Shown here: positions 1 to 27,825 of the stretch, in pieces
Layout of the letters: each line of letters starts with the position of its first letter
Numbering within the stretch: the first letter of the stretch is position 1
From: Candidatus Thorarchaeota archaeon
GTDB lineage: Archaea; Asgardarchaeota; Thorarchaeia; Thorarchaeales; Thorarchaeaceae
Reading direction: 5' to 3'
Length of the DNA stretch: 27,825 nt
NCBI GenBank assembly: GCA_004524595.1
Contig: SDOA01000050.1
Coordinates: forward strand, 1-27,825
Program-made: the position numbers and the translations under genes
Notes under the pieces: model-generated
Databases searched by the model: none
Seen by the model: only the letters and a program-made list of their open reading frames with translations
Told to the model about the DNA's origin: nothing

Positions 1-125
1 TATCTACTATTAATGTAAGACCTGAGAGAATCTGATCTGCTTGCTGCAGCTACTTGCTGAGTTGAAGCTGCTAACAGTACTATCATGAATGCAAATGCTA
101 TGGTAACTACCTTAACTCGTTTCAT
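1..125 (-). CDS. Exported protein, N-terminal fragment (runs off the left edge)
   Basis: The minus strand from an ATG at 125 stays open for 41 codons to the window edge. The translation has a textbook signal peptide: basic n-region (MKRVK), hydrophobic core (residues about 6-19, VVTIAFAFMIVLLA) and a small-residue region near AAAS at about residues 27-30 suitable for cleavage. A GGGATG Shine-Dalgarno-like stretch lies 5 nt upstream of the ATG. Only the export signal and about ten mature residues are inside the window, so no function can be given. It is too short here to appear in a normal ORF list, but signal peptide and SD together make it credible. Confidence 0.6.
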   Translation of the reverse strand, partial: MKRVKVVTIAFAFMIVLLAASTQQVAAASRSDSLRSYINSR

Positions 126-425
126 AAATACATCCCGGTCAAATTTGATAGAGCTGAGAAGGTTGGCTCAGCGTGATGTGAGTCGGACTGGGGCTCGGTT
201 ATTAACGTTTCCCCTTTTTAACAGTCGTACTATCTTTATCTGTATATTGCAAAAATGAGATTTATCTCGTTAAGACATGCTGATAAGAGAACATATCATT
301 TCAATACATGGGAGTTGATGACTCTATAATTACTGTCGGAGCATGTGCGATTAAGAAACTGTGAGCAGCTGAAACTTGCTCTTCTCATTATAATTTATTG
401 GAGTATAATTATTCAAATTAAATTC
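126..425. other. Intergenic region between the exported protein and thioredoxin reductase
   Basis: No convincing gene in this 300-base stretch. It should hold the minus-strand promoter of the exported protein: a TTAAAAAG stretch (minus strand, about 215-222) is the best TATA candidate and would give a leader of about 65 nt. A short perfect inverted repeat, GAGAT-TT-ATCTC, lies at 257-268 and could be an operator. Downstream of thioredoxin reductase the sequence is AT-rich, with no strong hairpin. Confidence 0.35.
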
Positions 426-1379
426 CTAGGCATATCCAATTGGACCTCTCTGAATTCGTCTTATGTATGAATAAGCCGAGTCTGCAGCGATAGCACCATG
501 ACCAACAGCTACTGCAATTTGTTTCATTGATTCAACGACGTCTCCAGCTGCAAAGACCCCTGGAATATTTGTTGCCTGTTTTGCATTTACTAAGATCTCC
601 CCACGTTCGTTAGTTTCCACGCCGATACTCTTTGCTAATGCACTCTCTGGTTTTGAACCAAGCGCAATAAAAACCCCATCTATGCTAAGTGATTTCTGCT
701 CCTTTGTCTTAACATTCTCAAGGACTAGTTCATTGACTAGATCTTCACCTTTGATCTCTTTAACAACTGTATCCCATAGAATCTCAACTTCCGAATTGAA
801 TACATAATCTTGGACAATTTTCTCTGCGCGAAGTCCATCTCGTCGATGAATCAGATAGACCTTCTTTGTAACCTCGGTGAGGTATAATGCTTCTGTGACT
901 GCAGTATTTCCCCCGCCAATTACTGCTACAATCTTATCTCTGAATAGGGGTCCATCACATGTTGCACAGAATGAAACGCCACGACCAGTGAGCATTTCTT
1001 CTCCTGGAACATCCAGATGTTTGTGCCCTCCTCCAGTAGCAATGATAATTGCTTTTGCTCTGTATACACCTCTTCTAGTATCTAAAAGAAAATCGCCATC
1101 AACGCCCTCTCTGTCAATACTGCGAACATCCGTGATCTCCTTGATGATTGCACCACATTTCTTGACCTGTTCTTTCATTTTACTGGCGAGGTCAATACCT
1201 ACAATGAATGTATATCCTGGATAATTCTCAATACCTGGGCTTGTCGCTTGAGCGCCTCCTAGCACCTTAGACTCAAGTAATAATATCTTGAGTCCATATC
1301 TTGCTCCATATATGGCGGCAGTCATTCCTGCTGGACCACCCCCAATGACTATTAATTCCCAGACTAAGTCTTCTGTCAC
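426..1379 (-). CDS. trxB: Thioredoxin reductase (NADPH-dependent, FAD flavoprotein)
   Basis: 317 aa, the usual length for low-molecular-weight thioredoxin reductases. Seen: N-terminal FAD-binding GGGPAG at residues 13-18; the redox-active CATC disulphide at Cys138 and Cys141; an inserted NAD(P)H-binding motif GGGNTA at about 155-160 followed by an HRRD segment typical of NADPH-preferring enzymes; and the C-terminal FAD motif GVFAAGDV. By family, it reduces thioredoxin or glutaredoxin-like proteins in the cytoplasm with NAD(P)H. The start is GTG at 1379, set by a GGAG SD about 9 nt upstream. It lies 79 bp downstream of the P-loop gene on the same strand; co-transcription is possible but not shown. 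The cofactor could be NADPH or something else, as some archaeal homologues do not use NADPH. Confidence 0.95.
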   Translation of the reverse strand: MTEDLVWELIVIGGGPAGMTAAIYGARYGLKILLLESKVLGGAQATSPGIENYPGYTFIVGIDLASKMKEQVKKCGAIIKEITDVRSIDREGVDGDFLLDTRRGVYRAKAIIIATGGGHKHLDVPGEEMLTGRGVSFCATCDGPLFRDKIVAVIGGGNTAVTEALYLTEVTKKVYLIHRRDGLRAEKIVQDYVFNSEVEILWDTVVKEIKGEDLVNELVLENVKTKEQKSLSIDGVFIALGSKPESALAKSIGVETNERGEILVNAKQATNIPGVFAAGDVVESMKQIAVAVGHGAIAADSAYSYIRRIQRGPIGYA

Positions 1380-1458
1380 TTCTCTATCTCCGTCGTTTCT
1401 ATCCCTAATATGCAGTGTGAGATTGCTTACATGTGCTTAATTATTTCTTTCCTGTGTA

Positions 1459-2307
1459 TCAGTAGATTCCTATGTTTTTTAATTGAGAGGAATCCAATCC
1501 ATTCATTGGTCGAATCTGTATCTTAGCGGTTGGTTTGAGAAGGTCTGAAACTCTGCTAAAGGTGACTTCTCTAATTGGCAGAGCATTTCTTTTTGATAGG
1601 TATGATGCCTTCTTGAAACGCTCTGGGTCGTAACTAAAAACATGCCCGGGGCTCACAGCCAGTACATGATCCACCTGCTCCAAGTCATTCCAAGGCCATG
1701 TTGAATCATTGAACGATTCGATTATGACAGAATCTGACGCTCTCTCGATTAGTGCAAATGAATCTGAAACAATCTCTTCGAAATGGAGTTCTTCATACTC
1801 TTGAAATGTTTCAAGAGTATTAGCTGTTTGAATACTTGAACCATGAGATAATCTGTCTATTTCATCTGATCTAATAATTACGCGCTCTTCTTCTACAAGT
1901 GATTGTGCAAGGAGGATTGTTGTATCAATCTTACCATTAACTGGTCTACTAAACCTCTGCATAATCAGTACTGCACTAGAACCTCCGAGTCCTAATGTTC
2001 CGTGGATGTTTTGAAGAGGTTTTTCAATCTTTGCAGGTACGAATAGGCTATGGATTGGATTCGCCAAAGTACTCTCAGTCTTCAATTCCAGTCGATTCTT
2101 CATGATAGTTGCATCTTTGGAAACTAACTGACCGGTCTCAAGACAATGCCTCGTGTGTTCATAATTATACCAATAGTTATGACCACTGATAGGTTTGAAG
2201 TATTCGACTAATTGACCAGAGTCTTTGAAACAAGTAGCCAGATTCGCAGCCAGACTGGTTTTTCCTGAGTCAAAGCTATTTGCACCTACTATCAATATTC
2301 TGGCCAT
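1459..2307 (-). CDS. BioD-like P-loop NTPase of unknown function
   Basis: 282 aa. The N-terminus reads MARILIVGANSFDSGKTS, a Walker A loop (GANSFDSGKT, residues 8-17) of the SIMIBI type, followed by a helix and a FKPISG segment that resembles the YKPV of dethiobiotin synthetase and CobB/CobQ-like proteins. A VIIESFND stretch near residue 195 may be Walker B. No biotin or cobalamin genes are nearby, so a dethiobiotin synthetase role is not supported; I would call it only an ATP- or GTP-binding protein. ATG start at 2307 with a GAGGA SD about 9 nt upstream. It begins 67 bp after the thermosome stop, just past the thermosome terminator, so it may rely partly on read-through. No membrane segment is seen. 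Confidence 0.6.
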   Translation of the reverse strand: MARILIVGANSFDSGKTSLAANLATCFKDSGQLVEYFKPISGHNYWYNYEHTRHCLETGQLVSKDATIMKNRLELKTESTLANPIHSLFVPAKIEKPLQNIHGTLGLGGSSAVLIMQRFSRPVNGKIDTTILLAQSLVEEERVIIRSDEIDRLSHGSSIQTANTLETFQEYEELHFEEIVSDSFALIERASDSVIIESFNDSTWPWNDLEQVDHVLAVSPGHVFSYDPERFKKASYLSKRNALPIREVTFSRVSDLLKPTAKIQIRPMNGLDSSQLKNIGIY

Positions 2308-2337
2308 CTTCAGAATCCTCGGTGGAAAAAAGAAATT

Positions 2338-2357
2338 ATGGAGCCATGAGGCTCCAT
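2338..2357 (-). terminator. Hairpin terminator after the thermosome gene
   Basis: Perfect 8-bp inverted repeat (ATGGAGCC at 2338-2345 and GGCTCCAT at 2350-2357) with a 4-nt loop, 18 nt past the thermosome stop. On the minus strand it is followed by a T-rich tract (TAATTTCTTTTTTCC). Hairpin plus U-tract looks like a terminator; in archaea the U-tract alone may suffice. Confidence 0.6.
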
Positions 2358-2374
2358 TTCATCCATGTCCGAAA

Positions 2375-4045
2375 TTACATCATTCCAGGAGGCATGCCGC
2401 CCATGCCACCCATACCGCCCATTCCACCCATACCTTCGGCACCTGGTGGAGGACCTGAGGTTGCTTTTGCAGCGATGACATCATCAATCCTGAGAATCAT
2501 CTGTGCTGCTTCAGCAGCTGAACGAATGGCTTGGCTCTTGACACGAGCTGGTTCAATAACTCCAGCTTTCATCATGTCCGCGCTCTTACCTTTAGCAACA
2601 TCAACACCATGCCAGATACCGGCTTCTACTGAGTGGTCTTTGTTCAAATCCGCAATAATGTCGATAGGATCATGACCGCCATTCTCTGCAAGGGTTTTTG
2701 GAATGACACGCAATGATTCAGCAAAAGCTTCAATTGCTAACTGTTCACGGCCACCAACTTTGTTGGCATAAGATTCCAGACGCTTTGCAATCTCGGCTTC
2801 GATCGAACCACCACCTGCTACGTAGGTGCCATCCTCGACAACATTTCTGACCACAGAGAGTGCGTCATGAAGAGCTCTCTCTGCCTCATCGACAACATGT
2901 TCGGTACCGCCACGAATGACGATTGAAACTGCTTTTGGATCTTTGCAGTCTCTAACGTAGACAAGTTTGTCATCTCCAATCCTGACTTCTTCAACAAGAC
3001 CTGCTTTGCCTAGGCTCTCCTTGCTGAGTTCATTCAGACTTGAAGCAATTGATGCCCCAGTGGCTTTACTGAGCTTCTCGATCGTGCTCTTCTTTGCTCT
3101 TCGGATAGCAATGATTCCGTGCTTGGCCAAGTAATGCTGAGCGACATCATCGATACCCTTCTGACAGACGAGAACATTAGCTTCAGAAGCAATGATCTTG
3201 TCAACCATGTTCTTGAGCATGCGCTCCTCCTCGTTTAAGAAGGCTTGAATCTGTTCTGGGCTGTCAATCTTAATCTCTGCATCAAACTCAGTTTTCTCGA
3301 CCTCAATAGCTGCATTAACAAGAGCAATCCTTGCATTTTCCAATTTCCTTGGCATTGATGCATGAACGATCTCTTTATCGATCACCATTCCAGTAACAAG
3401 CTCGGTTTCAGTGAGGCTCTTACCTTGTTTCTTAATGACCTCGATCATGTCAATGTCTGCTCTGGTAGTGCCATCTGCACGCTTCTCAGCAATCTGAAGG
3501 ATAGCATCAACAGCAATCTTTGCAAAGTGGTCCTTAGAACCAACGACTGATTTGCTGTTCATAGATGTTGAAGCAATACTAGTAAGGACTTTTTTGTCCA
3601 TACCATCCATAGTAACTGCTATGTCTTTGAGTATCTTGGTTGCTTCTTCAGCAGCCTTCTGATAACCACTCACAAGAATTGTGGGATGAATCTTCTTCTC
3701 AAGTAGTTCCTGTGCTCTCTTCAGAAGTTCACCAGCAATGACGACCGAAGTAGTTGTACCATCGCCAGTTTCCTGGTCTTGGCTCTTTGACACCTCCACG
3801 AGCATCTTTGCTGCTGGGTGCTGAACATCAATCTCCTTTAGAATTGAAGCGCCATCGTTTGTAATAGTCACATCTCCGAGACTGTCAATGAGCATCTTGT
3901 CCATGCCACGTGGGCCTAAAGTGGACTTTACAGCATCAGAGATTACAATACCAGCCATGATATTGTTCTGTTGTGCGGACTTGCCGCGTGTTCTTGAAGT
4001 ACCCTCCTTTAGAATGAGGATGGGTGTTCCAGATAACTGTGCCAT
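2375..4045 (-). CDS. ths: Thermosome subunit (group II chaperonin)
   Basis: 556 aa, full length for an archaeal CCT/TCP-1 relative that folds proteins in an ATP-driven double ring in the cytoplasm. Seen: [12 protein letters not shown] near residue 43; the ATP-site [10 protein letters not shown] and the [13 protein letters not shown] loop (about 62-105); [13 protein letters not shown] in the second equatorial half; and a C-terminal tail of GGM repeats ending PPGMM, typical of thermosomes and lining the ring cavity. ATG at 4045 with a GGGGAT SD about 6 nt upstream. It is read alone from a long upstream region holding a 20-bp direct repeat, and is closed by a hairpin terminator. Only one subunit gene is in the window, so homo- or hetero-oligomer cannot be told. 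Confidence 0.97.
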
Positions 4046-4076
4046 TTTTATCCCCTAATTATTTGGTTTTTCGTGG

Positions 4077-4104
4077 GCTATTTCATGACCTATTCCGAAA
4101 TAGC
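4077..4104. repeat. 8-bp inverted repeat in the thermosome leader
   Basis: GCTATTTC at 4077-4084 and GAAATAGC at 4097-4104 form a perfect inverted repeat with a 12-nt spacer, 32-59 nt upstream of the thermosome ATG. It could be a protein-binding site or an RNA hairpin in the 5' leader. No function is shown. Confidence 0.5.
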
Positions 4105-4120
4105 ACACTATTCATTTGCT

Positions 4121-4175
4121 AAAACTGTACAAGCACTTCGGCTTATACTTCTGATAAAACTGTACAAGCACTTCG
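4121..4175 (-). promoter_or_regulatory. Two 20-bp direct repeats in the thermosome promoter (putative operator)
   Basis: The 20-mer AAAACTGTACAAGCACTTCG occurs without a mismatch at 4121-4140 and 4156-4175, 35 bp apart (start to start), about 76-130 bp upstream of the thermosome ATG. TATA-like sequences lie beside and between the copies. An exact tandem 20-mer outside coding sequence, in front of a gene that is heat-regulated in most archaea, suggests a regulator binding as two dimers. The regulator is unknown. Confidence 0.55.
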
Positions 4176-4386
4176 CTTTTAAAACTTACCACATGTCTGT
4201 TTAGAATTATTGAATTGTACATTCTCTTTCATACAATCCCTTTATCATTGAAAAGCAAAGGTACACATTGAAGTTTTTTCAGATTCTGAAGATGATACAA
4301 AGTCAAACGACTGGGACATAGTACATCCCTTTTCCATGCGATTTACTTATCTATAAACCACCATCATATTGTGTCGAGGGATTTGA

Positions 4387-4938
4387 TTGACAGACAATAA
4401 CCATGTCAAATTAGATTTGATAGGGGTAAGCCCTTGGTTAATGGGCGAGATAATGTTCTTTCTGATGCTTGTCTTGCCCTTGGGTCTATACCCTATATCG
4501 GTTCCAGTTGATTCGAGCATGGGATTCGTATACCTTGAACCACTACTATACAGTATTCTATGGACCTTACGCTCAATCGATTTCTCTTTTAACCTCCTCT
4601 GGCTTGAAACAGATTTTCTGATGCATACCCTTCCTACCATTTTCTTTGATGTGATTTACATACTGACAATTGTCGGATTCTACAAAGGTCTCTTTTCAAA
4701 GAGAATCACATTGATAATTGGAACATTCAGTTTTCTATTCCCAATGGCACTACAAGAAATGGTCGAAGGTATCATTCTCTCTAGTGGATTCTATATTGGT
4801 CCACTCCCAACCATTTTCATATTTAGCCTAATCCTACTCTACCGGATTCCAGGGCCTGAATATGTATTTATGACCAATCTTGACGAAGCAAATGACGATA
4901 TATCATCGGATTATACTGAGACAGGGATTGAAATGTAG
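4387..4938 (+). CDS. Multi-pass membrane protein, paralogue of the next gene
   Basis: 183 aa, no family recognised. About four or five hydrophobic segments can be seen (residues about 17-35, 48-62, 78-97, 104-122 and 134-150), followed by an acidic hydrophilic C-terminal tail. It starts LDLIGVSPWLMGEIMFFLML and ends its membrane part with LLYRIPGPEYV; the next gene has matching LELYGVSPGTV and LLHKFREPELI, so the two are tandem duplicates. The start is TTG at 4387, chosen because a GAGGG SD sits 6 nt upstream and no in-frame ATG precedes the first hydrophobic segment. The two genes are separated by 1 nt and are probably translated together. Function unknown; a role in the cell membrane is all the sequence supports. 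Confidence 0.65.
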   Translation: MTDNNHVKLDLIGVSPWLMGEIMFFLMLVLPLGLYPISVPVDSSMGFVYLEPLLYSILWTLRSIDFSFNLLWLETDFLMHTLPTIFFDVIYILTIVGFYKGLFSKRITLIIGTFSFLFPMALQEMVEGIILSSGFYIGPLPTIFIFSLILLYRIPGPEYVFMTNLDEANDDISSDYTETGIEM

Positions 4939-4939
4939 A

Positions 4940-5563
4940 ATGTCCGAGGAACTCAATTCAGAATTGGAATTGTATGGTGTAAGTCCTGGAACTGTAGCGG
5001 TTATAATGATCTTAGTGACACTATTTTTGCCAGTGGGGGGTGTTAATCTAGTTAATCCGATTCCTTCATTATCAGGAGGATTACCTCCGTTTATCTACAG
5101 CGCATTATGGGCGATCTTCCTAGGAGATATAATGAGTCTTTGGTATCTCTTCAACCCTCTCTATTTTCTTTCAATAATTTGGCTAACCATTCCCCTTAGT
5201 TTAATGAATATACTATATATCCGGCAGATATTGCGTTACTTTATGGGCTCAAGTTCTAGATATAGTGTAGTCATGGTTGGGCTACTGTCGTTAATTGTTC
5301 CAACTATCCTTTCACTCTACATTACTCTAGCGGGATTTCCCCTTGGTCTTGTCATACCTATCCCAATTCAGTTTGTTACCGGACTTGTTCTTCTTCATAA
5401 GTTTAGAGAACCTGAGCTGATTGCGCCTTGGTCTGGTGTCTATATTGATTGGTCTTGGTGGAGATCGGAAAGGCGAAGAGGAAAGGATGAATCATCGAAG
5501 ATACCTTCATTCTCACAGCGTCTTGTAGATCATGAAGCAGATTGGTTAGAAGAAGAATGGTAG
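4940..5563 (+). CDS. Multi-pass membrane protein, paralogue of the preceding gene
   Basis: 207 aa from ATG 4940, which lies 1 nt after the stop of the upstream paralogue; the frame is open further upstream but would overlap that gene. A weak AGGGA lies about 13 nt before the ATG, consistent with coupled translation. Five hydrophobic segments are seen (about residues 16-35, 48-65, 72-95, 107-125 and 130-150). Unlike its partner it has a longer charged C-terminal tail (about residues 163-207) rich in Trp, Arg and Glu, which may lie in the cytoplasm. No catalytic motif or known family is recognised. The pair is followed 72 bp later by the kor operon, but nothing ties them in function. Confidence 0.65.
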   Translation: MSEELNSELELYGVSPGTVAVIMILVTLFLPVGGVNLVNPIPSLSGGLPPFIYSALWAIFLGDIMSLWYLFNPLYFLSIIWLTIPLSLMNILYIRQILRYFMGSSSRYSVVMVGLLSLIVPTILSLYITLAGFPLGLVIPIPIQFVTGLVLLHKFREPELIAPWSGVYIDWSWWRSERRRGKDESSKIPSFSQRLVDHEADWLEEEW

Positions 5564-5635
5564 AGAACTTTCTATCGAGCTAACGAAGCACATAAGAACA
5601 GCAGTAGTATGTGAAATAGTACTTTTAAGAGAGTA

Positions 5636-7360
5636 GTGACAATGGATATTAGCTTCAATATAGGCGGTGCTGCTGGTCAAGGCATTGATACTATTGGTGA
5701 CTTACTCACTGAGGTCTTTGTTCAGACTGGTTTCTACACGTTTACAATTAAAGACTTTGAATCTCGAATCAGGGGTGGATATAATTTCACTCAAATTCGC
5801 GTCAGTGATAAACCAGTATATGCATCAGTAAATCATATAGATATCATAATTGCTTTGACCCGTGATGCTGTTGTGAATCAACGGGACAAGCTTACTGAAG
5901 GCGGAGTCATCATTTTTGACGAAACAATTGAATTCGACGATTTAGAGGTATGTCATTTTCCAGCACCTCTTGAGAAGACAGCTAAGGAAATAGGTGGCAA
6001 CGTTCGTATGATGAATGCTGCCGCTTTGGGAGCTATACTTTCCGTCCTTAGTTTCCCCTTCAGTGTAGTAGAAGACGCATTGAACAGTATCTTTGGAAGA
6101 AAAGGGAAAGCAATTGTTGAAGGCAATGTAAATGTTGCTAGAGCGATGTACGACCTCACCAAGAAGAAATTTACGGGCACTTGCAAATATAACCTTGAAA
6201 CGTTGGAAAAAGGACCATGCAAAGACAAGCTCTTACTGACTGGGAATCGTGCACTAGCTCTAGGAGCAATTGCGTCCAATCTAAAATGGATCTCTGCCTA
6301 TCCAATGAGTCCTTCAACATCTGTCTTCATTGATATCATGACATATTCTAATCAACTTAAGATTGGAGCTTTACAGACCGAAGATGAGATTGCAGCGATT
6401 ACAATGGCTATCGGTGCGTCATATGCTGGAGCCCGTTCGATGGTGACAACATCTGGCGGTGGGTTTTCTCTTATGGTAGAGGCAGTTGGTTTTGCAGCAA
6501 TGTCTGAAACCCCTATTGTTATTTACAATGCTCAGAGACCCGGACCAAGTACTGGTCTTCCAACAAGAACAGAACAATCAGATTTATTCTTCATGGCTTT
6601 TTCAAGTCAAGGTGAGTTTCCAAGAATAATGCTTGCACCAAAGAGCCCTCAGGAATCCTTTGAAGTCGCAATTCGGGCATTCAATCTCGCAGAAAAATTC
6701 CAAGTTCCCGTTATGATATTGGGTGATCAATATCTTGCTGATTCTGTCATGAACATTCCAAGAATTGATGCATCTGGCGTCAAGATTGACCGTGGCAAGC
6801 TTGCGAAACCCGGAAAAGATCCTGCTTACAATAGATATCGGCTAACCGATGATGGTATTTCACCAAGAGCCTTTCCAGGCGATGAGGGAAAGGTCATCGT
6901 ATCAGCTGGCAATGTTCACAGGGAGGATGGACACATCACCGAGGATCCCGAAATCAGGAATCGCATGGTGCAGAAGTTTATGAATAAGATCCCATCAATA
7001 ATGTCGAGTCTTAATCCTCCGCAGGTATATGGTGATGAAAATGCTGAGACGACACTTCTTACTTGGGGTTCAACATGGGGCCCTGCATACGAAGCCATGA
7101 ATACTCTGTCAGAGAAAGGAGCGTCGATTAACCAATTACACTTCTGTGATATTTACCCGCTTCGAACTGAGAAATTACGTGAGGTGTTTGGAAAGGCTAA
7201 AAGGATCGTATCTATTGAGCAAAACGTCACGTCTCAGTTTTCATCACTTATTCGTATGGAAACTGGCCTCGGAGTAACAATGCACATCAACAAATATGAT
7301 GGCCGACCAATGACAGCAACTTGGATTATTGAGAAATTGAAGGAGGCTGGTATTGTATGA
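5636..7360 (+). CDS. korA: 2-oxoacid:ferredoxin oxidoreductase, fused gamma-alpha subunit (2-oxoglutarate type likely)
   Basis: 574 aa. Residues about 1-185 are the gamma domain (GGAAGQGIDTIGDLL near the start); about 195-430 the pyrimidine-binding alpha domain with YPMSPSTS, QTEDEIAAITMAIGAS and the RPGPSTGLPTRTEQSDL segment typical of KorA-type enzymes; the rest is the C-terminal alpha domain. With the beta subunit it oxidises a 2-oxoacid with CoA to acyl-CoA, CO2 and reduced ferredoxin, or runs in reverse. 2-oxoglutarate is favoured because fumarase and succinate dehydrogenase genes follow; pyruvate or branched-chain 2-oxoacids are not excluded. The start is GTG 5636 or ATG 5642, two codons apart; neither has a strong SD. 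It overlaps korB by 4 nt (ATGA). The gamma-alpha fusion matches the two-subunit enzymes of Sulfolobus and haloarchaea. Confidence 0.9.
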   Translation: MTMDISFNIGGAAGQGIDTIGDLLTEVFVQTGFYTFTIKDFESRIRGGYNFTQIRVSDKPVYASVNHIDIIIALTRDAVVNQRDKLTEGGVIIFDETIEFDDLEVCHFPAPLEKTAKEIGGNVRMMNAAALGAILSVLSFPFSVVEDALNSIFGRKGKAIVEGNVNVARAMYDLTKKKFTGTCKYNLETLEKGPCKDKLLLTGNRALALGAIASNLKWISAYPMSPSTSVFIDIMTYSNQLKIGALQTEDEIAAITMAIGASYAGARSMVTTSGGGFSLMVEAVGFAAMSETPIVIYNAQRPGPSTGLPTRTEQSDLFFMAFSSQGEFPRIMLAPKSPQESFEVAIRAFNLAEKFQVPVMILGDQYLADSVMNIPRIDASGVKIDRGKLAKPGKDPAYNRYRLTDDGISPRAFPGDEGKVIVSAGNVHREDGHITEDPEIRNRMVQKFMNKIPSIMSSLNPPQVYGDENAETTLLTWGSTWGPAYEAMNTLSEKGASINQLHFCDIYPLRTEKLREVFGKAKRIVSIEQNVTSQFSSLIRMETGLGVTMHINKYDGRPMTATWIIEKLKEAGIV

Positions 7361-8226
7361 TTACACCTGAGATGTTAGAAGGTCCGCAAAAAGTGACTTG
7401 GTGTACGGGATGTGGTAATTTTGGAATTCTTGCGGCACTGAATAAGGCTGTGATTGAATTAAATGAATCCTTGCACAACTTGGTAATCTCGTCTGGTATA
7501 GGCTGCTCTGGTAAGCTTCCTCATTATATTGGCGGAATCAACAGTTACCACACTCTCCATGGACGACCTATTCCAGTTGCTACAGGCATTCATCTTGCGA
7601 ATACAGATCTAAAGGTCATTGTTCATACTGGTGATGGCGACTGTCTAGGAGAGGGTCTTGGACATTTTGTTCATGCTGCCAGAAGAAATGTCAATCTGGC
7701 AGTATTCATACATAACAATGGAGTGAATGGACTTACAAAAGGCCAATTCTCACCTGCTGCACCCAGAGGTTATGTATCAAATACATCTCCACCTCCACCT
7801 GGTTCACCAATGGAACCAGTGAATCCGACTGCTCATGCAATTATCGCTGGTGCAACATTCGTAGCTCGTGGTTTCTCAGGCGACCAGAACGGACTGATTG
7901 AATTGATGGTGAATGCTATTCGTCATAGAGGTTTTGCGGTAGTAGACATATTACAGCCCTGTGTGACTTGGAATCGACAGCTCACATGGAAATTCTATAA
8001 CGAACACACCTACTCTCTTCAAGATAATGGTCATGATGAAACCGACAAAACCCAAGCTTTGCAAAAAGCTCTGGAGAATGGTGAACGATATCCCGTTGGT
8101 GTTTTTTATAATGTTGAAGCACCAGATTTGGCGTTAGGACTGGCACTACCTGAGAAAGGAGCCCTGAAAGATCACACGACAGATTTGAAAGACGTTCAAA
8201 AAATTATAGATGATTTGATGCTCTAG
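7357..8226 (+). CDS. korB: 2-oxoacid:ferredoxin oxidoreductase, beta subunit (TPP and Fe-S)
   Basis: 289 aa. Thiamine diphosphate site: GDGDCLGEGLGHFVHAAR followed by the HNN of the Mg-binding GDG...N motif (about residues 90-125). NGLTKGQFSP is a KorB-family segment. The cysteines expected to hold the single [4Fe-4S] cluster of two-subunit enzymes are all present: WCTGCG (Cys16, Cys19), GIGCSGK (Cys50) and LQPC (Cys202). No separate ferredoxin-like delta subunit is nearby, as expected for this class. Start ATG 7357 overlaps the korA stop by 4 nt, indicating translational coupling. Soluble cytoplasmic enzyme. Confidence 0.93.
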   Translation: MITPEMLEGPQKVTWCTGCGNFGILAALNKAVIELNESLHNLVISSGIGCSGKLPHYIGGINSYHTLHGRPIPVATGIHLANTDLKVIVHTGDGDCLGEGLGHFVHAARRNVNLAVFIHNNGVNGLTKGQFSPAAPRGYVSNTSPPPPGSPMEPVNPTAHAIIAGATFVARGFSGDQNGLIELMVNAIRHRGFAVVDILQPCVTWNRQLTWKFYNEHTYSLQDNGHDETDKTQALQKALENGERYPVGVFYNVEAPDLALGLALPEKGALKDHTTDLKDVQKIIDDLML

Positions 8227-8265
8227 AGAGATATCTTCTGAACTAAATAGCAGAGGATGATATAC

Positions 8266-9654
8266 ATGGGTACAACTAGAATCGAGAAGGATGCAATAGG
8301 TGAATTAGAAGTACCCTCTGAGGTCTATTGGGGTATCAACACTCAGAGAGCAATACTGAATTTCAAAATTAGTGGGCGGAGATTTCCAAAAGAGTTCATA
8401 CTTGCTCTTGCCCAAGTTAAGAAAGCATGTCTCATTGCAAATGTTGCTGAAAAGAAGATTGACAAAACCCTTGGAGCTGCCATTGAAAAAGCAATTGATG
8501 AGATTCTAAATGAAGGAAAGTTACTAAACCAGTTCCCAATTGATATCTTCCAGACTGGATCTGGAACGCAGACAAATATTAACATGAATGAGGTTCTGAG
8601 TAATAGGGCAAATGAGATACTTGGTCAACCAAGAGGAACAAAATCGCCGGTACATCCTAATGATACTGTTAATGCATCACAGTCCTCAAATGATGTCATT
8701 CCCTCTGCTATGCATGTTTCAACACTCTCAATGATGCGGGAATCGCTACTTCCTGCAATTGATATTCTAAGGGAAACACTCGAAGAGAAAATCAAACAAT
8801 TCCAGAACATTGTGAAGGTCGGACGAACACATCTTCAAGATGCAGTCCCTATTCTCCTCTCCACTGAGTTTAAGGTCTATAAAGAGCAAGTTGAGTCATC
8901 ACTTGTCAGGGACCTATTTCCAGCTAGTGAAGGTCTCCAACTGATACCGATTGGTGGGACAGCTTTAGGTACCGGTCTCAATGCATCCAAAGGATTTGCA
9001 AAACGAGCTGCAGCAGAGCTTAGTAGGATAACAGGTGTTAGTTTCAAAGTTAATCCTGTTCAAGCTGAAGGAATCTCCTCCCATAGTGCTATTGTCAGAA
9101 CAAGTGCTGCACTTAGATCTCTTGCCCTAACATGTATGAAGATGGCGAATGATATTCGTTGGATGGGGAGCGGTCCCCGTGCTGGACTTGGTGAACTACT
9201 GCTACCCGATAATGAACCAGGTTCTTCAATTATGCCTGGTAAGATTAATCCATCGCAATCTGAAGCATTGATTCAAGTCTGTCTTCAAGTGATTGGAAAT
9301 GATGCAACTATTGCAGCAGCTGAAGGTTTTGGTAGTATTCTTGACCTTAATGTGACCAAACCTGTAATGATAATCAACCTCTTGGATTCTATCCGGATTC
9401 TCAGTGCGGGAATCAAGTCATTTACAGAACACTGTCTCAAAGGTCTGCAGGTTAATCAAGAGCACATCACTCAGCAATTAGAAAGTAGTCTGATGATAGT
9501 CACTCGACTTTCCCCTATCATTGGCTATGATAAAGCCTCTGAAATTGCCATGAAAGCGCATCTTGAAGGAAAAACAATCAGAGAGGTCATTAGAGAGGAG
9601 GGAATCGAAATCGAAAATTTGAATGAATTGCTAGACCCCTTAAAAATGGTCTAG
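8266..9654 (+). CDS. fumC: Class II fumarate hydratase
   Basis: 462 aa, the family's normal length; reversibly hydrates fumarate to malate as a cytoplasmic homotetramer. Superfamily motifs are in order: TGSGTQTNINMNE (about residues 97-109), HPNDTVNASQSSND (about 130-143), and the signature loop GSSIMPGKINPSQSEA near residue 315. The PSQSEA and DLNVTKPVMI context fits fumarase (TQCEA / ELNVFKPVMI) rather than aspartase (VIPEV). I place the start at ATG 8266: AGAGG at 8252-8256 is 9 nt upstream, whereas an in-frame ATG at 8257 abuts that SD and could not use it. It lies 39 bp after korB and 51 bp before sdhA in the same orientation, completing the succinate-fumarate-malate segment. Confidence 0.93.
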   Translation: MGTTRIEKDAIGELEVPSEVYWGINTQRAILNFKISGRRFPKEFILALAQVKKACLIANVAEKKIDKTLGAAIEKAIDEILNEGKLLNQFPIDIFQTGSGTQTNINMNEVLSNRANEILGQPRGTKSPVHPNDTVNASQSSNDVIPSAMHVSTLSMMRESLLPAIDILRETLEEKIKQFQNIVKVGRTHLQDAVPILLSTEFKVYKEQVESSLVRDLFPASEGLQLIPIGGTALGTGLNASKGFAKRAAAELSRITGVSFKVNPVQAEGISSHSAIVRTSAALRSLALTCMKMANDIRWMGSGPRAGLGELLLPDNEPGSSIMPGKINPSQSEALIQVCLQVIGNDATIAAAEGFGSILDLNVTKPVMIINLLDSIRILSAGIKSFTEHCLKGLQVNQEHITQQLESSLMIVTRLSPIIGYDKASEIAMKAHLEGKTIREVIREEGIEIENLNELLDPLKMV

Positions 9655-9689
9655 GGAACAGAATATAACGAACTAGGACAATAGAATGA

Positions 9690-9705
9690 AGAGAGGTGGC
9701 AGAGT
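9690..9705 (+). promoter_or_regulatory. Ribosome binding site fixing an ATT start for sdhA
   Basis: AGAGGTGG (about 9692-9699) is a strong SD-like sequence. Six nt downstream, at 9706, is ATT in the sdhA frame. No in-frame ATG, GTG or TTG lies between the in-frame TAG at 9682-9684 and the FAD motif. Confidence 0.6.
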
Positions 9706-11388
9706 ATTACTCTATACAACCATGATGTACTCATTGTCGGCGCAGGTCTAGCAGGGTTAAGAGTAGCAATTCAGTTAGCGAAAGATCATGATGTTGCAGT
9801 TCTAACAAAAGTACATCCTTTGCGGTCACATTCAGTTGCGGCACAAGGCGGCATAAACGCAGCTCTTGGAGATAATGATTCTTGGGAACAACATGCCTTT
9901 GATACTGTGAAAGGTGCAGATTATCTTGCAGATCAGGATGTAGTAGAAATTCTAGCAAAGGAAGCTCCGAGGGCAGTCATCGAGAACGAGCGTTGGGGAA
10001 CTGCATTTTCAAGAACAGAGGATGGAAAGATCGCTCAGAGACCGTTTGGTGGTGCAATGTTTCCCCGTACGTGTTATGCGGCTGATCGAACTGGTCATAA
10101 TCTTCTTCACACTACTTTTGAGCAAGCACTAAGGATCGGAATCAAATTCTATGATGAGTGGTTTGTAACATCTCTGGTTAGAACAAATAATCGTGTCTGT
10201 GGTCTTACTGCCCTAGAACTTGCTTCTGGAGAAGTACATGGTTTTGTTGCAAAAGCTATTGTGGTAGCGACTGGAGGATTTGGAAGAGTCTATGGGAATT
10301 CGACAAATGCTATCATCAATACTGGTGATGGTTGCGCTCTGGCTCTGCGTATCGGCGTTCCTCTCAAAGATATGGAATTTATTCAATTTCATCCGACCAC
10401 ACTTTTTGGTTCAAGCATATTGATGAGTGAAGGAGCTCGAGGAGAAGGTGGATACTTGATCAATTCTGAAGCTCACCGATTCATGGACAAGTATGCTCCT
10501 GAAAAGATGGAATTAGCTCCCCGTGATATTGTTGCTCGAGCAATCCAGACTGAAATCATTGAGGGTCGTGGATTTGAGGATGAGTATATCTACCTTGATC
10601 TACGTCATCTTGGAAAAGAAAGGATGTTGGAACGTCTTCCTGGAATCCGTGAGATTTCTATCTACTTTGCTGGAGTCGATCCTATCAATGAACCAATTCC
10701 AATTAAGCCTGGACAACACTATTCCATGGGCGGTATTCATTGCGATAAATATGGAGTGACACCTATCGAAGGACTGTTTGCAGTAGGCGAAACTGCTTGT
10801 ATGAGTGTTCATGGTGCTAATCGATTAGGAGGCAATTCACTCTTAGAGACCTTAGTCTTTGGCCGAGTAGTAGGAAAGAAAGTACATATCTTCTTAGCAA
10901 AAGCTGATACGCCTAGTGAAACATGCGTTGATGATGAAGCATTTAGAGTTCGTGAAAAATTACAGGCACTAATGTTGAAGGAGAACGGAGAGTCACCTGC
11001 TGAAATTCGTGAGATCTTGGGCCGAACAATGGATAGAATGGTCGGTGTATTTCGAAAAGAGGATGACCTACGAGCAGCTCTAGCTATGATTCGGGAATTA
11101 AAGGACCGATTCAGGAGTGTTTTCGCTGGTCATAGTGATAAACGATTCAATTATTCTCTTATTAGAATTCTAGAACTTGAGAACATGCTCGAACTTGCTG
11201 AAGTGATTATAATGGGGGCTCTCATGCGTCGGGAGAGTCGTGGCGCACATTGGAGACTTGATTATCCACAGAGGGATGATGAGCATTTTCTAAAACACTC
11301 TTTATTCACGAAGATTGATGATTATGTCAAGACCGAATTCATAGATGTAAATCTTGGAATGTTTAAGGTAAAGGAGAGGACATACTAA
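9706..11388 (+). CDS. sdhA: Succinate dehydrogenase / fumarate reductase flavoprotein subunit
   Basis: 560 aa if started at ATT 9706. A TTG start at 9820 would lose the essential FAD dinucleotide motif VGAGLAGLRVA, which is encoded in frame at 9736-9768, so the longer form is correct. Other motifs: RSHSVAAQGG with the histidine that binds FAD covalently in the family, DTVKGADYLADQD, FHPTTLFGS, SEGARGEGGYL, the APRD catalytic-arginine segment, HYSMGGIHCD and GANRLGGNSLLE. By family, interconverts succinate and fumarate; the direction cannot be read from sequence. The stop overlaps the sdhB ATG (TAATG). It sits with fumarase and the 2-oxoacid oxidoreductase. Oddity: the ATT initiation codon behind a strong SD, with no standard start available; a sequencing indel is the alternative. 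Confidence 0.9.
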   Translation: MTLYNHDVLIVGAGLAGLRVAIQLAKDHDVAVLTKVHPLRSHSVAAQGGINAALGDNDSWEQHAFDTVKGADYLADQDVVEILAKEAPRAVIENERWGTAFSRTEDGKIAQRPFGGAMFPRTCYAADRTGHNLLHTTFEQALRIGIKFYDEWFVTSLVRTNNRVCGLTALELASGEVHGFVAKAIVVATGGFGRVYGNSTNAIINTGDGCALALRIGVPLKDMEFIQFHPTTLFGSSILMSEGARGEGGYLINSEAHRFMDKYAPEKMELAPRDIVARAIQTEIIEGRGFEDEYIYLDLRHLGKERMLERLPGIREISIYFAGVDPINEPIPIKPGQHYSMGGIHCDKYGVTPIEGLFAVGETACMSVHGANRLGGNSLLETLVFGRVVGKKVHIFLAKADTPSETCVDDEAFRVREKLQALMLKENGESPAEIREILGRTMDRMVGVFRKEDDLRAALAMIRELKDRFRSVFAGHSDKRFNYSLIRILELENMLELAEVIIMGALMRRESRGAHWRLDYPQRDDEHFLKHSLFTKIDDYVKTEFIDVNLGMFKVKERTY

Positions 11389-12119
11389 TGATGTTGAGAG
11401 TTGCACGTAGTAGAACAGGTGGCGAGATAACTCATTATGATCTCTACAAAATTGAAGTCAAAAAAGGAATGACCATCCTTGATGCATTGTTCCAGATTCA
11501 AGACAAGATGGATCCCTCTCTGTCCTTTAGATATTCTTGTAGAGGTGCTGTGTGTGGCAGTTGTTCAATGTTGATAAACAAAGAACCTCGATTAGCTTGC
11601 CGAACCCAACTCTCAGATGTCAAAGCAAATGATATGAAATTAAAACAATTCTCATCCATATCTTCAACGCCTCCCGGTTGGAATCCTGAAGAAGAGATAC
11701 TAATTGAGCCCCTTCCAAATATGCCAGTATTGAAAGACCTTGTCGTCGATATGACGCGATTTTATAATGTGTTAGAAACAATGAAACTCTGGGTGGATTC
11801 AAAAGATAGTAATGAGTCGCATCTCCAGAGTCCTTCTAATCGAGCAAAGATTGATCGTTATGTGAATTGCATACTGTGTGCTATTTGTTATGGTTCCTGT
11901 CCAGTCAATGCAGAACAGAAAGAATATCTTGGACCTGCAGCTCTTACAAAAGCTTGGCGTTTTGCAGAAGATAGTAGAGTTGAGGATACTCAGCGATATA
12001 TTGATGCAGCAAGTGTTCTCAATGGCGTTCCTCTCTGCGATTTAACAATGAACTGTGTCAAAGCTTGTCCCAAGGGTGTTGCACCCGGAGGGGCAATAAA
12101 AGCAATGAGGAATCTATAG
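11388..12119 (+). CDS. sdhB: Succinate dehydrogenase / fumarate reductase iron-sulfur subunit
   Basis: 243 aa, typical SdhB/FrdB length. All cluster ligands are seen: SCRGAVCGSC and a later LAC for the N-terminal [2Fe-2S]; CILCAICYGSCP plus CVKACP for the [4Fe-4S] and [3Fe-4S] centres, matching the E. coli SdhB spacing closely. It passes electrons from the FAD subunit. The chain stops after the second Fe-S domain, so it lacks the extra CCG (HdrD-like) domain of methanogen thiol:fumarate reductases. Start ATG 11388 overlaps the sdhA stop by 1 nt; AAGGAGAGG lies about 8 nt upstream. No SdhC/SdhD-like membrane anchor follows: the next plus-strand feature is a terminator. Confidence 0.93.
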   Translation: MMLRVARSRTGGEITHYDLYKIEVKKGMTILDALFQIQDKMDPSLSFRYSCRGAVCGSCSMLINKEPRLACRTQLSDVKANDMKLKQFSSISSTPPGWNPEEEILIEPLPNMPVLKDLVVDMTRFYNVLETMKLWVDSKDSNESHLQSPSNRAKIDRYVNCILCAICYGSCPVNAEQKEYLGPAALTKAWRFAEDSRVEDTQRYIDAASVLNGVPLCDLTMNCVKACPKGVAPGGAIKAMRNL

Positions 12120-12145
12120 ATTATGACAAACTGAAGCAAGAATGA

Positions 12146-12173
12146 CTATCGTGATATATGATGATAGCTTTTT
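12146..12173 (+). terminator. Terminator of the kor-fum-sdh operon
   Basis: CTATCGT (12146-12152) and ATGATAG (12161-12167) form a 7-bp stem (one G-T pair) with an 8-nt loop, followed by CTTTTTG. It lies 27 nt after the sdhB stop and before the convergent small membrane gene. Confidence 0.5.
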
Positions 12174-12196
12174 GAGTAGATTTTTCACTTATTGAA

Positions 12197-12433
12197 TTAA
12201 GCTCCACCATACTGTCGCAATCGTGAGACTGATTCAGCATAATGTTCAGATTCACCATCGAAAAATGCTGAATCATACACTTTGGACTTGAAGAGTCTCT
12301 CAGAGCTGCTAACTGATGATGCATCTTCAACTGGTGGTCTCCTATTTGACACTCCCAACCAAAACAACACATAGAGTATGATTACGCCCCAAAATGCGAT
12401 GGATATAATTATAATCCACATGTATAACACCAC
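12197..12433 (-). CDS. Small single-pass membrane protein
   Basis: 78 aa from GTG 12433, or 74 aa from ATG 12421; the second has GGTG only 5 nt upstream, so either start is possible. One strong transmembrane helix at about residues 5-27 (WIIIISIAFWGVIILYVLFW) is followed by a basic NRR and a hydrophilic tail of about 50 residues rich in Ser, Glu and Tyr. Positive charges after the helix suggest the tail is cytoplasmic. It converges on sdhB and is transcribed away from it, so it is unlikely to be the missing succinate dehydrogenase anchor, which would need several helices and haem or quinone ligands. Function unknown. An overlapping minus-strand frame at 12121-12372 lacks such structure. Confidence 0.5.
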   Translation of the reverse strand: MVLYMWIIIISIAFWGVIILYVLFWLGVSNRRPPVEDASSVSSSERLFKSKVYDSAFFDGESEHYAESVSRLRQYGGA

Positions 12434-12482
12434 TGATTCTCACAAATATATACTATAAGTAATCTCATACATTTTTTCATTA

Positions 12483-12950
12483 CTATGCATTTCGTGCCAT
12501 TCTAAGAAGCATTGCTACCTGACCTGCATGATGAATAACATGGTATCCTGTCATGATTCGAAGAATGCTTTCAATCGAACCTTCTCTCACTCTTGCTGGA
12601 GGAGGAAGTTTAATCTTTCTTTCTAAAGTACCTGTATCTAGTTTTTCACATAATTCTGTAAACATCTCATATGATGCACTTATTTCTGATTTTAATTGAT
12701 TAATGGAGTAACCATCATCACTAATCTGAGGTTCATGTAGTTCTATTCTTAACTCTCCTGCTACCTGACTGCATACCGCTGAGATTACCCATGCAATGTG
12801 ATTAAGAACTTCTTCTGCAGATCTTCCACCATCTGGAGGTTTCCATTTGTATAAATGATCTGCATCATCCATCTGAGCGAACAACCAATTTCTTGCACCA
12901 AGCCCAAAACGGATAACATCTCCTATTTTATTATGCCCCGACCCTGTCAC
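12483..12950 (-). CDS. DinB-like four-helix-bundle protein
   Basis: 155 aa, the usual size for the DinB/YfiT superfamily. The predicted metal triad is visible: His51 in the LNHIAWV helix and His137 and His141 in the last helix (HVIHHAGQVAMLLR). Family members are metal-binding helical bundles, some acting as thiol-dependent transferases; the substrate here cannot be read. The start is GTG 12950 with GGAG about 6 nt upstream. It lies 65 bp downstream of the DNA methyltransferase on the same strand, so the two may share a transcript. It is soluble, with no signal peptide. Confidence 0.7.
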   Translation of the reverse strand: MTGSGHNKIGDVIRFGLGARNWLFAQMDDADHLYKWKPPDGGRSAEEVLNHIAWVISAVCSQVAGELRIELHEPQISDDGYSINQLKSEISASYEMFTELCEKLDTGTLERKIKLPPPARVREGSIESILRIMTGYHVIHHAGQVAMLLRMARNA

Positions 12951-13015
12951 TTTTCACTCCTCTAATCAATCTAAAGTTTTTTTATACTCTCTTCGCCCAA
13001 ATGGCAATCTGTGTG

Positions 13016-14059
13016 TCAAAGTTCAATTATAATATAATCACTCTTTCTTTTGAGTAAATCAAGTCGTTTTGATATAAGTCCTGTTGCAGAGGATGACTCA
13101 TCACAAACAATCCATCGGCGTTCTAATTTTTCTGCCATGACTGCTGTGGTTCCTGATCCTGCGAAGAAGTCACCAATGAGGTCACCTTTCTCTGAAGATG
13201 ATAACATTATCCTCTCAAGTAATGATTCTGGTTTTTGTGTTAAAAATCCAGTATTCTCTTGGGACGCTCCCTGTACCGGTGGGATATCAAACCACAGATT
13301 GGAGATCTGGATTCCTGAAATATCAGCTAAGTACTGTTTTTTTGTATAGCGGCCATTCTTACTCTGGTAGATTATTCCTTGATTCCACCATTTGTCTAGG
13401 GTTTCCTTCTTGTAGAGATATGGTGCGGTTCTCTCTCTCCATTCAAATTGCTTTCTACCCTCCGTTCTCTGAATACCTTGAGCTTCAATCTCTATTAATC
13501 TAAATTTTCCACGGGCATCCTCATAGCTGTATGGTTTCAATGACTTTGCATCATGTTTTCTGTAGATTGGTTTAATCTCAAATTGTTGAGAATCGATTGA
13601 ATAAAGTAGAATTGCATCATGTTGAGCTCCAAAACCTTTACTCTGTACCTTTGGACTGTTTGTTCGTTTCCAAATGATTTCGTTCACAAAATTCCGATAC
13701 CCAAAGATATCATCTAAGAGCACTTTGACATAATGTGATACATGCCAATCCAAGTGAACCCAGAGGCTCCCATCTTTTCTCAGTAAATCTCTCATGGCTA
13801 TCAGGCGTGGTTTCATGAAATCGAGATATTCATTAATTCCATTCCACTTATCACTATACGTCAGCGTTTCAGTTAATTCTGCTGCACTTTCTGCACTGCC
13901 ATTTATTTTCTGTTTTATAGTATAATCAGTACCTGATAAAAAAGGGGGGTCAATGTATATCTGGCGAAATTGTCCTTGGAGGTCTTCCAGTCTCTCAAGA
14001 ATGACTTTTAAGCAATCACCCTTGAATAACATATTCCGCCAAGGTTTCATACAAATCAT
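13016..14059 (-). CDS. DNA methyltransferase (N6-adenine or N4-cytosine, beta class)
   Basis: 347 aa. The catalytic motif IV, DPPF, is at residues 37-40, and the SAM-binding motif I, DFFAGSGTT, is near the C-terminus at 297-305, preceded by TGFLTQKPESLL. This IV-then-I order marks the beta class. DPPF occurs in adenine and N4-cytosine enzymes, so the base is unresolved. By family, it transfers methyl from S-adenosylmethionine to DNA. No restriction endonuclease or specificity gene is within the window, so it appears to be an orphan methylase. Start ATG 14059 has no close SD; an AAGGAGTC is about 20 nt upstream, and ATG 14050 is an alternative. It lies about 100 bp after eS17 on the same strand. 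Confidence 0.85.
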   Translation of the reverse strand: MICMKPWRNMLFKGDCLKVILERLEDLQGQFRQIYIDPPFLSGTDYTIKQKINGSAESAAELTETLTYSDKWNGINEYLDFMKPRLIAMRDLLRKDGSLWVHLDWHVSHYVKVLLDDIFGYRNFVNEIIWKRTNSPKVQSKGFGAQHDAILLYSIDSQQFEIKPIYRKHDAKSLKPYSYEDARGKFRLIEIEAQGIQRTEGRKQFEWRERTAPYLYKKETLDKWWNQGIIYQSKNGRYTKKQYLADISGIQISNLWFDIPPVQGASQENTGFLTQKPESLLERIMLSSSEKGDLIGDFFAGSGTTAVMAEKLERRWIVCDESSSATGLISKRLDLLKRKSDYIIIEL

Positions 14060-14159
14060 CTTACAATTCTGCCTTAAGACTCCTTTTAGACATTGAGTCT
14101 GGTAGTTGCTTTACGGAGTTGGCATCTTCACTAAAAGGTGAAATGCATAAGGCTCCAGT

Positions 14160-14405
14160 TTACAATTCGACATCTTCGACTTCTTCGCCTGGTTCAGCAG
14201 CCTCATAGGCTTCTTTGGCAACACCAATCTTAACAAGCCCAACCAAATATCCAGCAATCCGGTTTCTCACCTTTTTACTCTCTACATCAGTAAATTGCTC
14301 TACTAATCTCTTGTTAGTTTCAAAATCATCTGTAAATGAATCTGGATAGAGCGCTAACAGGCTTTTTGCAGCATTCTTAATGTATCGAGGTCGAATACTT
14401 CCCAA
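14160..14405 (-). CDS. rps17e: Small-subunit ribosomal protein eS17
   Basis: 81 aa. The family signature is clear: GSIRPRYIKNAAKSLL at the start, FTDDFETNKRLVEQFTDVES in the middle, then KKVRNRIAGYLVGL. It is a component of the archaeal and eukaryotic 30S/40S subunit. Archaeal members are usually about 60-70 aa; this one has an extra acidic C-terminal tail (about residues 68-81, EAAEPGEEVEDVEL). The start is TTG at 14405, chosen because the protein must begin at MGSIRP and a GGTGAG SD lies 6 nt upstream. It is divergent from DNA ligase across a 93-bp gap with a palindromic TATA box. Confidence 0.93.
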   Translation of the reverse strand: MGSIRPRYIKNAAKSLLALYPDSFTDDFETNKRLVEQFTDVESKKVRNRIAGYLVGLVKIGVAKEAYEAAEPGEEVEDVEL

Positions 14406-14452
14406 TTCTATCTCACCGGATTGTGTCTGTGAACGTGGCAGTGCTCCTGACT

Positions 14453-14465
14453 GCGTTTATAAAGC
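14453..14465. promoter_or_regulatory. Palindromic TATA box between eS17 and DNA ligase
   Basis: GCGTTTATAAAGC contains the perfect 8-bp palindrome TTTATAAA (14456-14463), a good archaeal TATA box on either strand. A start site about 25 bp away would fall near 14485 for the ligase (ATG at 14499, SD at 14487-14490) and near 14434 for eS17 (TTG at 14405). It is the only strong TATA-like sequence in the 93-bp gap, so both genes may use it. Confidence 0.55.
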
Positions 14466-14498
14466 ATATGGTTAGTTACAATTTTTGGAGTTAATCTT

Positions 14499-16256
14499 AT
14501 GCTCTATGAAACAGTTGCGCGAGCATATGACGATATCGAATCAACATCTAGTTCTCTCGAAAAGATACGGATTTTTTCCAATCTTTTGAAAGAATCAGAT
14601 TCTTCTGAAATTGATAAACTCGTTGCGTTAACAATGGGAAAATTATTCCCCGACTGGAGAGGTGAACCAGAAATTGGCTTTGCTGAAAAAATGGCCATTC
14701 AAGTAATCGCAACAGCTGCATCTGTTCTTGAAACTGAAGTTCAACAAATACTTCGAAAGGTAGGGGATATTGGTAGTGCCGCAGAGTCCCTCCTTCAGTC
14801 AAGTGCTCAATCCACTCTATTCGCTCAAGATTTGACTGTTACCGCAGTTTATGACAGCCTTGTTCAGACTGCTCGGATGAGTGGATCTGGAAGCAGCAAA
14901 GAGAAGATCTCGATACTTGTTGGATTGCTGACTGATGCTGAACCCATTGAAGCACGATATATACTCAGAACAGTTACTGGTTCCTTACGTCTCGGATTGG
15001 GCGATATGGGAATCATCGATGGTCTTGCAACTGCATTTACCGGAAGTAGAAACACCCGGGATATAATCGAGAATGCATTCAATGTGTGCAGCGATCTCGG
15101 TCGTGTTGCCTGTGTTTTGGCTGAGAAAGGGATTGATTCTGTAAAGTCTATTCATGCTCAGGTAGGCATACCTATACGAATGATGGCTGCAAAGAAACTA
15201 TCTGACCCCACTGAAATTATGGAGAAAATTGGCGGTAAAGCATTTGTAGAATACAAGTACGATGGAGAACGAATCCAGGCTCATAAGAATGGAACTGATG
15301 TCACTCTATTCTCTCGAAGACAAGAAGTAATTACATCACAATATCCTGATGTTGTTCAATTAATTATCAAACAGGTGAAGGCAAAATCCTGTGTTCTTGA
15401 GGGAGAATGTGTTGCTATCGATCCTGAGAACGGCAACATGCGTCCTTTTCAAGAACTGATGCGACGAAGAAGAAAGACTGACATTCACATCATGCAAGAA
15501 GAAATTCCTGTAGCATTCTATGTTTTTGATATATTGTACCTCAATGGTGAAGATGTCACATCAAAGTCGATGCTCGAAAGAAGAGCACTGATGGAAGATG
15601 TTATTGTTGTTAGTGGTAGAATAGGTCTAACAACCGCAGAACTCACTGAGGACCCTAATCGATTATATGAAATCTTTGAAGGGGCGATTCAGACTGGATA
15701 TGAGGGTGTGATTGCAAAAGCAGTTCACAAGGACTCTAGTTATCAGGCTGGAGCACGTAGCTGGCTCTGGATTAAACTAAAAGCATCGTATACTGATGGG
15801 TTAGCAGATTCTGCGGACTTGGTTATTGTAGGAGCAATCCATGGTCGGGGCAAAAGAACGGGTCTCTATGGTGCAATTCTAGCATCAGCATATGACGATA
15901 TGACTGATACATACCCTACTGTCTGTAAAATTGGGACAGGTTTCACTGAGGAGATGCTCGCAGAATTCAAGGAACGACTTGAAGTTCATAGAATTGAATC
16001 AAAGAATCCAAAGGTAATCTCGGATATTAAAGCAGATGTCTGGTTTGAACCCGTTGAGGTAATTGAAGTGCTGGGTGATGAGGTCACTCTAAGTCCAACT
16101 CATCCGGCTGGAAGAGGTCGAGTCAAAGGTGATGGTGGCCTGGCCATTCGCTTTCCACGGTTTACTGGAAAATGGCGTGATGACAAGGACCCAACCCAAG
16201 CAACCACTGTAGATGATTTGATTGAGGCTTACGAGCGGCAGAGAGGCGGTCATTGA
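14499..16256 (+). CDS. lig: ATP-dependent DNA ligase
   Basis: 585 aa, normal for the archaeal replicative/repair ligase. An N-terminal DNA-binding domain (about 1-215) is followed by the nucleotidyltransferase core with motif I KYDGER, placing the AMP-accepting lysine at Lys253; EGECVAID (motif III-like), VFDILYLNG, YEGVIAKAV (motif IV) and WLWIKLK (motif V) follow. The C-terminal OB domain contains FEPVEVIEVLGDEVTLSPTHPAG. By family, seals nicks at Okazaki fragments and in repair, via enzyme-AMP. ATG 14499 has GGAG 8 nt upstream. The stop is 71 bp before the pterin-enzyme start, so lig, queD-like and mptA may form one transcript. Confidence 0.95.
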   Translation: MLYETVARAYDDIESTSSSLEKIRIFSNLLKESDSSEIDKLVALTMGKLFPDWRGEPEIGFAEKMAIQVIATAASVLETEVQQILRKVGDIGSAAESLLQSSAQSTLFAQDLTVTAVYDSLVQTARMSGSGSSKEKISILVGLLTDAEPIEARYILRTVTGSLRLGLGDMGIIDGLATAFTGSRNTRDIIENAFNVCSDLGRVACVLAEKGIDSVKSIHAQVGIPIRMMAAKKLSDPTEIMEKIGGKAFVEYKYDGERIQAHKNGTDVTLFSRRQEVITSQYPDVVQLIIKQVKAKSCVLEGECVAIDPENGNMRPFQELMRRRRKTDIHIMQEEIPVAFYVFDILYLNGEDVTSKSMLERRALMEDVIVVSGRIGLTTAELTEDPNRLYEIFEGAIQTGYEGVIAKAVHKDSSYQAGARSWLWIKLKASYTDGLADSADLVIVGAIHGRGKRTGLYGAILASAYDDMTDTYPTVCKIGTGFTEEMLAEFKERLEVHRIESKNPKVISDIKADVWFEPVEVIEVLGDEVTLSPTHPAGRGRVKGDGGLAIRFPRFTGKWRDDKDPTQATTVDDLIEAYERQRGGH

Positions 16257-16327
16257 GAAAAGCTTACCTTCCGACAATTTTACATGTAACTTTCTCCCAG
16301 ACTCATTTAATATGTGGAGGTATCCTG

Positions 16328-16777
16328 TTGTATAGTGTACATGTTAAGGATCAAAGAATGCATTTCAGTGCCTCACACTTTCTACGATTCTGCGGCGATT
16401 GTGAACACCTTCACGGGCATAACTATACACTAGAAGTATTCATCATCGGGCCTCTCAATGATGATGGAATGGTAGTTGATTTTAGAGCCATCAAGGATCA
16501 AGTTGTTAGTTTATGTAAGACACTTGATCATAAGGTAATGCTACCTAAAGACTCTACAACAATCGAAGTCAAGACATTAGAAGGATTCGTTGAAGTCAAT
16601 GCTGGAGCAAAACGATATGTCTTTCCTGAAGAAGACTGTATTATTCTTCCAACTAAAGCCACAACTGCTGAACTACTAGCTAAACACATCCACAGTCAAC
16701 TGAAATTTCAACCCGGCTTTCGAATTAAAGTATGCGTAAGTGAGAGTGCTGGCTCAACTGCGTGCTTTGAAGACTGA
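16328..16777 (+). CDS. queD: 6-pyruvoyl-tetrahydropterin synthase / QueD family enzyme
   Basis: 149 aa from TTG 16328, chosen because GGAGG at 16316-16320 is 7 nt upstream and the protein then starts MYSVHVKDQRMHFSASHF, as family members do; an earlier in-frame start at 16253 would overlap the ligase stop. The zinc and catalytic site is visible: the His of SASHF, then CEHLHGHNY with the Cys-x3-His-Gly-His pattern of QueD, later LDHK and the ESAGSTACFED end. QueD converts dihydroneopterin triphosphate to 6-carboxytetrahydropterin on the way to archaeosine; other archaeal PTPS homologues serve pterin or folate synthesis. An insertion at about residues 70-105 lies between LDHK and the TTAE segment. 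The GTP cyclohydrolase gene follows within 10 bp, supporting a joint pterin pathway. Confidence 0.8.
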   Translation: MYSVHVKDQRMHFSASHFLRFCGDCEHLHGHNYTLEVFIIGPLNDDGMVVDFRAIKDQVVSLCKTLDHKVMLPKDSTTIEVKTLEGFVEVNAGAKRYVFPEEDCIILPTKATTAELLAKHIHSQLKFQPGFRIKVCVSESAGSTACFED

Positions 16778-16784
16778 GAACTTT

Positions 16785-17624
16785 ATGATACATGGAGACA
16801 AGAAATTGGTCATTGATACCCAGAATGAAAAACCCAAGCACAGAATCCAACTCAGCAAGGTCGGAGTCAAGAATCTCAAGACCTTTATTGTAACTGAGAG
16901 AAGTGGCATACGACATCATATAGTTCCCAAAGTCGAGATTACAATCGACCTCCCTGCTGAGTTGAAAGGGGTACATATGTCACGACTAGTTGAGTCTATG
17001 ACCGAAGAGCTCAGTGACCAGTTCCGCGTTCATCCATCTATAGAGGCATTGCAGATCAAGATACTAGAAGGACTTGCAAAGAAACACCCCTTTAGTCGTG
17101 GAGAGATTAAATTTGAGTTTGAATTTGGTTATACTACTCGTACTCCCGTTTCTAACAAAAGAACTTGGGAAGTCTGTGATATCACCGCAATTACACGAAG
17201 AGAGAAAGATACTCCAATAATCCATGAAGTAGAGGTTCAAGTAATTGGGAATACTGTCTGTCCTCATTGTATGGCCAATAATGATGGTTTAACTCATATT
17301 CAACGGGCAATAGGTAAGTTACAAGTTGTCGGAAAGACTGACGCAATTCCAAACTATGGGGCAATGATTGATGTAATTGAAAGATCCTTCTCTAGTAAGA
17401 CCTATTCGCTTCTAAAACTTGAAGATGAGATGCATGTGACAAAGCAGATGCATAATAATCCTCTATTGGTTGAGGATGTGTGCAGGAACATCCTCCAGTT
17501 GGCCAAGGAAGAATTCAGTATGCGTGACCTTGAGATGTTCGCTGAGGCTAGGTCTCTGGAGAGTATTCATAAACATGATGTCATTGCACAGGGTCGTATT
17601 GTGACAAATGGCGACGATTTTTAA
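16785..17624 (+). CDS. mptA: GTP cyclohydrolase, MptA / FolE2 type
   Basis: 280 aa. The family core SKVGVKNLKTFIV, VEITIDLPAELKGVHMSR and the metal-site segment VCPHCMANNDGLTHIQRA are clear; MHNNPLLVEDV follows near residue 220. MptA makes 7,8-dihydro-D-neopterin 2',3'-cyclic phosphate from GTP for tetrahydromethanopterin; FolE2 makes dihydroneopterin triphosphate for archaeosine or folate. Sequence alone does not separate them. The start is uncertain: ATG 16785 is 7 bp after the queD-like stop but has no good SD, while TTG 16806 has GGAGA at 16794-16798, 7 nt upstream, and would give 273 aa. The frame is also open to 16740, which would overlap the previous gene. Confidence 0.85.
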   Translation: MIHGDKKLVIDTQNEKPKHRIQLSKVGVKNLKTFIVTERSGIRHHIVPKVEITIDLPAELKGVHMSRLVESMTEELSDQFRVHPSIEALQIKILEGLAKKHPFSRGEIKFEFEFGYTTRTPVSNKRTWEVCDITAITRREKDTPIIHEVEVQVIGNTVCPHCMANNDGLTHIQRAIGKLQVVGKTDAIPNYGAMIDVIERSFSSKTYSLLKLEDEMHVTKQMHNNPLLVEDVCRNILQLAKEEFSMRDLEMFAEARSLESIHKHDVIAQGRIVTNGDDF

Positions 17625-17720
17625 TTTGCATGATAACCAAATTATGATTATATGCTTGTTTTTCGGCTGGTTACATAATGAAATTCAGAATTTCAAGAGC
17701 TTTCTAAGAGGATGTTGGAT

Positions 17721-20700
17721 GTGAAATTCAATAAGGAAATTGCATTAACCATTATGCTATTCTTTATTGTACCAATTTTTCTTTCTGCTGATATTCATTC
17801 CAATGAAACTTCACAATCTTCCGATACCAACTTTCATTCAACTTATTATGAGGAAAACAGCAGATGTTTTGAACCTAAATCGAAGATATATCTGCCTGAA
17901 TCTTACTATTCCAGTACCGAAGAACCCTCACCTGAGTCGGTCATTAATACTGGTACATTAAACCCAACCATCGTTGAACAGGTTGGATACCAGAACATTG
18001 GTGATTTTGTCGCAAGAACTGATACCGGCATTAACCTTCTTCAGGAGTTTCCTATTGATGATGAAAATGGTTGGCAAGCAAGTATTGCAGAAATCGATAT
18101 CTGGAATCTTAATCGTCTTTACATACAGAATGGCACAGTCGATGAAGGCTACCCGGGAATTAATGTGAATCCCTCTGGAAATGTCACTTATCACCCATTG
18201 GGATGGGATGCATATAGTAATGATACTACGGCATATACAGATGATGCCCAGTTGGCAGGATACGATGTATCAAACGGTGGATATGTCATTGTGGAAAGTC
18301 AGGGTGGGAAGGTTGGTCAACAAGCCTTTGGTCATGCTGCAGGAACACGCATTGTCTGGTCACAATTGGTCTATAATAATCCATATACTGAAGATTTCAT
18401 CTTGAATTTTGATTACTTCTATCTAAGAGGCCCAATTGATGGCCTAACAGGTCTTCATGATATAACTGGTAATTGTAGTATCGTGATATTCATCAATGGT
18501 GCCAATGTATGGAATATGAGTCTTCTCCTTCTAACACAGAGAGGTACATGGCTGAACACTGGAGATATTCCTATCTCCGTTCCTGGGTTACCATCTGTAT
18601 TCCTCTTTGAACTTGGTCTGATAATTGATGAGTCTATGGTCTTAAACAAGGAATACGACTATGATGGTGATCCTCTACATCTACCCGATGGAATTGTTAA
18701 CGCTTATTCCATAACCGCATATATCGACGATATCATACTCACCGGAGTAATGTCCCCTGAGTTCGATCAACTGGAATTCCAGATGAATATCGGAGATTTT
18801 TCATCTCCAATTACTGGCTCGCTTGGTGTTGGTAATTCAAGCATTACTAATCCTGATTATTGGACCACTGGACCTGTTTCTCTGGTAATAAGTGCCAATA
18901 CAAGCGTTATCTTTGAGTATAATGCTCGATTATTCTGTCACCGCTTTCTGAATTCTAGCTGGACCAATGACATTCATGAAAAAGGAGTACATTACTCGAT
19001 TAGTTATGATGAAAGCGCAGAGCTTGATATTTTCACATACCTCGGTTTCATTGGAGTATACGATGAACTCCAATTACGAATTTACTGTCCTGTAGATTGG
19101 CAGAACTTCACAGTATATAACTCATTTTTGAATGATGTGACATCGAGTTGCTATATTGAAAGCGGTTATGTCTTGATTCCGACTATACTTCTGGGTGTTC
19201 TCGGGTGGTGGCAGATACATTGTCAATCGCCGAATTATGCAGGTCATGCTACTATTGAACGATATGATGATGTGTTACCTGGCTACATAGAGGAAACCGA
19301 GTTTCGGAGTGATGATAATGCACGTCTTTCTGTATACATAGAAAACAGTGGAACTGAGCCTCATCTATCTGATCCCGTGAACTTTACTTGGGTAATGCCT
19401 GATTCTTCAATTTGGCACGAATCATCCACAACTAGTAATCTTGTTGGCTCTGCTGATAGCTCCTCCATAACATTTGGACCAACAAATACCACTGCTGGTT
19501 ATTGGGGAATACTCTATCTATGGACAAATGGTACTGAGTTAGCATATAGTTGTGCACTATTTACCCTAAAACACGAAGCTACCCTAGAGCTTGTGTATTC
19601 TGATTTGGGAACAGTCGTCGGTCAACCTGTTACAGTCGTATTGAGATTCTATGATATAGAAAACGGACAATTTATTCTGAATGATGGGACTGAAATAATT
19701 GGTACATGGGCAGCAGGAAATGTCATTTTTGAACCAAATGTCGTTAAGAATTGGTGGCAAGCTGATTTTGATACTCTCCTCGTAGGAGCTGGAGATTTTG
19801 AGGTCTCGATTGTTTCTCTTGCACCTTATTTTGAAACATCACCACTTATTGTCACGATCACATCCCAATACCTTACTATTCTGGATACTCCGAATGGTCC
19901 TCTACAACCTCTTATCTATGGCCATGAGTATAGCTTCAATTTTGTGTACAAAATCGATTATGATGAATCGGGAGTTGATGATGCACTTGTTGAGGTTTTA
20001 GAAGAAGGATCTGACTGGGTCACTGTAACTAATACTGGAAATGGTCATTATAACGTTTCACTCATTCCATTAGGTATTGGAGATTATGGTATCCGCCTTC
20101 AGTTCTCAAAAGAGGGCTACGAGAACCAGACTCACTATTTATCCTTTCTCGTAAACAAAGTGCCAATAAAGGTGAATTTTCTTACACTTCTGAGTGGTCC
20201 TGAACTTGGACCTTTACTAATTGAGATTGAGGTCTTAGAGGTTGATACAAATCAGCCAGTAATCGGTGCCAATGTGACTCTTAATATCCTGTCAAAAGGT
20301 GGAGTACTATATGCAAGTGAAACGATGGTTGAAGAAGCTGATGGCATATATAGTACCACGATAATAATGCCCATAGCCGGGGGAGTCACCCATAGTGCTA
20401 TTATATTCGTTCAAAAGGATAATTATGAATTGACTCAGATCTTTAGTGATACGCTTGTCCCTACTGTTGATACCAATGCTCGGCTTGTCCAGGCAATCAT
20501 GAATTACTCCACACAAATCGCGTTTATGGTTGGTGTTGTTGGTATTGTTGCGGGTGGTCAAAAGTACTATTCCAGAAAACGATTGGCAAAACAAGCCAAA
20601 GCTCGTGTGATTAAGGCACGGTTTACTGATGCCAATAATCTACTTGGAATCATTGTTCTACACAAACTTAGTGGAGTCCCAATCTATTCAAAGATACTCA

Positions 20701-21275
20701 AGGGCGGTTTAGAAGAGGGAATGTTGTCTGCCTTCATCACAGCAATCATGCATTTCCGATCCGAGTTTGAGGTTATTGGTTCTACAGATGATTATAAGAT
20801 ACTCCCAATATCTGACATAGTACGAGCTGTTCCCACTCAAAATCTTGTCTGTGCATTCATTACAATCACCTCTGCATCTCTTGGACAGGAAACCCGGATG
20901 ATCAGCTTCACCCGCGCTATAGGGATGATGCTTGATGAAGCATTGGCACAAAGACCTACGAAAGTGGCTGATGCAAAAACTGTGAAGACATTAGAGTGGC
21001 TTTTTGATGATTTTGTCGATGGCGCTCTCCTCAGGGACTATCAGATTGGCGAGAAGCAGCTACCCAAGCACCTTCGATGTATCGAAGAGGTTATGAAGCT
21101 GGATAGTTCTGCGGAGACTTTCAAGTTGATTAATCTATTACGGTTACTAGAAAGTTGTGGCATTCATGAAGATGATGCCTATATCCTCATAATGGAGGCT
21201 TTGGAGTTGGAATACATTCTTCCAATCTATCACTATAATGAGGACTCTAGTGTTGATGAGTCCAGTAGCTCATGA
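17721..21275 (+). CDS. Giant single-pass surface protein with cytosolic longin/roadblock-like domain (paralogue 1)
   Basis: About 1184 aa. Order: signal peptide (about 1-25, KFNKEIALTIMLFFIVPIF); an N-terminal beta-rich ectodomain (about 60-640) with many N-x-S/T sequons and a DYDGD acidic loop near residue 310; two Ig-like repeats of about 100 aa (from about 718 and 817); one transmembrane helix (about 926-946) followed by KYYSRKR; then about 235 cytosolic residues. The cytosolic part opens with NNLLGIIVLHKLSGVPIYSK, a beta-hairpin as in longin/roadblock folds, then a helix (SAFITAIMHFRSEF), two more strands (ILPISDIV, LVCAFITIT), a helix, and a helical tail. Start GTG 17721 has GAGG 9 nt upstream; ATG 17712 overlaps that SD. 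A tandem paralogue follows 96 bp downstream. Longin/roadblock proteins often bind or regulate small GTPases; such a role here is inference. Confidence 0.75.
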   Translation: MKFNKEIALTIMLFFIVPIFLSADIHSNETSQSSDTNFHSTYYEENSRCFEPKSKIYLPESYYSSTEEPSPESVINTGTLNPTIVEQVGYQNIGDFVARTDTGINLLQEFPIDDENGWQASIAEIDIWNLNRLYIQNGTVDEGYPGINVNPSGNVTYHPLGWDAYSNDTTAYTDDAQLAGYDVSNGGYVIVESQGGKVGQQAFGHAAGTRIVWSQLVYNNPYTEDFILNFDYFYLRGPIDGLTGLHDITGNCSIVIFINGANVWNMSLLLLTQRGTWLNTGDIPISVPGLPSVFLFELGLIIDESMVLNKEYDYDGDPLHLPDGIVNAYSITAYIDDIILTGVMSPEFDQLEFQMNIGDFSSPITGSLGVGNSSITNPDYWTTGPVSLVISANTSVIFEYNARLFCHRFLNSSWTNDIHEKGVHYSISYDESAELDIFTYLGFIGVYDELQLRIYCPVDWQNFTVYNSFLNDVTSSCYIESGYVLIPTILLGVLGWWQIHCQSPNYAGHATIERYDDVLPGYIEETEFRSDDNARLSVYIENSGTEPHLSDPVNFTWVMPDSSIWHESSTTSNLVGSADSSSITFGPTNTTAGYWGILYLWTNGTELAYSCALFTLKHEATLELVYSDLGTVVGQPVTVVLRFYDIENGQFILNDGTEIIGTWAAGNVIFEPNVVKNWWQADFDTLLVGAGDFEVSIVSLAPYFETSPLIVTITSQYLTILDTPNGPLQPLIYGHEYSFNFVYKIDYDESGVDDALVEVLEEGSDWVTVTNTGNGHYNVSLIPLGIGDYGIRLQFSKEGYENQTHYLSFLVNKVPIKVNFLTLLSGPELGPLLIEIEVLEVDTNQPVIGANVTLNILSKGGVLYASETMVEEADGIYSTTIIMPIAGGVTHSAIIFVQKDNYELTQIFSDTLVPTVDTNARLVQAIMNYSTQIAFMVGVVGIVAGGQKYYSRKRLAKQAKARVIKARFTDANNLLGIIVLHKLSGVPIYSKILKGGLEEGMLSAFITAIMHFRSEFEVIGSTDDYKILPISDIVRAVPTQNLVCAFITITSASLGQETRMISFTRAIGMMLDEALAQRPTKVADAKTVKTLEWLFDDFVDGALLRDYQIGEKQLPKHLRCIEEVMKLDSSAETFKLINLLRLLESCGIHEDDAYILIMEALELEYILPIYHYNEDSSVDESSSS

Positions 21276-21319
21276 AATTCCAATTAATATAACACAAACG
21301 TAATTAGACGATTTACACA

Positions 21320-21363
21320 TTAAATTAAAAGTTGATTACCATCATCAAAGAGTGTTAATGAGG
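21320..21363 (+). promoter_or_regulatory. Possible promoter and SD of the second giant surface gene
   Basis: TTAAATTAAAAG (about 21320-21331) is TATA-like, about 45 nt before the ATG at 21372, and GAGG at 21360-21363 is the SD with an 8-nt spacer. This would let paralogue 2 be transcribed separately from paralogue 1. Confidence 0.35.
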
Positions 21364-21371
21364 AAATAGGC

Positions 21372-24300
21372 ATGCCATCAAATTACCAAACACTTCTCAT
21401 TATAGCAATATTAGTGAGTCCTATCATAATGATTCCAGATGTGATACGGGTCATGGATAGGAAGGGTTTCAGTGATACTGACTCTATTGATCCCTCTGGT
21501 TCTTTTACTGAAAAAGATACTATTCGTGAGGATATTCCTCCCGATGATGTGCCTTTGAATCCCTCCGATAGACAACAATTAGCATACGAATTCACTTCTG
21601 GTATAGCTGACCCTCTTATTATCGAAAGGCAGGGATATTATTCGACTGGTACCATAATTGCAAGAACGGATATAATGGAACACACTCACCAGAATCTACT
21701 CATTGATACCAGTAATAACTGGAAAGGAAGTATTGCAGAGGTAGAAGTTACGGACTTAACGACACTCTATGCTGTAAATGGAACATTCGATGAGGGTATA
21801 GTTGGGACTAATGAGAATCCTAGTACAACTAATCCTGCAAAGTACTTTCCATATGGTTGGGAAGCGACGAGTAACACCACCAATATTGAACAAACACAGA
21901 GGGCTGCTTATGATGCTACAAAATTCATAGTCGTTGAGAATGAGGGTAGGAAAGAAGGTAGTTCTGGTGTGAAATATACTCATTCAGCAGGTACAAGCAT
22001 TGTGTGGACTCAAACTATTGAGAACAAGCCACAGGTTGATAATTTCATTCTGAGTTTTAGCTATCTCTATCTTAGAGGTGTCCTTGGTTATGCGAATTTC
22101 ACTGGAGATTGTACTCTGAATGTATTCTTAGATGGAAACCGTGTTTATAATATTAGTTTACCAACATTGGCAAATCGAGGAACATGGTATGATACAGGTG
22201 AAAATAACATAACCATTTTCAATGCTCCAGATTCTTTTGAATTAATGATTGGGTTAGTGATTGATGAAACCTTAGCATTAAATGCTGAAGAAGATTACAA
22301 TGGCGATTCAATACCTGAAGGCTATTCAAATACTATTTACATTACTGCGTATATTGATAATCTAAAATTCATAAGTGCTACTTCACCTTCTTTCGAGTCA
22401 GTTGATCTTCAGTTCCATGCTGGTGGTGAATCTGAACCAATAGTTGGAAGCTCAGGCACTGGTGCAGCAGAAATAATCAATCCGACATATTGGGTGGAGT
22501 CTGAAGTTCCAATATCCCTTAGCGCCAATAAGACAGTTACTTTCATCTATGAATCCCGCCTTCTCTCACATAGATTCAGCAATAGTAGTTATACGACTGA
22601 TATTAGCAAGCCTGGTGTATCATTTGAGGTTGAGCATGGCGTAAGTGCAGAAGTTCAAGCTTTTTCATACCTTGGATCACTACTTGGATATGAGGAGAAT
22701 ACACTTTTCGTTTACCATCCACCTGATTGGGAGAATCAGACAATTCTTAACCCGTTTTTGAATGACATCTCATCACAATGTACCTTCTTCTCAAATTATT
22801 TCTCAATCCCAGAATCAGCTCTCGCAAACCTTGGCTGGTATGAGATTATTATGGAATCTCCAAACTACGCTCAAGATGTTGATGTACAGATTCTTGATTC
22901 TGGATGGGTCTCTGGAGTGATTTTCAGGCCAGGTAATGAAACACGTCCACTGATATCAATTCAAACTCAAGAAGAAATTCCTTCCACGCTAGATGATGTG
23001 GAGATTTCATGGTATGTTTCAAATGGGACCCTTTGGTATGATGAATCTGTCAGTGATGGAATTGATGGCATCATTCAAGGGACTTCAAAAATACTTGATG
23101 CATCTCAAGCTGGCGCATGGCAAATCGAGATATTTTGGTCCAATGGAACTGAGATAGCATTTGATATAGTCAGTTTTGATGTTTATCACACGGCTAATCT
23201 AGTACCTATTGATACTACAATTGAAACGGATAGTGGCGAGACAATTACTGGCAGAGTTCGGTATTTGGATACAGATACTGGTGAGTACTTGATGGATACT
23301 GCCACAATTGTTGGTAATTGGTCGACTAGTACCATTACTTTTGAATCAAATCCTGCTCGTAATTGGTGGGATGCAGATTTTGACACTTCAGCTCTTAATG
23401 AAGGGTTACACAAGGTTATCGTGAATGCATCAAAGATGTACTATGATTTTATTTCTACAGAATTTTATGTAATATCTACAAAAGTGACCAGATTATCATC
23501 GCCTAATTCGCCATGGTCTTCTACAGCTTGGGATTCATCTATTCTACTGGTCTTCAATTATGAACATTATGATTCTGATACTTCTTCTTGGAATCCGGTA
23601 CTCAATGAGTCAGATATAGTAACCACGACAAACTGGACGTCTGGTTATTGGTCAGTTTCTGAGGATATTACACCTGGTATATTCGTAATCGAACTTGATA
23701 CAAGTAGCAATCCTGCAGGTACCTATTTACTAAATGTCACATTTTCAAAACCGTACTATGAATCAAAAGTTATTTTGCTTACTTTGATTGTATCGCCTGC
23801 TGCTAGCTCTTTGATTATAATAGGTGAACCTTCTGCTCGAGTAGATCTTGGAGAAGATTATGATATCATATTGCATTTTGCTCATTCTGATGGAGATCCT
23901 GTTATTGGAGGTAATGTCGTCGTTGACAGTGTTTCTCCTCCAACAGGTCTGAGTTCCACATCAGTTGACCCTGTAGTTGGTCAACCCGGGAATCACTCAG
24001 TCACCTTAACGCCTAATTCTTCTGGAGTCTATGCCATTCGATTTGTTGCCACTGGAGAAAGTACTGAACCAGCAATTACGGTTTTCGTTCTCGTAGTCAA
24101 TGATGTTGAAACTTCTCTCCTTCTCTCACACAGTAATAGCGTTGAGATTGGCCTTACAGATTCTCACAATACTATCTTTAGATATGAATCCGTTAATGGA
24201 ACTGGAATTGAAGAAGCAGAAATAGAAATCATCTACTCCGGAAATCCTGGAATGCTCAACTGGGAATGGGAGGAGATTGGTTTCGGAAATTATAGTGCTG

Positions 24301-26435
24301 TGTTTAGTGCTTCAAAGTCAGGCACATATTTGGTTACAATTGCAGGATTCAAGCAATATTACCAGAGCGCTTCTAATTCCTTCTTCCTTGTGGTTCGTGA
24401 GATAACCACCAACTTCACCGTTCTGAACGGAACAGCTGGAGTCGTGAGTTATGGCGGCGAGTATCGCTTAGTTGTTAGCTATACAAATGGTAGTGGATAT
24501 GGCTTAGCCGGTGCAGAGATATCCGTTGAGAGCGTTGTTCCAGCAACCGGTCTTACTTATGACGCTCCAGTAGATGAAACAACTGGTATCTATTCAATCA
24601 TGCTACATCCGACTACTGCAAACACCTTTACAATTCTACTAAGAGCTTCTCTAGAAAACCACCAGACACTATTTGCATTATTCACTATTACAGCTACTGC
24701 AATTGCATCCAGTTTAACACTACTTAACGCAAGCACAAGTGTTTCTCTTGACCAGAGTTATACAGTCTATTTGCTTTATCAGAGTGAAACTTACATAGGT
24801 CTTGAAGGTGCTACACTATCTATTCAGAATCCCCCCTCAGGTGTATCATTCTCTGCTTTTGAAGATCTTACTGGAGGATTATATCGAATAACAATAACAC
24901 CTCTCGAAGTCGGAACTTATGATTGCATATTTAGAGCCGGTCTGACTGGATATCAGAGTGATACTGTAAGTTTCACTTTAGGGGCAACAAGAATACCCAC
25001 CTCTCTGCGTATAGCAAGTGGTCTCTCATCCGACTCGATGATGTACTCCAATCAATATGAACTACTCGTCTTCTATGAACGGACAGATTCTAATCAAAAC
25101 ATAACTTTGGCAGATATCAATCTTCAAACTTCTAGTACTGTTGGTTTCTTGTGGTCTGTTGAAGAAGTTGAAGATGGTTATCTGATTCTGATCGACACCT
25201 CTCGAACTGGGAGATGGACACTAACAGTCACGGCTCAAAAGACAAGCCATGCGGTGAGCTCGGTTCAATTCATTCTCGATGTCACTCCTATTCCAATTCA
25301 GATCGAGTTTCTCTCAAGTCTGTCTGTCATTGAAGGTACTAATTTCGATGTCACTGTTAAACTTACAATACAAGGCACCTCTACTCCCGTAACAGGAGCC
25401 GCTGTATCCTTCAGAATATCCACCACTGGTTCTGGAGAGTTTCGTACTATGGAAGAGACTGAAACTGCCGGTATTTACTCTGCGAGATATTCTATTCCAC
25501 TCTATCTTAGCACAAGTGAGTATCTTATAGAAGTGCGAATTGACAAGGATAACTATGAATTGACTGAAGGAACGTTCACGCGTCCTTTCTATAAGAATGA
25601 GAATCTCGCAGTAAGAATGACTCCGATAATATCAGGATCTAGTATTTCGCTGGCTCTAATTCTTGGTTTAGTCATTGGAGCACGTATGTATAATACACGT
25701 AAGAGAAGAAGGAACTTGGCAGCTTTACAGGTCAAGAAGCGATTTGATGATATATCAAACATTCTAGGGATTCTCATCCTTCACAAGAAGAGTGGTCTTC
25801 CAATCTATTCAAAGATACTCCGTGGAGGTTTCGAGGAAGCCATGGTCTCAGCATTCATCACTGCCATAACTCACTTCAGATCAGAATTCGGAATGGATGA
25901 GAAGCATTGGGACTTCAACGTCATTCCAATTTCTGATATCATCAGTGCAGTTCCGACACGTAGCTTCATTGTAGCATTCATTACTGTAAGATCTCCATCA
26001 AAATATCAGGAAACTGGAATGGAAGCATTTGGCCGAGCTGTAGGTGCAATGTTTGATGAACAATATGCTGAAGTACAATCCGAGATGATTGATGAGGAAC
26101 ACACCCACATTCTTGAAAACCTCTTCTATGACTTATTGGATGGTTTCCTCATCGAACACTACCGAACAAGTAGGGATGTCACCTTCCCCAAGGAGATGAA
26201 ATGCCTCGAATCAACTGCTCAACAGCTTGAAGGTAGTGAAGGATTCCGTCTGGAAGATCTTGCTAAAGGGATGGCTACATGTGGAATTGAGGAATCACAT
26301 GCTTACAAACTGGTCATGGATGCAATTGAAAATAACAAACTTGAAGTTGTCAATGGCCACATACCTGACAGCCGAATTTCGGGCCCTTTCATAGAACGTA
26401 GACCAGTTGAAGATGATGAGGAAGACGAATACTAA
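21372..26435 (+). CDS. Giant single-pass surface protein with cytosolic longin/roadblock-like domain (paralogue 2)
   Basis: 1687 aa, 500 longer than its neighbour. Order: signal sequence (about 7-25, TLLIIAILVSPIIMI); an N-terminal ectodomain matching paralogue 1 (shared features such as ARTD, SIAEVEV, YLRG, a DYNGD acidic loop near residue 306, PSYW/PTYW-like and NWWDADFD segments); about seven Ig-like repeats starting near residues 705, 812, 913, 1013, 1113, 1211 and 1309; a transmembrane helix (about 1419-1437); a basic stop-transfer RKRRR; and about 245 cytosolic residues. The cytosolic domain is closely similar to paralogue 1: LGILILHKKSGLPIYSKIL, VSAFITAITHFRSEF, VIPISDIISAVPT. It ends in a very acidic tail (EDDEEDEY). 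ATG 21372 with GAGG 8 nt upstream. Surface adhesin or receptor is inferred; no enzyme motif was seen. Confidence 0.78.
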   Translation: MPSNYQTLLIIAILVSPIIMIPDVIRVMDRKGFSDTDSIDPSGSFTEKDTIREDIPPDDVPLNPSDRQQLAYEFTSGIADPLIIERQGYYSTGTIIARTDIMEHTHQNLLIDTSNNWKGSIAEVEVTDLTTLYAVNGTFDEGIVGTNENPSTTNPAKYFPYGWEATSNTTNIEQTQRAAYDATKFIVVENEGRKEGSSGVKYTHSAGTSIVWTQTIENKPQVDNFILSFSYLYLRGVLGYANFTGDCTLNVFLDGNRVYNISLPTLANRGTWYDTGENNITIFNAPDSFELMIGLVIDETLALNAEEDYNGDSIPEGYSNTIYITAYIDNLKFISATSPSFESVDLQFHAGGESEPIVGSSGTGAAEIINPTYWVESEVPISLSANKTVTFIYESRLLSHRFSNSSYTTDISKPGVSFEVEHGVSAEVQAFSYLGSLLGYEENTLFVYHPPDWENQTILNPFLNDISSQCTFFSNYFSIPESALANLGWYEIIMESPNYAQDVDVQILDSGWVSGVIFRPGNETRPLISIQTQEEIPSTLDDVEISWYVSNGTLWYDESVSDGIDGIIQGTSKILDASQAGAWQIEIFWSNGTEIAFDIVSFDVYHTANLVPIDTTIETDSGETITGRVRYLDTDTGEYLMDTATIVGNWSTSTITFESNPARNWWDADFDTSALNEGLHKVIVNASKMYYDFISTEFYVISTKVTRLSSPNSPWSSTAWDSSILLVFNYEHYDSDTSSWNPVLNESDIVTTTNWTSGYWSVSEDITPGIFVIELDTSSNPAGTYLLNVTFSKPYYESKVILLTLIVSPAASSLIIIGEPSARVDLGEDYDIILHFAHSDGDPVIGGNVVVDSVSPPTGLSSTSVDPVVGQPGNHSVTLTPNSSGVYAIRFVATGESTEPAITVFVLVVNDVETSLLLSHSNSVEIGLTDSHNTIFRYESVNGTGIEEAEIEIIYSGNPGMLNWEWEEIGFGNYSAVFSASKSGTYLVTIAGFKQYYQSASNSFFLVVREITTNFTVLNGTAGVVSYGGEYRLVVSYTNGSGYGLAGAEISVESVVPATGLTYDAPVDETTGIYSIMLHPTTANTFTILLRASLENHQTLFALFTITATAIASSLTLLNASTSVSLDQSYTVYLLYQSETYIGLEGATLSIQNPPSGVSFSAFEDLTGGLYRITITPLEVGTYDCIFRAGLTGYQSDTVSFTLGATRIPTSLRIASGLSSDSMMYSNQYELLVFYERTDSNQNITLADINLQTSSTVGFLWSVEEVEDGYLILIDTSRTGRWTLTVTAQKTSHAVSSVQFILDVTPIPIQIEFLSSLSVIEGTNFDVTVKLTIQGTSTPVTGAAVSFRISTTGSGEFRTMEETETAGIYSARYSIPLYLSTSEYLIEVRIDKDNYELTEGTFTRPFYKNENLAVRMTPIISGSSISLALILGLVIGARMYNTRKRRRNLAALQVKKRFDDISNILGILILHKKSGLPIYSKILRGGFEEAMVSAFITAITHFRSEFGMDEKHWDFNVIPISDIISAVPTRSFIVAFITVRSPSKYQETGMEAFGRAVGAMFDEQYAEVQSEMIDEEHTHILENLFYDLLDGFLIEHYRTSRDVTFPKEMKCLESTAQQLEGSEGFRLEDLAKGMATCGIEESHAYKLVMDAIENNKLEVVNGHIPDSRISGPFIERRPVEDDEEDEY

Positions 26436-26527
26436 TTGGTAGTGATGACACAATAAAAGCATCGTCATCCTGTCATAGGTGTATTCTTATCATCGAGACT
26501 ACAATATGTTAAGTGGAGAATACAGTC

Positions 26528-27208
26528 ATGAGCCCTGGATTATTGAGTGATAAACGAGCTGTCATCGCTCTCATCATTGGGATTCCTCTTGCCATAATCG
26601 CACTGGTCTTCGTGAAACCTTATGATTACAACATTTCATTGGTTTTATTTGGTGCATCTCTCGTACTGATTGTCTTTGCATGTATCTTGGATACTGCAGA
26701 CGAGTTTGAATCGGTACCTAAGATAAAAACGAAACCTGATGAGAGTCCTGTATCGAAACCTAGTGAACCTCATGCTGAAGAATACACTCCCGCTGTTGTC
26801 AAACCTGCTGCTCATCCAAGCGAATTGCCAGTCGAAACCATTGAAGGAATTGGAGTTGTCTATGGTAAGCTCCTTCGCAATGCTGGTATTCCTACAGTCG
26901 CAGATATGTTAGGAGTAGATCCTGAACGAATAGCTGAAATCTGTGGTGTGAATATCGAGCAAGCTGAACGATGGGTTGCCATGAGTAGGTTTGCATGGCT
27001 TGACGAGATCTCTGAGGAAGATGCTGAAGCAATCGTCTTTGCAACTGGAATTACAGACTTGCAAGGACTTGCTGAAGCTAATCCTGAGGTTGTGTTAAAG
27101 AAGATTAAGGATGCTATCGCTAGTGGTGATGTTAGAGTTCCTGCAGGATATGAATTCACTCTTGAAAAGGTCAAGAGCTGGATTAATGCAGCAAAAAGTT
27201 TAGCGTGA
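26528..27208 (+). CDS. Membrane-anchored helix-hairpin-helix (DUF4332-like) protein
   Basis: 226 aa from ATG 26528, chosen because GGAG at 26515-26518 is 9 nt upstream; a GTG at 26513 contains part of that SD. Two transmembrane helices (about 11-29 and 36-56) are followed by a Pro/Glu/Lys-rich linker (about 60-103) and a globular helical domain (about 104-226). This begins VETIEGIGVVYGKLLRNAGI, a helix-hairpin-helix element, and continues with two further IxDLxGLAEANPE-like helical units, as in DUF4332 or the helix-hairpin-helix repeats of nucleic-acid or protein binders. It lies 92 bp after the giant surface pair on the same strand, with a hairpin terminator behind it. The charged side after the second helix suggests the domain is cytosolic. 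Function unknown. Confidence 0.7.
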   Translation: MSPGLLSDKRAVIALIIGIPLAIIALVFVKPYDYNISLVLFGASLVLIVFACILDTADEFESVPKIKTKPDESPVSKPSEPHAEEYTPAVVKPAAHPSELPVETIEGIGVVYGKLLRNAGIPTVADMLGVDPERIAEICGVNIEQAERWVAMSRFAWLDEISEEDAEAIVFATGITDLQGLAEANPEVVLKKIKDAIASGDVRVPAGYEFTLEKVKSWINAAKSLA

Positions 27209-27221
27209 TTACATCTATGAT

Positions 27222-27250
27222 GGTGGTTGGTCTTTCTAACCACCTTTTCA
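27222..27250 (+). terminator. Hairpin terminator after the helix-hairpin-helix gene
   Basis: GGTGGTT (27222-27228) and AACCACC (27238-27244) form a perfect 7-bp stem with a 9-nt loop, followed by TTTTCACTTCTTTT, 13 nt after the stop codon. It also separates this gene from the convergent gene at the right edge. Confidence 0.6.
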
Positions 27251-27339
27251 CTTCTTTTCCATGATAATGTCTCCCTCGATTGGGAAAGTCAATCATACTC
27301 TCTAATATACTGATTAGAATGAGGTACGCTGGCTTCTCT

Positions 27340-27825
27340 TTACATATCAAGTCCTTCGGGATCTTTCCACACATCCTTATTGAGGTAGGCAACGAGTAAT
27401 GGTTTTGAGAGTCCTGGCCTTGTGATCCACATGAGAAATGGACGATTGATCACATATGGTTCACCTCTCCGTGGTGGTGCCTTTAGAATTCCTATTGCTA
27501 CCGCGCTCTTCACTCTGAATCCCTCATGGTTCATTTTGAGTTTTGTCTGTTGAAGCGCTTCTGTTATGACCATTCCTCCCACAGTGAGACCAATGAACCA
27601 TTCTAGTTTTCCCTCTTCATTGAGGTCGATCATCGGAAAGACAACGCCCTCGTACTCCGGTTCGATCTTCTTCATTTGTCGTGAAATGTTTTCCATATGA
27701 CTGATAAGTGAGAAACCAACAGGGGCATCATCAGCCATCATAAGATACACTCTATCACTAGCCCTTGTCTCAATCTCTATGATGATATTCGGATTGCCCT
27801 CCAATCGGTAAAAACCAAGGCCATA
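27340..27825 (-). CDS. Serpin-like protein, C-terminal part (5' end beyond the right edge)
   Basis: 161 codons before the stop; the frame stays open to the window edge (residues YGLGFYR precede the TTG at 27804), so the gene is truncated by the window. Late in the chain, MNHEGFRVKSAVAI is placed like the serpin hinge, and YVINRPFLMWITRPG with the following PLLVAYLNKDV resembles the conserved serpin C-terminus (DRPFLFFI...ILFMGRV). VVFPMIDLNEEGKLEWFIGL fits the strand before it. If a serpin, the hinge lacks the small-residue EEGTEAAAAT pattern needed for inhibition, so it could be non-inhibitory. Serpins occur in some archaea. It is a tentative assignment from the C-terminus only; the region before residue 60 shows nothing decisive. 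Confidence 0.4.
   Translation of the reverse strand, partial: YGLGFYRLEGNPNIIIEIETRASDRVYLMMADDAPVGFSLISHMENISRQMKKIEPEYEGVVFPMIDLNEEGKLEWFIGLTVGGMVITEALQQTKLKMNHEGFRVKSAVAIGILKAPPRRGEPYVINRPFLMWITRPGLSKPLLVAYLNKDVWKDPEGLDM

What the first reader, a model, noticed from the sequence alone, without database searches (positions are those of the whole stretch)
17721..26435. Tandem giant surface proteins whose only cytosolic part is a longin/roadblock-like domain: candidate Asgard receptor system
Both proteins have a signal sequence, a large glycosylatable beta-rich ectodomain, one transmembrane helix and a roughly 240-residue cytosolic domain beginning with a beta-hairpin and helix of longin/roadblock style. 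Longin and roadblock proteins are known regulators or partners of small GTPases and are expanded in Asgard genomes. A transmembrane protein joining an adhesin-like outside to such a domain inside would be a direct route from the cell surface to small-GTPase or cytoskeletal control. I know of no named family with this layout. The layout is seen; the GTPase link is inference.
Basis: partly seen in the sequence, partly recalled or inferred. Interest (0 to 1): 0.85.

Follow-up and report, generated by a model that had tools for sequence, protein, structure and literature searches.

The report
Asgard surface proteins with longin tails
Two neighbouring genes of an Asgard archaeon encode giant cell-surface proteins whose inner tail is predicted to fold like a longin domain, the kind of domain eukaryotes use with small GTPases; the same layout recurs across the Asgard phylum, which makes it a candidate link from the cell surface to the inside that we did not find described.

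The parts
17712..21275 (+). P1, giant type I surface protein, 1187 aa
   Evidence: ORF; full-length alignment A1 of P1 with 71 homologues
17712..17789 (+). P1 N-terminal hydrophobic signal sequence (aa 1-26, approximate)
   Evidence: hydropathy; no signal-peptide predictor was available
18111..18749 (+). P1 jelly-roll region (aa 134-346), CBM4-2-like fold
19224..20156 (+). P1 macroglobulin/Ig-like beta sandwiches (aa 505-815)
20493..20552 (+). P1 transmembrane helix (aa 928-947)
   Evidence: modest hydropathy peak 1.57; charge -1 before, +5 after; TM-like before the longin in 118 of 120 homologues at KD>=1.3, 111 at >=1.5
20580..20636 (+). P1 juxtamembrane helix joining TM to longin (aa 957-975)
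   Evidence: model; Asp conserved in 28 of 28 diverse members
20637..21029 (+). P1 longin-fold domain (aa 976-1106)
   Evidence: domain-only model pLDDT 85.9; VIA/Foldseek
21036..21224 (+). P1 C-terminal helical, winged-helix-like unit (aa 1109-1171)
   Evidence: order of secondary structure in model; fold not identified
21372..26435 (+). P2, giant type I surface protein, 1687 aa, paralogue of P1
   Evidence: ORF; blastp to P1; separate clade
22920..23132 (+). P2 MG2 domain (aa 517-587)
   Evidence: Pfam MG2 34.8 bits against cut-off 32.8
25617..25679 (+). P2 transmembrane helix (aa 1416-1436)
   Evidence: hydropathy peak 2.16; charge 0 before, +6 after
25758..26150 (+). P2 longin-fold domain (aa 1463-1593, by alignment to P1)
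   Evidence: alignment A2, blastp; not modelled by itself
26157..26348 (+). P2 C-terminal helical unit (by alignment to P1)

Best explanation
P1 and P2 are old tandem paralogues of an Asgard-wide class of single-pass surface glycoproteins. Outside, a jelly-roll (carbohydrate-module-like) head on a stalk of MG/Ig-like sandwiches binds something on a neighbouring cell, surface or polymer (inferred). One TM helix runs through a short basic juxtamembrane helix straight into a cytosolic longin domain (sequence and prediction), followed by a helical, possibly winged-helix-like unit. The longin acts as a membrane-fixed docking platform: it pairs with itself or with one of the soluble longin/roadblock proteins and recruits a cytosolic partner, most likely a Ras/Rab/Arf-like small GTPase, to the membrane patch where the outside part is engaged (inferred).
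For: Layout in the window. Longin fold: domain model pLDDT 85.9; by title or recall nearly all of the 50 Foldseek and 50 VIA rows are longin- or roadblock-bearing chains, a few chains of large complexes (8adl_S, 9o5a_C, 9y6s_6A, 8j07_k5) not being named by the answer. TM-like segment before the longin: 118/120 and 120/120 listed homologues at KD>=1.3, 111 and 120 at >=1.5; 20/20 distant giants; 16 of 30 loci of less similar genomes. The longin is the most conserved part: mean pair identity 0.69 against 0.49-0.62 for ectodomain parts, 0.49 for the C-terminal unit and 0.40 for the TM, as expected if it meets conserved partners inside. The same longin occurs under other outsides: the P1 ectodomain profile misses 19 of 140 distant members, among them the 1921-1945 aa class; some of the 19 are fragments. 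RB/longin dimers are described as small-GTPase platforms (PMC10933270, passages). One lineage has a Ras-family gene (Pfam Ras 7.1e-39) 56 bp downstream on the same strand in G104, with the same order in G100 and G101.
Against: No Pfam, NCBIfam or PDB sequence match supports longin; Foldseek gives no match at E<=0.001 (best 1.5e-3). In the full-length model the longin part (about aa 981-1090) has mean pLDDT of only 32-47 per ten residues, so the fold rests on the domain-only model. GTPases are not enriched beside giants: 2 of 90 immediate neighbours and 4 of 263 within three genes outside Thor, 0 of 44 and 0 of 141 in Thor, against roughly 2% of genes, taking 64-93 Ras-profile matches per genome and about one gene per kb; that profile also rings in 13 of 14 control genomes, so it counts other GTPases too, while my neighbour profile was built from a Ras-type seed and may miss Arf/Rag types. 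G100 (giant cut at a contig end) and G101 (locus not in the set) are not in the 90; the three genomes are related (giants 77-95% identical) and count as about one event. No GTPase domain was found in 28 + 9 cytosolic tails scanned. Dimerisation and binding are untested.
Confidence: 0.45

Rival explanations
1. Sorting or anchoring tail. The longin works as in adaptor sigma/zeta chains: it holds the surface protein to a cytosolic scaffold (adaptin-like, ESCRT-linked or cytoskeletal) that places it, for example on protrusions, with no signal passing inwards.
For: Structural matches include AP sigma, COPI zeta and SRX longins. Asgard longins are published together with Vps28-C, adaptin appendage, Ig-like, TPR and HTH/PCI domains (PMC10936438 section 6). 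Seven giants here carry cytosolic parts of about 470 residues whose sequence beyond the longin looks helical, with a weak, sub-threshold TPR match in two.
Against: Fold similarity cannot tell an adaptor from a GTPase platform. No ESCRT or adaptin gene turned up in the neighbourhoods, but only selected ORFs were scanned with Pfam.
Confidence: 0.3
2. Structural coat. The proteins are the irregular surface coat of Asgards, which lack a highly ordered S-layer; the longin only dimerises and spaces them.
For: Large, conserved, MG/Ig-like ectodomain; one Foldseek row is an in-situ S-layer protein (7ptp_A). L. ossiferum shows 'complex surface proteins' on a single membrane and no highly ordered S-layer (PMC9834061 passages).
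Against: The longin is more conserved than the ectodomain, odd for a mere spacer; several paralogues per genome with differing ectodomains.
Confidence: 0.17
3. Cleaved regulator. Intramembrane proteolysis frees a longin plus winged-helix piece that acts on DNA.
For: Winged-helix-like order of elements after the longin in the model.
Against: The fold of that unit is not identified; winged-helix-like units are also protein-binding; no protease gene was recognised among the neighbouring ORFs scanned.
Confidence: 0.05

Closest known systems
Longin domains of TRAPP subunits, adaptor sigma/zeta chains and longin SNAREs (Sec22b, Ykt6, VAMP7)
   Different: Sequence identity 4-19%. In longin SNAREs the longin is N-terminal and the TM C-terminal with almost nothing outside (recalled); here the order is reversed and over 900 residues lie outside
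Asgard longin and roadblock proteins, including Loki Roadblock-Longin (PDB 8yqg) and GTPase fusions (PMC10933270)
   Different: The passages that I saw describe no TM-anchored longin with an ectodomain; 'transmembrane' occurs 0 times in that text
Asgard multidomain longin proteins with Vps28-C, adaptin appendage, Ig-like, TPR and HTH/PCI domains (PMC10936438)
   Same: Longin combined with beta-sandwich and helical domains; a small-GTPase role is proposed there too (section 6)
   Different: That section does not describe a signal sequence, giant ectodomain and TM before the longin; its figure 6B and supplements could not be seen, so overlap with some giants is possible
Signal recognition particle receptor SRX-SRbeta
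   Different: There the GTPase SRbeta, not the longin protein, is membrane-inserted (recalled)
Alpha-2-macroglobulin/complement MG domains
   Same: MG2 match in P2 over the Pfam cut-off; fold match of the P1 stalk
   Different: No GCGEQ-type thioester motif in P1, P2; TM and longin present

Membership tests
Longin domain superfamily | beta1-beta2-alpha1-beta3-beta4-beta5-alpha2-alpha3 fold | tested here: met
Longin domain superfamily | Recognised by a curated sequence model | tested here: not met
   No longin family over cut-off in Pfam or NCBIfam; Fuz_longin_1 at E 0.16 in one of 28 members
Longin domain superfamily | Binds a small GTPase or SNARE/adaptor partner | not testable with these tools
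   Needs binding experiments
Roadblock/LC7 | N-terminal helix before beta1 and a single C-terminal helix, as described in PMC10933270 | tested here: inconclusive
Longin SNARE | Longin N-terminal to a SNARE motif and C-terminal TM (recalled) | tested here: not met
   The TM precedes the longin and a large part lies outside; a SNARE motif was not searched for
Alpha-2-macroglobulin/complement | MG domains | tested here: met
   P2 Pfam MG2 34.8 against 32.8 bits; P1 only by fold, its MG2 score of 12.7 is below the cut-off
Alpha-2-macroglobulin/complement | Thioester motif | tested here: not met
   No match in P1 and P2; GCGEQ in 0 of 120 listed homologues
Cell-surface receptor (works like) | Ectodomain, single TM, conserved cytosolic effector-binding domain | tested here: inconclusive
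   Layout met; ligand and effector unknown

The most novel reading that the evidence does not exclude
Asgard archaea possess a phylum-wide class of single-pass surface receptors, several per genome, that signal by placing longin platforms under the membrane to recruit or activate Rab/Ras/Arf-like GTPases: an outside-to-inside GTPase system older than eukaryotes, which would give the Asgard GTPase expansion an input from the cell surface.
Probability: 0.3. Interest if true: 0.95.

Novelty: new variant of a known kind. Interest (0 to 1): 0.77.

Why it matters
[quoted passage not shown] A conserved surface protein whose tail is a longin gives a concrete bait: its partners can be pulled out, and the protein can be located on cell body, protrusion or contact site in cultured Lokiarchaea. 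It is also a candidate for the 'complex surface proteins' seen in L. ossiferum tomograms (PMC9834061 passages); whether that strain encodes a homologue was not tested here.

Tried and rejected
Sequence-only identification of the cytosolic domain failed: Pfam, NCBIfam and PDB sequence profiles. The best rows (E 2.6e-4 to 4e-3) are designed helical bundles matched by one helix and are taken as compositional. A roadblock assignment was set aside because the best VIA rows are longins and cover the second C-terminal helix; it is not excluded. A general link of gene neighbourhood to GTPases was tested and not found. Context of Thor loci gave ligase, PTPS, folE2, MetRS, a P-type ATPase and other housekeeping or unrelated genes among the ORFs compared or scanned. 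Tails of about 470 residues show no GTPase or other clear Pfam domain. VIA on the full-length model reports mainly 505-815 and the jelly roll; the rest of the ectodomain is untested rather than of unknown fold. A control outside Asgards was not possible with the genome tools; it rests, where the listed rows that bear an organism name are Asgard or marine sediment metagenome, most rows bearing none.

Rows left out: A1 is P1 plus 71 of the 120 listed homologues, of 1129-1229 aa, not every one of that length; A2 is the two window tails, 7 of 8 loci and 15 of 17 proteins; A3 is the two window tails and 26 of the giants listed (L115, whose longin has no TM before it, and the giants with long tails were not used). 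The 140 distant giants are 120 listed proteins and 20 loci, partly the same proteins. Listings are cut by the tool.

Full report
What is there. The window carries two adjacent co-directional ORFs, P1 (17712-21275, 1187 aa) and P2 (21372-26435, 1687 aa). Each has an N-terminal hydrophobic stretch, a long sequon-rich part, a TM-like segment near the C-end and a C-terminal part with no sequons; the flank after the TM is strongly positive (+5, +6) and the one before is not (-1, 0), giving outside-N, inside-C topology. By hydropathy alone the P1 TM is modest (1.57) and some internal stretches score as high; its position, charge pattern and homologues carry the assignment. P1 and P2 align at 35% over 804 positions and 40% over 356. 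All 8 genome loci and most named rows are Candidatus Thorarchaeota, so the window is Thorarchaeal in all likelihood; no whole genome is held for it.

How widespread. One search (P1 cytosolic region) found 135 and (a distant giant as query) 226 proteins at E<=0.001, 120 of each listed; organism names shown are Thorarchaeota, Sifarchaeia, Lokiarchaeota, Promethearchaeota/-archaeia, Hodarchaeota, Hermodarchaeota and Heimdallarchaeota, or marine sediment metagenome; most rows have none. In the listed ones a TM-like segment lies just before the longin in 118 and 120 of 120 (KD>=1.3; 111 and 120 at 1.5), and an N-terminal hydrophobic stretch (>=1.5) shows in 88 and 85, some proteins being cut or having an uncertain start. 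Only proteins of 0.55-1.75 times the query length could be found, so this says nothing about short ones. A search with the domain alone gave 17 proteins of 123-394 aa, many on short contigs and so probably fragments. In 227 genomes of the phylum, profile A2 matches 154 at E<=0.001, and the broader A3 matches 221 at E<=1e-5, which includes soluble longins, so it is not a count of giants. All 20 distant matches that I fetched first are giants (1184-1945 aa, one cut) with TM and longin. In 35 less similar genomes, by my reading of the listed rows, 22 have a match that covers the TM side in an open frame of 550 aa or more; the list is cut. Of 30 loci fetched from them, 16 show a TM (>=1.5) before the longin and 14 do not. 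So the class is widespread in the phylum but not shown in every genome, and TM-free longins exist beside it.

Conservation and modularity. In A1 the longin is the most conserved part (mean pair identity 0.69; ectodomain parts 0.49-0.62; juxtamembrane helix 0.52; C-terminal unit 0.49; TM 0.40; signal and linker 0.17). The P1 ectodomain profile also finds 121 of 140 distant giants, mostly over aa of about 230-900 of P1, so the layout is probably ancestral to Thor and Loki groups; 19 are missed, including the 1921-1945 aa class and L047/L054, which carry the longin under another outside, and some short fragments. Columns kept in 90-100% of 28 diverse members are an Asp in the juxtamembrane helix, the Gly of the beta1-beta2 turn, Phe and Ala of the central helix and a Ser before the next helix. 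The central helix is the part that dimerises roadblock proteins (PMC10933270).

Tandem pair and context. lig-PTPS-folE2 followed by a giant is seen in 10 of the 20 Thor loci compared (L058-L063, L072, L073, L075, L077), and a P1-like gene followed by a P2-like gene, by best match, in L058-L061. A FastTree tree of 122 Thor longins separates a P1 clade of 88 (support 0.77) from a P2 clade of 34 (0.87), so the duplication is old, with moderate support. The neighbours look like housekeeping genes.

The GTPase link. For: in G104 a 190-aa Ras-family protein (Pfam Ras 7.1e-39) lies 56 bp after the giant, same strand; G100 (89 bp) and G101 (179 bp) show the same order. In G138 two Ras-like ORFs, one of them lacking its start, are convergent with a giant, and an actin gene (Pfam Actin 3.9e-50) lies about 3.2 kb on the other side. 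In five loci an Arf-like GTPase gene (Pfam Arf 1.6e-19 for the one scanned) overlapping a small gene lies about 1-3 kb away, convergent. Against: over the loci examined, GTPases are 2 of 90 immediate and 4 of 263 near neighbours outside Thor, and 0 of 44 and 0 of 141 in Thor (giants under 700 aa left out, so the cut G100 copy is not in it, nor G101, whose locus was not in the set), which is about the genomic background of some 2%. PMC10933270 notes that GTPase genes of MK-D1 do not generally lie in operons with roadblock, longin or TRAPPC3 genes (section 13), so context is a weak test either way.

Literature. Searches in the open library listed no paper that by title or abstract describes a TM surface protein with a cytosolic longin. 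Seen in part: PMC10933270 (passages and section 13), PMC10936438 (passages and section 6), PMC9834061, PMC4917890 and PMC11291895 (passages); the other papers only as listings. Figures and supplements were not available; most subscription papers are not covered, and published Asgard orthologue tables (asCOGs) could contain these proteins under a longin label.

Verdict. Layout: shown by sequence. Longin fold: well supported by prediction. Wide Asgard distribution: shown. Receptor: plausible. GTPase platform: inference from fold and phylum, with one lineage-specific gene pair for it and a negative general context test.

Noticed in passing
L078:6294-10879: Ras-family GTPase gene 56 bp downstream of a giant TM-longin gene, same strand; same order in L131 and L047.
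   Followed up: partly
L123:3341-13251: Two Ras-like ORFs (one lacking its start) convergent with a giant TM-longin gene, and an actin gene about 3.2 kb beyond the giant.
   Followed up: partly
L097, L104, L105, L114, L134: Recurring cluster: Arf-like GTPase gene overlapping a 184-190 aa gene with a 'GFDM(I/L)DGP'-like motif (longin-like by eye only), convergent with a giant TM-longin gene; four of the five also have a gene of about 420-450 aa next to the giant (RsmB/F methyltransferase in the one scanned).
   Followed up: partly
L079:3684-4763: Roadblock-Ras fusion protein (Pfam Robl_LC7 and Ras over cut-off), divergent from a giant TM-longin gene 1.2 kb away, one ORF between.
   Followed up: no
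L080:4788-5543: ORF of 251 aa, longin-like by eye only, ending 23 bp from a convergent giant TM-longin gene.
   Followed up: no
L079, L092, L110, L113, L119, L127, L128: Giants with about 470 residues from the TM to the C-end: longin, then a helical-looking extension with no Pfam domain over cut-off.
   Followed up: partly
L030, L031, L136, L137: Proteins of about 300 aa with an N-terminal longin-like stretch and no ectodomain, in tandem in L136 and L137; weak Fuz_longin_1 match (E 0.17 and 0.097) in the two scanned (L030, L031).
   Followed up: no
window 26513-27208: Small protein with an N-terminal hydrophobic stretch, helix-hairpin-helix and DUF4332 domains directly downstream of P2; a relative follows the pair in L059 and lies downstream in L062.
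   Followed up: no
window 27340-27825: Partial ORF with a sub-threshold Serpin match; a relative of 330 aa (L059:11927-12919) matches Serpin at 25.1 bits, just under the cut-off of 27.
   Followed up: no
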